From Flavobacterium marginilacus (GTDB lineage: Bacteria > Bacteroidota > Bacteroidia > Flavobacteriales > Flavobacteriaceae), in assembly GCF_026870155.1 (NCBI RefSeq), contig NZ_CP113975.1:4340001-4404000 (forward strand): a stretch of DNA of 64,000 nucleotides, in the 5' to 3' direction. Under the pieces are notes generated by a model that saw nothing but the letters and a program-made list of their open reading frames with translations, did not search any database and was not told where the DNA came from. Both the position numbers and the translations under genes were made by a program. Shown here one piece after another: positions 1 to 64,000 of this stretch. The stretch's first letter is position 1. Each line of letters begins with the position of its first letter.

Positions 1-521
1 GAATTTTGAAGCGAACCTGACTCATTGAATCCAATATGCCCGTTACCGCCTATTCCCAAAACCTGCAGATCAATACCTCCCAGCGCTTCGATCTTACTTT
101 CATAATTACTGCAGTAATCCCCAATTGCTTCCTTCGATAAAGTTCCGTCTGGAACATGCACATTTTCCGGAAGAATGTCTACCTGATCAAAAAGTAATTC
201 ATGCATAAACCGCACATAACTGTTTATTGAATCGGGTTCCATAGGGTAATATTCATCTAAATTGAATGATACTACATTTTTAAAACTCAAACCTTCTTCT
301 TTATGAAGGCGCACCAGTTCCGCATATAAGCTTTTTGGACTGGATCCTGTAGCAAGTCCCAATATGCATAATTGATTTTGGGACTGCTTTTCTCTTATCA
401 AATCAGCTATTTCTTTAGCCACCGATTTGGAACCTATTACCGAATTTTCATAAACTACAGTTCCAATATTTTCAAATCGTTTTTCAAAACTTGTCGCTTT
501 GTCTATTTCACTTTTTAACAT
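1..521 (-). CDS. nagB: Glucosamine-6-phosphate deaminase (NagB-like), 3' part cut by window edge
   Basis: Reading leftwards from an ATG at 521 gives about 173 residues beginning MLKSEIDKATSFEKRF and running off the window edge without a stop. Recognisable NagB signatures are LGLATGSSP (sugar-phosphate loop), NLDEYYPM (the DEY segment) and GIGGNGHIGFNE near the truncated end. NagB converts glucosamine-6-phosphate to fructose-6-phosphate and ammonia in the cytoplasm. The N-terminal extension before the catalytic domain resembles the long Bacteroidota form that carries a C-terminal LmbE/PIG-L domain, but that part would lie outside the window. It starts 42 bp after the GH89 stop, so the two genes are probably co-transcribed: a hydrolase releasing GlcNAc and an enzyme consuming the amino sugar. 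Confidence 0.9.
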   Translation of the reverse strand, partial: MLKSEIDKATSFEKRFENIGTVVYENSVIGSKSVAKEIADLIREKQSQNQLCILGLATGSSPKSLYAELVRLHKEEGLSFKNVVSFNLDEYYPMEPDSINSYVRFMHELLFDQVDILPENVHVPDGTLSKEAIGDYCSNYESKIEALGGIDLQVLGIGGNGHIGFNESGSLQN

Positions 522-563
522 TGCTTTTATTTTTATTTATTGATAGATATTAATTATGACATA

Positions 564-2741
564 CTAATGCATTTCATTGTTTTCAGTCCACTTTACTTCC
601 CATTGTTTTATGGCTTCTCTTTCTTTCGTTTCATCAAACGGAATGTTATTGGCTGATGATTTTCTTAAATCCTGTAAAAACATTTTCCATCTTGGCCAAT
701 AAAAGGATGCATACATACCGCGCCACGATCTTGATGCATAATCATTCAGATGTCCTTCTCCGCCCCAAAGCGTTATTAATGTTTTTGCATTTTTTATATA
801 CAATTTGGATTCATCAGGAGTGTTTCCGTAATCAGAAGCCGATTTCACCCAATTATTTAAGCTGTTCAAAGGCTGTCCCAAAAGCATATTATCAATATCC
901 AAAGCATGCTTTTCGATTTTTTTAAACAATTCATCGCCTTTTTTTATGTCTTTTGACTGATAAGCTTTGACACACTCCATCAGCTGTTCATCAATAATAA
1001 GTGAATAATAATGTCTGGATGCATCCAGCAGATCATAATTATAAAGGCTCTCTTTACTGAAGTTTTTAGCTTCTTTTTTCAGAATATCCAAAGCCTGTTT
1101 AAGCTTTTTCTTATCTCCGGGATTTCCTTTAAATTCTGTAATTTTTAATGTAGGTCTTTTAAAAAACAGGTAAGCTCCTGCCCAGTCATTCCACCAGCGC
1201 GTTTCCCAGTATTTAGTGCTGTAAACGGACTCTAACAGCAATTGCCAAGCCTGAAAAACAGGAGCAGAAGTTTTTTTGCCGTATCTGGCTTTTAGATACT
1301 GATGCATCCAGTCATTTACAGATTCTTTACCCTGTGACCAAGGAAGGTCATAAATGTATTCGTAAACTATTGAGTTATTGTTTAATCCTTCCGGCATTAC
1401 TCCGTAGCCGGCAACATTGCCTTTATTTGGATTGTTCAATAAGCTTGTCAGCTCGTTTCTGTAGAAATTTAAATCCCCGTAAACTGGATTGGATCCCCCA
1501 TAATTATGTACATATCCATAGGTCCATTGCTTTCCATAAAAAGCCTCTTGATTTTCCCATACTTTATATCGGTCATTTGCATAATCCTGAATCATTAAAC
1601 GATCGTTTGGCACTTTGCTTAAGAAAGCCTTAGTAGCTTCTTTAGTCCAAAATTCTTTATTGTCCCCAAAAAGCCATCCCTGCATAACCCAGGTTGCTTT
1701 TGGAGCAGCTTCATTTATGGTTTCAAAAATGGTTTTTCCATAATCTGACAGTTCCTCGTTTTTATGCTCTTTTGAAACTGGCGGTGTTATTTCGTTAAAT
1801 GAATCGGCTAGGTAGAAATCAGCCTCTCCATAAACTTTTGTGTAAATTTCTATAAAACGCTTACCAACTTCTTTAAACAAAGGATCTTTAGAATCCAATA
1901 AATAAGTACTTTCAAAACCTCCTCCTGACCAGGAATTTAATTCACTAATCTTTGAATTTGGGTGTTTTTCTGCAAATGCTTTTGGCACGTAGCCGCTAAA
2001 AGCAGGTACAACAGGATGCATTCCTAATGCCTTCATTCTTTGCAGTATCTGTTTTTGAACGATTTCTTTTTTATTTATCCAGTCTTGTGGCAGCGGTCCT
2101 TCCAGACCATTGATATTTCCCATTCGCTGCCAAGGCAAAAATGCAGGTCCTGCAAAATGCGCCTGTAACTGACTGTCTGTTAACCCATATTCTTTCCACA
2201 ACAGCTGCCATACTGCTTCCTGCCCTTCCAATGCTGTAGGCAGATTAATACCATGAAAAGCCATCCAGTCTATTTCCTGTTCCCAGCGTTTCCAGTCCCA
2301 CCATGGAGTAGTGTATCCAAAAGTACAGGCATTTAAATATTCCCTGTATTTAAAAGGTGTAGACTGTTTTTTTGAATATTTTGGCCAGCTCTTAGGCAAA
2401 TCGATTCTGTTTCCCTCCCAGCTGACTAAAACTGCTCCAATATCTCTAAGAAAATTATAAGCAGCATAACAAATCACAACATTCGAAGAGGCAGTAATTC
2501 TAACTCGGTTTGCTGCTGTTGTTTCCACTTCAAACCAATCTGTTTCATTGGAGTCTTTTTTTTCAGCAATAATTAAGTCAAATTCATTTGCCCGTTTTCC
2601 AATAAGTCTTTCCAGTACTGCCGATGCGGTTTTGGTTTCCTTATCGTTTTTACAGTATCCGTTAGTTACAAATAAAAGAAAAACAAGAAAAGAAGCTGCG
2701 CTTTTCATAAATCTATTAATACTCAAGGTCCTTTTTGTCAT
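564..2741 (-). CDS. Secreted alpha-N-acetylglucosaminidase, GH89 (NAGLU-type)
   Basis: 725 residues with a hydrophobic leader (about residues 12-30, ending TNGYC). The order matches NAGLU: a small N-terminal domain (about 38-115), a TIM barrel (about 128-465) and an all-helical C-terminal domain. Family signatures are YREYLNACTFGYTTPWWDW and the two catalytic acids: E317 in DSFNEITPP (acid/base) and E451 in GVMPEGLNNN (nucleophile). The enzyme removes terminal alpha-linked GlcNAc, as found in heparan sulfate and gastric mucin glycans, and probably acts in the periplasm or outside the cell. An alternative start at 2708 (MKSAASF) would give a more typical signal peptide. The following nagB fits release and use of the sugar. 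The natural substrate cannot be read from the sequence. Confidence 0.93.
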   Translation of the reverse strand: MTKRTLSINRFMKSAASFLVFLLFVTNGYCKNDKETKTASAVLERLIGKRANEFDLIIAEKKDSNETDWFEVETTAANRVRITASSNVVICYAAYNFLRDIGAVLVSWEGNRIDLPKSWPKYSKKQSTPFKYREYLNACTFGYTTPWWDWKRWEQEIDWMAFHGINLPTALEGQEAVWQLLWKEYGLTDSQLQAHFAGPAFLPWQRMGNINGLEGPLPQDWINKKEIVQKQILQRMKALGMHPVVPAFSGYVPKAFAEKHPNSKISELNSWSGGGFESTYLLDSKDPLFKEVGKRFIEIYTKVYGEADFYLADSFNEITPPVSKEHKNEELSDYGKTIFETINEAAPKATWVMQGWLFGDNKEFWTKEATKAFLSKVPNDRLMIQDYANDRYKVWENQEAFYGKQWTYGYVHNYGGSNPVYGDLNFYRNELTSLLNNPNKGNVAGYGVMPEGLNNNSIVYEYIYDLPWSQGKESVNDWMHQYLKARYGKKTSAPVFQAWQLLLESVYSTKYWETRWWNDWAGAYLFFKRPTLKITEFKGNPGDKKKLKQALDILKKEAKNFSKESLYNYDLLDASRHYYSLIIDEQLMECVKAYQSKDIKKGDELFKKIEKHALDIDNMLLGQPLNSLNNWVKSASDYGNTPDESKLYIKNAKTLITLWGGEGHLNDYASRSWRGMYASFYWPRWKMFLQDLRKSSANNIPFDETKEREAIKQWEVKWTENNEMH

Positions 2742-3135
2742 TTTACTGCAATTTTAGTTTCTTATATATTTATTTGTTTTGATAATTTTAAAAATACATC
2801 TCCATATAGATTTATAGAAACTTAAAACTATCATTGAATTTACTAAACTTTTCTAATACCAAAAACCACATTAGCTTTAGTAACAATTTGTTATTAATAC
2901 CCGCTTTTATGGCATTTTATTTAAGGATAAAATTATAAATTATTGATTTTTTAATAATGGACGTATCATTCAAAACTATAGACAGACTGCCCAAAATGAA
3001 ACAGGAAATCAGCATAATCAATACTGCTTCTGGATTATGCTTCTAAAAAACAAAGAGTAGAATTACTTGGAGAAAGCGGTTTCAGAATCTTTCTTAAAAA
3101 ATAAGTGATACTGACAGTTGAACAAAACATACGGC
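2742..3135. other. Intergenic stretch, no supported gene
   Basis: About 390 bp of AT-rich DNA between the GH89 start and the terminator of the next minus-strand gene. Only short open frames occur, for example a 29-codon plus-strand frame from about 2957, with no recognisable product. The GH89 promoter must lie here on the minus strand, but I found no exact TAnnTTTG match. Confidence 0.4.
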
Positions 3136-3165
3136 AAAAAAAAAGACCGTTCAATCTGAACAGTC
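3136..3165 (-). terminator. Rho-independent terminator
   Basis: On the minus strand a 9-bp stem (GACTGTTCA with TGAACGGTC, one G-U pair) and a 3-nt loop are followed by nine T. It lies 27 bp after the stop of the small orphan gene, which supports that gene being a real single-gene transcript. Confidence 0.85.
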
Positions 3166-3191
3166 TCTCTTTATAATATCTAAAAAATAAC

Positions 3192-3497
3192 TTAGGATTT
3201 AAACAATCCCTCTTTGTGGGCATTGTATAAAACCAAATCATAAGGAACTAATTTGGGCGCTACTTTTTCTGAAGCAGCATCGAATGTAATTTTGTTATGT
3301 TTTCTGAACAAATAAATCTCTTTCAGGCAATTTGATAAACTCTGATGTATAAAACTTGTAAAAATTGGCAGAGGCTTATCTCCTTTCAATAAATCTATCT
3401 GATAATTCGAACTGCTTTTTGACAGATTGTTTCCAATGATTCTTAAAGTAAATATTGATGGAACTCCGTTTTGCTCTCCTTGATACTGTACTATCAT
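3192..3497 (-). CDS. Hypothetical protein, 101 aa
   Basis: A 101-residue protein without signal peptide or membrane segment, beginning MIVQYQGEQNGVPSIF. I do not recognise a family. It is a mixed alpha/beta-looking sequence with basic patches (LFRKHNK). Support for a real gene is contextual: a TTG-N21-TAAATTTG promoter about 113 bp upstream and a strong terminator immediately downstream. It is probably cytoplasmic. There is no functional clue from neighbours, since it sits alone between the GH89 gene and a secreted LRR gene. Confidence 0.55.
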   Translation of the reverse strand: MIVQYQGEQNGVPSIFTLRIIGNNLSKSSSNYQIDLLKGDKPLPIFTSFIHQSLSNCLKEIYLFRKHNKITFDAASEKVAPKLVPYDLVLYNAHKEGLFKS

Positions 3498-3616
3498 AAT
3501 TCTATAATTAAAATGTGGATAAATTAAAATTAATCTTTTCAGCTTCTATTTCAGCTGAATTCTCAATAAAATTAGATAAAAAAAAGAAACTGATATAATA
3601 TTGAGCTGTAAATTAT

Positions 3617-3648
3617 CAAATTTATAACATTAAGCTTTATTAAAACAA
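3617..3648 (-). promoter_or_regulatory. Putative promoter of the 101-aa gene
   Basis: Minus strand: -7 box TAAATTTG (3624-3617), 21-bp spacer, -33 TTG (3648-3646). This matches the Bacteroidota TTG/TAnnTTTG consensus. Transcription would begin near 3610, leaving a leader of about 110 nt. Confidence 0.55.
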
Positions 3649-3710
3649 CTTCACTTTCATTTAAGGAGTAAAATTTAAACTTAATTGGCATTACCTCAGC
3701 TGTAAAAACG

Positions 3711-3741
3711 AAAAACCCTGTAATGTATGAAGTTACAGGGT
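3711..3741 (-). terminator. Rho-independent terminator of LRR gene
   Basis: Minus strand: 9-bp perfect stem ACCCTGTAA / TTACAGGGT with a 9-nt loop, followed by a short T run. It lies 65 bp after the LRR stop codon. Confidence 0.8.
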
Positions 3742-3805
3742 AAATCTAACTAAGTGTAATTAAAACAAACAATCTTCTTAATCTCTTTACTCTTGCGGGA
3801 TGATT

Positions 3806-4633
3806 TTATCCTTTTATAGGTAAAGAAATTACATTTCCTATTTCGTTTCTCATGGTCATATTTAATTTATCTAACAGCGATAATTTATTGGATACCTGAC
3901 CTGAAAACAGATTATAGGATATATTTAATTTTTTTAAACGAGTTAATTTTTCTAATTCTGCAGGCACCTGCCCTTTAAAGTCATTATCAAAAAGATTCAG
4001 ATTTTCTAACAATACCAGATTCCCAATCGAAGGACTTAATTTTCCAGTGAATCTATTAGTATATAAAGAAAGTGTTCGCAAAGATTTTAACTCGTAAAAA
4101 GAAACCGGCAGCGAACCTTGGAAAGAGTTTTCATATAAAGATAAACTCTCAAGCGCAGACAGTTTTCCTATCTGCTGTGGCAGCTCACCAGAAAAAATAT
4201 TACGGTCAAGCATTAATACTTTTAAATTTGGAAGCGTACAGATAGAAACAGGGATAAAACCAGTCATCTTATTAAAAGAAAGATCTAATACCTCTAAAGC
4301 TTTCATATTACCAATGTTGAGCGGTATTTCGCCATTCAATAAATTGGTACCTAAATTTAATTCCTGTAAATTCAGTAAAGTAGTGATTTCAACGGGTATA
4401 CGTCCTGTTAAATTATTGTTTTTCAAATTTATCGAAACCACTTTATCATCAACGACTTTTACTCCATACCATTTATCAATCGGTAAAGAAAGATCCCATT
4501 TATTAATCCATTTAGCTCCATTGGTAGCTTGATTTAATTTTATAAGGACTTCTTTTTCTGCTTTTGAAAAATTTGCAAAAGAAGAGAATGAAAAGAATAC
4601 AGTAAAAATTAGAAGTGTAATTTTATTACTCAT
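3806..4633 (-). CDS. Secreted leucine-rich-repeat protein (paralogue 1)
   Basis: 275 residues: signal peptide (1-20, SFSSFA), a cap region with the plant-type LRR N-terminal pattern (EKEVLIKLNQATNGAKWINKWDL, about 26-48, given here only as a location), then about eight LRRs of the plant-like form LxxLxLxxNxxxGxIPxxI (about 65-255). A short tail ends TMRNEIGN. It has no transmembrane anchor or T9SS C-terminal domain, so it is probably periplasmic or released. LRR scaffolds bind proteins or glycans; the ligand is unknown. A co-linear paralogue lies at 22456-23310, so the two copies bracket the sulfatase locus. It has its own promoter and terminator. Confidence 0.85.
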   Translation of the reverse strand: MSNKITLLIFTVFFSFSSFANFSKAEKEVLIKLNQATNGAKWINKWDLSLPIDKWYGVKVVDDKVVSINLKNNNLTGRIPVEITTLLNLQELNLGTNLLNGEIPLNIGNMKALEVLDLSFNKMTGFIPVSICTLPNLKVLMLDRNIFSGELPQQIGKLSALESLSLYENSFQGSLPVSFYELKSLRTLSLYTNRFTGKLSPSIGNLVLLENLNLFDNDFKGQVPAELEKLTRLKKLNISYNLFSGQVSNKLSLLDKLNMTMRNEIGNVISLPIKG

Positions 4634-4659
4634 TTACTCGGTTTAAAAATTAGTTGCTT

Positions 4660-4687
4660 CAAAAATAATTAAAAACTTCGCCAACAA
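4660..4687 (-). promoter_or_regulatory. Putative promoter of LRR gene 1
   Basis: Minus strand: -7 TATTTTTG (4667-4660), 17-bp spacer to TTG (4687-4685). It lies directly upstream of the LRR start and downstream of a terminator, so this gene looks like an independent transcript. Confidence 0.5.
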
Positions 4688-4742
4688 ACAAAAAAAATCG
4701 ACTAATTAACACAAAAAAAATGTTAACAGTAATAAATCCTAC

Positions 4743-4784
4743 AAAAAAAAGTGCAGTATTTTCAAAAAATGAATTACTGCACTT
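4743..4784 (-). terminator. Rho-independent terminator
   Basis: Minus strand: 10-bp perfect stem AAGTGCAGTA / TACTGCACTT, AT-rich loop of 16 nt, then eight T. It would stop transcripts arriving from the FGE-YeiH unit before the LRR promoter. Confidence 0.75.
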
Positions 4785-4970
4785 ACAAAAAAAAAAATCA
4801 AGTAAAATTAACTAACCAAACTAACCAAGTTCAGATTTTAAGCGGGAAGTTTTCACTTCCTGTCTTGGAAATTTTAATCTCCAAAAATACTTTTTACCAG
4901 CCTTAATCTCATCAAAAGACAAGGCGAACAGACTTTTTTGTGTTTAACTTTTATGCTTTATTATTTTTTA

Positions 4971-5112
4971 TATGACTATCCGTGACTAATACCAAATCGA
5001 TAAAATTGGCCACAGATTAACACAGATTTCTAAAAAATGCATGCAAAATCTGTAAGAATCTGTGTAATCAGCGGCAAAAAAAAAGATTTAGTATGCTTTG
5101 CGGATAGTCATA
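4971..5112. repeat. Inverted-repeat element A (MITE-like, 142 bp)
   Basis: An imperfect palindrome bounded by TATGACTATCCG on the left and its exact complement CGGATAGTCATA on the right. Inside are nested arms containing GCCACAGATTAACACAG on the left, and on the right the complement of GCCGCTGATTACACAG. No ORF lies within it. The same structure recurs at 7859-7992 in the same orientation. The GCCACAGATT core is also the core of the inverted repeats around the GxxExxY gene at 41734-42224. It lies between the YeiH gene and LRR gene 1. Confidence 0.75.
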
Positions 5113-5178
5113 ATTTTTTAACTTCCAAATTGTTTCTATGGATACATCCACATCCAGAGCTGTGTCATAAAACACTAA

Positions 5179-5256
5179 TTACTGACGGACAGCAGTTTTT
5201 ATACCCAATTCTTCTAAAGATTGGCCGTGCACAATGATATCCCATTCTAAAAAAAA
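5179..5256 (-). other. Possible gene remnant downstream of YeiH gene
   Basis: Immediately after the YeiH stop, and in its reading frame, an open stretch encodes LEWDIIVHGQSLEELGIKTA and three more residues before a stop at 5179. It has protein-like composition but no start codon. It could be the preserved C-terminal end of a lost gene next to repeat element A, or chance. No family recognised. Confidence 0.25.
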
Positions 5257-5259
5257 TCC

Positions 5260-6522
5260 TTATTTGCCAAACAATAAAAAGGCAATCAGAAGCGTGATTA
5301 TAATATTGAAAATCTGAGCTGTCAAAAAAGCGTACAATGGCTTTTTGCTATTATTAGTAAACAAATCTTTGAAATTAGTTTCCAATCCAATACTGGTAAA
5401 AGCCAGCGCAAACCAAAGCCCCTGGAGATTCTTCAGACTGTCTTTAACCGTATCTCTTGTTTCGGGGGAAATCAGAAAAGAAAAAACCAAAGAAGCGACA
5501 ATAAACCCAATCACAAACTTTGGAAAACGTTCCCAGATAACTCCTAAAGTTGGTTTCGCCGTAACAGCATCCGATGATTTATTCTGGGCATACGACCAAT
5601 AAACGGATATCGCAAAAGCTGCTAATCCCAGTAATACATTCTGCGAAAATTTAACAATTGTGCTAATCTTCAAAGCAGTTTCTCCAACTAATGTTCCCGA
5701 AGCAACAACAGCTCCCGAAGTATCGATACTGCCACCGAGCCAGGCTCCTGTAACTTCTTCTGCAAAATTGAAGTGCTTGGCAACCATTGGCATAAAAATC
5801 ATCATTGGAATGGCCGTTACCAATACCATTGAAATGACATAAGACAGTTTCTTCGAATCGCCTTTGATGGCTCCGGATGTTGCAATCGCAGCCGAAACAC
5901 CGCAGATGGAAACAGCACTGGAAATCATTAAGGCTAATTCCTCATCAACTTTAAGCTTCTTACACACCCAAAAAGCAAAATACCAAACGGACAAAACTAC
6001 CACTAAAGCTTGAATCAGCCCTAGAGAACCTGCCTTTAGTATATCCGAAAATATGACACCGGTTCCTAACAATACCAAACCGATTTTTACAAAAATTTCG
6101 GTTGAAAGTGCGGTGCGGAACCATTCTGGAAGCTTGAAAAAATTACCTATAGACAATCCTATAATCAGGCTGAAAATAACTGCCTCTAAATTGAGCCCCT
6201 TGATTACAGTATTACCCGCTATAATCAAGGCCGCTACTGTCAATACAAACACTATTGGAAAACCCAATAAAAATTTCTTAACCGATTTCCCAACCAAAAA
6301 AACGCCTAGTATACCAATCCCTAAAAGGTAAATAAATTGCAGAAAAAGTTCTTTTATATTCGTACCGCTGCATACATTATTCTGCAGATCGGCCCCGTTT
6401 GACCACTTGAATACAGGAACCGAAGGCAGGTAAATAAAAAGAGAAATTCCAATTATCAAAAAACCTAAAAGCACTGCTGCCCAATCTTCATGAATAGTAA
6501 ATTGTTTTGTTTTTAATGCCAT
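5260..6522 (-). CDS. YeiH/UPF0324-family putative sulfate exporter
   Basis: 420 residues with about ten hydrophobic helices throughout. Family signatures are the GLSIGN segment after about residue 120 and SICGVSAAIATSGAIKG near 205-221, with a C-terminal LTAQIFNIIITLLIAFLLFG helix. It belongs to the YeiH / Cons_hypoth698 family of inner-membrane proteins, often annotated as putative sulfate exporters on genome-context grounds. The start lies 31 bp after the FGE gene, so they are probably co-transcribed. In a cell hydrolysing sulfate esters, an exporter for excess sulfate or sulfite would be sensible. The transported ion is inferred from family naming and context. Confidence 0.85.
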   Translation of the reverse strand: MALKTKQFTIHEDWAAVLLGFLIIGISLFIYLPSVPVFKWSNGADLQNNVCSGTNIKELFLQFIYLLGIGILGVFLVGKSVKKFLLGFPIVFVLTVAALIIAGNTVIKGLNLEAVIFSLIIGLSIGNFFKLPEWFRTALSTEIFVKIGLVLLGTGVIFSDILKAGSLGLIQALVVVLSVWYFAFWVCKKLKVDEELALMISSAVSICGVSAAIATSGAIKGDSKKLSYVISMVLVTAIPMMIFMPMVAKHFNFAEEVTGAWLGGSIDTSGAVVASGTLVGETALKISTIVKFSQNVLLGLAAFAISVYWSYAQNKSSDAVTAKPTLGVIWERFPKFVIGFIVASLVFSFLISPETRDTVKDSLKNLQGLWFALAFTSIGLETNFKDLFTNNSKKPLYAFLTAQIFNIIITLLIAFLLFGK

Positions 6523-6553
6523 ATCAAATTATTGTTTTCAGCTTTCGTTTTTA

Positions 6554-7636
6554 TTATTTATCCTTCACACAGCGGAAACCTAAGTGATTGCAGGCACTTG
6601 TAGTCTCTCCTTTACCGCGGCTTCCCGCCACATAACGAATACAGTATTGATCGCTGCATAAATAAGAACCGCCTCTTTGAACATGTTTTTCTACACCCGG
6701 TTCTTCTGGGTCATAACTGGCCGAAGGCCCGGTGGGATTATCAACTGCACTGCTTTTATAATAATCGTCTCGGTATAAATCACTGCACCATTCCCATACA
6801 TTTCCTTCCAGATCATAAATCCCATATGGATTTTTAGGAAACGATTTTACCGGAGCTGCTCCTGTAAAACCATCTTCGGCTGTGTTATTATCCGGAAAAG
6901 ATCCCTGAAAAATATTCGCTGCCCATTTTCCGTCTGGCTTGAGTTCCGTACCCCAGTAATATTTTGCAGAAGGTCTTCCGGCTCTTGCTGCAAACTCCCA
7001 TTCGGCTTCGGTTGGAAGCCTTTTTCCTGCCCATTCGGCATAAGCCTTAGCATCTAAATAACTAACCTGCACTACAGGATAATTTTCCAGCCCAGCAATA
7101 CTGCTTTCTGGCCCAGCAGGATGCTGCCAGCTGGCACCCGGAACGTACTGCCACCATTGCTGTATATTATCCAAAGCCACCTTTCCTACTGGAGGCACAA
7201 ATACCGCCGAACCTGGCACTAAATTCTCGAGCGGAACACCTGGATAATCATTTGGATCCAATGGTCTTTCGGCAATGGTTACATAATTAGTGGCCTTCAC
7301 AAAAGCGGCAAACTGTGCATTAGTTACTTCATGCTCATCAATCCAATAGCCTTTAACACTTACTTTGTGAACAGGTTTTGCATCGGGATAATCATTGGTT
7401 CCCATGCTGAATTCGCCTCCATCAACCCAGACCATTCCTCTGGTCGAAGCTGCTGTATGCTCTTCTGAAGTTTTATTAATGGATTGCAGCAATAATGCTT
7501 TTTTGGATGTATTTGCCTTGCACATAGCCTTACAATCAGCTGCTGAAACAACTGCTAACGCTTTATTTTCTTGTCCATAAGCTGAAAAACCTGCAAAACT
7601 AATTGCTGCAATTACACTATATATATTTTTATTCAT
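6554..7636 (-). CDS. Formylglycine-generating enzyme (sulfatase-maturating, SUMF1-type), exported
   Basis: About 360 residues from the preferred ATG at 7636 (an upstream ATG at 7651 adds MSLLI). Signal peptide IYSVIAAISFAGFSAYGQ. The FGE-sulfatase domain spans about residues 70-360: MVWVDGGEFSMGTNDYP, YWIDEHEVTNAQFAAFV, RLPTEAEWEFAARAG, GNVWEWCSD and the C-terminal GGSYLCSDQYC. That last motif holds the two catalytic copper-binding cysteines (C332 and C337 counted from 7651) that distinguish true FGE from fold relatives such as GldK. The enzyme oxidises the cysteine of CxPxR sulfatase motifs to formylglycine using oxygen. Three sulfatases with CxPxR lie nearby, so it is probably their maturase in the periplasm. 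It is followed by the YeiH-type gene. Confidence 0.93.
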   Translation of the reverse strand: MNKNIYSVIAAISFAGFSAYGQENKALAVVSAADCKAMCKANTSKKALLLQSINKTSEEHTAASTRGMVWVDGGEFSMGTNDYPDAKPVHKVSVKGYWIDEHEVTNAQFAAFVKATNYVTIAERPLDPNDYPGVPLENLVPGSAVFVPPVGKVALDNIQQWWQYVPGASWQHPAGPESSIAGLENYPVVQVSYLDAKAYAEWAGKRLPTEAEWEFAARAGRPSAKYYWGTELKPDGKWAANIFQGSFPDNNTAEDGFTGAAPVKSFPKNPYGIYDLEGNVWEWCSDLYRDDYYKSSAVDNPTGPSASYDPEEPGVEKHVQRGGSYLCSDQYCIRYVAGSRGKGETTSACNHLGFRCVKDK

Positions 7637-7683
7637 GATAAGTAAGCTCAAAATAATGTGAAAAGTATTCTATTCCATTTTAA

Positions 7684-7767
7684 TTAATCAAAAACAATAC
7701 ATAGGCAAGGAATACCAAGTACCAATAAACCTTGCCTTTCTCCAAAAGAGACGTATTGAGTTGCCAT
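7684..7767 (-). CDS. Possible 27-codon upstream ORF in the FGE leader
   Basis: Within the predicted FGE 5' leader, an ATG at 7767 opens a 27-codon frame (MATQYVSFGERQGLLVLG..., with two cysteines near its end) that stops 47 bp before the FGE start. A hairpin AGGCAAGG / CCTTGCCT (7703-7710 with 7730-7737) overlaps its 3' half. Whether it is translated is unknown. It shares only the tetrapeptide VSFG with the cysteine leader peptide of susC, which may be chance. Confidence 0.25.
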   Translation of the reverse strand: MATQYVSFGERQGLLVLGIPCLCIVFD

Positions 7768-7812
7768 TTTTTTTGATATAAGCATAATTTAAATTCTACT
7801 TATACCATAGAA

Positions 7813-7842
7813 CAAATATAAATTAAAAATAGGAACTTCCAA
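7813..7842 (-). promoter_or_regulatory. Putative promoter of FGE-YeiH unit
   Basis: Minus strand: -7 TATATTTG (7820-7813), 19-bp spacer, -33 TTG (7842-7840). It is a very good match to the Bacteroidota consensus. The leader to the FGE start would be about 170 nt. The promoter lies just downstream of repeat element B. Confidence 0.65.
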
Positions 7843-7858
7843 ATTTTAAATTATTTTT

Positions 7859-7992
7859 TATGACTTTCCTTCAACTAATACCAAACAGATTAAATTAGCC
7901 ACAGATTTTTTTAAAAAAAAGTAATGAAATCTGTGAGAATCTGTGTAATCAGTGGCGAAAAAAATACATGGTATTATTTGCGGACAGTCATA
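7859..7992. repeat. Inverted-repeat element B (MITE-like, 134 bp)
   Basis: Second copy of element A, same orientation. The left end is TATGACTTTCCTTCAACTAA, and the right end is the complement of TATGACTGTCCGCAAATAAT. The inner arms are GCCACAGATTT and the complement of GCCACTGATTACACAG. It has no ORF and lies between the rhodanese gene and the promoter of the FGE gene. Confidence 0.75.
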
Positions 7993-8096
7993 TTATTTTT
8001 TGTATAAATTAAAATATAAATTTATAAAAAACTAAAAAACAAGTTTTTAACTACATAACAATTCATAAATTTATTCTGAATGTTATACTATATTTT

Positions 8097-8810
8097 TTAA
8101 TGAGCCAAAGCTGCATCAACATCTTTTTTCAAGTCACCTAAGCCGTCTTTCTTGAAAACAGTTTTACCGTTTTGGTATAAAATCAAAGTTGGAAAAACCT
8201 TTACTGTTTTCAAATCGGCTATTACCTTCGGGTTGTCTTCCAGATCAATTTCAACAATTTTCAAATTAGTCCCATTTTCTGCCCTGATAGCTTCCAAAAC
8301 TGGTTTTACTTTTTTGCAGGCGCCACAATATCTTGAACCAATATCTACTAAAACAGCCTTGTTTTCTGCAATAATTTTTTTGTACTCTGCCAATGTCAAT
8401 TTACTTTTTGAATTAGTATAAAAAGGTTTTCCAGATCCAATCCATGCGGCGATTCCGCCTTCAAGATCATGCACTTCCAAGAAACCATTTTTTAATAATT
8501 CTTTTGCCAGCTGACCGCTTCTTCCTGCACCGATTGAATATATAAAAACAGGTTTTGTTTTATCTAACTGAGCCGCATATTTAGCATAATTTTCTGTTTG
8601 CAAATTAAAATTAACTGCACCGTCAATGTGATTAATAGCAAACTCTTCGGTACTTCGGGCATCAATTAACTGCGGTTTCTTCTGCTCCTTAATTTTCGCA
8701 TAAAAAGCATCTATCTGCAATGTAAATGGATTTTGATTTTGAGCAAAACCGACAATTGCAAAAAGCAAAACCAAAGCTGTAACCCTCTTTTTGAATTTTT
8801 TATTTTCCAT
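8097..8810 (-). CDS. Exported rhodanese-thioredoxin fusion protein, rhodanese Cys replaced by Ser
   Basis: 237 residues: signal peptide (about 1-23, LLFAIVGFAQ), rhodanese domain (about 30-130; LIDARSTEEFAINHIDGA, DLEGGIAAW), thioredoxin domain (about 140-235; CGAC at 162-165, VFPTLILYQNGK). The rhodanese active-site loop, normally CxxGxR, reads SIGAGR (S92), so it should lack sulfurtransferase activity. The thioredoxin site is YCGAC rather than WCGPC. It is probably a periplasmic redox or persulfide-binding protein. The gap to the upstream hydroxylase-family gene is 11 bp, so they are co-transcribed in the sulfatase operon. A role in keeping sulfatase or FGE cysteines reduced is only an inference. 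Confidence 0.88.
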   Translation of the reverse strand: MENKKFKKRVTALVLLFAIVGFAQNQNPFTLQIDAFYAKIKEQKKPQLIDARSTEEFAINHIDGAVNFNLQTENYAKYAAQLDKTKPVFIYSIGAGRSGQLAKELLKNGFLEVHDLEGGIAAWIGSGKPFYTNSKSKLTLAEYKKIIAENKAVLVDIGSRYCGACKKVKPVLEAIRAENGTNLKIVEIDLEDNPKVIADLKTVKVFPTLILYQNGKTVFKKDGLGDLKKDVDAALAH

Positions 8811-8821
8811 AACAATTTTCT

Positions 8822-9892
8822 TTATGGTTCAACTGGTTCGAAGTAATTTTGACTTACCGGAACTGATTCCTTCTTCTTTTGGGAAATAGGCAAAGCACGG
8901 ACTCCATCTGCAAGCGGGCTTCCTTCAATTTTAGATTTGAATATCGGCCAAAGGAACTGTGCATACCATTCTTCGCTTTTGTATGTTTTGGTTCCATAGG
9001 ATTCAGGGAATTTACGAGTGATTAAACCCGTTCCGAAAATCACATCCCAAATGAAAAACATGTTTCCAAAATTTCCTTTAAAATGTCCCACTCCATCTCC
9101 ACTAGTGTCTGCGTGATGTGCATGATGTGTAGCAGGAGTTGAAATCAAACGCTCCAAAACCCATGCAATAGGATGAAGTACTTTATATTTATAAAACGGT
9201 TTGTCCCATGCTATACTGGAATGCGCTCCCAAAGTGATAAAACTTTTAACCACCAAAACGAATAAAGCTGGCAGTCCCAATCCTAAATAGGTCAAAGTGG
9301 CCGTCAAGTAAATCTGGGAGAAAAATACCGTATAAATAAAGTTTTGTCTTGATGCCATTGCCATTCCCATGTACGGAGCCGAATGGTGTGTTCTATGAAA
9401 ACGCCACAAAAACGGCACTTGATGATGTAAACGATGGTACCAGTACTGCGTTAAATCATCAGCAATTGCAATCAGGAAAAAACCTCCCCAAAAAGGAACC
9501 CAAGAAAGCGTATTTGCTAAATTCGGAATTAAATACGGCAACACTGTTAAACTAAAAAATGCTGTTACTGGCGGCAAAAGCAACTTTGGCGCAAGAAAAC
9601 TAATAATGTCTATTTTTCGTTCCCTTCCAGTCCATTGATCGTCGTATAAACCTGCTGTAAATTCAACTGCTCCCAAAACGAGCATAAAAACAATCAATCC
9701 CCAAGTTCTAATGTTTTCGAACGCTGGTTTTACAAATTCTAAAAATGATGGTAATGCAATATGTGATTCTGATGCAGCACCATTATTTAATTTGAAATAA
9801 AGGTAAATTGCCAATACCGGCAAAGTATAAATAAAAAGACTGATGCTTATGTCTTTTGTTAATTTTCTTTTTAAATTTTGATCTAATGCCAT
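8822..9892 (-). CDS. Fatty acid hydroxylase / sterol desaturase family membrane protein
   Basis: 356 residues with several membrane helices (about 18-34, 63-80, 100-125, 135-150, 185-225). The di-iron histidine clusters are complete: HRLHH (153-157), HRTHH (166-170), H224 in LGAHSS and HHAHH (256-260). Family members are membrane oxygenases that hydroxylate or desaturate lipids. The substrate is not evident. Its position in a sulfatase operon allows two readings: oxidation of an alkyl or sterol moiety freed from a sulfate ester, or membrane-lipid remodelling. It lies 7 bp after a 39-aa peptide ORF and 11 bp before the rhodanese-thioredoxin gene. Confidence 0.88.
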   Translation of the reverse strand: MALDQNLKRKLTKDISISLFIYTLPVLAIYLYFKLNNGAASESHIALPSFLEFVKPAFENIRTWGLIVFMLVLGAVEFTAGLYDDQWTGRERKIDIISFLAPKLLLPPVTAFFSLTVLPYLIPNLANTLSWVPFWGGFFLIAIADDLTQYWYHRLHHQVPFLWRFHRTHHSAPYMGMAMASRQNFIYTVFFSQIYLTATLTYLGLGLPALFVLVVKSFITLGAHSSIAWDKPFYKYKVLHPIAWVLERLISTPATHHAHHADTSGDGVGHFKGNFGNMFFIWDVIFGTGLITRKFPESYGTKTYKSEEWYAQFLWPIFKSKIEGSPLADGVRALPISQKKKESVPVSQNYFEPVEP

Positions 9893-9899
9893 GATTTCT

Positions 9900-10019
9900 T
9901 TATTTTAAAATATAATTTACTAGTGACAAACCGCCAGCCAAAATAAGCAGCGGCACAAAAAAGACTATCAGTCCTACGATAATCTTCTTTCCTATTATTT
10001 GAAAATCTATTAGTTTCAT
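9900..10019 (-). CDS. Small single-pass membrane peptide, 39 aa
   Basis: ATG at 10019 gives a 39-residue peptide beginning MKLIDFQIIGKKIIVGLIVF, with one strong transmembrane helix (about 13-36) and a basic N-terminal side. It lies between sulfatase 1 and the hydroxylase gene, 7 bp upstream of the latter and after an intra-operon hairpin. A similar-sized peptide ORF, also starting MKL, occupies the same place after sulfatase 2. No known family recognised. Coding status rests on position and the hydrophobic profile. Confidence 0.55.
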   Translation of the reverse strand: MKLIDFQIIGKKIIVGLIVFFVPLLILAGGLSLVNYILK

Positions 10020-10054
10020 TTTTTTTTATTTTAATGATTGGTGAAGAGTTAATC

Positions 10055-10116
10055 AGTCCCTAGTAATTAGCCCTTAGTGAACAATCTAAAAAACTAAGGA
10101 CTAATTACTAAGGACT
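10055..10116. repeat. 24-bp inverted repeat in sulfatase 1 3' region
   Basis: Arms 10055-10078 and 10093-10116 pair over 24 bp, with two positions that become G-U in the minus-strand RNA, and enclose a 14-nt loop. There is no T run, so it is not a classical terminator. It starts 10 bp after the sulfatase stop codon and may act as a processing or stability hairpin. The ACTAAGGACTAATTAC unit looks like a dispersed repeat. Confidence 0.7.
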
Positions 10117-10125
10117 AAATCTGTA

Positions 10126-12042
10126 TTAATTACTGCTGCCAGCCTGAGTTGCTTTATGAATCAGTTCCTGAAGGTTTTGATTTTTGTCCCCTGAAGGATT
10201 GTGTATTTTTCTTCCTAACACATCCTGCCAGTCAATTAACGGATAAACGTTGTTCTCCTTCGCCTGCTCATCGAACAGTTTTTTAAGCTCTTCCAATTTT
10301 TCAGGATACTTTTTAGCCAAATTATTGCGCTCGTTAAAATCTTCATTCAGATTGTACAACTCCCAGACATCAGCATCAAAATTACTTTGTGCCGGTGCTT
10401 GATTTTTGCTCCCAGCATTTGGGGACGTAAAGGGATTTGCATGCGATGCAGCAGCTTTCCATCCGTCTTTGTAAATAGCTCTGTTCCCAAAGATGTAATA
10501 GTACTGCACTTTATGTAACGATTCTGCTTTTGGGTCATTCAAAGAAGCATATAAAGACGAACCCTGAATAATATCCTGTTTAATTTCCTTGATTTTTTCA
10601 GGAGCTTTGATTCCAGCAATTTCCAATGTCGTAGGAAGAATGTCTGTTACGTGGCTGTATTGGTTTCTGATGCCTCCTTTTTCTTTGATTCCTTTTGGAT
10701 AATGAATAATCAAAGGATTACGGGTTCCTCCTTCTGACTGTGCATCTTGTTTCCAGTTTTTGAAAGGAGCATTGGTAGCCTGTGCCCAGCCTAACGGATA
10801 ATTGGTGTTCAAACCTTTTGCAGTTCCAATCTCTCCAATTTTAGCCAAATTAGACTGAAGATTCTGCTCGTCTGTAACTCCTTGAGAAAAAAGACTCTGG
10901 CTAATTGTACCTACCTGACTGCCTTCTTTACTGGCTCCGTTATCGCCAATTGCAACAAAAATCAAAGTGTTATCCAATTGATTGGTCTCTTTCAGATAAT
11001 TTACCACTCTGCCAATTTCATGGTCGGTATAAGTAAGATAACCAGCATATACTTCCATAAATCTGGCATACACTTTCTTTTGGTCAGGAGATAATTTCTT
11101 CCATTCTGAAATAATAGCATTACGTTCCGGCAATACAGCATTGGCAGAGATTACACCCAGTTTCTTTTGGTTTGCCAATACTTTTTCGCGGTAAACATCC
11201 CAGCCTTCGTCAAATTTGCCTTTGTAAGCATCGCTCCAAGAAGCCTCCACTTGATGGGGTGCATGAGCTGCTCCCGGTGCATAGTATAAAAAGAATGGCT
11301 TTCCAGGCGCCGCTTTTTGCTGTGTTTTGATATAACTGATAGCTTTATCTGTAATGAGTTCATTCAAATGACGACCATCTGATTTTACGTGTGCCTGATC
11401 TTCTACTAAATCAGGATTGTACTGATCGGTCTGTGATCCTAAGAATCCAAAAAAGTGATCGAATCCTTTTCCTGTAGGCCATCTGTCAAATGGTCCTGCA
11501 TCGGTGGCATCTTCATCTGGTGTCACGCCATATTTACCTACTGCAAAAGTATTGTATCCGTTTTCACGTAAAATCTCTGCAATTGTTCCTTTGTCTGATG
11601 GAATTCTTCCGTCCCAGCCTGGAAAACCAGCTGATAAGATAGTATGCGAAAAACCGCTAACGTGTACTCTTCCTGAATTTCTTCCTGTTAAAAGTGCCGC
11701 GCGTGTCGGTGCGCAGATAGCAGTCGTATGGAAATTGGTATAACGAAGTCCGTTATTTGCCAAAGCATCAAATGTCGGAGTCTGTATCAAACCTCCAAAT
11801 GCACTGGAAGCTCCAAATCCCACATCATCGAGCAGAATCCAAACCACGTTTGGTGCTCCGGCTGGTGCTTTTACCGGCTCCGGCCAATATTCTTTGGACT
11901 CGGCCAATGTTTTGCCAATAATGCCTTTATAATCTGCATCTGGCTTATTTTGGGAAATACCCAGCTGGGCAACTAGTAAAGCTGTAAGCAGCAATCCTTT
12001 TTGAGGAGACTTCAACTTTGCATTGAATTTAAAATTTTTCAT
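10126..12042 (-). CDS. Secreted arylsulfatase-type sulfatase 1 (Cys-type)
   Basis: 638 residues, signal peptide about 15-31 (LLVAQLGISQ). Sulfatase core: metal ligands D72-D73 (LLDDVG), formylglycine motif C110 in ICAPTRAALLTG, GKYG at about 170, and IGDNGASKEG supplying further metal ligands. The C-terminal subdomain carries the usual DVWELYNLNEDFNE and YPEKLEELKKLF elements. Length and motifs fit the PAS-like arylsulfatase group (S1 family). It hydrolyses a sulfate ester after formylglycine conversion; the FGE gene lies downstream in the locus. It is a close tandem paralogue of sulfatase 2, with near-identical stretches throughout. Substrate not determinable from sequence. Confidence 0.94.
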   Translation of the reverse strand: MKNFKFNAKLKSPQKGLLLTALLVAQLGISQNKPDADYKGIIGKTLAESKEYWPEPVKAPAGAPNVVWILLDDVGFGASSAFGGLIQTPTFDALANNGLRYTNFHTTAICAPTRAALLTGRNSGRVHVSGFSHTILSAGFPGWDGRIPSDKGTIAEILRENGYNTFAVGKYGVTPDEDATDAGPFDRWPTGKGFDHFFGFLGSQTDQYNPDLVEDQAHVKSDGRHLNELITDKAISYIKTQQKAAPGKPFFLYYAPGAAHAPHQVEASWSDAYKGKFDEGWDVYREKVLANQKKLGVISANAVLPERNAIISEWKKLSPDQKKVYARFMEVYAGYLTYTDHEIGRVVNYLKETNQLDNTLIFVAIGDNGASKEGSQVGTISQSLFSQGVTDEQNLQSNLAKIGEIGTAKGLNTNYPLGWAQATNAPFKNWKQDAQSEGGTRNPLIIHYPKGIKEKGGIRNQYSHVTDILPTTLEIAGIKAPEKIKEIKQDIIQGSSLYASLNDPKAESLHKVQYYYIFGNRAIYKDGWKAAASHANPFTSPNAGSKNQAPAQSNFDADVWELYNLNEDFNERNNLAKKYPEKLEELKKLFDEQAKENNVYPLIDWQDVLGRKIHNPSGDKNQNLQELIHKATQAGSSN

Positions 12043-12167
12043 GTTTTATTATTTTATAGTTTATTAATAAGACCTTTTCCATGGTCCTGTTTTTTTTAAT
12101 TATTATTTTAATTCTATAGATTTAGTATGATTTTATTTTATAGCTTTCCGAATAATTAAAACAAAAA

Positions 12168-12299
12168 CTATGAATAGCTGTTATTCATTTTACCCTTCAG
12201 CAGCTTTTCTATAATTCTTCTCAGAAAACGAATTACAGAAAAAACAGTCATTAAAATAGATAAGGGTATCAGATAAATAACTGTCCAGACTAATTTCAT
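12168..12299 (-). CDS. Small single-pass membrane peptide, 43 aa
   Basis: ATG at 12299 gives 43 residues starting MKLVWTVIYLIPLSILMTVF, one transmembrane helix (about 4-24) followed by a strongly basic tail (RFLRRIIEKLLKGK). It lies between sulfatase 2 and sulfatase 1, after a hairpin, mirroring the 39-aa peptide after sulfatase 1. A positive amphipathic tail behind one helix is typical of small regulatory membrane peptides, but no family is recognised. Confidence 0.55.
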   Translation of the reverse strand: MKLVWTVIYLIPLSILMTVFSVIRFLRRIIEKLLKGKMNNSYS

Positions 12300-12350
12300 T
12301 TTTCTATGATTTCATAGTTTATCTGGCTCACAATTTTTTATTTCTTCTAA

Positions 12351-12391
12351 ATTTCAGAGCTGTTGATTCAAAAATTATACAGCTCTGAAAT
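12351..12391. repeat. 13-bp inverted repeat in sulfatase 2 3' region
   Basis: Perfect arms ATTTCAGAGCTGT (12351-12363) and ACAGCTCTGAAAT (12379-12391) with a 15-nt AT loop, 3 bp after the sulfatase 2 stop. No T run follows on the minus strand, so read-through to the peptide and sulfatase 1 genes is expected. Candidate mRNA stability or processing hairpin. Confidence 0.7.
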
Positions 12392-12394
12392 AAT

Positions 12395-14308
12395 TTATTT
12401 GTTTGCTTTGTACAATAACTCTGCAGCCGACTGTCCTTCGGTTCCTTTCGTCTGGTGGATTTTTCTCTGGTACACATCCGACCAGTCAATTAATGGATAC
12501 AGGTTGTTTTTCTTAGCCTGCTCATCAAATAATTTTTTCAGTTCCGCCAGTTTTTCAGGATATTTTTTAGCCAAATCTTTTCTTTCATTAAAATCTTCAT
12601 TGATATTGTACAATTCCCAGACATCTTTGTCAAAATCTGCATTCAAAAGATTCGCTTTGGATTTATCTGCCAATGCCTCTTTTACCTCAATTGAATTTGG
12701 GTGATGCGCAGCTGCTGCTTTCCAGCCATCGTTATAAATGGATCTCGCTCCAAAAATATAATAGTGCTGGATTTTATGCGAAGAAACCACTTTGGCATCA
12801 TTCAAAGAATTGTAAAACGAATAGCCCTGAATGGTATCCTGTCTAATCTCTCTAATCGTTTCAGGTGCTTTAACTCCAATAACATCAAGAGTTGTTGGCA
12901 GAATATCAATCACGTGGCTGTATTGATTTCGGATTCCGCCTTTTTCCTGAATCCCTTTTGGATAATACACTATCAATGGATTGTGCGTTCCTCCTTCGGA
13001 GTTGGCATCCTGTTTCCAAGATTTGAACGGAGTGTTAGTCGCCTGAGCCCAGCCTAATGGGTAATTAGCATACGTTTGAGGCGTCCCAATTTCACCAATC
13101 TTGTTTAAATTATTTTGGAAAACCTGCTCTTCAGTTTCACCGGCTTTATAAGTCTGTCTCTCTACAGCTCCCTGCAGCGTCCCTTCCTTACTCGCTCCAT
13201 TATCACCTATCAAAACAAAGACAACCGTATTATCCAGCTGATTACTTTCTTTCAAATAACTTACCAGTCTTCCAATTTCGTAATCGGTATACGTTAAATA
13301 TCCGGCATATACTTCCATGAACTTTGAATATACTTTCTTTTGATCCGGCGTTAATTTTTTCCAGTCGGCAATGAGTGAATTGCGTTCAGGCAGTTCTGCA
13401 TTGGCTGGAACAACTCCCAGTTTCTTTTGGTTGGCCAATGTTTTTTCGCGATAAGCATCCCAGCCATCATCAAATTTTCCTTTGTAAGCATCGCTCCACT
13501 TCGCTTCTACCTGATGCGGTGCATGAACTGCTGCTGGTGAATAATATAAAAAGAATGGTTTTCCAGGCGCTGCTTTATGCTGTCTGGTAATATAACTGAT
13601 TGCCTTATCTGTAATCTGTTCGCTAAGATGTCTTCCGTCTGGAGTAACATGTGCCTGATCTTCGATCAAATCTGGTTTGTACTGATCGGTTGCAGAACCC
13701 AAGAATCCAAAGAAATGTTCGAAACCTTTGCCTGTTGGCCATCTGTCAAATGGTCCTGCATCGGTGGCATCTTCATCAGGCGTTACACCATATTTGCCTA
13801 CACCAAAAGTGCTGTATCCTTTGTCACGCAGAATCTCAGCAACAGTTCCATTCTTTGAAGGAATTCTTCCATCCCATCCCGGGAAGCCTGCAGACATAAT
13901 CGTATGTGAGAATCCGCCGACATGGACTTTATGAGAATTACTTCCTGTCAGTAATGCAGAACGTGTAGGAGCACAGATAGCTGTAGTATGGAAATTGGTA
14001 TATCTCAGTCCATTATTAGCAAGACTCTCTAAAACTGGTGTATGTATCAAGCCCCCAAAAGCACTTGAAGCGCCGTAACCTACATCATCTAAAACAATCC
14101 AGACTACATTTGGAGCACCTTTTGGAGCTGAAACCGGTTCTGGCCAATATTCTTTGGATTCAGCTAATGTTTTACCGATTACTCCTTTGTAATCAGTATT
14201 GGGTTTGTTTTGCGCAAAACCAAATTGAGCAATCAGCAAAGCGGTAACCAAAAGTCCTTTCTGCGGGCTTTTGATAATGCTGTTATATTTTAAATTTTTC
14301 ATTTTCAT
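12395..14308 (-). CDS. Secreted arylsulfatase-type sulfatase 2 (Cys-type)
   Basis: 637 residues; signal peptide about 17-33 (LLIAQFGFAQ). Catalytic motif C112 in ICAPTRSALLTG, metal site LDDVGYG, IGDNGASKEG. It is a tandem duplicate of sulfatase 1: the two can be aligned from the signal peptide (KSPQKGLL) to the C-terminal YPLIDW. They diverge mainly in a loop after DNGASKEG and at the extreme C-terminus. It is probably exported and activated by the locus FGE. The gap to sulfatase 3 upstream is 50 bp, consistent with one operon. Duplication suggests different but related substrates. Confidence 0.94.
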   Translation of the reverse strand: MKMKNLKYNSIIKSPQKGLLVTALLIAQFGFAQNKPNTDYKGVIGKTLAESKEYWPEPVSAPKGAPNVVWIVLDDVGYGASSAFGGLIHTPVLESLANNGLRYTNFHTTAICAPTRSALLTGSNSHKVHVGGFSHTIMSAGFPGWDGRIPSKNGTVAEILRDKGYSTFGVGKYGVTPDEDATDAGPFDRWPTGKGFEHFFGFLGSATDQYKPDLIEDQAHVTPDGRHLSEQITDKAISYITRQHKAAPGKPFFLYYSPAAVHAPHQVEAKWSDAYKGKFDDGWDAYREKTLANQKKLGVVPANAELPERNSLIADWKKLTPDQKKVYSKFMEVYAGYLTYTDYEIGRLVSYLKESNQLDNTVVFVLIGDNGASKEGTLQGAVERQTYKAGETEEQVFQNNLNKIGEIGTPQTYANYPLGWAQATNTPFKSWKQDANSEGGTHNPLIVYYPKGIQEKGGIRNQYSHVIDILPTTLDVIGVKAPETIREIRQDTIQGYSFYNSLNDAKVVSSHKIQHYYIFGARSIYNDGWKAAAAHHPNSIEVKEALADKSKANLLNADFDKDVWELYNINEDFNERKDLAKKYPEKLAELKKLFDEQAKKNNLYPLIDWSDVYQRKIHQTKGTEGQSAAELLYKANK

Positions 14309-14358
14309 ATTTTTTATTAGATTAACTTATATTCATTATAATAGGTAATCAGTATATA

Positions 14359-15939
14359 CTATTTTATTTTATTCCAATCTTCAACACCTACTTTTATTGA
14401 CCATTGCTGATGTAATTCAATCAGCGTCTGGAGCAGTTTTGGTTCTAACTTTGCCAGATTTTTTGTTTCTGTTCTATCTGCTGCCAGATTGTACAATTCC
14501 CAAGGCTGATTGTTTTCGGCTACTGCTTTCCACTGCCCTTTTCTTACTGCTTTACTGCCTTCATGTTCCCAAAACAACGCTTCATGTTCATCAGATTGCT
14601 GTCCTTCAAATTCTTTTTTTAAACTAATACCTTCTAAAGAGACGAGATTTTTCCCTTGAAAAGAATCTGGGTATTGCAAACCCGCAAACTCTAGACAAGT
14701 TGGAAAAACATCAATTAAATGGCTTACTCTATTACTTACTATACCAGCCTTAATATGCTTTGGATAATACGCTATAAAGGGGGAAGCGATACCGCCTTCG
14801 TGAGTGTTCTTTTTGAATAATTGAAAAGGCGTGTTGCTCACATTTCCCCACGGACTTTCATAGCTGTCAATCGATGCTGCCGAACCTGCAGTACCATTTT
14901 TTTGTGTAACATAATTCCAGTTTTTCACATCATCGGCACTTCCGCCATTATCAGAAAGAAAAAGAACAAGCGTATTTTCTTCTTCACCCAAAGACTTTAC
15001 TTTCTGCAGGATTTCTCCAATTCCGGCATCCATTCTGTCGACCATAGCAGCGTAAATTGCCATGCGGGTATCCCATTTGTCTTTTTCTTCTGCACTTAGT
15101 TTTTCCCAATCCGGCACTTTTTCAAAACGATTGGATAAGTCCGCGTTTTTATCAATTATTCCTTGTTCTTTTAATTTATTAAAACGCTTTGTTCTCAATT
15201 TATCCCAGCCTACCAAGTATTTTCCTTTGTATTTTTCAATATCTTCCGGCAATGCCTGAATGGGCCAATGTGGTGCATTATAAGCTACATACAGAAAAAA
15301 AGGTTTTTGTTCCCTGCGCTGTTTTTCTAAAGAACTAATAGCAAAATTGGTAATTTCCTGAGTCAGATAAGTAGAAGAATCCGTGCGGATAATTTCTTTA
15401 TCTCCTTTCAAAAAAGTAACTTTTCTTCCGTCGTTATACAAAGGTTCCGAGTTGAAATAACTGCTGCCATTGTTTTGTAAAGTAAAAGAATCATCAAACC
15501 CTCTATTCACCGCCCAGGCTGATGGAACCAAACCTACATGCCATTTTCCAGAAACAATTGTAGTGTATCCCGCCTGTTGGAGCGCCTGTCCAATCGTAAT
15601 ACAATGCTCGTTTAAATATCCCTGATACGCAGGAAATCCTTTATCCTGTACCATGTCACCAATACCTGCCTGATGTGAATACAATCCTGTGAGTAATGAA
15701 GCCCGAGAAGGACAGCATCGTCCTGCATTGTAAAACTGATTTAAAATAAGCCCGTTTTTAGCGAGCTTATTTAAATTTGGAGTTTTAATTTCTGAGCCAA
15801 AAGCACCAATATCTGAAAATCCTAGATCATCAGCCAAAATGACAATGATGTTAGGCTGCTTTTTCTGTGCAGACAGCTGCATTTGTGCAACAACCAATAG
15901 CGCAAGTATGAACAGTTTTTTAATCATTTTATTACGCAT
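14359..15939 (-). CDS. Secreted sulfatase 3 (Cys-type, S1 family)
   Basis: 526 residues with signal peptide (LFILALLVVAQMQLSAQ). Sulfatase motifs: PNIIVILADDLGFSD (metal Asp pair), C75 in GRCCPSRASLLTG (CxPSR), GKWHVG, LSDNGGSADD. It is shorter than sulfatases 1 and 2 and only distantly similar, closer to the generic arylsulfatase A-like form. It starts 13 bp after susD with AAGG upstream of the ATG; a second ATG four codons on (MIKKLF) is also possible. Co-transcription with susCD suggests that it acts on the material the SusCD pair imports, or on its oligomers in the periplasm. Confidence 0.93.
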   Translation of the reverse strand: MRNKMIKKLFILALLVVAQMQLSAQKKQPNIIVILADDLGFSDIGAFGSEIKTPNLNKLAKNGLILNQFYNAGRCCPSRASLLTGLYSHQAGIGDMVQDKGFPAYQGYLNEHCITIGQALQQAGYTTIVSGKWHVGLVPSAWAVNRGFDDSFTLQNNGSSYFNSEPLYNDGRKVTFLKGDKEIIRTDSSTYLTQEITNFAISSLEKQRREQKPFFLYVAYNAPHWPIQALPEDIEKYKGKYLVGWDKLRTKRFNKLKEQGIIDKNADLSNRFEKVPDWEKLSAEEKDKWDTRMAIYAAMVDRMDAGIGEILQKVKSLGEEENTLVLFLSDNGGSADDVKNWNYVTQKNGTAGSAASIDSYESPWGNVSNTPFQLFKKNTHEGGIASPFIAYYPKHIKAGIVSNRVSHLIDVFPTCLEFAGLQYPDSFQGKNLVSLEGISLKKEFEGQQSDEHEALFWEHEGSKAVRKGQWKAVAENNQPWELYNLAADRTETKNLAKLEPKLLQTLIELHQQWSIKVGVEDWNKIK

Positions 15940-15952
15940 TTACGCCTTTTAA

Positions 15953-17425
15953 TTAATAACCTGGATTTTGTGGCAGTCCTACTGGATCAATGTTTCGCTC
16001 ACTCTGAGGAATCGGGTACAGATTATTTCTTTCGGAAACAGAATTTTTGGCAGTTACCTTTTTAATTTCGGTAACCAAAGTTCCCCAGCGCACTAAGTCA
16101 AACCATCTTTGTCCTTCCTGAACAAATTCTTTTTTGCGCTCTTCGCGGATAGCTTCTCTAAGTTGTGGCTCAGTAAGCCCAATTAAATCTACTGCTGCAT
16201 CCGGTGTCGAGATTGGTTTTCCAAAAGCTCTTCTTCTCACCTGATTCACAAGCTCATGAGCTTCCAGAGTTGCACCGTCTTTTTCGTTGATAGCTTCTGC
16301 AAGAGATAATAAAACATCAGCATAACGGATTATTGGAAAATTGATCGCGACATTTGACGGTGCTGCCAAATTGGTTAAATCCAAATATTTGCCAAAAATT
16401 GGCTTTGGAAAAGTATACAGCGTTCCAGTAGCCGGATTCAATAATTGTTTTTTATAAGTCACATCTCTTCGGGTATCACCTGCTGCATAAATGTCATAAA
16501 ACAAAGCTACATCCGAAATAATATCTGCCGGTTCTGTTGCGGTAAATCCAGTAAATGAAGTCGCTTGGAAAGTACTTCCGCTGGAACCGTTTCCTGCTTG
16601 ATTTGGTTCGAACTGAACAGAAAAAATATGTTCTTTTCCGTTCTTTTTAGTTTTGGTAAAAATGTCCTGAAAGTTTTCAAAAAGCGCATATCCATAGCCG
16701 CCGTTAATTACTTCTTTGGCTTTTAGAATCGTATTAGACCAATCTTTCCTAGTCAGATATACTTTTGCCAAAATGGCTTTTGCAGCACCCGATGTAGCTC
16801 TTCCAGCATCATTGGCCGGATAAGCTGCTGGCAGGCTTTCAGCGTCTTTTAAGTCTAAAATAATCTGAGCATACACTTCTTCTACAGTGGCTCTCTTGGA
16901 TTTTAAACTCTCTAATTGAATAGAAGCCGGTTCGTGCAGAACGATTGGAACCCCTCCCCAAAGACGTACAGCCTGAAAGTACAGTAAACCTCTGATGAAT
17001 TTGGCTTCATTAATCAATCTAGTTTTTATAACATCTGAACCAGCGGCTCTAGGAATATTATCAATGGCTATATTGGCTCTATTGATTCCTGCATAAATTT
17101 GTCGCCAAGCCACCTGAACACGGTCTGAAGTAGCATCATGGGTTAAACTGCTCAATGCTCTTACCTGAGGATTCGTTGCCGAAACTCCCGCCGATGCATA
17201 ATCCGAAGCCATATCGGTAAGGAAATAAAGATTTCTTCCAAATAAACTCTGCTCTCCCGGATCAAGGCTCAATGAAGCATAAACTGCTGTAACACTGGCA
17301 ACAGCATCATCCTGAGTTTTAAAGAAATTTTCTTCGGTTATAAAAGAGGTTGGTGTCACCTCCAGATCCGTGCACGATACTAATATAACGGCACTTAATA
17401 TGAATGTTGTTATTATCTTTTTCAT
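15953..17425 (-). CDS. SusD/RagB-family outer-membrane nutrient-binding lipoprotein
   Basis: 490 residues; lipoprotein signal with lipobox LVSC (C18). Typical SusD features: TPTSFITEENFFKTQDDAVA near the N-terminus, NEAKFIRGLLYFQAVRLWGGVPIV in the TPR-like core, and the C-terminal LREAIREERKKEFVQEGQRWFDLVRWG. It caps the SusC transporter on the cell surface and binds the ligand. It follows susC by 16 bp. Most SusCD pairs handle glycans, but other polymers or small molecules are possible. The neighbouring sulfatases point to a sulfated ligand (inference). Confidence 0.95.
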   Translation of the reverse strand: MKKIITTFILSAVILVSCTDLEVTPTSFITEENFFKTQDDAVASVTAVYASLSLDPGEQSLFGRNLYFLTDMASDYASAGVSATNPQVRALSSLTHDATSDRVQVAWRQIYAGINRANIAIDNIPRAAGSDVIKTRLINEAKFIRGLLYFQAVRLWGGVPIVLHEPASIQLESLKSKRATVEEVYAQIILDLKDAESLPAAYPANDAGRATSGAAKAILAKVYLTRKDWSNTILKAKEVINGGYGYALFENFQDIFTKTKKNGKEHIFSVQFEPNQAGNGSSGSTFQATSFTGFTATEPADIISDVALFYDIYAAGDTRRDVTYKKQLLNPATGTLYTFPKPIFGKYLDLTNLAAPSNVAINFPIIRYADVLLSLAEAINEKDGATLEAHELVNQVRRRAFGKPISTPDAAVDLIGLTEPQLREAIREERKKEFVQEGQRWFDLVRWGTLVTEIKKVTAKNSVSERNNLYPIPQSERNIDPVGLPQNPGY

Positions 17426-17441
17426 TGTTATATTTTTTTAC

Positions 17442-20400
17442 TTAAAAAGTTACATTTAAGCCCGTAATAAATGTTTTAGAATTTGGATAGGATCCAAAGT
17501 CAATTCCGGGATATAAATTATTCTGTTCATAGGAACTTACCTCTGGATCATAGCCTGTGTATTTAGTCCATGTAAATAAGTTCTCGGCAGATACGTATAC
17601 CTTAATGCTCTTAGTTCCAATTTTTGAAGAAATGCTTTTTGGGAAAGTATATCCTAAAGTGATTAGCTTTAATCTCAGGAAAGAAGCATCTTCTACATAA
17701 CGTTCCGACACAATTCCAAGCGGAGAACTTGAAGCTCTTGGGATTTCATTACTTGGATTAGCCGGTGTCCAGCGATCTAATAAAGTGGCTGCCGCATTAG
17801 TTCCAAGAGTAGAAATTTCCAATTGCTGATTTAGAGCGTTAAATATTTTACCTCCATAAGAACCTTGGAACGAAAAATTCAAATCAAAGTTGCTATAAGA
17901 AAGCGTATTACTGAAACTTCCAACAAATTTTGGCTGTGAAGTCCCAAGATCTCCTTTGTCAAGCGCAGTAATTACTCCGTCCCCGTTGGTATCTACATAT
18001 TTTCTATCACCCACTTTTGTATTGGCAAGACTGTTAATTTTTGGCTGCGTATTAACTTCTTCCTGAGTCTGGAAAATTCCGTTGGTTTTGTATCCCCAAA
18101 AAGTTCCCAGCGGTAATCCCACTTTAACAGTTACGGGCTGTTGCTGCAATAAAGAACCATTTGGCACTATCGGGAAAAATTGATCCACTCCATTACCAAT
18201 TTCCAGAACTTTATTTCTGTTGGCAGAAAAAACAAAGTTAGAATTCCATGAAAACGTTTCTGTTTTTATATTTTCGGTAATCAGACCAATTTCAATACCT
18301 TTATTCTCTACACCACCAATATTCTGCAGCACTGTAGCAAATCCAGAAGTCAATGGAACTGGAACATTGATAAGCAGATCATTTGTCTTTTTGTAATAGG
18401 CATCAAAAACAAAATTTATTTTTCTGTCCAATAATGATAAATCTAAACCTATATTATACTGATCCGTTTTTTCCCATCTCAGATCCGGGTTGGCCAAACG
18501 GGTTGGTGCCAATCCTGTCTGCAGTGTCCCGCCAAAAGCATAATTAACAGACCCTATGGAAGCTAAGGAAAGATAATTACCAATTTCCTGATTCCCTGTA
18601 GTTCCTGCACTCAGCCTAAGTTTTGCATCACTTACTCCTTTAATATTTTTGGCAAAATCCTCTTCGGTTATGTTCCAAGAAAATCCAGCTGAAGGGAAAT
18701 AACCCCAAAGTGATTCAGTACCAAATCTTGAAGACCCATCCGCACGCGCAGATACTGTCAGGTTATATCTCCCTTTATATGAATAATTTACTCTTGCCAG
18801 CCATGATTTCAATACGCTTTCGAATGATTCAGTATAAGGCTTTACAGCCACACCATCCTGTAATGCATTGTAAGTATTTGCATCATTTACAAAAGTATTA
18901 GCTCCTGCATTCACTACTTCTCCCTGGGTATATTGAAGTGTGTATCCAGCCAAAGCAGAGAATTTATGATCTTCTCCAAAATGAGTATTGTAGTTCAAAG
19001 TATTTTCATTCAATACTGAACTTACCAGTCTGTCGCCAGAAGAAGCAAGACCTTTTGTTGGAGCACCAGTAGTAGTATTCGATGGCGCATAATAGTTTTG
19101 TTTGGTGTTAATTACGTCACCGCTGACAGCAGCTTTGGCCGTAATTTCTTTGTTGATTTTATATTCACCAAACAAACTGGTCAAAATTCTGTTGATTTTG
19201 GTTTCATTTATAGTGTTTTCCAAATCATTAATTGGGTTGGGCACATAACCGTTAACTGATGTCGCATAAGGATTATTGGTTACATTATAGCTTCCGTCAT
19301 CATTTCTGATTGGAACCACGGGTGCCGTTAGCAGGATACTAACCAATGGATTGGGGTTTCTGCCGGCTGCAGTACCGCCATTAGTTCCTACTCCATTCGA
19401 TATTGAATTGCTATAATTGGCATTCACTCCAAATTTAAAAGCCTGAGAATAATTTCTTTCATAATTGGCACGAAGCGAAATTCGTTTAAAATCTGATCCT
19501 ATTACAATTCCTTGCTGATCAAAATAACCTGATGACACTGAATATCTGGAGCGGTCATCTCCGCCTGAAAATGTTAACTGGTGGTTTTGAACCGGTGCCG
19601 CCGAATTAAAAGCTGCTGACTGCCAGTCATATCCTCCTGAAGTTTTAAGAGCTTCAATCTGGGCCGCTGAAAAAGAAGGTGCCTGCCCTATACTTGCCTG
19701 AACATCATTTCGCAGGCTTGCCCATTGGCCCGCATCTAATAAATCTATCTTTTTTGAAACATTCTGAATTCCAAAATAGCCTTGATAAGAAATATTGTCC
19801 TGCCCTTTGGTTCCTTTTTTAGTTGTAATAAGCACCACGCCATTTGCTCCTCGGGAACCATAAATCGCAGTTGCAGATGCATCTTTCAATACATCAATCG
19901 ACTCAATATCGGCAGGATTGATTGTTGACAGCACATTTACTCCAGCACCTGCATAAGTAACTCCGGCCGTACCATTGCTGTTGTCATTATAAATTAGTAC
20001 TCCATCTACAACATACAGCGGTTCATTACCTGCTGTAATTGAATTTCCTCCTCTAATACGCACACTGGAAGTTGCGCCTGGACGGCCTGAACTTTGGGTT
20101 ACAACAACACCTGGAATTGCACCGCGCAATAAATTATCTGCTGAAGAAGTAACCTGCGCCAAATTTGCTTTTGGAATAGATGAAATTGCACCCGTGATAT
20201 CTTTTTTCTTTTGCGTTCCATACCCCACAACCACCAGCTCATTCAACTCTTGAAGATCCTCCTCTAAGTTGACAATAAGCGGGCTTCCGTCTACAATCAC
20301 TTCAGCTTTTTTGTAGCCAATGTAGGTTATGATTAAAGTGTATGGGAATTTTTGTCCGGTTTGGAAATAAAATTTTCCCTCTGCATCAGTTACCACGCCG

Positions 20401-20573
20401 TGGGTGGTTCCTTTAATAGTTACGCTAGCTCCTGCTACTGGTAAATTTGAAACTTTATTAACTACAGTTCCGTCAAGTTTAGACTGAATAAGGGGTTTCG
20501 TATCTTGTGCCTGGATTCCAAATGAAAACAGAAAAATACCCAGCCAGGAAAGATTATATAATATTTTTTTCAT
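17442..20573 (-). CDS. SusC/RagA-family TonB-dependent transporter
   Basis: 1043 residues: signal peptide (LSWLGIFLFSFGIQAQ), carboxypeptidase-D regulatory-like domain (about 33-110; GTVVNKVSNLPVAGASVTIK, GVVTDAEGKF), TonB box region ELVVVGYGTQKKKDITGAIS, plug domain (about 125-250; RIRGGNSITAGNEPLYVVDG, DATAIYGSRGANGVVLITTKKG) and a 22-strand-type barrel ending in the aromatic FITGLNVTF. It imports a ligand captured by SusD using TonB energy. It is the first structural gene of the sulfatase operon, preceded by an unusually long leader holding a cysteine-rich upstream ORF. No ECF sigma or anti-sigma gene lies next to it. Confidence 0.95.
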   Translation of the reverse strand: MKKILYNLSWLGIFLFSFGIQAQDTKPLIQSKLDGTVVNKVSNLPVAGASVTIKGTTHGVVTDAEGKFYFQTGQKFPYTLIITYIGYKKAEVIVDGSPLIVNLEEDLQELNELVVVGYGTQKKKDITGAISSIPKANLAQVTSSADNLLRGAIPGVVVTQSSGRPGATSSVRIRGGNSITAGNEPLYVVDGVLIYNDNSNGTAGVTYAGAGVNVLSTINPADIESIDVLKDASATAIYGSRGANGVVLITTKKGTKGQDNISYQGYFGIQNVSKKIDLLDAGQWASLRNDVQASIGQAPSFSAAQIEALKTSGGYDWQSAAFNSAAPVQNHQLTFSGGDDRSRYSVSSGYFDQQGIVIGSDFKRISLRANYERNYSQAFKFGVNANYSNSISNGVGTNGGTAAGRNPNPLVSILLTAPVVPIRNDDGSYNVTNNPYATSVNGYVPNPINDLENTINETKINRILTSLFGEYKINKEITAKAAVSGDVINTKQNYYAPSNTTTGAPTKGLASSGDRLVSSVLNENTLNYNTHFGEDHKFSALAGYTLQYTQGEVVNAGANTFVNDANTYNALQDGVAVKPYTESFESVLKSWLARVNYSYKGRYNLTVSARADGSSRFGTESLWGYFPSAGFSWNITEEDFAKNIKGVSDAKLRLSAGTTGNQEIGNYLSLASIGSVNYAFGGTLQTGLAPTRLANPDLRWEKTDQYNIGLDLSLLDRKINFVFDAYYKKTNDLLINVPVPLTSGFATVLQNIGGVENKGIEIGLITENIKTETFSWNSNFVFSANRNKVLEIGNGVDQFFPIVPNGSLLQQQPVTVKVGLPLGTFWGYKTNGIFQTQEEVNTQPKINSLANTKVGDRKYVDTNGDGVITALDKGDLGTSQPKFVGSFSNTLSYSNFDLNFSFQGSYGGKIFNALNQQLEISTLGTNAAATLLDRWTPANPSNEIPRASSSPLGIVSERYVEDASFLRLKLITLGYTFPKSISSKIGTKSIKVYVSAENLFTWTKYTGYDPEVSSYEQNNLYPGIDFGSYPNSKTFITGLNVTF

Positions 20574-20661
20574 TACTTTGTTTTGGTTTAATAAATAAGG
20601 AGTCTGAAAACTGATTTATCAATTTTCATTTTCCGTTTAACGATACATTTTTTTTAAGCCT

Positions 20662-20695
20662 GCCATTTCTGTTGCCGCAGAAATGGCTTTTTTTT
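20662..20695 (+). terminator. Terminator-like hairpin in susC leader region (plus orientation)
   Basis: 10-bp perfect stem GCCATTTCTG / CAGAAATGGC, 6-nt loop, followed by eight T on the plus strand. No plus-strand gene precedes it. In the minus-strand susC leader RNA the same hairpin forms, but with an A tract in front rather than a T tract behind, so it would not terminate susC transcripts. It may be an antisense-transcript terminator or a leader structure. Confidence 0.6.
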
Positions 20696-20720
20696 ATCTA
20701 CAACACATTAGTTTTTTCAT
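20694..20720 (-). CDS. Possible 8-codon mini-ORF in susC leader (MKKLMCCR)
   Basis: ATG at 20720 to TAA at 20694 encodes MKKLMCCR, ending at the base of the leader hairpin. Its two adjacent cysteines echo the upstream cysteine-rich leader ORF. It is too short to judge alone and is recorded as part of the leader architecture. Confidence 0.2.
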   Translation of the reverse strand: MKKLMCCR

Positions 20721-20793
20721 TTTATTTTATTGCTTATTGATTAGTACTATTTTAGTTTGAGTATTATTTTTTAAAAGAATAAATCAAAGAGTT

Positions 20794-20827
20794 AAAATAA
20801 TTTATACTGGATGAAATAAATTATTTT
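20794..20827. repeat. A/T-rich inverted repeat in susC leader
   Basis: Perfect 12-bp arms AAAATAATTTAT (20794-20805) and ATAAATTATTTT (20816-20827) with a 10-nt loop, 43 bp downstream of the cysteine-rich leader ORF in susC transcription. A weak A/U hairpin that could take part in alternative leader folding. Confidence 0.45.
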
Positions 20828-20870
20828 AAGACTGAACATAAAAGTGACGGGATGCTATAATTGGAAAACA

Positions 20871-20924
20871 CTAACAGCAGCAACACATTCGACGGAGTGT
20901 GCCGAATGATACAAGTTCCTGCAT
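20871..20924 (-). CDS. Cysteine-run leader peptide (upstream ORF), candidate attenuator of the sulfatase operon
   Basis: ATG at 20924 opens a 17-codon frame, MQELVSFGTLRRMCCCC, with TAG directly after the four cysteine codons (TGT TGC TGC TGT). It lies about 75 nt after a predicted transcription start and about 300 nt before the susC start, with hairpins between. Runs of the regulatory amino acid at the end of a short leader ORF are the hallmark of ribosome-stalling attenuators (trp, his, and Cys-run leaders upstream of sulfur genes in actinobacteria). Here the downstream operon scavenges sulfate esters, so charged Cys-tRNA would be a logical signal. Translation is not shown. No classical minus-strand terminator follows, so control could act on Rho-dependent termination or on translation. 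Confidence 0.6.
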   Translation of the reverse strand: MQELVSFGTLRRMCCCC

Positions 20925-21007
20925 GATCAAAAAAAGAATGTTTTTGATAGTCTTCACAATTTTCAGTATTTGTTAGTTATTTTTTTAAACTCTACTATTT
21001 CTATAGA

Positions 21008-21038
21008 CAAAAGTATATTAAAAATAATTAACAGCCAA
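21008..21038 (-). promoter_or_regulatory. Putative promoter of the susC-sulfatase operon
   Basis: Minus strand: -7 TACTTTTG (21015-21008), 20-bp spacer, -33 TTG (21038-21036). Transcription from near 21000 would include the cysteine-run leader ORF and about 430 nt of leader before susC. It lies about 180 bp downstream of the IS30 element. Confidence 0.6.
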
Positions 21039-21151
21039 AAAAAATTAAAGTATTCACTAAAGAATTGTTAATTTGGCTATAGTCAAACGCTTACAACAGA
21101 TTGAAAATAAACAACAAAACACTATATACCAGTAAATTACAGGCAAATCTA

Positions 21152-21195
21152 TACTTTATGCTTTTTTAAAAACAAAAAAGCATAAAGTAGTTTTT
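21152..21195 (+). terminator. Terminator-like hairpin beside the IS30 element
   Basis: A 16-bp perfect stem TACTTTATGCTTTTTT / AAAAAAGCATAAAGTA with 6-nt loop, followed on the plus strand by GTTTTT. On the minus strand it lies 35 bp after the transposase stop and could block read-through from the IS toward susC, although its T tract is in the stem and loop rather than behind it. Function uncertain. Confidence 0.4.
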
Positions 21196-21223
21196 ACATT
21201 AAAAACTTTTAAAATTGGTGGAT

Positions 21224-22204
21224 TCAACATATAAATGCAACAGTATTCAATTTATTGATTTTTTCGGCGAAAATTTCATTAGGTGTTTTATAGCCAAATC
21301 TTTTTCTGGGTCTGTTGTTTAATGTATTAACTACTGTTTTTATTTGTTGTTCTTCGATGTTTTCAAAGTTAGATTTTTTAGGAAAATATTGTCTTATTAA
21401 TCCGTTTAAATTTTCATTGGCTCCTCGTTCCCAGCTATGGTAGGGTTTGGCAAAATAATAATCGATATCTAAATCTTCTGCAATGGCCCGATGATTGGCA
21501 AATTCCTTTCCATTATCCGAAGTAATGGTCTTGATTATTGGTTTCCAATCTTTCAATAATTCAATTGTTTTCTGCTGTATTGCACTAGCTTCTTTGCTTT
21601 CTACTTTTCCCATAAAAAGTATTCCAGAGGCTCTGTCATTGATAGTTAGTAACGCTCCTTTGTGATTCTTACCAATGACCAAATCAATCTCTAAATCGCC
21701 CAATCTACTTTTCTTTTCTACTATCTTTGGACGCTCGCTAATATCGACCCTACCAATAATAAGTCCTCTTTTATCCTTTAAATGTCCTCTTTTTTTATAC
21801 TTTTTACCCTTGGTCCTAAGATGTTTATATAAGAGTCCTCCTTTGCGTTTATTTTCCCAAATATATTGATAGATTCTTTCTTTAGAAACCATTGCTCTTT
21901 TGTCAATTTTTGCTCTGCCAACAATTTGTTCAGGACTGTAATCTTGCTTTAAATAAAACAAAATATTTGCTTCAACTTCTGAGGTTAAAGTGCATTTTTT
22001 GATCTTAACCTTATGCCTGTTTAAAGCTTTTTTATCCGCCAAAACAGCTTTATAAACACCACTTCTTTGATCAGAATTACGTTTTATTTCTCGAGAAATA
22101 ACTGATTTGTTTTTATCTACCAATTCAGCAATTTCGGAAATACTGATACCGGCATTTCTATATACTTCTATTTTGTATCTTTGTTCTAACGTTAAATGTG
22201 CCAT
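21224..22204 (-). CDS. IS30-family transposase
   Basis: 326 residues, full length. An N-terminal HTH (about 4-42; LTLEQRYKIEVYRNAGIS, ISEIAELVDKNKSVISREI) typical of IS30 is followed by the DDE catalytic core: D174 (LEIDLVIG), D230 (TSDNGKEF) and E264 (GANENLNG). The 33-residue spacing between the second D and E is characteristic of IS30. The C-terminal NNRPRKRFGYKTPNEIF is also diagnostic. There is no frameshift or internal stop, so it is likely active. The stop codon lies inside the left terminal repeat. Confidence 0.96.
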   Translation of the reverse strand: MAHLTLEQRYKIEVYRNAGISISEIAELVDKNKSVISREIKRNSDQRSGVYKAVLADKKALNRHKVKIKKCTLTSEVEANILFYLKQDYSPEQIVGRAKIDKRAMVSKERIYQYIWENKRKGGLLYKHLRTKGKKYKKRGHLKDKRGLIIGRVDISERPKIVEKKSRLGDLEIDLVIGKNHKGALLTINDRASGILFMGKVESKEASAIQQKTIELLKDWKPIIKTITSDNGKEFANHRAIAEDLDIDYYFAKPYHSWERGANENLNGLIRQYFPKKSNFENIEEQQIKTVVNTLNNRPRKRFGYKTPNEIFAEKINKLNTVAFIC

Positions 22205-22249
22205 CTATTTTGAGTGTTGCAACCCAAAGATATGATGATTTTTTCGCCA

Positions 22250-22297
22250 ACTCTAGTGTTATTCTTTTGACCTAGGTCAAAAGAATAACACTAGAGT
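22250..22297. repeat. 48-bp perfect palindrome upstream of the IS30 transposase
   Basis: Arms 22250-22273 and 22274-22297 are exact complements, centred on CCTAGG, and are followed by eight T on the plus strand. It lies inside the IS, between the transposase start and the right terminal repeat. In a minus-strand read-through transcript it would form a very stable hairpin about 45 nt before the transposase start. On the plus strand it is a strong terminator. Confidence 0.85.
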
Positions 22298-22395
22298 TTT
22301 TTTTCACGTTGCATTTATTACTTGAATCTAAGATTTCTTTTATTTAACAAAAGAATTTTACTGATAAATTAAAAATATTACTTCTGAATTGTATC

Positions 22396-22424
22396 AAAAA
22401 AAAACATAATTTTTTAAAATTATG
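22396..22424 (-). terminator. Rho-independent terminator of LRR gene 2
   Basis: Minus strand: 9-bp stem CATAATTTT / AAAATTATG with a 2-nt spacer, followed by nine T, 31 bp after the LRR stop codon. AT-rich but well placed. Confidence 0.6.
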
Positions 22425-22455
22425 GTGCTTTAAATAAAGATAAGCTATGTTGACT

Positions 22456-23310
22456 TTATTCGCCTACGGCTAAAGTTCCTCTGGAAGTATTTTCAACTTC
22501 TAATTTAAAAGCTGCACCCGATTCATTTCGCATTGTAGAATTGAAATCATTTTTTTTAGCCAAAAGAGCAGGTACATAACCAGAAAATGAATTATAAGCT
22601 AAATTTACTTTTTCTAAATTTTCTAACTTAACAATGCTGAAAGGAATCTGTCCGCTCATTTTGTTATCAAATAAACTCAAGTTTTCTAAGGAAACTAAGT
22701 TTTCGATATTCCTGCTGATGTGTCCCGAAAATTCATTACTGCTCAGCGATAGTTCTCTTAAATGTTTCAACTGATATAATGATTCTGGCAGTTCTCCCGA
22801 TAACTTGTTGTTAAATAAAGAAATCACTTCCAATTCTTTTAAATTTCCAATCTGACTTGGCAATTCGCCGGAAAGATTATTCATAAAAAGCTTTAAAGTT
22901 TTTAAATGCTGGATTTCGCAAATAGATTTTGGAATGGAACCGGTCAATTTATTAAACGATAGATTTAGCTCCCGCAGTGATTTTAATTTACCAATGTTTT
23001 GGGGTATTGTTCCCGAAATCTGATTTTTAAATAAATCTAATTCTGTTAAGTTTTTCAAATTAGTTATTTCTAAAGGAAGAGTTCCTGTCAAATTATTATT
23101 AGAAAGATTAATGGCTACTACTTTCTCATTTTCAACTTTAATTCCATGCCAGGTAGAAATAGGAGCATTCAGATCCCACTTCACAATCCATTGACTGCCA
23201 TTTGTTTTCTGATATAACTTAATTAAAATATCTTTTTCACTATTTGAAACATTAGCAAGTAAGGAAAGAGAAAAAGTAACCGTTAAAAATACTGCAGCAA
23301 TATTTTTCAT
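22456..23310 (-). CDS. Secreted leucine-rich-repeat protein (paralogue 2)
   Basis: 284 residues: signal peptide (1-19, VTFSLSLLA), LRR N-terminal cap (SEKDILIKLYQKTNGSQW) and about eight plant-type LRRs such as NLTELDLFKNQISGTIPQNI (about 68-255). The tail has TMRNESG, matching TMRNEIG in the paralogue at 3806-4633, then a 20-residue extension. The two proteins are co-linear, so they arose by duplication. It is probably periplasmic or extracellular, and its binding partner is unknown. It is transcribed toward the IS and the sulfatase locus but has its own terminator. Confidence 0.85.
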   Translation of the reverse strand: MKNIAAVFLTVTFSLSLLANVSNSEKDILIKLYQKTNGSQWIVKWDLNAPISTWHGIKVENEKVVAINLSNNNLTGTLPLEITNLKNLTELDLFKNQISGTIPQNIGKLKSLRELNLSFNKLTGSIPKSICEIQHLKTLKLFMNNLSGELPSQIGNLKELEVISLFNNKLSGELPESLYQLKHLRELSLSSNEFSGHISRNIENLVSLENLSLFDNKMSGQIPFSIVKLENLEKVNLAYNSFSGYVPALLAKKNDFNSTMRNESGAAFKLEVENTSRGTLAVGE

Positions 23311-23458
23311 GATCTCTATTTTTTTATTTTAACACAACAAAATAACTCCAATATTCAGTAAAACGCAAATTTAATCGATAAAACACACTTTTTATTAATT
23401 TTTGTAATCTAAAAACTATATAAAATAATCAAACATGGTGATATAACAAAATTTTAGT

Positions 23459-23466
23459 TAAATTTG
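23459..23466 (+). promoter_or_regulatory. Putative -7 box of DUF1761 gene
   Basis: TAAATTTG, an exact TAnnTTTG match, 26 bp before the ATG. No TTG at the proper spacing, so only the -7 element is supported. Confidence 0.4.
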
Positions 23467-23492
23467 AGGCTATAACCTTAAAACCTTAAATT

Positions 23493-23981
23493 ATGGAAAT
23501 GAATTGGATTGCAGTTTTTGTAAGCGCATTAACAACATTGGTGGTTGGATTTATCTGGTATAATCCAAAAATATTTGGTACCATCTGGATGAAGGAAAAC
23601 AATCTCACCCAAGAAGAACTTCAAAAAGGGAATATGCTGAAGATTTTTGGTTTGACCTATATTTTTTCATTATTTATTGTTGTGATTGAAATGTCATTAA
23701 CAATTCACCAGTCCGGAGCGGTAGGAATGGTTGGCGGATCACCGAAAATTGCTGAAGCACTTCCTTCTTTTAAAGCCTTCATGGCCGATTACGGAACTGC
23801 TTACAGAACCTTCAAGCATGGAGCTTTACATGGATTCATGTCTGGTTTATTTTTTGCCTTTCCAATAATTGCAATAAACGGTTTATTTGAAAGAAAATCA
23901 TGGAAATACATATGGATACACGCTGGATTTTGGATTCTTAGTTTAACTATTATAGGATCTATTATCTGCGGCTGGCTTTAA
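23493..23981 (+). CDS. DUF1761 family membrane protein
   Basis: 162 residues with four hydrophobic helices (about 4-22, 50-68, 108-128, 139-160). The N-terminal WIAVFVSALTTLVVGFIWYN and the internal KIFGLTYIFSLF pattern are typical of DUF1761. Inner membrane; function unknown in the family. It is a single-gene transcript: a TAAATTTG box upstream and a strong terminator after the stop. Convergent with the pterin dehydratase gene. Confidence 0.85.
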   Translation: MEMNWIAVFVSALTTLVVGFIWYNPKIFGTIWMKENNLTQEELQKGNMLKIFGLTYIFSLFIVVIEMSLTIHQSGAVGMVGGSPKIAEALPSFKAFMADYGTAYRTFKHGALHGFMSGLFFAFPIIAINGLFERKSWKYIWIHAGFWILSLTIIGSIICGWL

Positions 23982-24000
23982 AATTTAAATAAACAACCTG

Positions 24001-24041
24001 AAAGCCTTATTTCTGCATAAGATAGAAATAAGGCTTTTTTT
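24001..24041 (+). terminator. Rho-independent terminator
   Basis: 14-bp perfect stem AAAGCCTTATTTCT / AGAAATAAGGCTTT with a 9-nt loop and a run of T on the plus strand, placed between convergent genes. It may also stop the minus-strand gene. Confidence 0.85.
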
Positions 24042-24042
24042 A

Positions 24043-24321
24043 TTAGAACAAGCTTTCAATCTGGTTTGCCAATTCAATATCTTTCATCGTAACACCACCA
24101 GAATCGTGAGTATTCAAGCGTATATTTACTTTATTATACACATTAAAAAGTTCTGGATGATGATTCATCTTTTCGGCTAAGACTCCTACTTGTACTATAA
24201 AACCGAGTGCTTGTGTGAAATTCTTGAATTTAAAATCTTTTTCGACCGCATTTTCTTTAAAATGCCAATCTTTCAAATTATCCAAAAAAGGACTTACGGA
24301 TTCTTCTGTAAATGTTTTCAT
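24043..24321 (-). CDS. phhB: Pterin-4a-carbinolamine dehydratase
   Basis: 92 residues, the usual full length. It contains the family signature [20 protein letters not shown] with the catalytic histidine pair (N-H-H-P), followed by [17 protein letters not shown]. The enzyme dehydrates 4a-hydroxytetrahydropterin, recycling the cofactor of aromatic amino acid hydroxylases, and acts in the cytoplasm. No phenylalanine hydroxylase gene is adjacent, so it stands alone here. Confidence 0.92.
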
Positions 24322-24560
24322 ATCGTAGAATTTAAAGTGATTTGGGCTGCAATTGCAAATAATAACAAAAGGGCTAATGTCAGCCTTTAGACCTGATCGG
24401 TCAATTTCCTTTGCTTTTTTTCTTTAAAAAAGCAAAATTACCTGGTTTTATTGCTTAAAAAATAAATAAAAGCTTATTTTTCAAACTATTGCGCCGTAAC
24501 TATCCAGCAAAACAGTTAAAAGAAAACAATTCAGTAAAAATTTAATTTTATTAGTTAATT

Positions 24561-25739
24561 TTGAATCATATACTTTCAGAATTGAAAACTGCCATTTCTT
24601 ATCAAATTTACGAAACTAAACAACAGCTTCCCAAAAATTGGAATGAACTAGGCTGTCAAAATATTTTTTTATCCAAAGAATACTTTGAAATTCTCGATAA
24701 GTCGGCTCCAGATAACATGATTTGTCATTATATTGGGCTTTTTGAAGAGCAGAAGTTAGTTGGCGTTGCAATATCACAATTCTTGGATTTAAATAAGCTG
24801 GAATCTTTTGGAGAAAGGGATCGATGCATAAAAACTACTGCACGGAAATTCATTTTAAAAAATTTTGCGTCACATGTTCTGATCATAGGCAATAACATGC
24901 TTACAGGCCAGAATTCATTTATTTTTTCGGATAACATTTCAAAATCCGAAGGTATAAAAGCTTTGAAAAAAGCATCTATTGATTTAAAACATAAACTTAA
25001 ATCAATGGGCAAAAAGGTGCATATCATAACTTTTAAGGATTATACGGAACAGGATATTGAGAAATTTGCCATTGATTTAAACCTTTTTAAAAACAATTAC
25101 AAATACAGTACACAGCCTAATATGGTTTTCAGCATTCCGTTCGAATGGAAATCGGAACAGGATTATATTGATTCCTTACTCAAAAAATACCGCGATCAGT
25201 ATAAAAGAGCCCGAAAAAAGGCCGAAGGAATTGAGAAACGAAAATTACATTTAGAAGATATTATCGCTCACGAAGAAACAATCTATAATTTGTACTATCA
25301 TGTTGCCAAAAATGCACCTTTCAACACTTTCTTTCTAACCAAAAACCATTTTAGGGTTTTCAAGGAAATTTTACAGGATAAATTTCTGTTCTATGGTTAT
25401 TTCCTTGATGGAAAATTAATTGGATTTAATACTTTGATTAAAAACGGCGATACAATTGACACCTATTTTTTAGGCTATGACGATACCATTCAAAGAGAAA
25501 AGATGCTGTATCTGAATATGCTGTATGACATGATTGCGTATTCGATTAACAAAGGTTTTAAGGAAATTATTTTTGCTCGAACTGCACTGGAAATCAAGAG
25601 CTCTGTTGGGGCAAAGCCAATGAAAATGTTTGGTTTTGCAAAGCACAGCAGTTCTGTTGGTGATCTTGTTTTTGAAAAAGCATTTAATTCTCTTGAACCA
25701 AAAGTTGTCTGGCAGGAACGAAATCCGTTTAAAGAATAA
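24561..25739 (+). CDS. GNAT-fold acyltransferase (FemAB-like / BioF2-like)
   Basis: 392 residues with no signal peptide or membrane segment. The second half (about 200-370) has the GNAT/FemX-like pattern: YRDQYKRARKKAEG, DKFLFYGYFLDGKLIGFNTLI (the core acetyl-CoA-fold strands) and LNMLYDMIAYSINKGFKEIIF. Proteins of this type are annotated as peptidogalycan or GNAT acyltransferases; the substrate is unknown. The only start covering the conserved N-terminus is TTG at 24561, because the next Met is at residue 53. Single gene, convergent with the ABC-F gene. Confidence 0.75.
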   Translation: MNHILSELKTAISYQIYETKQQLPKNWNELGCQNIFLSKEYFEILDKSAPDNMICHYIGLFEEQKLVGVAISQFLDLNKLESFGERDRCIKTTARKFILKNFASHVLIIGNNMLTGQNSFIFSDNISKSEGIKALKKASIDLKHKLKSMGKKVHIITFKDYTEQDIEKFAIDLNLFKNNYKYSTQPNMVFSIPFEWKSEQDYIDSLLKKYRDQYKRARKKAEGIEKRKLHLEDIIAHEETIYNLYYHVAKNAPFNTFFLTKNHFRVFKEILQDKFLFYGYFLDGKLIGFNTLIKNGDTIDTYFLGYDDTIQREKMLYLNMLYDMIAYSINKGFKEIIFARTALEIKSSVGAKPMKMFGFAKHSSSVGDLVFEKAFNSLEPKVVWQERNPFKE

Positions 25740-25754
25740 GAAATTAGAATGTAT

Positions 25755-25791
25755 AAAAAAGCGGAACCTAGTCAATCTGACAAGATTCCGC
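25755..25791 (-). terminator. Rho-independent terminator of ABC-F gene
   Basis: Minus strand: 14-bp stem beginning GCGGAATCTTGTCA with one mismatch and one G-U, 3-nt loop, then six T. 22 bp after the ABC-F stop. Confidence 0.85.
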
Positions 25792-25813
25792 CTCCAATTA
25801 TATATTCACCTTT

Positions 25814-27724
25814 TTACTGCATATTATCAATTTCTTCCTGAACAATTTCCCAATCCAAAAGCAGTTTATCTAATTCCGCTTTCTTTTTATTGTAAGCACT
25901 GAAAAAAGAAGCGTCTTCAATATGCTTATCATAATTCGAAGCCAGCATTTTATCATCATGCTGAATGTCTTTTTCCAATTGCTTGATCTGGCTTTCAACT
26001 TTGCTTAATCTGTTCTGCAAAGCCTTTCCTTTTTTCTGGTCTTCATAGGAAGATTTATTGCTTTCTTTGGAAGTAGTTGCTTTTGCAATATCTTTTTTCT
26101 CAACTTCGCGCATATTTTCAAGATTGCGCTGTTCCAAGAAATAATTAATATCTCCTAAATATTCTTTTATTTTCTGATCCTTAAATTCATAAACGATATT
26201 AGACATTCCCTGCAGGAAATCCCTATCGTGAGAAACCAGCAATAGAGTACCGCCAAATTTCTGTAAAGCCGCTTTCAGAACATTTTTAGATTTAATATCC
26301 AAGTGATTCGTCGGCTCATCCATTAATAAAACATTGATAGGCTGCAGCAATAATTTACAAAGTGCCAAACGATTTCTTTCACCTCCGGAAAGCACTTTCA
26401 CTTTCTTCTCAACATCGTCCCCGCGAAACAAGAAAGAACCAAGCATATCACGTACTTTCATACGATTAGTATCGGTTGCTGCATCTTCCATAGTCTGCAG
26501 TAAAGTAATCTCGCCGTCAAGATACTCTGCCTGATTTTGGGCAAAATATCCTAACTGAACGTTATGTCCTAATTTGATAGTTCCATCATATTCAAACTCA
26601 TTAACGATAGCCTTAATAAAAGTCGATTTCCCCTGCCCGTTCTGACCGACAAAAGCAATTTTACTTCCTCTCTCAACTAATAAATCAATGTTTTTTATAA
26701 TTACATTATCGCCATACGCTTTTGTAACATTTTCGACTTCAATAACTACTTTTCCTGGTTCTTTAGAAACTGGAAAAGAAATGTTCATCACTGAATTGTC
26801 ATCCTCATCAACCTCTATACGTTCTACTTTGTCTAGCTTTTTAATTAAAGACTGCGCCATAGAAGCCTTAGAAGCTTTTGCCCTAAACTTTTCAATAAGC
26901 TTTTCAGTTTCTTCAATTTTCTTGGCTTGATTCTTTTGAGTTGCCAATTGTTTTTCACGAATTTCATGACGCAGTTCCAGATATTGAGAATACGGCTTAT
27001 TGAAATCATAAGCTTTTCCAAGAGAAATCTCTATGGTTCTATTTGTAACATTATCCAGAAACATTTTATCGTGAGAAACGATTACCACTACGCCAGGATA
27101 ATTACGCAGAAAACTTTCAAGCCAAATGATACTTTCAATATCAAGGTGGTTCGTTGGCTCATCCAGTAACAGGACATCATTATTCTGCAGAAGCAATTTT
27201 GCCAGCTCAATACGCATTCTCCAGCCTCCGGAAAAAGTTTCAGTCTGGTTATTGAAAACCTCTCTTTTGAAACCTAAACCTAATAATATTTTTTCGGTAT
27301 CACCTACATAATTATATCCGCCTAACAAATCAAAACGATGTGTATAGTCAGACAGGTCTTCAATAATTTGACCATACTCTTCACTTTCATAATCGGTACG
27401 GGTAACCAGCTGGTGATTAATCTCTTCCAGTTTCTTCTCAACAATCTTAATTTCAGTAAATGCTTCGTAGGCTTCTTCCAAAACTGTACGTCCGCGTTCA
27501 AAATCAATATCCTGACGTAAAAAACCCATTCGAATATCCTTCTCCTGAGAAATAACCCCTGAGTCTGGTGCAAAATCCCTTGCCAGCATTTTTAGCATAG
27601 TAGATTTTCCAGCACCATTCTTCCCCACTAGACCAACTCGGTCTCCAGCTCCTAATCGAAAAGTTACTTCTTCAAACAAATAAGAACCACCAAACGAAAC
27701 CGATAAATTATGTATATTAAGCAT
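25814..27724 (-). CDS. ABC-F family ATPase (Uup/EttA-type)
   Basis: 636 residues with two ABC ATPase domains: Walker A GKNGAGKS near 34-41 and GQNGQGKS near 357, signatures FSGGWRMR and LSGGERNR, and LLLDEPTNHLDIESI and LLMDEPTNHLDIKSK Walker B motifs. They are joined by the basic ABC-F linker (about 245-310). The C-terminus (about 540-636) is a charged coiled coil. There are no membrane segments, so this is a ribosome-associated translation factor rather than a transporter. The C-terminal arm resembles Uup. The exact subfamily cannot be settled by eye. Confidence 0.93.
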   Translation of the reverse strand: MLNIHNLSVSFGGSYLFEEVTFRLGAGDRVGLVGKNGAGKSTMLKMLARDFAPDSGVISQEKDIRMGFLRQDIDFERGRTVLEEAYEAFTEIKIVEKKLEEINHQLVTRTDYESEEYGQIIEDLSDYTHRFDLLGGYNYVGDTEKILLGLGFKREVFNNQTETFSGGWRMRIELAKLLLQNNDVLLLDEPTNHLDIESIIWLESFLRNYPGVVVIVSHDKMFLDNVTNRTIEISLGKAYDFNKPYSQYLELRHEIREKQLATQKNQAKKIEETEKLIEKFRAKASKASMAQSLIKKLDKVERIEVDEDDNSVMNISFPVSKEPGKVVIEVENVTKAYGDNVIIKNIDLLVERGSKIAFVGQNGQGKSTFIKAIVNEFEYDGTIKLGHNVQLGYFAQNQAEYLDGEITLLQTMEDAATDTNRMKVRDMLGSFLFRGDDVEKKVKVLSGGERNRLALCKLLLQPINVLLMDEPTNHLDIKSKNVLKAALQKFGGTLLLVSHDRDFLQGMSNIVYEFKDQKIKEYLGDINYFLEQRNLENMREVEKKDIAKATTSKESNKSSYEDQKKGKALQNRLSKVESQIKQLEKDIQHDDKMLASNYDKHIEDASFFSAYNKKKAELDKLLLDWEIVQEEIDNMQ

Positions 27725-27755
27725 GTATTAATTATTTTATTCCTTTATGAATTAG

Positions 27756-27763
27756 TAAATTTG
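27756..27763 (+). promoter_or_regulatory. Putative -7 box of DUF983 gene
   Basis: TAAATTTG, exact TAnnTTTG match, 36 bp before the ATG at 27800. Its position downstream of the 27710 ATG argues that the shorter start is used. No TTG at proper spacing. Confidence 0.4.
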
Positions 27764-27799
27764 TTCATCATTAAACGAAACAAATTATTTATTTTGCAA

Positions 27800-28183
27800 A
27801 TGTTAAAAAAAGGATCCAAATTATATAGCATTTTAACAGGAACTTGCCCGAAATGCATGAATGAAAGCATGTACACAGATCAAAATCTATTACATATTGG
27901 TTCAGTCCTCAAAATGCATGAAAAATGCAGCCATTGCGAGCTAAAATATCAGATTGAACCTTCTTTCTTTTATGGAGCAATGTACGTGAGTTACGGATTA
28001 AATGTTGCGGTAGGAATATCAGCTTTTATAGTATCCTATTTATTTTTGGGAGCAGATATCCAAACCTCCTTCATTACTATTATTATTACCCTGATTTTAT
28101 TATTTCCGATTGTTTTGCGTTTGTCCAGAAACATTTACATCAATATGTTTGTCAAGTATGACCCAAAAACAAAAAATAGTTAA
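27800..28183 (+). CDS. DUF983 family membrane protein
   Basis: 127 residues from the ATG at 27800, which gives the usual DUF983 start MLKKGSKLYSILTGTCPKC. Two zinc-ribbon-like cysteine pairs (CPKC, CSHC) precede two transmembrane helices (about 60-80 and 85-105). The longer frame from 27710 would add a non-homologous hydrophobic stretch. Inner-membrane protein of unknown function. Its 3' end overlaps the convergent FAD oxidoreductase gene by 4 bp. Confidence 0.85.
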   Translation: MLKKGSKLYSILTGTCPKCMNESMYTDQNLLHIGSVLKMHEKCSHCELKYQIEPSFFYGAMYVSYGLNVAVGISAFIVSYLFLGADIQTSFITIIITLILLFPIVLRLSRNIYINMFVKYDPKTKNS

Positions 28184-29238
28184 ATTTTCTTTTTCTTTTT
28201 ATTGTAATATCTATCAATATCAATTTCCTTATCAAGCGGAATATTGTATTCAATCTTATCAAATAATACTTTAGCCATCGCTGGACCGAGCATTACCCCG
28301 CGTGTTCCCAAACCGTTCAGTACATGTAAATTTTTATAAACTTTATGAGTTCCAACTAAAGGTCTTCTATCTTTTACAGTTGGTCTGACTCCTGCATAAT
28401 GTTTCACTATTTCAAACTCACAGGAAATTATCTCTTTAATTCTGTCAATTAATTCTATTCTTCCCTCCTCAGTAGGCATATCCGTTTTATCTTTCCAATT
28501 GTAGGTTGCACCAACTTTAAACAAATCATTACCTAATGGCAAAATAAAGACACTGGTATTCACTATCACATCCAGTTTCAAATCAGGTGCCTTAATAACA
28601 AACAATTCACCTTTGGTACCATCTAAAGGAAGGTCATTAAAAAAAGGATTAGCATGCAGACCAAAACCTTCAGCAAAAACTATATATTTTGCTTCCAGAT
28701 CTTTATATAACAATCTGTCATCCTCAATAATTAATGCGTTATATTCAAAAGACTCTGCTCTTAAAAGATTTAATGAAGTAAGATACTTTTGGTACTTAGA
28801 TAGCAATAATGCAGTATCAACATATCCGGTCTGCAAAACCTCACCATAACCAAAAGGAGAATCGATGCCGTCATATTTATCAAAACATAAAGAAGTAGAT
28901 AGAAAAGGTGCCAAGCTTTTTTTGTCAGAAGCTGCAAACCAATTATTCTGCTCTTCAATAGAAAAAAACTTTCTTAATATAGGTGTTTTAAAATTTAACT
29001 TATCATCTATTCTATCGCTCAAATTAGAATAAAAAACTGTCATTAGCTCTAATTGTTCCTGCGCATTCCAAACTTCACTAAACCGCTTCAAAATAACAGG
29101 GTTATATAACCCCCCAGCAATTTTGGATGAATTTTGAGAATCATTATTAAAAACCACAAAACTTTTCCCATGCCGAATAGCAGTCTCACAGAATGAAATT
29201 CCACCCAAACCACAACCAACAATTATATAATCAATCAT
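28180..29238 (-). CDS. FAD-dependent oxidoreductase (DAO family)
   Basis: 352 residues. N-terminal FAD-binding Rossmann motif IIVGCGLGGIS (5-15), DAO-type middle (GTKGELFVIKAP) and C-terminal motif HYAGVRPTVKDRRPLVGTH with GLGTRGVMLGP, as in glycine oxidase/MnmC-like DAO enzymes. It probably oxidises an amine or amino acid in the cytoplasm; the substrate is not evident. A lysine-rich C-terminus (YNKKKKKI) follows. Overlaps the DUF983 gene at the 3' end. Confidence 0.88.
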   Translation of the reverse strand: MIDYIIVGCGLGGISFCETAIRHGKSFVVFNNDSQNSSKIAGGLYNPVILKRFSEVWNAQEQLELMTVFYSNLSDRIDDKLNFKTPILRKFFSIEEQNNWFAASDKKSLAPFLSTSLCFDKYDGIDSPFGYGEVLQTGYVDTALLLSKYQKYLTSLNLLRAESFEYNALIIEDDRLLYKDLEAKYIVFAEGFGLHANPFFNDLPLDGTKGELFVIKAPDLKLDVIVNTSVFILPLGNDLFKVGATYNWKDKTDMPTEEGRIELIDRIKEIISCEFEIVKHYAGVRPTVKDRRPLVGTHKVYKNLHVLNGLGTRGVMLGPAMAKVLFDKIEYNIPLDKEIDIDRYYNKKKKKI

Positions 29239-29261
29239 AAATAATAAAATTTAAAACAAAC

Positions 29262-29296
29262 AAAAAACTCTTACTTGATTAAAGTAAGAGTTTTTT
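29262..29296 (-). terminator. Rho-independent terminator of the gld operon
   Basis: 11-bp perfect stem AACTCTTACTT / AAGTAAGAGTT with 5-nt loop, flanked by six A and six T, so it works in both directions. It lies 19 bp after gldN. Confidence 0.8.
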
Positions 29297-29314
29297 AAAA
29301 AAATATTCATGAAA

Positions 29315-30304
29315 TTAGTAATTCCACATATCGTGTTCGAAGTCACGAATTTTATCTTTAATTCTGTCTGATTCCAATAATTGGTTCAAAGCATTTTCAT
29401 TAACATACTCAGTAATCAAACGGTCACCATAAACATTTTCTTCTTTGTAAATGACACCGCTAAATTGACGAGAATCTAAAATTCTGTCAAAAGAAATTGG
29501 CATAGAAGAATTCTTTTCATTGAATGCTAAATACTGATGCAGATAATCACGGATTGATGGATAAAAAATCCAGAATAAATCAATATAATCAGGATTTTCA
29601 GTTCCAACTTCTCTTGCCTCAGGAGCAATTGGACAAATACCTAACAAGCGATACTTTAATTCACTCTGACGTTTATCAAAATACCAGTATCCTTTCAATT
29701 TATAACCAGTAATATCCTGTGAAGTAAGCTCTCTTTTATCAATAAACTGAGGATCTAAAACCTTAGCAACGGGAACAGTAGCAGGACCAACAACTTTTAC
29801 TTTTTTACCTTTAACAGTTTTATAAGTAATCGACGGTTTGGCTTTTGGATAATACAAATCTCTATTGGCATTTACTTCTTCTCTACCAGCATTTGTAGTA
29901 TCAATATAAGTAAACGAACTGCTCATGTCCTTAAATGATTTTTTGGTATTAAAATAATCATCCGCATACACTTCAGTTATTTTATTAGCTTTAATACCTT
30001 TAATTAAAACATCAAATAATGATCTTCTGTCTTTCCCTATATTAGTAGAATCGATTGGAAAATAAAGAGGAAAATTAAATCTTTCACTCAAATCAATTAT
30101 CTCCCAAGTAGTTTTTCCCATTAATATATCTCTATCATCAACATAACCATAAGCTAAGGGCTTATCATTATCAAGCGATATTTGAGATTTAGTCTTTACA
30201 CCTATTTGCTCAGGAGTTTTAGCATTAAGCAAATTAGATTGTGCAAATGAAGAAAAACTTCCTGCAACTAATGCAATAACTACTACTAAATTTTTAGTCT
30301 TCAT
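29315..30304 (-). CDS. gldN: Gliding motility / T9SS protein GldN
   Basis: 329 residues with signal peptide (VVVIALVAGSFSSFAQ). The GldN signature is the N-terminal YVDDRDILMGKTTWEIIDLSERFN region and a C-terminal half with LGICPIAPEAREVG and DLFWIFYPSIRDYL. GldN forms, with the lipoprotein GldK, the periplasmic ring of the type IX secretion system attached to the outer membrane. It is the last gene of gldK-L-M-N, 46 bp after gldM. Confidence 0.95.
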   Translation of the reverse strand: MKTKNLVVVIALVAGSFSSFAQSNLLNAKTPEQIGVKTKSQISLDNDKPLAYGYVDDRDILMGKTTWEIIDLSERFNFPLYFPIDSTNIGKDRRSLFDVLIKGIKANKITEVYADDYFNTKKSFKDMSSSFTYIDTTNAGREEVNANRDLYYPKAKPSITYKTVKGKKVKVVGPATVPVAKVLDPQFIDKRELTSQDITGYKLKGYWYFDKRQSELKYRLLGICPIAPEAREVGTENPDYIDLFWIFYPSIRDYLHQYLAFNEKNSSMPISFDRILDSRQFSGVIYKEENVYGDRLITEYVNENALNQLLESDRIKDKIRDFEHDMWNY

Positions 30305-30350
30305 TTTATCAATTATTAAGTTATCTAAGCGTTAAATTTCAACTTAAATA

Positions 30351-31910
30351 TTATTGTATTTCATAAATTACCGGTGCCGTTCTAGAAAGCATAATATCAG
30401 ATCCAACTAATTTAGTTTTGATATCAGAAATCGTGATTTGGTCACCTCTTGTGGCTCTTGCCAAAGCTGCTTTACATTGAGAATTAACTCTATCACCAGA
30501 AACAATAACTGCAGCCTGACCAGTAACTTTTAAAGTAAATCCAACAACATTCAAATTAACATTAAAATCAAAATCAGGTAATTTAGCAGATACTTGAGAA
30601 ACTTCTAAACGAGATTTAGCTCCTTTAACAATTCCCATTTCTCCACCAATAGCACCAACTGGAGCTGGAATACCTTTAATTCTGAAAGATCTTTTATCAG
30701 AAACTTTTGAACCATCAGGTAATGTTCCTGTTACATTAATTACAACTTCAGAACCTTGACCAGGACTCATATTATAGTTGCCCGCTTTACCTGCACGGCT
30801 TAATCCTGGTGCAGAAGCAGTTACTTTATCATCAGAAACACCAGCAAAAGAAATAGTCATTGGGTTAATAACGCCTCTATAAACTACATTCATTTTATCT
30901 GCAGAAATAGTTGCTGAATTTGGTTTTGGAACAACAACATAGTTTCCTAAAATTGGAATCGCAACTGGTTTTCCATCTTCCATAAAAGTAAAGTTACCAT
31001 TAATGTCGTGTTCACCAACATTTCCAGCACCAAAACTAAAATCAACTTGACCGTCATGCAATGCAGTCGCCAAATTTAAATTACCTCCGTTAACTACAAC
31101 TTTAGTTGGAACAGTAGATTTATCAAAACGTCCTAAAACAATTTTACCTTTTACAGCTTCACCAGCAAAGAATGCAGATTTTTCAGGGATAACAATAGCA
31201 GTATAATTTTTCATTGATGCTGCAGCAACAGCTGTAGATCCAGTCAAAGTTCCCAAAATTTGGTTTTCAATTGTATTAACATCATTTTGGATAGCTGTTA
31301 ATTTAGCAACAGAAGCAATTAATGGAAAATGCTTGAAATTATAATCTAAATTATTTTTAGTAACACCTTCTTTATCCTTTACATCAGCTGTATTAAATTT
31401 AGTATTGAACTCAGCTAAGATGTCTTTAAACTTAGGATCATTACCTAAAGCAGATTTGATCGCAGATTTATAAGTCTCAACTGCAGCAACAACTTCTTTA
31501 CCTTTAGCAGATAAACCATCACCGCTAAACCACGACTCATCTAATTTTGATGAATTATCCATGCTTTCATATGGCAACTTACCGTTCTCTTCTCTCTTTA
31601 CATCTTTAGTCAAATCAACTTTAAGTGATTCAACATATTTGTAAAAAGTAGTTGTAGCACTTGCTACTTTTTTACCAATATCATTAGGAACTTTATACTG
31701 CTCAGGCTTATCTTGAGCTTTAAGATCTAAATCTGCTAAAATAGCTTCATTAGAAGTTAACGCTAAACCATTTGCAGTTTCAAATCTCTCGTTTATTAAT
31801 CCAAATGCTGACAATACTTCTTTGGACATATTTAATGCTAACATCGCGATGAAAACCAAGTACATCAGGTTAATCATCTTCTGTCTAGGGGTTAATTTTC
31901 CTCCTGCCAT
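30351..31910 (-). CDS. gldM: Gliding motility / T9SS protein GldM
   Basis: 519 residues beginning MAGGKLTPRQKMINLMYLVF. A single N-terminal transmembrane helix (about 14-30) is followed by a large periplasmic part: a helical segment to about 225 and beta domains to the end. GldM and GldL form the proton-driven motor; the GldM helix inserts in the GldL ring and its periplasmic arm reaches GldK/GldN. Length matches the family. Confidence 0.96.
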   Translation of the reverse strand: MAGGKLTPRQKMINLMYLVFIAMLALNMSKEVLSAFGLINERFETANGLALTSNEAILADLDLKAQDKPEQYKVPNDIGKKVASATTTFYKYVESLKVDLTKDVKREENGKLPYESMDNSSKLDESWFSGDGLSAKGKEVVAAVETYKSAIKSALGNDPKFKDILAEFNTKFNTADVKDKEGVTKNNLDYNFKHFPLIASVAKLTAIQNDVNTIENQILGTLTGSTAVAAASMKNYTAIVIPEKSAFFAGEAVKGKIVLGRFDKSTVPTKVVVNGGNLNLATALHDGQVDFSFGAGNVGEHDINGNFTFMEDGKPVAIPILGNYVVVPKPNSATISADKMNVVYRGVINPMTISFAGVSDDKVTASAPGLSRAGKAGNYNMSPGQGSEVVINVTGTLPDGSKVSDKRSFRIKGIPAPVGAIGGEMGIVKGAKSRLEVSQVSAKLPDFDFNVNLNVVGFTLKVTGQAAVIVSGDRVNSQCKAALARATRGDQITISDIKTKLVGSDIMLSRTAPVIYEIQ

Positions 31911-31963
31911 TTTTTCTAATTAGTTTAATTATTTAATATTAAAATATATAGTTAAAAAACTAA

Positions 31964-32596
31964 TTATCCTTTATTACTCATAGCAGAAAGCATACCACCG
32001 TAAACATTGTTCAAAGAAGCAATATTTGCAGTCATTGACTGCATTTGCTCTTTTAATTTACTAGCATTTTCAGCAATTTCTTTATTAGCTTCAGTATTTC
32101 TAGAAGCGCTTTCTAATTGAATTTTATATAAACTGTTTAAAGATTCCATTTGAGCAGCTGCCATAGACAATTCTTCACTGTATTTTTTTGTTGCTGCAAT
32201 TGAATCAACTGTCGGAGAAATATTTCTTGAAGCATCTTCGAAATTACGGATACTGTTACCAAGGCTGTTCATTAATTCACCATCAATTTTTGCTTCTTTC
32301 AATAAAGCATCTAATTTTGAAGATAACATCCCGTCAGCATCATCTTTTACAATAGGTTTCTTCTCAGTTTTTTCAGCACCTGGTGCCAATTCAGGATACA
32401 CTAAAGACCAATCCAATTCGTGATCAACAGGTTCAAATGCTGAAAGAGCAAAAATAAAAGCTTCAGTACAAAGACCAACAATTAATAATGCACTTGCTCC
32501 AGGATAATGTTGAATTTTAAAAAGCGCTCCAATAATTACTACTGCCGCTCCCATACCATAGGTAAAATTCATTGCTTTTTTGCTCAATATAGCCAT
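31964..32596 (-). CDS. gldL: Gliding motility / T9SS protein GldL
   Basis: 210 residues; two N-terminal transmembrane helices (about 12-27 and 33-50) include the short loop FKIQHYPGASALL, then a cytoplasmic coiled-coil region (about 95-205). E49 in the second helix region (CTEAFIFALSAFEP) is in the area of the acidic residue linked to proton flow. Inner-membrane motor ring of the T9SS with GldM. Confidence 0.95.
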   Translation of the reverse strand: MAILSKKAMNFTYGMGAAVVIIGALFKIQHYPGASALLIVGLCTEAFIFALSAFEPVDHELDWSLVYPELAPGAEKTEKKPIVKDDADGMLSSKLDALLKEAKIDGELMNSLGNSIRNFEDASRNISPTVDSIAATKKYSEELSMAAAQMESLNSLYKIQLESASRNTEANKEIAENASKLKEQMQSMTANIASLNNVYGGMLSAMSNKG

Positions 32597-32661
32597 CGTT
32601 TAAAAATTTTAAAGTTAATTTATAGGTTATTTTTATTTAAGTGATTTAGGAAATTCTTTTA

Positions 32662-34071
32662 TTATTTTTTACCGTTTTTAGTAGTCTGAGTACCCATGTA
32701 ATCTTGTACTGTTCTAAATCCGATATAACTTCTTGCTGAATCCGAATATTCAAATGCACGTGTGCTTACCTGTAAGAAGTATGACACATCTTTCCAAGAT
32801 CCGCCTCTTACAACTTTACGTTTATTTGAATTATCAATGATTGCAGGATTCATTGTAGACATGAATTCGTATGAATTGGAATCATAAGCAGAATCAGTCC
32901 ATTCAGAAACGTTTCCAGCCATATTATACAAATTATATCCATTAGGCTCATAAGACTGAGCTTCTACTGTGTACAGTGCCTGATCAGCAGCATAATCACC
33001 TCTGTTAGGTTTAAAATTAGCCAAGAAACAGCCTCTGTCACTTTTAGTATATGGACCACCCCAAGGGAAAGTAGCAGATTCCAAACCTCCTCTTGCAGCA
33101 TATTCCCATTCAGCTTCTGTAGGTAATCTGAATGAATTTACATTATCATAATGACCTTTCTTAGATTTCAGCCATATGTTTTTGTTTAAAGTTCTCCATT
33201 CACAGAAGGCTTTTGCTTGTTTCCAAGTTACGCCTACCACTGGATAATCTCCATAAGCTTTATGCCAGAAATAATCATTATGCATTGGCTCATTATATGA
33301 GTAACTAAAATCTTTAATCCAAACTGTAGTATCAGGATACACTTTAACTTCTTCAGTTCTTATAAAATCTTGTCTCTTACCAACTTTTGCTTTTGCGGCA
33401 GCCTGAATATCCATCCAATTGTAACGGAATTTAAGCTTGTTGACATCCATGGTTCTCAAACCATTGTATGAAGCCTCAAGCGGTAAATACATAGAATCCA
33501 TCACTTCAACATAATATTCATCTGGGTATTTTTTAACATCTTTTATAAGCTTTGCCTTTTTATTTAATCTTTTGAAAGCATTTGGATCTTTATCTGTACC
33601 GATACTATAATAGTTATCATACATATATTTATCATATGCAGTCATTTTTTCTGGATTAGAATCATTAAATGAATAATCAGCTATACTGCCGGAATTTTTT
33701 CCTTTTCCTTTACCTTTTCCGTCAGCTGCACCGCCTTGACCGCTGTCTTCAGCCAAAATAGCTAAACGGAGACGAATTGTAGAATCTTTAACCCATTCCA
33801 CAAACTGACGATATTCGTTATTTGTAATTTCTGTTTCGTCCATATAAAATGATCTAACAGTAACAGTTTTAGTTGGCGCATCACCAACATTAGCGACATC
33901 ATCATCAGATTTACCCATGATATATGACCCACCAGGTACCAGCGTCATTCCATAAGGTTTTTCTGGATGCCATTTTGCTCCTTTTACACCAACCAACTCA
34001 CCTTTGTCGCTTGATCTACCACAGCTAATCAACACTGTTAAAATTGCCGTAAATGCAATGAAATTCTTCAT
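32662..34071 (-). CDS. gldK: Gliding motility / T9SS lipoprotein GldK
   Basis: 469 residues; lipobox LISC (C17). It carries the FGE-sulfatase fold (MTLVPGGSYIMGKSDDD, FYMDETEITNNEYRQFV, RLPTEAEWEYAARGG, GNVSEWTDSAY, VVRGGSWKDVSYFL). The two FGE catalytic cysteines are absent (RGGSWKD in place of the CxxxxC segment), so it is structural, unlike the real FGE at 6554-7636. A glycine/lysine-rich insert sits near 115-130. First gene of gldKLMN; a TACATTTG box lies about 100 bp upstream. Confidence 0.95.
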   Translation of the reverse strand: MKNFIAFTAILTVLISCGRSSDKGELVGVKGAKWHPEKPYGMTLVPGGSYIMGKSDDDVANVGDAPTKTVTVRSFYMDETEITNNEYRQFVEWVKDSTIRLRLAILAEDSGQGGAADGKGKGKGKNSGSIADYSFNDSNPEKMTAYDKYMYDNYYSIGTDKDPNAFKRLNKKAKLIKDVKKYPDEYYVEVMDSMYLPLEASYNGLRTMDVNKLKFRYNWMDIQAAAKAKVGKRQDFIRTEEVKVYPDTTVWIKDFSYSYNEPMHNDYFWHKAYGDYPVVGVTWKQAKAFCEWRTLNKNIWLKSKKGHYDNVNSFRLPTEAEWEYAARGGLESATFPWGGPYTKSDRGCFLANFKPNRGDYAADQALYTVEAQSYEPNGYNLYNMAGNVSEWTDSAYDSNSYEFMSTMNPAIIDNSNKRKVVRGGSWKDVSYFLQVSTRAFEYSDSARSYIGFRTVQDYMGTQTTKNGKK

Positions 34072-34167
34072 AAAAATTGGGGTTATCTATTCATTATTAT
34101 CAGACTGTAAACCTATTTATTTTTTTTTAAAAAAACAATTCTTTTTATAGCCTTAAATTTTATTGGT

Positions 34168-34175
34168 CAAATGTA
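34168..34175 (-). promoter_or_regulatory. Putative -7 box of gldKLMN operon
   Basis: Minus strand TACATTTG, exact TAnnTTTG match, about 97 bp upstream of gldK. No clear TTG at the expected distance. Confidence 0.4.
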
Positions 34176-34339
34176 TGTTAAAAATTCTTAAAAAAAAATA
34201 TTTTATCGCCGAAGAGTTAAATAACAACGATAAAAAACACACTTTTGAAAAAAATGTAAGCATTACACAATTATTTCAAATATTCATATAAAATTAACGC
34301 TTTTGCTAAAAAACCAATAATTTTAAAGAATAAAAAAAA

Positions 34340-35491
34340 TCACACAACGTTTTTACGCTGGGCTTTCCACCATCTTTCCGGCATTTCTTGATTACAAGCT
34401 GCCAAATATTCTTCATATGAACATGGTAATAACGTATTTTTCTTCAATTTATTGTTTGAACTTAAAACATATGGAATCTCAATCCACCACCTTTCAGTTT
34501 TATCACTTTTAAAGAAAATTAAATCCTCATCTTCAAGCGGAACAATATACTTTAAATATCTCTCTCTGCTTCCAAACGGATACTCATTAGACCTATAATG
34601 ATACCCTTCGATAAAATACCAGCATATCTGAGAAATAATCACAGCCTCCTGCCTAGAGTTATTATGATTGAAAATACCAAATGATGTCACCTTATCACTT
34701 ATTCCAGCATATCTAGCCAAAGAACATATTTCCTTACCATTAAAACCATTCGGATTAAAATCTATAAAATTACCCGAATCCGATGATTTTACAGAGTTCA
34801 AATCTATACTTACTAAATCTGCATCTCTAAAAACCGGTTCTGAAATTGATATATTATTTGAAACTTCACCTAGCCGATAAGCATCAAAAAATAATTTCTC
34901 TATCAAATCAATCTCCTCCTGAGAATTATAGTATGTCTGATAGCCAATATTACAAAAATTAAATAAATTATTGGGCTCGTCTATAATTATTTTTGTTAAA
35001 AAAGAATCACAGCTTATCGCTTCATTTTCCTTCCCAAAATCAAACTTACTATCTATTGCAACTAGGTTTACCATTTGCTCCAAATCATCATAAGCTCTAT
35101 AAAGTGAATAAGTTATATCCTGAGAACCTCCAATAACTATCGGAATGATTTTTCTTCTTATCAATCCTGCTGTAATTTTTTTTACTGCAAAATAAGTATC
35201 TTCTTTTGAATTTCCAGCAAGAACATCCCCTAAATCCGCTATACTTGCCTTCCAGTTACCAGGAAACATACTGTACAATTCTTTTCGGATTGCATTTAAA
35301 TCAACTTCAGCTTTAGCCTTTTGATCACCTCTATTATCAAGAACACCAATAATAGCAATATTAATTTTATCTAAATCTGGAACTGAATCAGCAGTATGCA
35401 ACACAACTTTGCTTCCAAAATGCTGTGCAGACAGCTCTTGTATATGCTTTAAAATTTCACTGTCTAATGGCACTAAAAAATCAAATTCCAT
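34340..35491 (-). CDS. Arginase/formimidoylglutamase-fold protein, metal ligands degraded
   Basis: 383 residues with the ureohydrolase fold pattern, but the manganese motifs are altered. Canonical GGxH is GGSQD (121-125), DAHxD is DSKFD (147-151), and DxDxxDP is DLNSVKSSD (230-238). The catalytic histidines and one or more aspartates are therefore missing and the protein is probably not an active arginase. A long C-terminal part (about 275-383; RYLKYIVPLEDEDLIFFKS, ERWWIEIP, ERWWKAQ) has paired tryptophans. It lies between topA and gldK, which suggests a possible accessory role in gliding or secretion, but this is inference. Confidence 0.75.
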   Translation of the reverse strand: MEFDFLVPLDSEILKHIQELSAQHFGSKVVLHTADSVPDLDKINIAIIGVLDNRGDQKAKAEVDLNAIRKELYSMFPGNWKASIADLGDVLAGNSKEDTYFAVKKITAGLIRRKIIPIVIGGSQDITYSLYRAYDDLEQMVNLVAIDSKFDFGKENEAISCDSFLTKIIIDEPNNLFNFCNIGYQTYYNSQEEIDLIEKLFFDAYRLGEVSNNISISEPVFRDADLVSIDLNSVKSSDSGNFIDFNPNGFNGKEICSLARYAGISDKVTSFGIFNHNNSRQEAVIISQICWYFIEGYHYRSNEYPFGSRERYLKYIVPLEDEDLIFFKSDKTERWWIEIPYVLSSNNKLKKNTLLPCSYEEYLAACNQEMPERWWKAQRKNVV

Positions 35492-35567
35492 TTCTTTATC
35501 TATTTCTTTATAATCTTAATTTCCGCAGCTTCCTGAAACAAAATCAAGATCAACGGAATCAAATTCT

Positions 35568-38087
35568 TTATTTCTTTTTAGCCACAGTTTTTTTGGCCGC
35601 CGGTTTTTTTACTGCCGTCGTCTTTTTTGCTGCCACTTTCTTAGCAGGTGTCTTTTTGGCAATCATTTCCTGAACTTCAGCCAAAGTCAATTTTGCAGCA
35701 TCAACATCCTTACTTAGTTCAATTTTTATTTTACCCTTTGTTATTACTGAACGGCCCCAACGCGCTTTTTCTACCAATATACCTTCCTCTTCCCAATTAT
35801 GAAGCACTTTATCAATATTCTTCTGCAGTTTATCTTCGATCAAAGCCTCTACATCGGCTTGAGAAAGATTATCGAAATTATATTTCTTACTTACGTTTAT
35901 AAAAATACCATTCCATTTGATAAACGGTCCGAAACGGCCAGTTCCCTTTTGAACGCCTTCTCCTTTATAAACTGCAATTGGAGCATCAGCAATTGCTTTT
36001 TCATCAATTAGCTCCTGAGCTCTAACCATCGATACATCCAATGGATCTTCTCCTCTTGGCAAAGAAATAAAAACACTTCCATGACGCACATACGGCCCAT
36101 AACGGCCATTACTCACTTCAACTTCTTCACCTTTATATATACCTAAATTTTTTGGAAGCAGAAATAAATTCAACGCTTCTTCCAAAGTTATATTTCCAAT
36201 ATTCTGCTCATGACGAAGACTTGCAAATTTTTTATCATCGTCCTCAGCATTTCCAATTTGAGCCATAGGACCAAATTTACCTAAACGAACTGAAACCTGC
36301 TTACCAGATGCTGGATCAATCCCTAATATTCTTTCGCCGCTTTCTCTGTCGGCATTCGCCTCTACGTCTTTTACCGTTGGATGAAATTGATCATAGAACT
36401 CCTGCATCATCTTTGCCCATTCGATATTTCCTTCGGCTATTTCATCAAAATCATGTTCCACTTTGGCAGTGAAATTATAATCCAAAATATTCCCAAAGTT
36501 CTTCACTAAGAAATCAGTTACAATTGTACCTATATCAGTAGGGACTAATTTTCCTTTATCAGAACCTGTATTTTCTTTGAGCAGCTTCTCTGCCAATTTA
36601 CCAGACTGCAGAGTCAACTGCGTATAATTACGTTCCTGACCTTCTAAATTTCCTTTCTCAACATAGTTTCTATTGATAATAGTAGAAATAGTCGGCGCAT
36701 AAGTAGAAGGACGGCCAATTCCTAATTCTTCTAATTTTTTCACTAAAGAAGCTTCAGTGTATCTTGCAGCCGCTCTTGAATATCTTTCTGTTGCAGTAAT
36801 ATAATTATTCTGCAGTTTTTCATTTACTTTCAAGGCTGGCAGCATTCCTTCCTGCTCTTCTTCGTCATCATCGTGACCTTCAAGATATACTCTCAAAAAT
36901 CCTTCAAAAAGCAAAACTTCACCTGAAGCAGTAAATACTTCATCATGATTATTGGCTTCAATTTTCACATTGGTTCGCTCCAATTTTGCATCACTCATTT
37001 GTGAAGCCAATGTTCTTTTCCAAATCAAGTCATACAAACGTGCTTGATCTCTGTCAATATCAACAGAATGAAGAGACATATCCGTTGGACGGATCGCTTC
37101 GTGAGCCTCTTGTGCTCCTTTGCTTTTATTAGCAAAAGTTCTTGGATTTGAGAATTCCTTACCATAAGACTTAATGATTTCTGCCTGTGCAGCATCCATC
37201 GCCTCTTTGGACAAATTCACACTATCCGTTCTCATATAGGTAATAAGTCCAGCCTCATACAATCGCTGTGCCAGCTGCATGGTGATTCCAACAGGCAAAT
37301 ACAATTTTCTTGCCGCTTCCTGCTGCAAAGTCGAAGTTGTAAAAGGAGCTGTTGGGGATTTTTTGGTAGGTTTCGTTTCTAAATCTGCTACCTTATATGC
37401 AGAGCCTATATTTTTATTTAAAAAATCTTCGGCTTCTTTTTTTGTATTGAAATTTTTTGGAAGTTTTGCCTTAAAAGACTTTCCGGCTTCGTTTGTGAAT
37501 TCAGCAACAACTGAATAAGATGCTACAGCAGTAAAATTTTGAATTTCGCGTTCTCTTTCAACAATCAGCCGCACAGAAACCGACTGAACACGTCCAGCTG
37601 ACAAACCTCCTTTTACTTTTCTCCAAAGCACAGGAGACAACTCATAACCAACCAAACGGTCCAAAACTCTTCGCGCCTGCTGTGCATTAACTAAATTATA
37701 ATCAATTTCACGCGGTTTATCAATAGCTTTAAAAATAGCAGTTTTTGTAATTTCGTGAAAAACAATACGTTTTGTTTTCTCTTTTTTAAGTTTCAGTTCT
37801 TCCGCCAAGTGCCAAGAAATAGCCTCTCCCTCGCGGTCCTCATCGCTCGCCAGCCATACCATATCGGCATTTTTGGCTAACGTCTTTAATTTGGAAACCA
37901 ATGCTTTTTTATCCGAGGAAACTTCATATTTGGGAATGAATCCATTTTCGACATCAACACCTATTTCTTTGGAAGGCAGGTCGGCGATATGCCCGTAACT
38001 TGATTCTACCTGATAATCACTTCCTAGAAATTTTTCGATTGTTTTTGCCTTTGCAGGGGACTCAACTATCACTAAATTCTTTGCCAT
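35568..38087 (-). CDS. topA: DNA topoisomerase I
   Basis: 839 residues from the ATG at 38087 (MAKNLVIVESPAKAKT). A longer frame from 38135 is rejected because the promoter -7 box lies at 38107-38114. Toprim domain at the N-terminus (VWLASDEDREGEA), active-site tyrosine in ITYMRTDS (about Y284), and C-terminal Toprim-C repeats (GKFGPM, GRYGPYVRHG, GRFGPFIKWNG). The last 30 residues form a KKxxAKK tail, like histone H1, probably for DNA binding. Relaxes negative supercoils in the cytoplasm. Confidence 0.96.
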   Translation of the reverse strand: MAKNLVIVESPAKAKTIEKFLGSDYQVESSYGHIADLPSKEIGVDVENGFIPKYEVSSDKKALVSKLKTLAKNADMVWLASDEDREGEAISWHLAEELKLKKEKTKRIVFHEITKTAIFKAIDKPREIDYNLVNAQQARRVLDRLVGYELSPVLWRKVKGGLSAGRVQSVSVRLIVEREREIQNFTAVASYSVVAEFTNEAGKSFKAKLPKNFNTKKEAEDFLNKNIGSAYKVADLETKPTKKSPTAPFTTSTLQQEAARKLYLPVGITMQLAQRLYEAGLITYMRTDSVNLSKEAMDAAQAEIIKSYGKEFSNPRTFANKSKGAQEAHEAIRPTDMSLHSVDIDRDQARLYDLIWKRTLASQMSDAKLERTNVKIEANNHDEVFTASGEVLLFEGFLRVYLEGHDDDEEEQEGMLPALKVNEKLQNNYITATERYSRAAARYTEASLVKKLEELGIGRPSTYAPTISTIINRNYVEKGNLEGQERNYTQLTLQSGKLAEKLLKENTGSDKGKLVPTDIGTIVTDFLVKNFGNILDYNFTAKVEHDFDEIAEGNIEWAKMMQEFYDQFHPTVKDVEANADRESGERILGIDPASGKQVSVRLGKFGPMAQIGNAEDDDKKFASLRHEQNIGNITLEEALNLFLLPKNLGIYKGEEVEVSNGRYGPYVRHGSVFISLPRGEDPLDVSMVRAQELIDEKAIADAPIAVYKGEGVQKGTGRFGPFIKWNGIFINVSKKYNFDNLSQADVEALIEDKLQKNIDKVLHNWEEEGILVEKARWGRSVITKGKIKIELSKDVDAAKLTLAEVQEMIAKKTPAKKVAAKKTTAVKKPAAKKTVAKKK

Positions 38088-38106
38088 TTTGCTATTGTTT
38101 GAATGG

Positions 38107-38135
38107 CAAAAGTAATTTTTTTTTTTAAATTTCAA
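38107..38135 (-). promoter_or_regulatory. Putative topA promoter
   Basis: Minus strand: -7 TACTTTTG (38114-38107), 18-bp spacer, -33 TTG (38135-38133). The transcription start would be about 13 nt before the ATG at 38087, which decides the start codon. Confidence 0.65.
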
Positions 38136-38421
38136 CCTTTCATTGATTTTAAAAACATATTAAATCGGCAAATGAAGCGTTAAACAACACAAAGTTTCCT
38201 AATTATCATTTGTTTATATCAATTCAATTCTAAATTTAACTTTAAAAAAGCAAATTCATTCAACACAAGAAAAAACCTTTAAAACAGTAAAACACACAAT
38301 TCCATTTGACTTATATATAATAGGTATAAAAAAGAAATCCGAATTTAAATTTCCAAAAAGACAAAGCTCTTAAATAATTAGTTAAATTTACTACAAAAGA
38401 CCCAGCTGAACCTGCAAAAAA
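38136..38421. other. Intergenic stretch between divergent topA and glpD
   Basis: About 290 bp of AT-rich DNA. No ORF or clear hairpin is supported. A TAAATTTA near-match about 40 bp before glpD could be its -7 box. Confidence 0.3.
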
Positions 38422-40005
38422 ATGAACCGAAACAATCAATTAGAAAAACTCAAGAAAAACCAGAATTGGGACATCATTATTATTGGAGGCGGTGCCAATG
38501 GACTTGGGGCTGCCGTTGATGCTTCAAGCAGAGGTTTTAAAACCATAGTCTTAGAAGCTGTAGATTTTGCAAAGGGAACCTCAAGCCGAAGCACCAAATT
38601 GGTACATGGAGGTGTTCGGTATTTAGAACAGGGCAATATTCCATTAGTCATCGAAGCGTTGAAAGAACGCGGATTAATGGAAAAGAATGCTGGACATTTG
38701 GTAAAAAACGAATCATTTATCATTCCAAATTACAATTGGTGGGGCGGTTATTTTTACACCTTCGGGTTGAAATTATACGATTTATTGTCCGGCAGATTAA
38801 GTCTTGGAAGTTCTAAATATCTATCAAAAGAAAAAACCATCGAATTAATTTCCTCCATTGAACCCACCGGACTGCGAAGCGGCGTTCTCTATCACGACGG
38901 ACAGTTTGACGACTCCAGATTAGCAGTTAACTTAGCTCAAACTGCTGCTGACAATGGAGCCTGCGTTCTTAATCATTTTAAAGTAACACAATTAATTAAG
39001 GATAATCAAAACAAAATTACCGGAGTAATTGCGGTCGATCAGGAAACACAAGAAGAGCACAGTATATTAAGCAAAGCGGTAATTAATGCTACCGGCGTAT
39101 TTACCAATGCCATCATGAAAATGAACGATACTGTTTATAAAAAATACATTGTCCCGAGCCAAGGTATTCACTTGGTTTTCGATAAATCTTTTTTACCGGG
39201 AGAACACGCATTGATGATTCCAAAAACGAATGACGGAAGAGTTCTTTTTGCCGTTCCCTGGCATGATAAAATTGTCATAGGAACCACCGATACCTTAGTG
39301 AAAAAATCGGATATTGAACCAATAGCTTTGGAAGAAGAAATTGAATTTGTGCTGGAAACTGCTAAAAAATATTTGACAAAAAAACCAACACGAGCTGATG
39401 TTCTTTCGGTTTTTGCTGGTTTAAGACCGTTAGCCGCACCCGAAAATAAAGCACAAATCACCAAAGAAGTTTCCAGAAGTCATAAAATAATAGTTTCTGA
39501 GACCGGATTAATCACCATCACTGGCGGAAAATGGACAACATACCGAAAAATTGCTGAAGATCTTATTGACAAAACAATCGAGACACATCAATTACCCAAA
39601 CTTAAATGTAAAACCAAATATTTGTCCATTCATGGTAATAAAAAAAACAGCAGTGCAGATTTTGAAAACCACTTGTTTGTTTATGGAACCGACAGTAAAT
39701 CTATTCTTGAATTACAAGAAAATGAACCCGAACTGAAAGAAAAGCTGCATCCAAACTACAATTATACATTAGCCGAAGTTGCCTGGGCTGTTCGGAAAGA
39801 AATGGCTGCGACTGTAGAGGATGTTCTAGCAAGACGTGTGCGTTTACTATTTCTCGACGCAAGAGCAGCAATTACCTGCGCAGATAAAGTTGCCCGTTTG
39901 CTAGCAAAGGAATTAAAACATGATGAAATTTGGGTTCAAAATCAACTGGTGGATTTTAAAACCGTAGCGAATGGTTTTTTATTGAAAGAGTTTAGGTTAA
40001 AATAA
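38422..40005 (+). CDS. glpD: Glycerol-3-phosphate dehydrogenase, FAD-dependent (GlpD)
   Basis: 527 residues. FAD-binding motif IIIGGGANGLGAA (about 19-31), GlpD signatures TSSRSTKLVHGGVRYLEQG and GGKWTTYRKIAED, and C-terminal GlpA/GlpD cap domain (LAEVAWAVRKEMAATVEDVLARR). It oxidises sn-glycerol-3-phosphate to dihydroxyacetone phosphate at the inner membrane, passing electrons to quinone. Single gene; no glpK or glpF next to it. Confidence 0.95.
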   Translation: MNRNNQLEKLKKNQNWDIIIIGGGANGLGAAVDASSRGFKTIVLEAVDFAKGTSSRSTKLVHGGVRYLEQGNIPLVIEALKERGLMEKNAGHLVKNESFIIPNYNWWGGYFYTFGLKLYDLLSGRLSLGSSKYLSKEKTIELISSIEPTGLRSGVLYHDGQFDDSRLAVNLAQTAADNGACVLNHFKVTQLIKDNQNKITGVIAVDQETQEEHSILSKAVINATGVFTNAIMKMNDTVYKKYIVPSQGIHLVFDKSFLPGEHALMIPKTNDGRVLFAVPWHDKIVIGTTDTLVKKSDIEPIALEEEIEFVLETAKKYLTKKPTRADVLSVFAGLRPLAAPENKAQITKEVSRSHKIIVSETGLITITGGKWTTYRKIAEDLIDKTIETHQLPKLKCKTKYLSIHGNKKNSSADFENHLFVYGTDSKSILELQENEPELKEKLHPNYNYTLAEVAWAVRKEMAATVEDVLARRVRLLFLDARAAITCADKVARLLAKELKHDEIWVQNQLVDFKTVANGFLLKEFRLK

Positions 40006-40235
40006 TATTTTTTGAATCTTTACTTTTTTTTTGTGAATACTTGCAACAAAAAATAGGAATTAGCCCCAAATGATCTCAGATATTAGATCAAAGATTTTTG
40101 ATTTTTGACTTTCTGAAAATCGATGAATAACATTTATCTTCTTAAAATTTCAATTCAATTTTTACATCATAAATCTGCAATCGTTACTCTTCAATCTAAA
40201 ATCGTTTAAAATTTGTTAATTCTTCGGCTGACATC

Positions 40236-40267
40236 TTGTCATAATCACTGTATTTGCCGTATATTTG
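40236..40267 (+). promoter_or_regulatory. Putative miaB promoter
   Basis: -33 TTG (40236-40238), 21-bp spacer, -7 TATATTTG (40260-40267), about 17 bp before the ATG. Excellent match to the Bacteroidota consensus. Confidence 0.7.
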
Positions 40268-40284
40268 CGCTTTGAAAATACCCA

Positions 40285-41730
40285 ATGGAAAAGATAATTG
40301 AAGAAAGCAAACAAGGGAACAGCCTTGTACTGGAACATAAACCTGAGAATACCAAAAAACTCTTTATAGAAAGCTACGGCTGTGCAATGAATTTTTCGGA
40401 CAGTGAAGTTGTTGCTTCCATATTGTCTGACGACGGTTATAACACTACATCCGTTTTGGAAGAAGCCGATCTGGTTTTAGTAAATACCTGCTCGATTCGC
40501 GACAAAGCAGAACAGACGATTCGCAAACGCTTAGAAAAATACAATGCCGTGAAACGCACCAACCCAAAGATGAAAGTCGGAGTTTTGGGCTGTATGGCAG
40601 AGCGTTTGAAAGAAAAATTTCTTGACGAGGAAAAAATCGTTGATCTCGTTGTGGGACCAGACGCCTACAAAGACTTACCTAATTTATTAAGCGAAGTTGA
40701 AGAAGGACGTGATGCGATTAATGTAATTTTGTCCAAAGAGGAAACCTATGGTGATATTTCACCTGTCCGATTAATGAGCAACGGAATTACAGCATTGGTT
40801 TCTATCACGAGAGGCTGTGACAATATGTGTACTTTTTGTGTTGTGCCTTTTACCCGCGGACGTGAACGAAGCCGTGAACCGCAAAGCATCATGAACGAAA
40901 TTCAGGATTTGTGGAATAAAGGCTTTAAGGAAATTACTCTTCTTGGCCAGAACGTGGATAGCTACTTATGGTATGGCGGGGGATTAAAGAAAGATTTTGT
41001 CAACGCCAGTGAAATGCAAAAAGCAACAGCAGTAGATTTTGATCAGTTATTGGAAATGGTTGCAGTTGGTTTCCCAAAAATGCGTATCCGCTTTTCAACA
41101 TCGAATCCGCAGGATATGCACGAAAGCATTCTGCACGTTATTGCTAAATATCCAAATATCTGCAAACACATCCATTTACCTGTTCAGTCAGGCAGCAACC
41201 GTATCCTTAAAGAGATGAACCGTCTGCACACCAGAGAAGAATATATGGCTCTGATTGATAAAATCCGTGCCATTATCCCGAATGTTTCTGTTACACAAGA
41301 TATGATTTCAGGTTTTCCAACCGAAACAGAACAAGATCACCAAGACACTTTGAGTCTGATGGAATATGTAAAATATAGTTTTGGCTATATGTACAGCTAT
41401 TCGGAACGCCCGGGAACATTGGCAGGAAGAAAAATGGAAGATGATGTTCCTGAAGAAACAAAAGCAAGAAGACTGCAGGAAATTGTCGATTTACAGAGAG
41501 AACACAGCGCGATAAGAACACAGGAATTTTTGGGTCAGACTGTAGAAGTTTTAATAGAAAAAGCTTCCAAACGATCCCAAGATGATTGGTCAGGACGAAA
41601 TTCACAAAGTATCGTTGTGGTATTCCCGAAAGAAAATTACAAAGTAGGAGATTTTGTGAATGTAAAAATCACTTCCTGTACATCAGGAACTTTGAAAGGA
41701 GAAGCGGTGGGATATTCTGAAATGAATTAA
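40285..41730 (+). CDS. miaB: tRNA-2-methylthio-N6-dimethylallyladenosine synthase MiaB
   Basis: 481 residues. N-terminal UPF0004 domain with three cluster cysteines (SYGCAMN, NTCSIRDKA, LGCMAER), radical SAM core with CxxxCxxC in RGCDNMCTFC, and a C-terminal TRAM domain (about 415-480; VEVLIEKASKRS, GDFVNVKITSCTSGTLKGE). It adds a methylthio group at position 2 of i6A37 in tRNAs. In related genomes I expect miaB to be followed by the sigma-54 activator; here a GxxExxY element intervenes. Confidence 0.96.
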   Translation: MEKIIEESKQGNSLVLEHKPENTKKLFIESYGCAMNFSDSEVVASILSDDGYNTTSVLEEADLVLVNTCSIRDKAEQTIRKRLEKYNAVKRTNPKMKVGVLGCMAERLKEKFLDEEKIVDLVVGPDAYKDLPNLLSEVEEGRDAINVILSKEETYGDISPVRLMSNGITALVSITRGCDNMCTFCVVPFTRGRERSREPQSIMNEIQDLWNKGFKEITLLGQNVDSYLWYGGGLKKDFVNASEMQKATAVDFDQLLEMVAVGFPKMRIRFSTSNPQDMHESILHVIAKYPNICKHIHLPVQSGSNRILKEMNRLHTREEYMALIDKIRAIIPNVSVTQDMISGFPTETEQDHQDTLSLMEYVKYSFGYMYSYSERPGTLAGRKMEDDVPEETKARRLQEIVDLQREHSAIRTQEFLGQTVEVLIEKASKRSQDDWSGRNSQSIVVVFPKENYKVGDFVNVKITSCTSGTLKGEAVGYSEMN

Positions 41731-41733
41731 GTT

Positions 41734-41769
41734 TTTTTGCCACAGATTAAAAAGATTAACACAGATTTT
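41734..41769. repeat. Left 36-bp inverted repeat of the GxxExxY unit
   Basis: Begins TTTTTGCCACAGATTAAAAA and is the exact complement of 42189-42224. It starts 3 bp after the miaB stop codon. It contains the GCCACAGATT core shared with elements A and B. Confidence 0.9.
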
Positions 41770-41808
41770 ATTAAATTGTCTTTTTAATAAGTGTTAAAAA
41801 TTCAAAAT

Positions 41809-42180
41809 ATGAGTAGCTACAGAGAAGAGGAGACTTATAAAATTATTGGAATTTGCATGGAGGTTCATAGAACACTCGGACCTGGGTTACTTGAAATAAT
41901 TTACAAAGATGCTTTGGAAATAGAATTCAAAGAAAACAACATTCCATTTGAAAGAGAAAAAGAATTTGTGATTGAATATAAAGGTAAAATTCTGCCTCAT
42001 AAATTTTACGCTGACTTCATTGTAAACGAAGACATAATTCTAGAAGTAAAAGCTGTAAAAGAATTCACGAACGAGCATGTTGCTCAAACTCTAAATTATT
42101 TAAAGTTAGCTGAATCGGAAATAGGCTTATTAGTAAATTTTCAAACAAAATCTTTACAATACAAAAGATACGCTTTATAG
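41809..42180 (+). CDS. GxxExxY family protein
   Basis: 123 residues from the ATG at 41809; a GTG at 41791 would add six residues. The name-giving motif is GLLEIIY in MEVHRTLGPGLLEIIYKDAL. The rest fits the family: FEREKEFVIEYKGKIL, FYADFIVNEDIILEVKAV, QTLNYLKLAESEIGLLVNF. The D-(x)n-ExK arrangement (DFIVNEDIILEVKAV) resembles a PD-(D/E)xK nuclease core. Function unproven. The gene is framed by a perfect 36-bp inverted repeat that begins next to the miaB stop and ends after this gene, giving the look of a mobile unit inserted in an otherwise housekeeping run. Confidence 0.9.
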   Translation: MSSYREEETYKIIGICMEVHRTLGPGLLEIIYKDALEIEFKENNIPFEREKEFVIEYKGKILPHKFYADFIVNEDIILEVKAVKEFTNEHVAQTLNYLKLAESEIGLLVNFQTKSLQYKRYAL

Positions 42181-42188
42181 AAGATTAA

Positions 42189-42224
42189 AAAATCTGTGTT
42201 AATCTTTTTAATCTGTGGCAAAAA
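42189..42224. repeat. Right 36-bp inverted repeat of the GxxExxY unit
   Basis: Exact complement of 41734-41769 (ending AATCTGTGGCAAAAA), 8 bp after the GxxExxY stop. In RNA the two copies would form a long-range hairpin enclosing the whole gene. Confidence 0.9.
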
Positions 42225-42244
42225 TAAAAAAACGAGAATATCAT

Positions 42245-42391
42245 ATGTCTAAAAAAAATATACTTATCGCTTTAATTACTTTCATCATTGCTTTTGGAAC
42301 AACGTTCTACATCATCAGAACTTATTTTCCAAAACATAAAACTGAAAAAACTGCTGTTCAAAAAGACACTTTAACAAAGTCAAAACAGTAG
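42245..42391 (+). CDS. Small single-pass membrane protein, 48 aa
   Basis: ATG at 42245 encodes 48 residues: short basic start (MSKKN), one transmembrane helix (about 6-25, ILIALITFIIAFGTTFYII), then a charged cytoplasmic or periplasmic tail rich in Lys and Thr. It begins 20 bp after the inverted repeat. Its composition is clearly protein-like. Position between miaB and the sigma-54 activator may be conserved in relatives. No function known. Confidence 0.65.
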   Translation: MSKKNILIALITFIIAFGTTFYIIRTYFPKHKTEKTAVQKDTLTKSKQ

Positions 42392-42512
42392 AAAATTTTG
42401 ATTAAGATTAAAACAACGAATTAAAAGCAGCTCTTTAATTCATTAAGCATAAAGAAATCATTAAAGTAAGCAGTTTAACATTTAAACTATTTTAAACTTT
42501 AAACCTTTAAAA

Positions 42513-43772
42513 ATGGATACAGTACAATCAATAAAACAGCGCTTTGAGATTATTGGAAATGACCCAAAGCTCAACCGCGCCATAGAAAAAGCCATTCAGG
42601 TGGCCCCTACCGATATTTCGGTTTTGGTGGCTGGAGAAAGCGGTGTGGGAAAAGAAAACATCCCAAAGATTATACATTCCCTATCCCACCGAAAACACGG
42701 AAAATACATTGCTGTAAACTGCGGTGCGATTCCTGAAGGAACAATTGACAGTGAACTTTTTGGCCACGAAAAAGGAGCTTTTACAGGTGCTACCAGTACT
42801 CGTGAAGGTTATTTTGAAGTAGCCAATGGCGGAACGATTTTCCTTGATGAAGTTGGAGAATTACCTTTGACCACGCAAGTACGTTTACTGCGTGTTTTGG
42901 AAAATGGAGAATTCATAAAAGTAGGTTCTTCACAGGTTCAAAAAACAAATGTGCGAATCGTGGCGGCAACCAATGTCAATTTATTCAAAGCAATCGAAAA
43001 AGGGAAATTCCGTGAGGATCTATATTATCGTTTAAGCACAGTAGACATCAACCTGCCTCCTCTTCGCGAACGAAAAGACGATATTCATTTATTGTTCCGA
43101 AAATTTGCAGCCGATTTTGCTAACAAATACAAAATGCCTCCTTTAAAACTGGATGATACAGCTGTATTGATTCTGCAAAAGTTCCGCTGGAGCGGTAATA
43201 TCCGTCAATTGCGAAATGTTGCAGAACAGATTTCGGTATTAGAAACTAATAGGGACATTACAGCGCAGACTCTGCAGGCATATCTGCCAACCGAAGACAG
43301 TAATTTACCATCTGTTATTAAAGACAAAAAAAACGACAGCGATTTCAATACCGAAAGAGAGATTTTGTACAAAGTCCTTTTTGACATGAAAAGTGATTTG
43401 CACGATCTTAAAAAACTGACATTGGAATTAATGCAGAACGGGAGTTCCAAAGTTCAGGAAACTAATAAATCGCTCATCAAAAAAATATACGGTTCCGAAA
43501 ATGAGGACAGCGAAATAGATTTTGAAGAAGAACCAAGAAACTCTTTCTTATCCAATTCAAACATCGAACAGGACTATGAAGAACAGGAGTCGAACAATTA
43601 TCTTTTGGCAGAAACCATCGAAGAGGAAGAAATCCTAAGGCTAGAACAAAAAGAAATCGAAATGATCAAAAAATCATTAGAAAAAAACAAAGGAAAAAGA
43701 AAAGCTGCCGCAGATGAATTAGGGATTTCAGAGCGTACTTTATATCGAAAAATCAAGCAATTCGATTTGTAA
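42513..43772 (+). CDS. Sigma-54 interacting transcriptional activator
   Basis: 419 residues: the AAA+ domain begins almost at the N-terminus, with no receiver or other sensor domain. Walker A GESGVGKE (about 43-50), GAFTGA sigma-54 contact loop (86-91), Walker B TIFLDEVGELP, R-finger region LYYRLSTV. A long acidic linker (about 290-375) precedes a C-terminal Fis-type HTH (KAAADELGISERTLYRKIKQF). It remodels sigma-54 RNA polymerase. Lacking an input domain, it may be regulated by level or by a partner protein. It precedes lptE and the secG-gro run. Confidence 0.93.
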   Translation: MDTVQSIKQRFEIIGNDPKLNRAIEKAIQVAPTDISVLVAGESGVGKENIPKIIHSLSHRKHGKYIAVNCGAIPEGTIDSELFGHEKGAFTGATSTREGYFEVANGGTIFLDEVGELPLTTQVRLLRVLENGEFIKVGSSQVQKTNVRIVAATNVNLFKAIEKGKFREDLYYRLSTVDINLPPLRERKDDIHLLFRKFAADFANKYKMPPLKLDDTAVLILQKFRWSGNIRQLRNVAEQISVLETNRDITAQTLQAYLPTEDSNLPSVIKDKKNDSDFNTEREILYKVLFDMKSDLHDLKKLTLELMQNGSSKVQETNKSLIKKIYGSENEDSEIDFEEEPRNSFLSNSNIEQDYEEQESNNYLLAETIEEEEILRLEQKEIEMIKKSLEKNKGKRKAAADELGISERTLYRKIKQFDL

Positions 43773-43884
43773 GAAAAAATTAAATTTCAAATCACAAATT
43801 CGATTTTTGTACATTTGAAATTCAAACCGAATTTAGAATTTGGACTCGAGCGGTAGCGAACAGGCATAGCAATTTACACATTAT

Positions 43885-44391
43885 ATGAAAAAAACACAGT
43901 ATCTCTTATTAATAATTAGTTCATTCATCCTAAACAGCTGTTCGGTTTACAACTTTACAGGTGGTAGAGTTGACTCAAATACCAAAACATATCAAGTAAA
44001 CTTTTTCCCAAACAACTCCGATTTGATTGAACCTGGTATTGACAGAACTTTTACACTCACCTTACAAGAACTGATTCAGAGTCAAACGAATCTGCATTTA
44101 GTAAAAAACAATGGAGATTTAACCTATGAAGGTGAAATTACTGATTACAGAATCAGTCCAATGACCGCAACTGCCGATCAAAAAGCAGCACAAAACCGAT
44201 TAAAAATCAGGGTACAGGTTAGATTTTCCAATAAAAATAAAGAAGCAGACGATTTCGACAAATCTTTTGAGTTTTACTACGATTATCCAGCTGCACAGCA
44301 ATTAACAGGAGCAACAAAAGATGCTGCTATTAAAGAAATTTTTGAAAGAATAACTCAGGATATTTTTAATGAATCATTAGCTAAATGGTAA
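43885..44391 (+). CDS. lptE: LPS-assembly lipoprotein LptE
   Basis: 168 residues, lipobox LNSC (C19), followed by SVYNFTGG and the LptE-like core (FTLTLQELIQSQTNLHLVKNNGDLTYEGEITDY). LptE plugs the LptD barrel in the outer membrane and helps insert lipopolysaccharide. It follows the sigma-54 activator, an arrangement I recall as common in Flavobacteriia. lptD is not in the window. Confidence 0.85.
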   Translation: MKKTQYLLLIISSFILNSCSVYNFTGGRVDSNTKTYQVNFFPNNSDLIEPGIDRTFTLTLQELIQSQTNLHLVKNNGDLTYEGEITDYRISPMTATADQKAAQNRLKIRVQVRFSNKNKEADDFDKSFEFYYDYPAAQQLTGATKDAAIKEIFERITQDIFNESLAKW

Positions 44392-44481
44392 TCTACTAAC
44401 AGTCAGCAAATAAAATCTAAAAAGAGTTACTATCTTAGTATTAAAATATAAGAATTATAAAAACAAGGAATAAAGAATAAA

Positions 44482-45456
44482 ATGAACATTAGTAGTTATA
44501 ATTATTTATTAAACCAACCTGAGGAAATCGACGAGATTCAAACCGTGGCTTTAGAAAAAGTACTGGATGAATTTCCATATTTTCAGAGTGCACGTGCGCT
44601 GCGCCTAAAGGGGCTTTACAATCAAAATAGTTATAAATACAATTTCGCATTAAAAATAGTTGCCGCTCATACTACTGACCGCAGCGTTTTGTTTGATTTC
44701 ATAACTTCAGAATCGTTTACAGCAATTCAAAAAAAGACCTACGAGAAAAAAATTGAAGAATTACTCAATATAACTGTAGTTGACAGTCAGATTATCGAAA
44801 AAGAAGCTGCCCCAATAATCAGGACAACTCCATTGGAACATTCTATTCTTACTTCCATAAAAGAAGCTGCTGCGGCTCACAGCAATTCTCTTTTTATTGA
44901 CAGAATAGAAATCGATAAAAATACCGAACAGTCAATTCTTAATTCTATTGAAAAATCAGCGCCGGCTAAAATCGAAGAAGAACCAGCTCAAACAGAAGAA
45001 AAATCAGATTATAGCCAGCCAATAGATTTCTCAAAATCAGAAACACATTCATTTCATCAATGGCTTCAAATTTCCAGAATACAGCCTATTATAAGAGAAA
45101 ACCCAAAAAAGGAAACTAATAATACTGTAAAAGTATCAGAACCAGAACAGGAACCAGAACCTGGCATTGATGAAAACAAAAAGAAAAAAGCAGAATTAAT
45201 AGATAAGTTCATAGAAACCAGTCCAAAAATTCCGCCAATAAAACCCGGAGCAGTATTTACTCCAAATATTGACCTTAATAAAGAGGACAATTCCTATCTG
45301 ATGACAGAGACTTTGGCCAAAGTATATTTGGAACAAAAAAAATATCAAAAGGCTATACAAGCTTATGAAATATTAATTTTGAAATATCCAGAAAAAAGTA
45401 GTTTCTTTGCAGACCGTATAAAAGATATCAGGATAATTCAACAAAATAACAATTAA
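44482..45456 (+). CDS. TPR-containing protein between lptE and secG
   Basis: 324 residues without signal peptide. N-terminal helical part (about 1-90; EIQTVALEKVLDEFPYFQSARALRLKGLYNQ), a long low-complexity acidic/proline linker (about 110-260), and a C-terminal TPR-like hairpin (MTETLAKVYLEQKKYQKAIQAYEILILKYPEKS). Probably a cytoplasmic scaffold. Function unknown; it sits 12 bp before secG, so it is co-transcribed with it. Confidence 0.75.
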   Translation: MNISSYNYLLNQPEEIDEIQTVALEKVLDEFPYFQSARALRLKGLYNQNSYKYNFALKIVAAHTTDRSVLFDFITSESFTAIQKKTYEKKIEELLNITVVDSQIIEKEAAPIIRTTPLEHSILTSIKEAAAAHSNSLFIDRIEIDKNTEQSILNSIEKSAPAKIEEEPAQTEEKSDYSQPIDFSKSETHSFHQWLQISRIQPIIRENPKKETNNTVKVSEPEQEPEPGIDENKKKKAELIDKFIETSPKIPPIKPGAVFTPNIDLNKEDNSYLMTETLAKVYLEQKKYQKAIQAYEILILKYPEKSSFFADRIKDIRIIQQNNN

Positions 45457-45467
45457 TAATAAATAGT

Positions 45468-45812
45468 ATGTTTTCAATTTTTTTAGTTTTAATTACAATA
45501 GTATGTTTTCTATTGATCGTAGTAATCATGGTTCAAAACCCTAAAGGAGGCGGACTTTCTTCTACAATTAGCGGTTCTCAAATGTTAGGCGGTGTTCAAA
45601 AAACTACTGACTTCTTAGACAAAAGCACTTGGACATTGGCAACTATACTAATTGCATTAATCTTACTTTCTGGTTTGAGTTTCACAGGAACTTTGAGCGA
45701 TTCAGATTCAAAAATTATTGATAATACTGAAACTGCAGCACCAAAAACTAATGCTCCGATTCAGAATGCGCCTGCATCAAACACACCTGCAGCTCCAGCA
45801 CCAGCAAAATAA
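45468..45812 (+). CDS. secG: Preprotein translocase subunit SecG
   Basis: 114 residues. Two transmembrane helices (about 2-22 and 55-75) enclose the conserved loop MVQNPKGGGLSSTISGSQMLGGVQKTTDFL. The C-terminal tail is a Pro/Ala/Asn-rich stretch (APAPAK end). SecG forms the SecYEG channel in the inner membrane. A terminator follows 20 bp after the stop. Confidence 0.93.
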   Translation: MFSIFLVLITIVCFLLIVVIMVQNPKGGGLSSTISGSQMLGGVQKTTDFLDKSTWTLATILIALILLSGLSFTGTLSDSDSKIIDNTETAAPKTNAPIQNAPASNTPAAPAPAK

Positions 45813-45831
45813 TTTGTATAAATAAACACAT

Positions 45832-45862
45832 AAAATGCCAGCCTGTCAAAGCTGGCATTTTT
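45832..45862 (+). terminator. Rho-independent terminator after secG
   Basis: 11-bp perfect stem AAAATGCCAGC / GCTGGCATTTT, 8-nt loop, ending in six T. It separates secG from groES. Confidence 0.85.
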
Positions 45863-45947
45863 TATAAGAAAAAATGTCAGTTTACCCGCAATGGCATAAT
45901 TTCTGAAAAGAAAAAAAACAGTAAATTTTAATATAAATATAAAAATC

Positions 45948-46223
45948 ATGACATTAAACATTAAACCTCTTTCAGACAGAGTTCTTATCGAACCTGTTGC
46001 AGCTGAAACGAAAACGGCGTCAGGAATTTTTATTCCAGATACAGCCAAAGAAAAACCACAAAAAGGAACAGTAGTAGCAGTCGGAAACGGAACTAAAGAC
46101 CATACCATGACTGTAAAAATTGGAGATACTGTCCTTTATGGAAAATACGCTGGAACAGAATTAAAACTAGAAGGAAAAGATTATCTCATAATGCGTGAAG
46201 ACGATATTTTAGCAATAATCTAA
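45948..46223 (+). CDS. groES: Co-chaperonin GroES
   Basis: 91 residues, full length: [13 protein letters not shown] at the N-terminus, mobile loop [17 protein letters not shown], and [10 protein letters not shown]. It caps the GroEL chamber. groEL follows 38 bp downstream. No CIRCE operator (TTAGCACTC inverted repeat) is seen upstream, so control is not by an HrcA-CIRCE site in this stretch. Confidence 0.97.
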
Positions 46224-46258
46224 CGAGTATTAAGTATTAAGAAAAAAAAGTTAAATAA

Positions 46259-47893
<1,635 letters not shown>

Positions 47894-47913
47894 TCAATTC
47901 CCGTTTTAAAAAT

Positions 47914-47948
47914 AAAATCCGCCTTGAAATTTTCTTGGCGGATTTTTT
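47914..47948 (+). terminator. Rho-independent terminator after groEL
   Basis: 9-bp perfect stem AAATCCGCC / GGCGGATTT with 13-nt loop and six T, 20 bp after the stop. Confidence 0.85.
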
Positions 47949-48116
47949 ATGGCATGACTCTAAAATTATTCTGTTGATATCATCACACTACTATCATCTG
48001 GTTTGAAGCTCAATTAAACCCTATTTTCAGATTTACCAAATCATTTTAAATACAAAATCAACTTTTTATTAAGCAAACTTCCAAATCCGTTGTTGCAACT
48101 ATTGACAGCAATGTTT

Positions 48117-48656
48117 TTAATTACTATTATCATTAATTTGAAACCATTTTTTCCATATTCCATTTATCTTTTTATAAAGAGCTAAGTTTGGATAATTAAT
48201 TTCACCACAACATAAATTGGCAAAATAAAGAAAAACGGTATCATCATTTTTAATAAATATAGGATTGGATATAATCACTACCTGATTTTTATTATCTCTT
48301 TTTAGATATTGCAATATTTCCGATTGTTTGATAATTTCTCGATTATTAAAATCTTCTTCTTTCCATTCAGCATCATATTGTTCTCTCATTTTTTGAGCTA
48401 AATATTTTATATCACTGTTAGTTAACATAAAACTTTCACCATTACTATTAAAATTACTTACGTATGGTTTTTCAAGTAGTGGCTTTAATAGATATTCTAC
48501 CTTTGATGAATCAATTTTAGAAACAATAAAGACTTTTCCATCTTTAATTGTTTCTATCCGAAGTACATCACTTAGGATTTCACGCTTAATCATTTCATAA
48601 TTAAGAATTTGCGCATTAAAGGATAAAGTAAATAATAGCATTATTAATAGTCTCAT
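48117..48656 (-). CDS. Hypothetical secreted protein, 179 aa
   Basis: 179 residues with a signal peptide (about 1-15, LLIMLLFTLSFNAQ) and no further membrane segment. Mixed alpha/beta sequence with a Cys pair (LCCGEINYPNLALYKK) near the C-terminus. No family recognised. Probably periplasmic. Single gene with no clear link to groEL (convergent) or to the DedA gene upstream. Confidence 0.65.
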   Translation of the reverse strand: MRLLIMLLFTLSFNAQILNYEMIKREILSDVLRIETIKDGKVFIVSKIDSSKVEYLLKPLLEKPYVSNFNSNGESFMLTNSDIKYLAQKMREQYDAEWKEEDFNNREIIKQSEILQYLKRDNKNQVVIISNPIFIKNDDTVFLYFANLCCGEINYPNLALYKKINGIWKKWFQINDNSN

Positions 48657-48721
48657 ATTATCTTGACATTGATTATAATTATATTATTACTATCAAATAA
48701 TTGTTACTCGCTAATATACAC

Positions 48722-48756
48722 AAAAAAACCGCCTTGCTTAGTTAAAACAAGACGGT
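48722..48756 (-). terminator. Rho-independent terminator of DedA gene
   Basis: Minus strand: 9-bp stem ACCGTCTTG / CAAGGCGGT (one G-U), 11-nt loop, seven T. 26 bp after the DedA stop. Confidence 0.8.
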
Positions 48757-48781
48757 CTATTTTATTTTTTAAAGTTTAAGA

Positions 48782-49462
48782 TTATTCATGATGAACTACT
48801 TTTTTCTTAATCATCTTTAAGAAAACAGGCAAAGTGGATACCAATATAATTCCGATTACTATTTTTTCAATGTGCTCTTTTAAGTCAATCCCCATCTCCA
48901 AAAACATTCCATAAAGGTAATGTCCTGAAAAAATCAAAACGAATGACCATAAAACCGAACTCAATACATTAAAAAACATAAACTTCTTTTTGTCCATCGA
49001 ACCGATACCCGCCACGATTGGGGCAAAAGTTCTTACAATAGGCAGGAAACGTGCATATATAATAGCTTTCCCTCCGTGCTTTTCGAAAAACTCCTTGGCC
49101 TGAAGTAAATATTTTTTCTTAAACAAAAGCGTGTCTTCTCTGTTGTATAAATAATACCCGCTCTTGGCACCAAACCAATAGCCCACCATATTCCCAAAAA
49201 TGCCCGAAAGCGCCACCAGCGATGATAGTATCAAAAGATTTACAAAATCGCTTTCGATATAAACCACATTCTGAACAAGATCACGGCTATAGATTCCGGC
49301 AAGAAAAAGCAGACTGTCACCAGGGAGAAAAAAACCGGCAAAAAGTCCAGTTTCGGCAAAAACAATGAATAAAACAATGTACAAACCCAGTTGAATGCCA
49401 CCAATTGTAAATGTTATATAAAATTCAGGATTTACTAATTGGGTCCATTCAAAATTATTCAT
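48782..49462 (-). CDS. DedA family membrane protein
   Basis: 226 residues with about four to five hydrophobic helices. Family signatures: FAETGLFAGFFLPGDSLLFLAG near the N-terminus, GYWFGAKSGYYL, FFEKHGGKAIIYARFLPIVRTFAPIVAGIGSMDKKKF (location about 115-160). DedA/VTT proteins are inner-membrane transporters implicated in lipid-carrier (undecaprenyl phosphate) recycling and membrane homeostasis. Monocistronic. Confidence 0.93.
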   Translation of the reverse strand: MNNFEWTQLVNPEFYITFTIGGIQLGLYIVLFIVFAETGLFAGFFLPGDSLLFLAGIYSRDLVQNVVYIESDFVNLLILSSLVALSGIFGNMVGYWFGAKSGYYLYNREDTLLFKKKYLLQAKEFFEKHGGKAIIYARFLPIVRTFAPIVAGIGSMDKKKFMFFNVLSSVLWSFVLIFSGHYLYGMFLEMGIDLKEHIEKIVIGIILVSTLPVFLKMIKKKVVHHE

Positions 49463-49557
49463 AAATTTTTGTTTTTGTTTAAGCGGTGAAAGTAATAATA
49501 ATTTAGGTGAACCACAATACTATACCTTATTTTAAAGTTTTATTAACGAATAAAAAA

Positions 49558-49600
49558 CAAAAAAAACACCAGAATAAGACTCTTATTTTGGTGCTTTTTA
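49558..49600 (-). terminator. Bidirectional terminator hairpin
   Basis: 11-bp stem CACCAGAATAA / TTATTTTGGTG (one G-U in one direction), 5-nt loop, flanked by A and T tracts. It lies 72 bp after the HMA gene stop and would end the metal-handling operon. Confidence 0.75.
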
Positions 49601-49664
49601 TATTTCGGAAAGCTGTAGATTGAGTTACTTAAAAAACTTTTATACAGCAAAAAAACTTGAATCC

Positions 49665-50048
49665 TTATTTCAGTCTTTCGTACTGACAGCAGGAATGCAG
49701 GTTATCATAATCTTCCTTAGTAGATTTTACCGAATCGGTATCGTGGCCTACTTTGGCAACTGCTTTTTTAACATCCATCAAAGAACATTTTTCTTCATTG
49801 ATTATCAAGTTCAGCTGATGTGTCCCCACATCCCATGAAGCCGATTTTACTCCCGGAACCGAATAAGCAGCATTTTGTATTCTTTTTTGGCATTGCTCGC
49901 AGTTACCATTTACTTCGGTTGTGTATTTGGCATTTTTGTTTTTCTTTTCTTGGCCTTGAGCCGAAAATACGAATACAGTCATTAGTAAAACTAAAAACAC
50001 ATTTTTTATCATATTGTTTTTACTGTTTTTTTGAATATTTGCTTTCAT
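49665..50048 (-). CDS. Exported heavy-metal-associated (HMA) domain protein
   Basis: 127 residues. A second ATG at 50012 (MIKNVFLVLLM) gives a neat signal peptide ending SAQG, and may be the true start. The HMA ferredoxin-like domain (about 40-110) has the metal-binding CxxC as NGNCEQCQKRI, with VPGVKSASWDVGTHQLNL. It ends with DNLHSCCQYERLK, an extra Cys pair. Probably a periplasmic copper or related soft-metal carrier. Encoded downstream of a TonB-dependent receptor and a HYC_CC_PP protein, forming a metal-handling set. Confidence 0.85.
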   Translation of the reverse strand: MKANIQKNSKNNMIKNVFLVLLMTVFVFSAQGQEKKNKNAKYTTEVNGNCEQCQKRIQNAAYSVPGVKSASWDVGTHQLNLIINEEKCSLMDVKKAVAKVGHDTDSVKSTKEDYDNLHSCCQYERLK

Positions 50049-50155
50049 TTTATTTAATATTAAAAATTGTTAAAACTCCACTCCAGCCCTTCCTGAAGGC
50101 GAGGAGTCAAGACTTGAAGACTAAAATTATTTATTTTTTTTTAAAATTTAAATTT

Positions 50156-50222
50156 TGACATTGTCATTGAAATTGTCATTGCTTTTTGACATTGCCATTG
50201 ACATTGACATTGACATTGACAC
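50156..50222. repeat. Hexanucleotide repeat (ATTGAC-type)
   Basis: Four perfect tandem ATTGAC units at 50197-50220, preceded by degenerate copies (TGACATTGTCATTG...) from 50156. It abuts the stop codon of the TonB-dependent receptor gene, in the spacer before the HMA gene. Such a simple repeat may vary in copy number. Confidence 0.85.
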
Positions 50223-52235
50223 TTATCTTATTTTAAATCGTAAACCCGCGTAATACATCTGTCCAAATACCGGCGCATGCACAATGCTGGCATCAAAATA
50301 AGGTCCAAAAGGATTCTGCGAATCTACAATTGCAGGGTTTTGAGTGTAATTACCAATATTCTCTCCTCCTGCATATACTTCAAAATTAGGAGAAAAAACT
50401 CTGGTAATTTGAGCATTCATCAGAGAATAAGCCGGTGAATGTTCCGGAAGCTGATAAGCCGCAGGATTTGAAGCTGTATAAGGCAATTGCTGTTCACCAA
50501 TCCAATTGTAGGTAAAATCAAATTTCCATTGCTGTCCTTTATCCTTTCTGATTGTTTCATATCCCAAATTCCCAAAGAAACGATGAGCTGCCTGCAGAGG
50601 TCTTTGATATTCTCCGGACAGATAATCGGTTTTGATGTCATAATATTTGTAAGCTGAACGCAGTTCCAGACGTTTTGCCAATTCATAGTTGAATTCCAGC
50701 TGAAAACTATTGGCAAAAGAAGCACCATCCAGATTATGAAAAATCACCTGCTGCGGACTCTGCATAACATCTGCCACCACCTGATTCTGAAAATTAGTTC
50801 TGTAAAAGTCTGCAGTAATATCACCGTTTCGGTTAAATAATTTGAAACCCTGCATAAAACTCAATCCGTAGTTCCAGGCAATTTCCGGGTCTAAACCGTA
50901 TAATTTACCACCGGCATTTATGATATCAAAAGTTCTGGAACTGGCAAACAAAGTCTGATTTTCGGCAAAAATATTGGCCGAACGTTTTCCTCTCCCTGCC
51001 GAAACTCTCAAGACTCCTTTCTCCCACGGATTGTATTTGACATGTACTCTTGGTGTTGCAAAAACTCCCAGACGGTTTCCATAATCAGCACGGCCTCCAA
51101 GAATGAAACTAAAATTATCCTGATTATCATAAGTATATTCAAAAAAAGCTCCGACAGTATTATCTATTCTGCCGTAATCTGAAGTATTGTAAAACTCACT
51201 ATAACTGTCGTAAGTAAAATTCAAGCCTGCAGCAAACTTGTTTTTTTCATTATTGATAATCGAATTAAAAATCAGATTTGAATAAAAGCTGTTCTGCCTG
51301 ATATTGTAGTTTCTCAGCCCAAAATACGAATTTTGATCATAACTGGAAAAAGCATTTTGAAAACCAAAACTCTGAAAAGGCATATCCTTAAAAACATAGC
51401 CTATTTTGGTAGAAACATCAATCTTTTGAGTATCGATTTCAGAACCCCAGGAATTAGTTGTCCCTTTATCCGTATCGGGATTGAAACTGATTTGCCCCAT
51501 TTGCTTCGTATCGTTCATATACTGAAGATTAATGAAACTCACCCAGCCCGTTTCAGGATTATAATATTGGTAACGATTGAGCAGATTAAACTGTTTCTGC
51601 AGCGGATTATCAAGAAAACCGTCATCGTTGTTATCCATTTTGGAATTTCGCATATTGCCGTGAAGCAGTAAACTTGTCGCCCATTTATCGGAAAGTTTGT
51701 GATTGAAATCGGCATTTAGTTCAAAACGAGAATCGGTAGAACCGTAAAGATTCAGTAAAAATGGCACTTCCGACATTGGTTTTATCAATTCGGTATTGAT
51801 TTGTCCCGAAATGCTTTCGTATCCATTCACTACACTTCCAGCGCCTTTTGTAATTTGAATACTTTCTATCCACGGCCCTGGCGTAAACGAGAGACCATAA
51901 ACCTGAGAAGCCCCTCGGACAGAAGGAATATTTTCCTGTGTCATCATCAGGTAAGGACTTGTCAGCCCCAGCATTTTGATTTGTTTAGTTCCTGTCAGCG
52001 CGTCCGAAAAGCTAACATCAATGGAAGGATTGGTTTCAAAGCTTTCGGCCAGATTACAACAGGCTGCTTTGAGGAGTTCTTTTTTGGTAACTAATGCTGT
52101 ATTACCAGTTAAGGTGTATGATTTCTGCAGACTCTTGCGTTTGGACTGCACTTTAATTTCACGCAAAGTATCTTGCGAATAAGAATTAATAGCAGTAATC
52201 AAGAGCAGAAAAATTAATATTCTGTATGTTTTCAT
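50223..52235 (-). CDS. TonB-dependent receptor, probable copper/metal uptake
   Basis: 670 residues: signal peptide (LLLITAINSYS), no carboxypeptidase-like domain, plug domain (about 35-150; LKAACCNLAESFETNPSID, IKMLGLTSPYLMMTQENIP, IQITKGAGSVVNGYESISGQIN) and barrel ending QMYYAGLRFKIR. The paired cysteines in AACCNL are noteworthy in a plug domain. It is flanked by an HMA-domain protein and a HYC_CC_PP protein, so the substrate may be copper or another soft metal. This is inferred from context, not shown. Confidence 0.85.
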   Translation of the reverse strand: MKTYRILIFLLLITAINSYSQDTLREIKVQSKRKSLQKSYTLTGNTALVTKKELLKAACCNLAESFETNPSIDVSFSDALTGTKQIKMLGLTSPYLMMTQENIPSVRGASQVYGLSFTPGPWIESIQITKGAGSVVNGYESISGQINTELIKPMSEVPFLLNLYGSTDSRFELNADFNHKLSDKWATSLLLHGNMRNSKMDNNDDGFLDNPLQKQFNLLNRYQYYNPETGWVSFINLQYMNDTKQMGQISFNPDTDKGTTNSWGSEIDTQKIDVSTKIGYVFKDMPFQSFGFQNAFSSYDQNSYFGLRNYNIRQNSFYSNLIFNSIINNEKNKFAAGLNFTYDSYSEFYNTSDYGRIDNTVGAFFEYTYDNQDNFSFILGGRADYGNRLGVFATPRVHVKYNPWEKGVLRVSAGRGKRSANIFAENQTLFASSRTFDIINAGGKLYGLDPEIAWNYGLSFMQGFKLFNRNGDITADFYRTNFQNQVVADVMQSPQQVIFHNLDGASFANSFQLEFNYELAKRLELRSAYKYYDIKTDYLSGEYQRPLQAAHRFFGNLGYETIRKDKGQQWKFDFTYNWIGEQQLPYTASNPAAYQLPEHSPAYSLMNAQITRVFSPNFEVYAGGENIGNYTQNPAIVDSQNPFGPYFDASIVHAPVFGQMYYAGLRFKIR

Positions 52236-52297
52236 GATTAAAATTATAATGTTAATACTGCTAAATCCAAAAACAAGGATTCAGCTCCAATTAAACA

Positions 52298-52711
52298 TTA
52301 CAATTTATCGTAAAGGAGGTATTGGCTGTACAGCTTGAAAAGCGGCGGTGCATTGGCATCGCAGTAATAAGTAAGTGCAGTATTGTTTTTGAAATTGTCT
52401 GCAGCGGTAAACACAAACGAATGTGTTTCAGGAATTACAAAAGCATAATCAAACTGGAAAGAAAATGACTTTACAACTCCATTATCTGCTTTTTTCTGAA
52501 AGACGATTTTTTTGTCTTTACAGCATTTGTCTTTTTTGTCTGCTATTTTTTCACCACAGCAGCCTTTTTCACTTTTTAATGACGGCAAAGGTGAATTCAA
52601 AGAAACAGCAGAGATTTTCCCTCCGCAATAATGCACATTGAAAGCCAGTCCTGCATTGGAAACCAATAATAGAACAGCCAAAAATATACTTATGTGCTTC
52701 TTAAATTTCAT
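52298..52711 (-). CDS. HYC_CC_PP family exported protein
   Basis: 137 residues; signal peptide (about 8-24, FLAVLLLVSNAGLAF). All three family hallmarks are visible: VHYCGGKI (HYC), GCCGEK and KCCKDK (CC pairs), and DANAPPLFK (PP). The six or more cysteines would bind metal in the periplasm. 62 bp upstream of the TonB-dependent receptor in the same direction, so they are probably co-transcribed with the HMA gene. Confidence 0.85.
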   Translation of the reverse strand: MKFKKHISIFLAVLLLVSNAGLAFNVHYCGGKISAVSLNSPLPSLKSEKGCCGEKIADKKDKCCKDKKIVFQKKADNGVVKSFSFQFDYAFVIPETHSFVFTAADNFKNNTALTYYCDANAPPLFKLYSQYLLYDKL

Positions 52712-52781
52712 ACTGCAAAATTAGGATTAATAAGGCTTATAAAAATCAAATTTCTGTTAATTTTTTTAAAGAAAAATAAAT

Positions 52782-54137
52782 CTACAATTCATACTCCTGC
52801 CCCATCATAGGAATAACACAATCAAAACCATATTTTTCCTGAATTTTCTTTCTAAGTTCATCGGCCGGTTCATTTTCTCCGTGAACCAAAAAAACTTTTT
52901 TAGGTTTCTGTTCCAAATCTGAAAGCCAATTAATTAAATCCTTTTGATCACCGTGAGCCGACAGGGTTTCGATTTCTACCACTTTGGCTTTAACCTCATA
53001 ATATTTTCCGCGTATTTTTATATCTGCTGCACCTTCGAGCATTTGTCTGCCCCGAGTACCTTCACCCTGATATCCAATAATAACTACTGTAGTTTCAGCC
53101 AGTCCAACATACCGTTCTAAATAACTCAGAACTCTTCCTCCAGTAACCATACCGCTTGCAGCGATTACTACTTTTGGCTGTTTATTATAAATGACTTCTA
53201 TTGTTTCTTTATAATCCGAAATCATGCTAAACATTTTACACATCGAGGTAAACTCTTCCTGATGCAGACGATGCCATTTTTTATTATTGGCAAAAAGCTC
53301 CAGCATGCCAATTCCCATCGGTGTATCCAAAATATAAGGAATATCAGGAATTCTTTTTTCTTCCTTCAGCTGCCATAGCAGATACATCACACTTTGAGCG
53401 CGTTCAACTGCAAAACTAGGCACTATTACTGTCCCTCCCTTTTGAATTGTATTGTTAATGTACATCTCTAACGCAGTTTTTGGATCGGTATCTGGATGAA
53501 TACGATTTCCATAAGTGCTTTCAAGGAAAACATAATCACCTTTTTTAGGTTTTACTGGTGAAAACATAAGCACATCATTATCCCTGCCAATATCGCCCGA
53601 AAAAACAACAGCTTTGTTTTCGAGTCTAAGCTCTATACTGCATGCTCCAAGAATATGACCAGCATTAGTAAAAACAGCTTCAATCTCAGCATCTAATGCA
53701 ACACTTTCATTCGGACTAATCACCTTGAAATGTGGAAAAACTTTTTCTGCCTGGGCAACTGTATACAAAGGCTCTGCAATTTCATGCTTCGAATATCTCC
53801 CCTCGTTAGCCATCTTTGCTTCTTCTTCCTGAATTTTGGCACTGTCCAAAAGTATCAGTTTAGTGATATCTTTCGTAGGACTTGTACAATATATTTTACC
53901 ATCAAAACCTTGGTTAACCAATCGTGGCAGCCAGCCGCAATGATCCAAATGACCATGGGTAAGCAAAACAAAATCTATAGTCGAGGGCAAAATTGGCAAT
54001 GGTTCCCAATTGAGCTCCCTCAAAGATTTTAATCCTTGAAACTGCCCGCAGTCTATCAAAATACGAACACCATTACTTTCTACCAAAGTTTTGGACCCTG
54101 TAACTGTTCCTACTCCGCCAATACAAGTAATTTTCAT
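52782..54137 (-). CDS. Metallo-beta-lactamase/beta-CASP RNA-processing-type hydrolase
   Basis: 451 residues. Zinc site HGHLDHCGWLPRL (HxHxDH, about 61-66), GHILGACSIEL, and SGDIGRDNDVL. The beta-CASP domain is about 200-370 (SGMVTGGRVLSYLERY), followed by the RMMBL-type SAHGDQKDLINWL and VHGENEPADELR. This arrangement is that of CPSF73-like bacterial ribonucleases, so RNA cleavage in the cytoplasm is likely. Downstream of the ATP-cone nuclease gene by 54 bp. Confidence 0.93.
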   Translation of the reverse strand: MKITCIGGVGTVTGSKTLVESNGVRILIDCGQFQGLKSLRELNWEPLPILPSTIDFVLLTHGHLDHCGWLPRLVNQGFDGKIYCTSPTKDITKLILLDSAKIQEEEAKMANEGRYSKHEIAEPLYTVAQAEKVFPHFKVISPNESVALDAEIEAVFTNAGHILGACSIELRLENKAVVFSGDIGRDNDVLMFSPVKPKKGDYVFLESTYGNRIHPDTDPKTALEMYINNTIQKGGTVIVPSFAVERAQSVMYLLWQLKEEKRIPDIPYILDTPMGIGMLELFANNKKWHRLHQEEFTSMCKMFSMISDYKETIEVIYNKQPKVVIAASGMVTGGRVLSYLERYVGLAETTVVIIGYQGEGTRGRQMLEGAADIKIRGKYYEVKAKVVEIETLSAHGDQKDLINWLSDLEQKPKKVFLVHGENEPADELRKKIQEKYGFDCVIPMMGQEYEL

Positions 54138-54191
54138 GTTATTATTCTTTAAGTTACTAAGAATGCTAAGTTTCTAAAAATCATAGCCCCT

Positions 54192-55019
54192 TTATAGCCG
54201 GCACAACTCAGAAGCTTCTTTCAATACTTTTCTTATTCTATTAGGACTCAAACCTATTTTTTCTAAATCTGCACGATTATTAATAATTTCCTTGACCAAA
54301 ATAATACCCAAAATCAATAGTTTATCTTTTTCCAAAAGAGTCAAAGCTGTTAAACAAGTTATGGGGTATAAATGATGGCTGTCTATTTTTGTCTTCAGAT
54401 TATTGGCCAATGGATAATCCCAGCTCAGTAAATTGATTCCCGAACATTGCGCAAAACTAACAGCATCAGAAGTAAATCGATTATTGGTTACGATAAAACA
54501 TTTAGAGATACTGTCTTTTTTAGAAAATATTTCGTGTTTTTTATCCTTTAAGTCATTGAATCGGGAAAAAATATACATCGGCACTTTCACATCAGTAGCA
54601 GCATCCTGCCCAACATGAAATTTGCACTCAATCATAGAAATCACATTATCCTTTTTAATCAGAACATCAATTTCATGGGAAACACATTTGCCTTGCAAAA
54701 TAAGACCAACTTTTGTCTCGCAGCCTTCGGCAGTAAAAAGACGGGCGATAAATTTTTCAAAAAAGAAACCTGCCGGACCCAGTGATCGGATAGATTCTCT
54801 CAAATTATATCGGGCGGCATGTGATTTAGATTTTTTTTTAAGAAGACTAAAAGCCATTTTATAAATGTATTTAGTCGAAATTCCTTCATACACTTCTCTT
54901 TCAATTATCTGCAAAACTTCGTCAACTATATCAGGAGATGCTCCAGATTTCAGCAGAGAATCTTTCAATTTTAAACGATTAAAATCAACAACAGCTTTCG
55001 AATGCTTTACAATTTTCAT
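54192..55019 (-). CDS. ATP-cone domain fused to PD-(D/E)xK nuclease-like domain
   Basis: 275 residues. An N-terminal ATP-cone (about 1-85; KIVKHSKAVVDFNRLKLKDSLLKSGAS, YNLRESIRSLGP) is joined to a Mrr-like restriction endonuclease domain. Candidate active site is D118 (EIDVL) and E131-x-K133 (IECKF), with a supporting FEKFIARLF helix at 86-95. ATP-cones normally sense nucleotides in ribonucleotide reductase and NrdR. Here the cone could gate a nuclease by (d)ATP. The substrate and biology are unknown. It has no R-M partner nearby; the downstream neighbour is a beta-CASP RNase. Confidence 0.82.
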   Translation of the reverse strand: MKIVKHSKAVVDFNRLKLKDSLLKSGASPDIVDEVLQIIEREVYEGISTKYIYKMAFSLLKKKSKSHAARYNLRESIRSLGPAGFFFEKFIARLFTAEGCETKVGLILQGKCVSHEIDVLIKKDNVISMIECKFHVGQDAATDVKVPMYIFSRFNDLKDKKHEIFSKKDSISKCFIVTNNRFTSDAVSFAQCSGINLLSWDYPLANNLKTKIDSHHLYPITCLTALTLLEKDKLLILGIILVKEIINNRADLEKIGLSPNRIRKVLKEASELCRL

Positions 55020-55077
55020 CTTTCCTGAATTTAAAAAATAAGTTTATCAAATTCATACTAAAGATACAAAATAACAA

Positions 55078-55524
55078 CTAGTATTTATTGAGTTTCTGAA
55101 AATAAAACGCTGGAATAAAAACAATTACAAACAAAGGCTGAATCAAAAAACGACGGACATAAAAGAGTATTAAATTCTCTTCATTTTTAAAGAAAAAGAC
55201 AATGGAAAAAAAAGCGATTATTAGAATCACGAAAAGCAAAGCATACAAAACAGCAGCAAATAAAATCATTTCTCTATCCTTGAAAAGCAAATAAAGAATA
55301 CCCAGTGATAATACAGTGTTTAAAGAAAAACGAAGCAATAATCCCAAAAAAAGCAATCCAGAATTAAACTCTGGCAGCGGTAATTTTAAATAATCACCAT
55401 TAAAATAAACCAAGAAAGGGTCATAAAATAACTGCTGTTCAAAAGCTCTTACAAGCATTAACAAAGACACTAATACAACTGTAAAAAAAATATGTTTTTT
55501 ATTTTGAAGTACTTTATTTAGCAT
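55078..55524 (-). CDS. Exosortase F system-associated membrane protein
   Basis: 148 residues with about four transmembrane helices (about 12-28, 50-75, 85-112, 125-145) and the pattern RAFEQQLFYDPFLVYF in the first loop. It overlaps the 3' end of xrtF by 11 bp, so they are translationally linked. In flavobacteria such a membrane protein is regularly paired with XrtF. Function unknown. Confidence 0.8.
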   Translation of the reverse strand: MLNKVLQNKKHIFFTVVLVSLLMLVRAFEQQLFYDPFLVYFNGDYLKLPLPEFNSGLLFLGLLLRFSLNTVLSLGILYLLFKDREMILFAAVLYALLFVILIIAFFSIVFFFKNEENLILFYVRRFLIQPLFVIVFIPAFYFQKLNKY

Positions 55525-56050
55525 ATTTCGAGAATTTATTCACCCAAATAATCCATAAAATAAAAACCGTTCCATAAATTATCGCCGGAAATAAAACATT
55601 GTGTAACAAATGCTTTTCTTCTGGAAAATAATACATCAAAACTATCAGCAGGGCAATACGTAAAACATTGAGAATATAAATCAATAAAGTTCCGCCGAAA
55701 ATAAAAAGCATCGTATTCTTTAGACTTCCCGAGAAGGCGACAATAAAAGAAATAAATAAAATAATTACACTTATACCGTTACAGCCTTCCACTATTCTGA
55801 CAATGTATTGATTTTGAAAATATATTCTAACAAAAGGTTCATTAATAACACTTTCTGCCTGAATGCGCATGAAAAACCAAGAAACCGCTTTTTCTGAATT
55901 TTGGGCAACTGCCTGAGTTATTGCATCTACAGCATTAGTATCGAAGCTATTCAAAAAAGACTGATAGAGAAACGTCAGTACAATATAGCAGCCAAAAAAA
56001 GCGGCTAAAAAAATTAAAAAAGGTTTATACTGTTGGAAATATTTTTTCAA
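55514..56050 (-). CDS. xrtF: Exosortase family protein XrtF
   Basis: 178 residues, multi-pass membrane. Exosortase catalytic triad positions are visible: C90 in EGCNGISV, R131 in LNVLRIALL and H150 in LLHNVLFPAI. Exosortases cut C-terminal sorting signals of exported proteins and transfer them to a cell-surface anchor. No PEP-CTERM-like target is encoded in the window. A -7 type box TAAATTTG lies just upstream at 56071-56064 (minus). Confidence 0.88.
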   Translation of the reverse strand: MKKYFQQYKPFLIFLAAFFGCYIVLTFLYQSFLNSFDTNAVDAITQAVAQNSEKAVSWFFMRIQAESVINEPFVRIYFQNQYIVRIVEGCNGISVIILFISFIVAFSGSLKNTMLFIFGGTLLIYILNVLRIALLIVLMYYFPEEKHLLHNVLFPAIIYGTVFILWIIWVNKFSKYAK

Positions 56051-56095
56051 AATTATTTTTTGCCAAATTTATGCAATTAAAGAATCTGCTTTAAA

Positions 56096-56103
56096 TACTT
56101 TTG
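56096..56103 (+). promoter_or_regulatory. Putative -7 box of the GAF/fRMsr gene
   Basis: TACTTTTG, exact TAnnTTTG match, 17 bp before the ATG, in the short spacer shared with the divergent xrtF gene. No TTG at proper spacing. Confidence 0.45.
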
Positions 56104-56120
56104 TATAAAAATAATAAAAC

Positions 56121-56576
56121 ATGACTTTTCAAGAACTACAGCCAAAAGTAACCGAGATAACATTAAATACAACTCTTAGCAGAGACGAAAAACTCTTGTC
56201 TATATGCCGGCTTTTGAGCGAATCCATTTCTTACTACAACTGGGTAGGCTTTTATTTTGCTAATCATGAGACCAAAACACTTCACCTTGGTCCGTATGTG
56301 GGAGCTGAAACCGATCATACTGTTATTCCATTCGGAAAAGGCATATGCGGACAAGTTGCGGTTTCCAATAATAATTTTGTCGTTCCAGATGTAAGCGCAC
56401 AGGACAATTATATTGCGTGCAGTTTTACAGTAAAGTCAGAAATCGTAGTACCTCTTTTTGTGAACGGCGAAAACATTGGCCAAATTGATATTGACAGCCA
56501 TGTAATCGATCCGTTTACAGAAGAAGATGAACGCTTTTTGGAATTTGTGAATCAGGAAATTGCAAAGTTGTACTAA
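56121..56576 (+). CDS. GAF-domain free methionine-R-sulfoxide reductase (fRMsr-like)
   Basis: 151 residues, a single GAF domain of the fRMsr type: YNWVGFYF, GKGICGQVA (C76), PDVSAQDNYIAC (C100), SEIVVPLFVNGENIGQIDIDS. The cysteines match E. coli C84 and C118; the third cysteine (C94) is absent. The enzyme would reduce free Met-R-sulfoxide in the cytoplasm. Single gene, divergent from xrtF. Confidence 0.88.
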   Translation: MTFQELQPKVTEITLNTTLSRDEKLLSICRLLSESISYYNWVGFYFANHETKTLHLGPYVGAETDHTVIPFGKGICGQVAVSNNNFVVPDVSAQDNYIACSFTVKSEIVVPLFVNGENIGQIDIDSHVIDPFTEEDERFLEFVNQEIAKLY

Positions 56577-56615
56577 AAATATTACATTTACATTTTAACC
56601 AATCCTTAATTATTT

Positions 56616-57551
56616 ATGAAATCCATTTTCTTTAGTCTATTTTTCCTGCCTTTACTACTCTTTTCTCAAAACAACAGTCAAAAAAAAATATACTTAGATT
56701 CCATTTGGAAAGAAACAACAGAAGGAAATCACAAATATTATCGAATTATTGAATCTTACGATTCCTCAAATCAATTATATAAAATCAAAGATTATTATAA
56801 AACTGATGTTTTACAAATGGAAGGACATTCCAAAACAATAGACGTTTCCAGCAAAGAGGGAGAATTTGTATTTTATTATGAAAACGGGAACAAAAAAAGT
56901 ATTCTTAACTATACTAAAAACAAGGTAATTGGTAAAAATGAAGAATGGTATGAAAGTGGCACTAAAAAATTAGAAGCTGAATATTTTGAATCAAAAAATA
57001 ACATCTTTAATAGCTATAAACTGTACCAGTATTGGAATCCAGAAGGCATACAAACAGTAAAGGATGGGAATGGATATTACGAAGAGAAAGGTGATGGTTA
57101 TTTTAACTCCGGGAATATAAAAAATGGATTCAAGGAAGGAACTTGGAAAGGAGAATACAATAAGAAATCCACATACATCGAAGAATATAAAAAAGGAGAA
57201 TTAGTTTCGGGCATAAGTACAGATGAGGACAATAATAAATATAAGTACAAAGAACTAGAAAGTAGACCCGAACCAAAAGGAGGGATACAAAACTTTTATC
57301 AATATATTGGAAAGAACTTTAGAATTCCAAATGAATTACAAAGTATAAGAGGTAAAATATTTACAACTTTTATAGTTGAAAAAGACGGAAAAATAGTTGA
57401 ACCAAAAACCGTACAATCATTATTAGAACCATTAGACCAAGAAGCGATTAGAGTGATTACTAGTTATCCACAATGGGTACCGGGAAAACAAAGAGGACAA
57501 TATGTAAGAGTACTATATTCTATTCCTATTACACTGGCTGGTACTAACTAA
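56616..57551 (+). CDS. MORN/YwqK-like repeats with C-terminal TonB domain
   Basis: 311 residues; signal peptide (FSLFFLPLLLFS, about 5-17). Central part (about 60-200) has YwqK/MORN-like repeats such as GEFVFYYENGNKKSILNY and EEWYESGTKKLEAEY. The C-terminus (about 220-311) is a TonB-C domain: GKIFTTFIVEKDGKIVEPKTV, LDQEAIRVITSYPQWVPGKQRGQYV. With a signal peptide rather than an inner-membrane anchor, it is not a classical TonB energy transducer. Probably periplasmic or surface exposed. Function unknown. Confidence 0.75.
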   Translation: MKSIFFSLFFLPLLLFSQNNSQKKIYLDSIWKETTEGNHKYYRIIESYDSSNQLYKIKDYYKTDVLQMEGHSKTIDVSSKEGEFVFYYENGNKKSILNYTKNKVIGKNEEWYESGTKKLEAEYFESKNNIFNSYKLYQYWNPEGIQTVKDGNGYYEEKGDGYFNSGNIKNGFKEGTWKGEYNKKSTYIEEYKKGELVSGISTDEDNNKYKYKELESRPEPKGGIQNFYQYIGKNFRIPNELQSIRGKIFTTFIVEKDGKIVEPKTVQSLLEPLDQEAIRVITSYPQWVPGKQRGQYVRVLYSIPITLAGTN

Positions 57552-57608
57552 AAAAGAAGCATGAGAAAATAATTCTCAATTCATAATTCACAATTCATAA
57601 TTATTACT

Positions 57609-57616
57609 TACTTTTG
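57609..57616 (+). promoter_or_regulatory. Putative -7 box of rpsO
   Basis: TACTTTTG, exact TAnnTTTG, giving a leader of about 50 nt. No TTG is found at the proper spacing; the preceding DNA is AATTCATAATTCACAATTC-type repeat. Confidence 0.5.
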
Positions 57617-57672
57617 CACCCGTCTTACAATAGCTGTATGACATACATAATAATCATTTAAATAATATTAAA

Positions 57673-57942
57673 ATGTACTTAACTAAAGAAGTTAAAGAAG
57701 AAATCTTCGCTAAACACGGAGGAAAAGCAGAAAACACTGGATCTGCTGAAGGTCAAATCGCGTTATTCACTTACAGAATTACTCACCTTACTGAGCACTT
57801 GAAAAAAAATCGTCACGATTTTAACACTGAGCGCTCATTGGTACTATTAGTAGGTAAAAGAAGAGCTTTGTTAGATTACTTGAAGAAAACAGAGATCAAC
57901 AGATATCGTGAAATTATCAAAGTATTGGGTATTAGAAAATAA
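57673..57942 (+). CDS. rpsO: 30S ribosomal protein S15
   Basis: 89 residues, full length. S15 motifs: TGSAEGQIALFTYRITHLTEHLKKNRHD and LLVGKRRALLDYLKKTEINRYREIIKVLGIRK. Binds 16S rRNA early in 30S assembly. A terminator follows and pnp lies about 240 bp downstream, the widespread rpsO-pnp order. Confidence 0.98.
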   Translation: MYLTKEVKEEIFAKHGGKAENTGSAEGQIALFTYRITHLTEHLKKNRHDFNTERSLVLLVGKRRALLDYLKKTEINRYREIIKVLGIRK

Positions 57943-57952
57943 TCAATATAAT

Positions 57953-57981
57953 AAAGAGGTGCGAAAGTGCCTCTTTTTGTT
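57953..57981 (+). terminator. Rho-independent terminator after rpsO
   Basis: 10-bp stem beginning AAAGAGG with two G-U pairs and a GAAA tetraloop, followed by a T run. 10 bp after the stop. Confidence 0.8.
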
Positions 57982-58183
57982 TTTACAAAAAAGGCAGCTG
58001 GCTCAAGCCAATAGCCGAAATACGAGAAGTTTTACACTTCTGATTAATCCCTTCTGACTTTTGTCTTTTGGCAGTTTCTTTTAAAAAAGTTTGGTTTTTC
58101 ATTGGGTTTTAGGCATTAACTACGCAACAACTACAACTAACAACACAACTAAAACCCATTGTATAATCAATAAGAAAAAATTT

Positions 58184-60319
58184 ATGATTCCACAATTATT
58201 TGTAGAAAAAATCGATTTAGGTGATGGCAGAAGCATCACAATCGAGACAGGACGTTTAGCAAAACAAGCAGATGGTTCTGTAGTAGTAAGGATGGGCGAC
58301 ACGATGATACTAGCAACAGCAGTTTCAGCCCGCACCAGCAACCCAGGCGTTGATTTTTTACCATTAACGGTAGATTACCGCGAAAAATTCGCCGCAGCCG
58401 GCCGTTTCCCTGGAGGTTTCTTCAAAAGAGAAGCTCGCCCAAGTGACAGCGAAGTATTAACAATGAGATTAGTAGACCGCGTACTGCGTCCGCTTTTCCC
58501 AGACGACTACCATGCTGAAACACAGGTTATGATTCAATTAATGTCTCATGACGAAGAAGTAATGCCGGATGCATTAGCTGGTTTAGCCGCTTCCGCAGCA
58601 TTAGCAGTTTCAGACATTCCATTTTACAACCTGATTTCTGAAGTTCGTGTTGCACGTATCGACGGAAAATTAGTTATCAATCCAAGCAGAGAAGATTTAG
58701 AAAAATCTGATATCGATATGATGATCGGAGCTTCTATGGATTCTGTAGCTATGGTTGAAGGCGAGATGAAAGAAATTTCAGAAGCTGAAATGGTAGAAGC
58801 AATTAAATTTGCTCACGAAGCTATCAAAGTTCAAATTCAGGCTCAATATCGTTTACAAGAAGCTTTTGGTAAAAAAGAAACTCGTACTTACGAAGGTGAA
58901 AAAGAAAACGAAGATATTTACAAAAAAGTAAAAGCAGCAGCTTACGATAAAATTTATGCTATCGCAAAAGTTGGATCGGCTAAACACGAAAGAAGTGCAG
59001 CATTTGCTGAAGTAAAAGAAGAAGTTAAAGCTTTGTTTACTGAAGAAGAATTAGCTGCTGATGGAGATTTAGTTTCTAAATATTTCTACAAAACCAACAA
59101 AGAAGCGGTTCGTAACGTAGTATTAGAATTAGGTATTCGCTTAGACGGAAGAAAAACAACCGATATCAGACCAATCTGGTGTGAAACGGATTATTTACCA
59201 AGAGTTCACGGTTCCTCTTTATTTACACGTGGAGAAACTCAAGCTTTGGCTACAGTAACTTTGGGAACTTCCAGAGAAGCAAACCAAATCGATTCTCCAT
59301 CTGAACAAGGTGAAGAGAAATTCTACTTACACTATAACTTCCCTCCTTTTTCTACTGGTGAAGCAAAACCATTAAGAGGAACTTCAAGAAGAGAAGTAGG
59401 TCACGGTAACTTAGCCCAAAGAGCTTTGAAAAACATGATTCCTGCTGATTGTCCTTATACCATCCGAGTTGTTTCTGAAGTATTGGAATCTAACGGTTCT
59501 TCTTCTATGGCAACAGTTTGTGCTGGAACAATGGCACTTTTAGATGCTGGCGTTCAAATGGTAAAACCAGTTTCTGGAATTGCTATGGGATTGATTACTG
59601 ACGGCGAGAAGTTTGCTGTATTGTCTGATATTTTAGGTGACGAAGATCACTTAGGAGATATGGACTTTAAAGTAACCGGAACTGCTGACGGTATTACCGC
59701 TTGTCAAATGGACATCAAAATTGATGGATTACGTTATGACATTATGGAGCAGGCATTAGCACAAGCACGTGACGGCCGTATGCATATTTTAGGAAAAATC
59801 ACTGAAACAATTGCTGCACCAAGACCTGACGTAAAAGCACATGCTCCAAAAATCATCACAAGAACTATTCCTGGAAACTTTATTGGTGCATTGATTGGAC
59901 CTGGCGGAAAAGTAATTCAGGAATTACAAAAAGCTACTGGAACTACAATCGTTATAAATGAAGTAGACGAACAGGGTGTGATCGAAATCCTTGGAACTGA
60001 CCCTGCTGGAATTGAAGCAGTATTAGCAAAAATTGCTTCTATCACTTTCAAACCGCAAATGGGTGAAGCATACGAAGTGAAAGTAATCAAAATGCTGGAT
60101 TTTGGTGCCGTTGTAGAATATACTGCAGCTCCAGGAAACGAAGTTTTACTACACGTATCTGAGTTAGCTTGGGAACGCACTGAAAACGTTGCCGACGTTG
60201 TAAAAATGGGAGATGTATTCCAAGTGAAATACTTAGGAGTAGATCCAAAAACCAAAAAAGAAAAAGTGTCTAAAAAAGCACTTGTTCCAAGACCTCCGCG
60301 TGAGGAGAAAAAAGAGTAA
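58184..60319 (+). CDS. pnp: Polyribonucleotide nucleotidyltransferase (PNPase)
   Basis: 711 residues from ATG at 58184 ([17 protein letters not shown]); a longer frame from 58091 is rejected as it adds low-complexity sequence. Two RNase PH domains (first with [25 protein letters not shown], second with [34 protein letters not shown]), KH domain ([21 protein letters not shown]) and S1 domain ([17 protein letters not shown]). It degrades RNA 3' to 5' by phosphorolysis. Confidence 0.97.
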
Positions 60320-60739
60320 TCCGATCTTAGTTTACTAAAGGTTTATTTATAGAAAAAACCCCGTTTTGCAATTGCAAAACGGGGTTTTTCATGTTTAATT
60401 AATTTCCGTATTTCTCCGTATTTTAATTCCCTCAAATTAAAAACTTCTAAGTATAATTTTTGAAAACACAGATTAAAAGCACTCCTATTTACAGCATTAT
60501 CATTTTCAACTAATTAACATATCCATATATTATAAATAAGCAAAACTAATTTTATCTGAAATATCCTAAATTTAATCATTAGACACCTTTTTTCTTACAA
60601 TATTAAAAATATTTCCTAAGTTTTTAACAGAATAAATCAACAACATCGTAAAAAATAATAAATTATTTACACATAATTCAAAGAAAAAAAATATCTTTAA
60701 CCCAAGTTTATTAACATTTAACCCCTAAACAAAAAAACT
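60320..60739. other. Intergenic stretch between pnp and orphan gene
   Basis: About 420 bp. Contains the pnp terminator at 60354-60389, then about 350 bp of AT-rich DNA with no supported ORF, no exact TAnnTTTG box and no strong hairpin. The promoter of the 141-aa gene is expected here. Confidence 0.4.
60354..60389 (+). terminator. Rho-independent terminator after pnp
   Basis: An 18-bp perfect palindrome arm beginning AAAAACCCCGTTTTGCAA with its complement directly adjoining, ending in five T. It would act in either direction. Confidence 0.85.
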
Positions 60740-61165
60740 ATGTGCGATTCTACAAAAGAGCTTTCGTTTACCCCTTACCCAACTGTCCAAACGACCAAAA
60801 TCAACACTGAAGTATTCACTTTCCTACAGCCAGATCAAGTTGACTATCCTGTAGCTCCATTGGTATCAGCAAAATTCTACACACCAAAAGACGGACCATT
60901 AACACTAAAAGTGAGAGCTACACTGTACATGAACTCCGAAATCCCTGATGCTCCTTTTGTAGAGCCTCCAGTAGAAAAAGACGGCGTTTTGACCATTAAT
61001 TACGATTATAATTTTTCTATGGATACTCCTGAAACCTGTGATGTATGGTATGTAGAACTTGATTACACCTCTCCTACTGTTGGTGAAATAACAACTGTTA
61101 TGTCCTATATGGTAAATTTAGATCCTGAGACTTCTAGAGGAACAGAAACTTCTGTAAATAGTTAA
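60740..61165 (+). CDS. Hypothetical protein, 141 aa
   Basis: 141 residues starting MCDSTKELSFTPYPTV. No signal peptide or membrane helix. Beta-rich, acidic and rich in Thr, Pro and Tyr (LKVRATLYMNSEIPDAPFVEPP, DYNFSMDTPETCDVWYVELDY). No family recognised. It is 49 bp upstream of a TPR histidine kinase in the same direction and may share its operon. A Cys at position 2 is not a lipobox, because no leader precedes it. Confidence 0.6.
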   Translation: MCDSTKELSFTPYPTVQTTKINTEVFTFLQPDQVDYPVAPLVSAKFYTPKDGPLTLKVRATLYMNSEIPDAPFVEPPVEKDGVLTINYDYNFSMDTPETCDVWYVELDYTSPTVGEITTVMSYMVNLDPETSRGTETSVNS

Positions 61166-61214
61166 TCGAATTTTAATTCCAAAGACAAAATAAAAAATTA
61201 AATACAATATTAAA

Positions 61215-62957
61215 ATGAAAAACAAGAGTAAGAAATTTAAATTTATTTTTATTCTCTTATTCTTGTTTTTTTCTTTTTTTCTTTTCTCTCAAAATGTCTC
61301 TAGTAAATTAATATTCGAATCAGAAATAAAAAAAATAGTTAGTGAGCATCCGAAAGAAATTAACTTTTATAAGGCACAATCATTTTTTTTAAAGAAACAA
61401 TGGGATTCTACTCTTGTCTATTCCATGAAGCAGTTAACAGTTACTCCAAATATCAAACTAAATGATTACTGTCATTTTTTTAGAGCAAATAGCTTTAGAA
61501 GAAAAAAAATATTTTCAGAAGCTAAAAAAGAATATAGTTATATTTCTATTTCATTTCCTTTTGTTTACAAAATTAAAATTGGTTTAGGTGCAATTTTTTT
61601 AGAAGAAAGAAATTTCTCTAAAGCAATTATCTGTTTTCAAGAAATTGAAAGAAGTTTAAAAAACAATACTTTTGATTATGATCGAAGTTCTTTAATTCAT
61701 GATTTAGGAATTTGTTTTATGGAACTAAAAAAGTTTGATAAAGCCGAAAAATATCTCTTTAAAAGTGTTATAATGTATCAGGCTAAAAAAAACAATTCAT
61801 TACTTATAACTTCTTATATGGATATTGCAAATCTATATTATCTTCAATATAAAGACAATCAAGCTATTCCTTATTTTAAAAAATCTTATGATTTAGCAAA
61901 AAAAACAAACAATTTTGACTTAAAAAGAAAAACTGCTAAAAACATGTCTGCCGTGGAGGAAAACAGAGGCGACTATAAACAAGCTCTCATTTATAGGAAA
62001 GAATCAGAAAAATGGAAAGATTCTCTAAATGATCAAAACAAAGTATGGGCCGTTGCAGACTACGAAAAAAAATATGCGGTTGCGCAAAAACAAAAACAAA
62101 TCTCAGTACTCAAAGTAGAGAACAAACTAAAAGAAACCCAGCGAAAAACGATGTTTATTTCAACATTGGGTTTATTGTTGATTCTCGTAGGCGGTGTATA
62201 TATGTATGCACAAAAGGTAAAAAACGCTAAAATTATTCTCATCCAGAAAGAAAAACTGGACAAACTCAACGCTACCAAAGATCAGTTGTTCTCTATTGTA
62301 AGCCATGATTTGCGCTCTTCGGTGAATGCCTTAAAAACAAGCAACACCAAACTGACTGCATCATTGGAGACCAAAAACTACAATGAACTTGATCATCTCC
62401 TGCATCAAAACAGTGCAATAGCTAACGGTGCCTACAGCCTGCTCGACAACCTGCTGCATTGGGCATTATTACAGACCAAGCAACTGTATTTCCATAAAGA
62501 TTCGGTTCACCTTCACTCTATTGTGCAGCAGATAGAATACAATTATAAACCATTGCTCATTGACAAAAGCATCATTTTTGAGAATACAGTTTCAAAAAAT
62601 AATTTTATCTTCGTGGATCTTGATTCATTAAAAATTATTTTGCGTAACTTGCTCGATAATGCTATTAAATTTTCTCCAGAAAATGGTAAAATCAGTTTTT
62701 ATACGGCTGAAACAAAAAGTGGTTTCTGCCAGCTGATAATCGAAGATAATGGTTTAGGAATGACTCAAAACACTATAAACGAGCTGCTTCAAGACAATGA
62801 TTTACTGGCAAAGAAAAGCAATTCGGAGATTATAGGAACTGGACTAGGAATGCAGCTGTGCAAACAGATGATTAAGAAAAATGAAGGAACGCTTGCTATA
62901 GAAAGCGAACTTGGTAAAGGAACCAAAATGATTTTAACGTTCCCAAAAACAGTGTAA
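61215..62957 (+). CDS. TPR-sensor histidine kinase
   Basis: 580 residues: signal/first hydrophobic segment (about 9-25), periplasmic TPR repeats (about 45-270; AIICFQEIERSL, LGICFMELKKFDKAEKYLFKSVIMY, QAIPYFKKSYDLAKK), coiled coil, one transmembrane helix (about 313-331), HisKA with H364 in SIVSHDLRSSVNALK, and HATPase (LRNLLDNAIKFSPENGKI, IIEDNGLGM, GTGLGMQLCKQMI, GKGTKMILTF). It senses an unknown signal through TPR. It is followed 1 bp later by the response regulator gene. Confidence 0.93.
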   Translation: MKNKSKKFKFIFILLFLFFSFFLFSQNVSSKLIFESEIKKIVSEHPKEINFYKAQSFFLKKQWDSTLVYSMKQLTVTPNIKLNDYCHFFRANSFRRKKIFSEAKKEYSYISISFPFVYKIKIGLGAIFLEERNFSKAIICFQEIERSLKNNTFDYDRSSLIHDLGICFMELKKFDKAEKYLFKSVIMYQAKKNNSLLITSYMDIANLYYLQYKDNQAIPYFKKSYDLAKKTNNFDLKRKTAKNMSAVEENRGDYKQALIYRKESEKWKDSLNDQNKVWAVADYEKKYAVAQKQKQISVLKVENKLKETQRKTMFISTLGLLLILVGGVYMYAQKVKNAKIILIQKEKLDKLNATKDQLFSIVSHDLRSSVNALKTSNTKLTASLETKNYNELDHLLHQNSAIANGAYSLLDNLLHWALLQTKQLYFHKDSVHLHSIVQQIEYNYKPLLIDKSIIFENTVSKNNFIFVDLDSLKIILRNLLDNAIKFSPENGKISFYTAETKSGFCQLIIEDNGLGMTQNTINELLQDNDLLAKKSNSEIIGTGLGMQLCKQMIKKNEGTLAIESELGKGTKMILTFPKTV

Positions 62958-62958
62958 A

Positions 62959-63705
62959 ATGGATACTATTAATGTACTTATCATAGAAGACACTCCTGAG
63001 CAAAGCGAAGCGCTAAGCAAAGTTTTACAGGCCAATAAGTATAACATTGTGGGCGTTGCCCAGAATTACACAGATGCATTGACATTATTCTATCAAAACA
63101 GTGTGGATATAATAGTGATAGATGTATTCCTTGACGGAAAACCTGACGGTATTACTTTTGCCGAAACCATCAACATTGTGCCAAATGCATCAAAACCGTT
63201 TGTCTTTTTGACCAGTTCACAAGACCGCCAGATTTTTGAAAGAGCCAAGCTCACCAAGCCTTTCAGTTTCCTGATGAAACCTTTCAACGAACTGGAAATT
63301 CTCTACGCACTGGAAATGGCTGTCGAAAAATTTTATGAGCAGACGAATGTATTTCTGAGTGAAGACCAGGACACCGTAATCAGCAGTGATTATTTGTTCA
63401 TTAAAAAGAAAAATTCCCTTAAAAAAGTTTCTCTAAACGACATTATTTACATCGAAGTCGAAGATCGCTACTGCAACATCATTACTGAAAAAGAAAAATT
63501 TGTTATACTCATTTCGTTAACCAAAATAAGCGAACTGCTTGATAAAAACCAATTCATCAGAACGCATAGAAACTACATCGTAAACTCCGATACTATAGAA
63601 GAAATAGTCCTTGCCGATAATCTTGTTGTTCTCAAAGGAAACCGCAAAATCAATCTTAGCGACAACTATAAAGATTTTATCAAAAAAATAAAAATTCTGT
63701 CATAA
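62959..63705 (+). CDS. LytTR-family response regulator
   Basis: 248 residues: receiver domain (1-120; phospho-acceptor D55 in IIVIDVFLDG, acidic pocket E10-D11, F-x-M-K-P loop SFLMKPF) and LytTR DNA-binding domain (about 145-245; LFIKKKNSLKKVSLNDIIYIEVEDRYCNI, FIRTHRNYIVN). It is the partner of the kinase just upstream (1-bp spacing). LytTR proteins bind direct repeats; the target promoter is not identified. Confidence 0.95.
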   Translation: MDTINVLIIEDTPEQSEALSKVLQANKYNIVGVAQNYTDALTLFYQNSVDIIVIDVFLDGKPDGITFAETINIVPNASKPFVFLTSSQDRQIFERAKLTKPFSFLMKPFNELEILYALEMAVEKFYEQTNVFLSEDQDTVISSDYLFIKKKNSLKKVSLNDIIYIEVEDRYCNIITEKEKFVILISLTKISELLDKNQFIRTHRNYIVNSDTIEEIVLADNLVVLKGNRKINLSDNYKDFIKKIKILS

Positions 63706-63744
63706 TATTTCTCCTGCATCATCCGTTACAATAGTAAACAAGAC

Positions 63745-63778
63745 AAAAAATCTTCTCCCAAAACGAGAAGATTTTTTT
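63745..63778 (+). terminator. Rho-independent terminator after response regulator
   Basis: 10-bp perfect stem AAATCTTCTC / GAGAAGATTT with 7-nt loop, then T run. 39 bp after the stop. Confidence 0.85.
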
Positions 63779-63919
63779 ATCTGCAAAACTGTTAACTATG
63801 GAAATAAAAATCTATGCATGCATAAAAACATTTCATGACATCAAAATCCAACCTTATGACATCAGCTCAGTAAAACAGTATCATTAATCCTATATTTACT
63901 TAACTAAAACATAAAAATC

Positions 63920-64000
63920 ATGAGCCACGAACTAAATACCCACATAAACATGCGATTAAAAACTATCATAAATAAAATAAATCCCTGGATAGGATTTTTA
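63920..64000 (+). CDS. Start of a further gene, cut by window edge
   Basis: ATG at 63920 opens 27 codons to the window end (MSHELNTHINMRLKTIINKI...). It lies after a terminator, so it is a new transcription unit. Too short to identify. The basic start followed by PWIGFLL-like hydrophobic residues might be the approach to a membrane segment. Confidence 0.4.
   Translation, partial: MSHELNTHINMRLKTIINKINPWIGFL

Follow-up and report, generated by a model that had tools for sequence, protein, structure and literature searches.

The window analysed here, a stretch of 64,000 nucleotides from Flavobacterium marginilacus, carries on its minus strand a set of susC, susD and sulfatase genes preceded by a short open reading frame that ends in cysteine codons. 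The question raised by this locus is whether ribosomes translating the short frame report a shortage of cysteine to the genes that follow, as was proposed in a preliminary description made from the sequence alone. The downstream genes were assigned by family searches, the match of the last one lying below the NCBIfam cut-off:

17442..20573, minus strand: susC (SusC/RagA outer membrane receptor), first gene of the operon
15953..17425, minus strand: susD
14359..15939, minus strand: sulfatase
12395..14308, minus strand: sulfatase
10126..12042, minus strand: sulfatase
8822..9892, minus strand: fatty-acid hydroxylase family protein
8097..8810, minus strand: rhodanese-thioredoxin protein
6554..7651, minus strand: FGE-sulfatase (SUMF) family protein
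5260..6522, minus strand: YeiH-type putative sulfate exporter family protein

Their common strand and spacing suggest that the genes from susC to the YeiH-type gene form a single operon. With sulfatase, FGE-sulfatase and rhodanese families present, these genes are predicted to serve the supply of cysteine and sulfur. The leader ahead of them has the following layout, in which class I and class II denote two groups of relatives introduced below:

21036..21038, minus strand: TTG at -33, leader promoter; TTTGG/TTGG kept in aligned relatives
21008..21015, minus strand: -7 box TACTTTTG, of the flavobacterial TAnnTTTG type, recurring in relatives
20992..21006, minus strand: operator-like site, CTATAGAAATAGTAG, where the transcript is presumed to begin
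20871..20957, minus strand: uORF1, 28 codons, GTG start, RMCCCC-TAG end, from sequence and conservation
20794..20827, minus strand: AT-rich inverted repeat between uORF1 and uORF2, each pair formed in 9 to 13 of 14 relatives
20694..20720, minus strand: uORF2, MKKLMCCR-stop, ATG start, from sequence and relatives
20662..20687, minus strand: hairpin H2, GCCATTTCTG-CGGCAA-CAGAAATGGC, from folding and relatives
20637..20666, minus strand: possible uORF3, MAGLKKMYR, ATG within the 3' arm of H2 (weak)
20606..20627, minus strand: hairpin H3, covarying in class I, without consensus in class II
20632-20634/20599-20601, minus strand: possible basal stem of H3, from the leader sequence and the consensus fold
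20590-20598, minus strand: U-rich tract near H3, from the leader sequence

The minus-strand frame first reported, 20924-20871, reads MQELVSFGTLRRMCCCC followed by TAG exactly as claimed, and the TTG-N20-box promoter reported with it is present as TTG at 21038-21036, N20 and TACTTTTG at 21015-21008. The promoter thereby spans 21038-21008, with CTATAGAAATAGTAG directly after it at 21006-20992. The distance to susC, given as about 300 nt, measures 298 nt from the uORF1 stop to the susC ATG (20573). The start of the frame has to be revised: the 18 codons originally described extend upstream, in an open frame, to a GTG at 20957, which is the conserved start of a 28-codon ORF encoding VKTIKNILFLIMQELVSFGTLRRMCCCC before the TAG. 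Among 56 unique relatives, codon -28 is TTG in 36, GTG in 13, AAA in 5 and ATG in 2. The second Cys ORF, the hairpins and the operator-like site had been missed. Just upstream of the leader promoter lies an IS30-family transposase gene (21224-22204). Searched with the Rfam regulatory-leader families, the susC leader matched none at gathering score, and the window as a whole gave a single match, an S15-Flavobacteria ribosomal protein leader at 57609-57675.

A tail of four Cys on an ORF did not arise in any of 5000 dinucleotide shuffles of the window's leader, and a tail with at least three Cys in the last seven residues arose in 52 of 5000. The preliminary description had proposed weighing synonymous against nonsynonymous change, and this comparison was made on 56 unique uORF1 sequences (718 pairs of 60-98.5% identity). 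For the whole of uORF1, pS was 0.342 and pN 0.147, giving a ratio of 0.43, against 1.20 when read in frame +1 and 0.54 in frame +2; the last six codons gave a pS of 0.617 and a pN of 0.068, a ratio of 0.11. Codons 1-22, with a pN/pS of 0.56, do not improve on the 0.54 of the +2 frame, and the evidence that uORF1 is coding therefore rests on its tail. There, the Cys codons exchange TGT and TGC while the amino acid changes almost never: at the first two bases of codons -4, -2 and -1, numbered back from the stop, pairs disagree in 0-2% of cases, and at the third base in 18-46%. In 49 unique tails, with the stop counted as -1, Cys stands at -5 in 47, at -3 in 48 and at -2 in 46, Met stands at -6 in 48, and the pattern MCxCC is found in nearly all; since uORF1 was called by at least three Cys in the last seven residues, these tail statistics are conditional on that choice. 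With a conserved short ORF upstream that is rich in the relevant codons and predicted to be translated, the locus has what is expected of an operon under leader attenuation by ribosomes.

How often the Cys codons are present, as opposed to how they are kept, was taken from relatives picked by the hairpin, independently of Cys. H2 occurs within two mismatches in 99 of 398 genomes of the genus, the reversed control pattern giving 8 matches; loci were taken from the matches listed, which represent part of the 99 genomes. The 90 leaders assembled comprise 79 picked by the hairpin from the matches listed and 11 by Cys pattern, the latter, into which identical hairpin loci were merged, being left out of the hairpin-picked counts. 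Among the matches listed, the 79 divide into 47 class I susC leaders (one tandem-hairpin leader, L169, being counted twice), 26 class II leaders preceding a sister SusC, mostly AQETKPLIQSKLEG, four leaders directly before sulfatase genes and two before other SusC/RagA genes. In L169:626-695 the two H2 hairpins stand in tandem before a susC.

A Cys-tailed uORF1 was found, among the matches listed, in 43/47 class I, 2/26 class II, 4/4 sulfatase and 0/2 other SusC/RagA leaders. Where at least 250 nt of upstream sequence was at hand, 49 of 76 listed loci had a Cys-tailed ORF, versus 6 of 1520 dinucleotide shuffles; the species are related, and the counts are of non-independent events. The class I operons opened contain ORFs with a sulfatase motif and N-terminus, judged by sequence reading, and the two class II operons opened (L170 and L172) have a susD-like gene and no adjoining sulfatase.

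The second frame shows a comparable distribution. In nearly all class I leaders uORF2 ends in Cys-Cys and one further residue, mostly K or R, and among the hairpin-picked matches listed Cys-Cys is present in 43/47 class I, 11/26 class II, 0/4 sulfatase and 0/2 other SusC/RagA leaders. Class II uORF2 keeps MKKRM while, among the matches listed, Cys-Cys is lost in 15/26 and all Cys in 6/26, and uORF2 may therefore have another role there. The frame of uORF3 is broken in several class II loci, so that as a conserved coding ORF it is only a lead.

Searches that started from the Cys pattern gave a complementary view. Of 299 Flavobacterium genomes, 32 contain the pattern R/S-M-C-C-C-C, at 33 places in all; the reversed control pattern had no match. 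Of 30 places opened, 8 lie before susC, 14 before a PhyH-family gene and 8 before neither; two further places are a susC leader (L223) and a PhyH leader (L224). The eight susC leaders align along their length, all with both Cys ORFs, the promoter, the operator-like site and H2; the operator-like site of one susC leader, L050, has three mismatches. In a global scan of 84,980 species, one genome apiece, for R-M-C-C-C-C-TAR, 31 loci were found, of which 12 overlap a longer ORF and 19 remain. Five of the 19 precede susC (in Flavobacterium palustre, F. taihuense, F. psychrotolerans, F. sp. HJJ and F. sp. A45), five precede the gene for MetY O-acetylhomoserine sulfhydrylase (two Bacteroidota and three Clostridia, all five proteins exceeding the NCBIfam TIGR01326 cut-off), three a Chryseobacterium TonB receptor gene (Pfam run on one), one an FGE-sulfatase gene of Lacihabitans, and five other genes.

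In the Chryseobacterium loci (L099, L102 and L112) an ORF ending in MRMCCCC-stop lies about 145 nt upstream of the receptor gene; in L102 that gene falls outside the locus, and the leader is nearly identical to that of L099. The Lacihabitans soyangensis frame (L113:6840-6963) also ends in RMCCCC-stop ahead of its FGE-sulfatase family gene, and a gene of the Rrf2 family is located about 2.7 kb upstream. The clostridial RMCCCC-stop ORFs are in L107, L111 and L119, and in L107 metY is followed by a cysteine-synthase-like ORF.

Within the genome of F. marginilacus, TGYTGYTGYTRR occurs at 79 places, and no other leader-like Cys-run ORF was seen among the 30 of them that were translated; the one other RMCCC place (L032) proved to be antisense within an acetyltransferase-like ORF. 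The sequence TGCTGCTGCTGA occurs seven times, about 1.8 kb apart, at G000:C1:5204752-5215564, pointing to a long tandem repeat or an array of genes. Beyond the genus, the only match to RMCCCC-stop among 199 genomes of the family was this genome itself. When the family was searched for the hairpin, 25 of 149 genomes matched, most of them with two mismatches, and the two-ORF leader was absent from the three loci opened (L263, L266 and L268).

Two further groups of Cys leaders were recognised in the genus. Upstream of metY in F. marginilacus itself (L135:2117-2263; G000:C1:549500-569000) there is a Cys/Met-rich MKTISDKKRMCCMMRKCVSSCCCQK with an intrinsic terminator after it, and a variant of the operator-like site, CTATCAAATTAGTCG. 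A survey of 20 metY loci, present in 19 of 31 Flavobacterium genomes, with terminators called without a shuffle control and L243 left unparsed, found an ORF with at least three Cys and, no more than 140 nt beyond it, a terminator in 12/20, and the operator-like site in 5/20. Going by the leader and terminator in those 12 loci, the genus Flavobacterium probably makes use of leader attenuation. The metY leaders of the genus are related to one another, some in tandem (L227, L232, L233 and L238). The second group stands about 80 nt upstream of a PhyH-family gene (Pfam run on one) and is formed by ORFs with 5 to 9 consecutive Cys (L034, L036, L038, L043-L046, L048, L052, L054, L057, L059, L060, L062 and L224); in L052 and L054 the frame continues beyond the Cys run.

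As regards transcription, the part of PMC9723704 available here gives TAnnTTTG as the flavobacterial -7 consensus, which the leader box TACTTTTG fits. The operator-like site is found within three mismatches in 81 of the 90 leaders, and its reverse complement stands at the presumed start of the PhyH leaders. As a genome-wide marker the motif is not specific alone: it has 59 places within two mismatches, and the reversed pattern has 71. It is probable that a first layer of sulfur control comes from a DNA-binding regulator at CTATAGAAATAGTAG. An Rrf2-family regulator gene precedes cysH in this genome, and that such a protein binds the site is a guess.

The preferred explanation, which we consider probable, is that the leader is a two-ORF cysteine sensor in which low charged tRNA-Cys stalls ribosomes and raises the expression of the operon, with shielding through ribosome residence time and the DNA-binding regulator as a further layer. 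The kept Cys codons, joined with general knowledge of leader peptides, indicate that the leader reads charged tRNA-Cys, and sensing by predicted leader translation is well supported by the comparison. The proposal of the preliminary description is thereby supported in part, in its sensor half: a lack of conservation of the ORF or its Cys run in related loci would have counted against it, and conservation was found, with the Cys codons of both ORFs kept, the tail under strong purifying selection, sulfur genes downstream, and related Cys leaders before other sulfur genes. The content of the operon suggests in turn that cysteine scarcity induces it. When charged tRNA-Cys is short, ribosomes would stall at the Cys codons of uORF1 and uORF2 and operon expression would rise, leading to import of organosulfates and release of sulfate for cysteine synthesis.

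The signal would be the duration of the ribosome's stay and probably not the choice of hairpin covered. Because the Cys run touches the stop codon of uORF1, and lies one residue from that of uORF2, stalled and terminating ribosomes would be almost co-located, which leaves little room for the classical scheme and favours shielding. A ribosome lingering at uORF1 would shield a pyrimidine-rich C-over-G stretch past the stop from Rho or RNase, and one held at uORF2 would influence the neighbouring H2/H3 region. The ratio of C over G is 1.6-2.5 in the 100 nt past uORF1 (59 loci) and mostly 0.65-1.4, with one bin of 2.58, in 26 leaders without uORF1. Such a C-over-G stretch occurs inside uORF1 as well, and its fit to Rho loading is only suggestive.

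The main rival is classical attenuation at H3, which is unlikely but better placed than the others. In this scheme H3, its basal stem and the U-rich tract would form an intrinsic terminator, set by the position of the ribosome on uORF2 or by translation of uORF3 from the ATG in H2. H3 does show covariation in each of the two class I subclades (36 and 13 sequences); the consensus fold includes a basal GGA/TCC or AAGG/CCTT stem, a T-rich stretch comes after it in the window, and the metY leaders of the genus share such a layout. However, the U-rich tract is imperfect, class II has no H3 consensus, and neither folding nor a codon-choice test revealed a mutually exclusive terminator/antiterminator pair in the susC leader, H3 being a possible terminator. 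Pairing of the uORF2 Cys codons with the H2 loop as antiterminator was rejected, the codon choice being best in 4/42 cases with a mean fractional rank of 0.53. No intrinsic terminator was seen in the folds of 15 spacers, and no U-tract lies 3' of H2 on the sense strand of the window's leader. A spacer hairpin covaries in the larger class I subclade (40 sequences).

H2 itself has one covarying outer pair (GC 29, AU 12 and AC 10 of 51); its other pairs are largely fixed by the search pattern, and its near-invariance is partly a product of how the loci were picked. H2-like hairpins also precede other SusC/RagA-family genes in L158, L185, L263 and L268, with no adjoining Cys ORF seen, so that H2 was rejected as a Cys-specific element and is probably a more general susC leader hairpin. 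In L158, L185 and L268 it lies between a FecR-like ORF, identified by sequence reading, and the SusC/RagA-family gene.

A second rival, which we regard as improbable, is that the nascent peptide arrests the ribosome through [YR]MCxCC-stop, with Met before Cys, and senses for example redox state or a metal rather than tRNA charging. The near-constant Met at -6 in a fixed motif, and the MKKRM that class II uORF2 retains after losing Cys, speak for it. But RMCCCC and YMCFCC tails, the long Cys runs of the PhyH leaders and the Cys/Met-rich metY leaders resemble one another in Cys content more than in sequence, as is expected for codon counting. Least probable is that H2 terminates a plus-strand antisense RNA and that the Cys ORFs play no part: in Bacteroides, polysaccharide loci can be under cis-antisense control, H2 is terminator-like on the plus strand only and the A-run ahead of it recurs in the genus, but the selection on Cys codons would be left unexplained and the plus-strand promoter for such an RNA is putative.

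The cysteine sensor may also be part of something wider. We put forward, tentatively, a regulon in which leader translation gauges cysteinyl-tRNA and which links synthesis through metY, governed by a leader and a terminator, with scavenging at the outer membrane through susCD and sulfatases. The scavenging branch would use a two-ORF residence-time switch without a classical terminator, on top of a DNA operator common to the two branches. If the proposed sensor is real, SusCD uptake would be coupled to the speed of translation at one amino acid, in a phylum for which no Cys leader was found in print. Its signature, a 28-codon GTG/TTG ORF ending in MCxCC-stop, a short Cys ORF and H2, would help in recognising which SusCD operons serve sulfur scavenging. 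According to the available part of PMC9723704, flavobacteria do not depend on Shine-Dalgarno signals, and the locus makes it testable how a flavobacterial leader ORF could control a gene 300 nt away.

A literature search of titles and abstract openings, with most subscription journals outside its reach, found no Cys leader reported for Bacteroidota or SusC operons. The accessible portions of PMC1262725, PMC4633059, PMC8632094, PMC2965389 and PMC13236596 deal with Cys leaders of Actinobacteria and with those preceding cysS in Rhodobacterales. Actinobacterial poly-Cys leader ORFs before cys/cbs genes (PMC1262725, PMC4633059; also treated in Canestrari et al. 2020, as cited in PMC13236596) share with the susC leader a run of Cys codons near the stop, sulfur genes downstream, the lack of an obvious intrinsic terminator and a proposed part for Rho, which in the text of PMC1262725 at hand is suggested for the actinobacterial leaders. 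The susC leader differs in belonging to another phylum, in serving organosulfate scavenging via SusCD, in having two Cys ORFs and a stop 298 nt before the gene, and in a motif, MCxCC, common to many relatives. The mycobacterial poly-Cys uORFs are leaderless, whereas the susC leader has a predicted 5' UTR of about 45 nt, the GTG lying about 45 nt past the presumed transcript start; the mycobacterial trait of a Cys run at the stop codon is found in uORF1.

In Rhodobacterales, uORFC-8-2 before cysS has tandem Cys codons thought to read tRNA-Cys charging, as far as the accessible text of PMC8632094 goes. It resembles the susC leader in being a short ORF with tandem Cys codons. Its Cys codons are part of a stem, with an intrinsic terminator after it, and neither of these was found for the susC leader; it precedes cysS, whereas uORF1 precedes susC in another phylum. 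Classical amino-acid leader attenuators such as those of trp and his carry, in their leader ORF, codons for the amino acid that the pathway makes, and in this match between leader codons and the product served the susC leader is like them, but its sensing codons touch the stop and a terminator/antiterminator pair was not found. In Escherichia coli, tnaC senses free tryptophan through its nascent peptide, whereas the susC leader is proposed to read uncharged tRNA-Cys. The likeness to tnaC, which is named in the available part of PMC1262725, is a proposed analogy: in both, a ribosome held at the end of the leader ORF would shield a Rho site.
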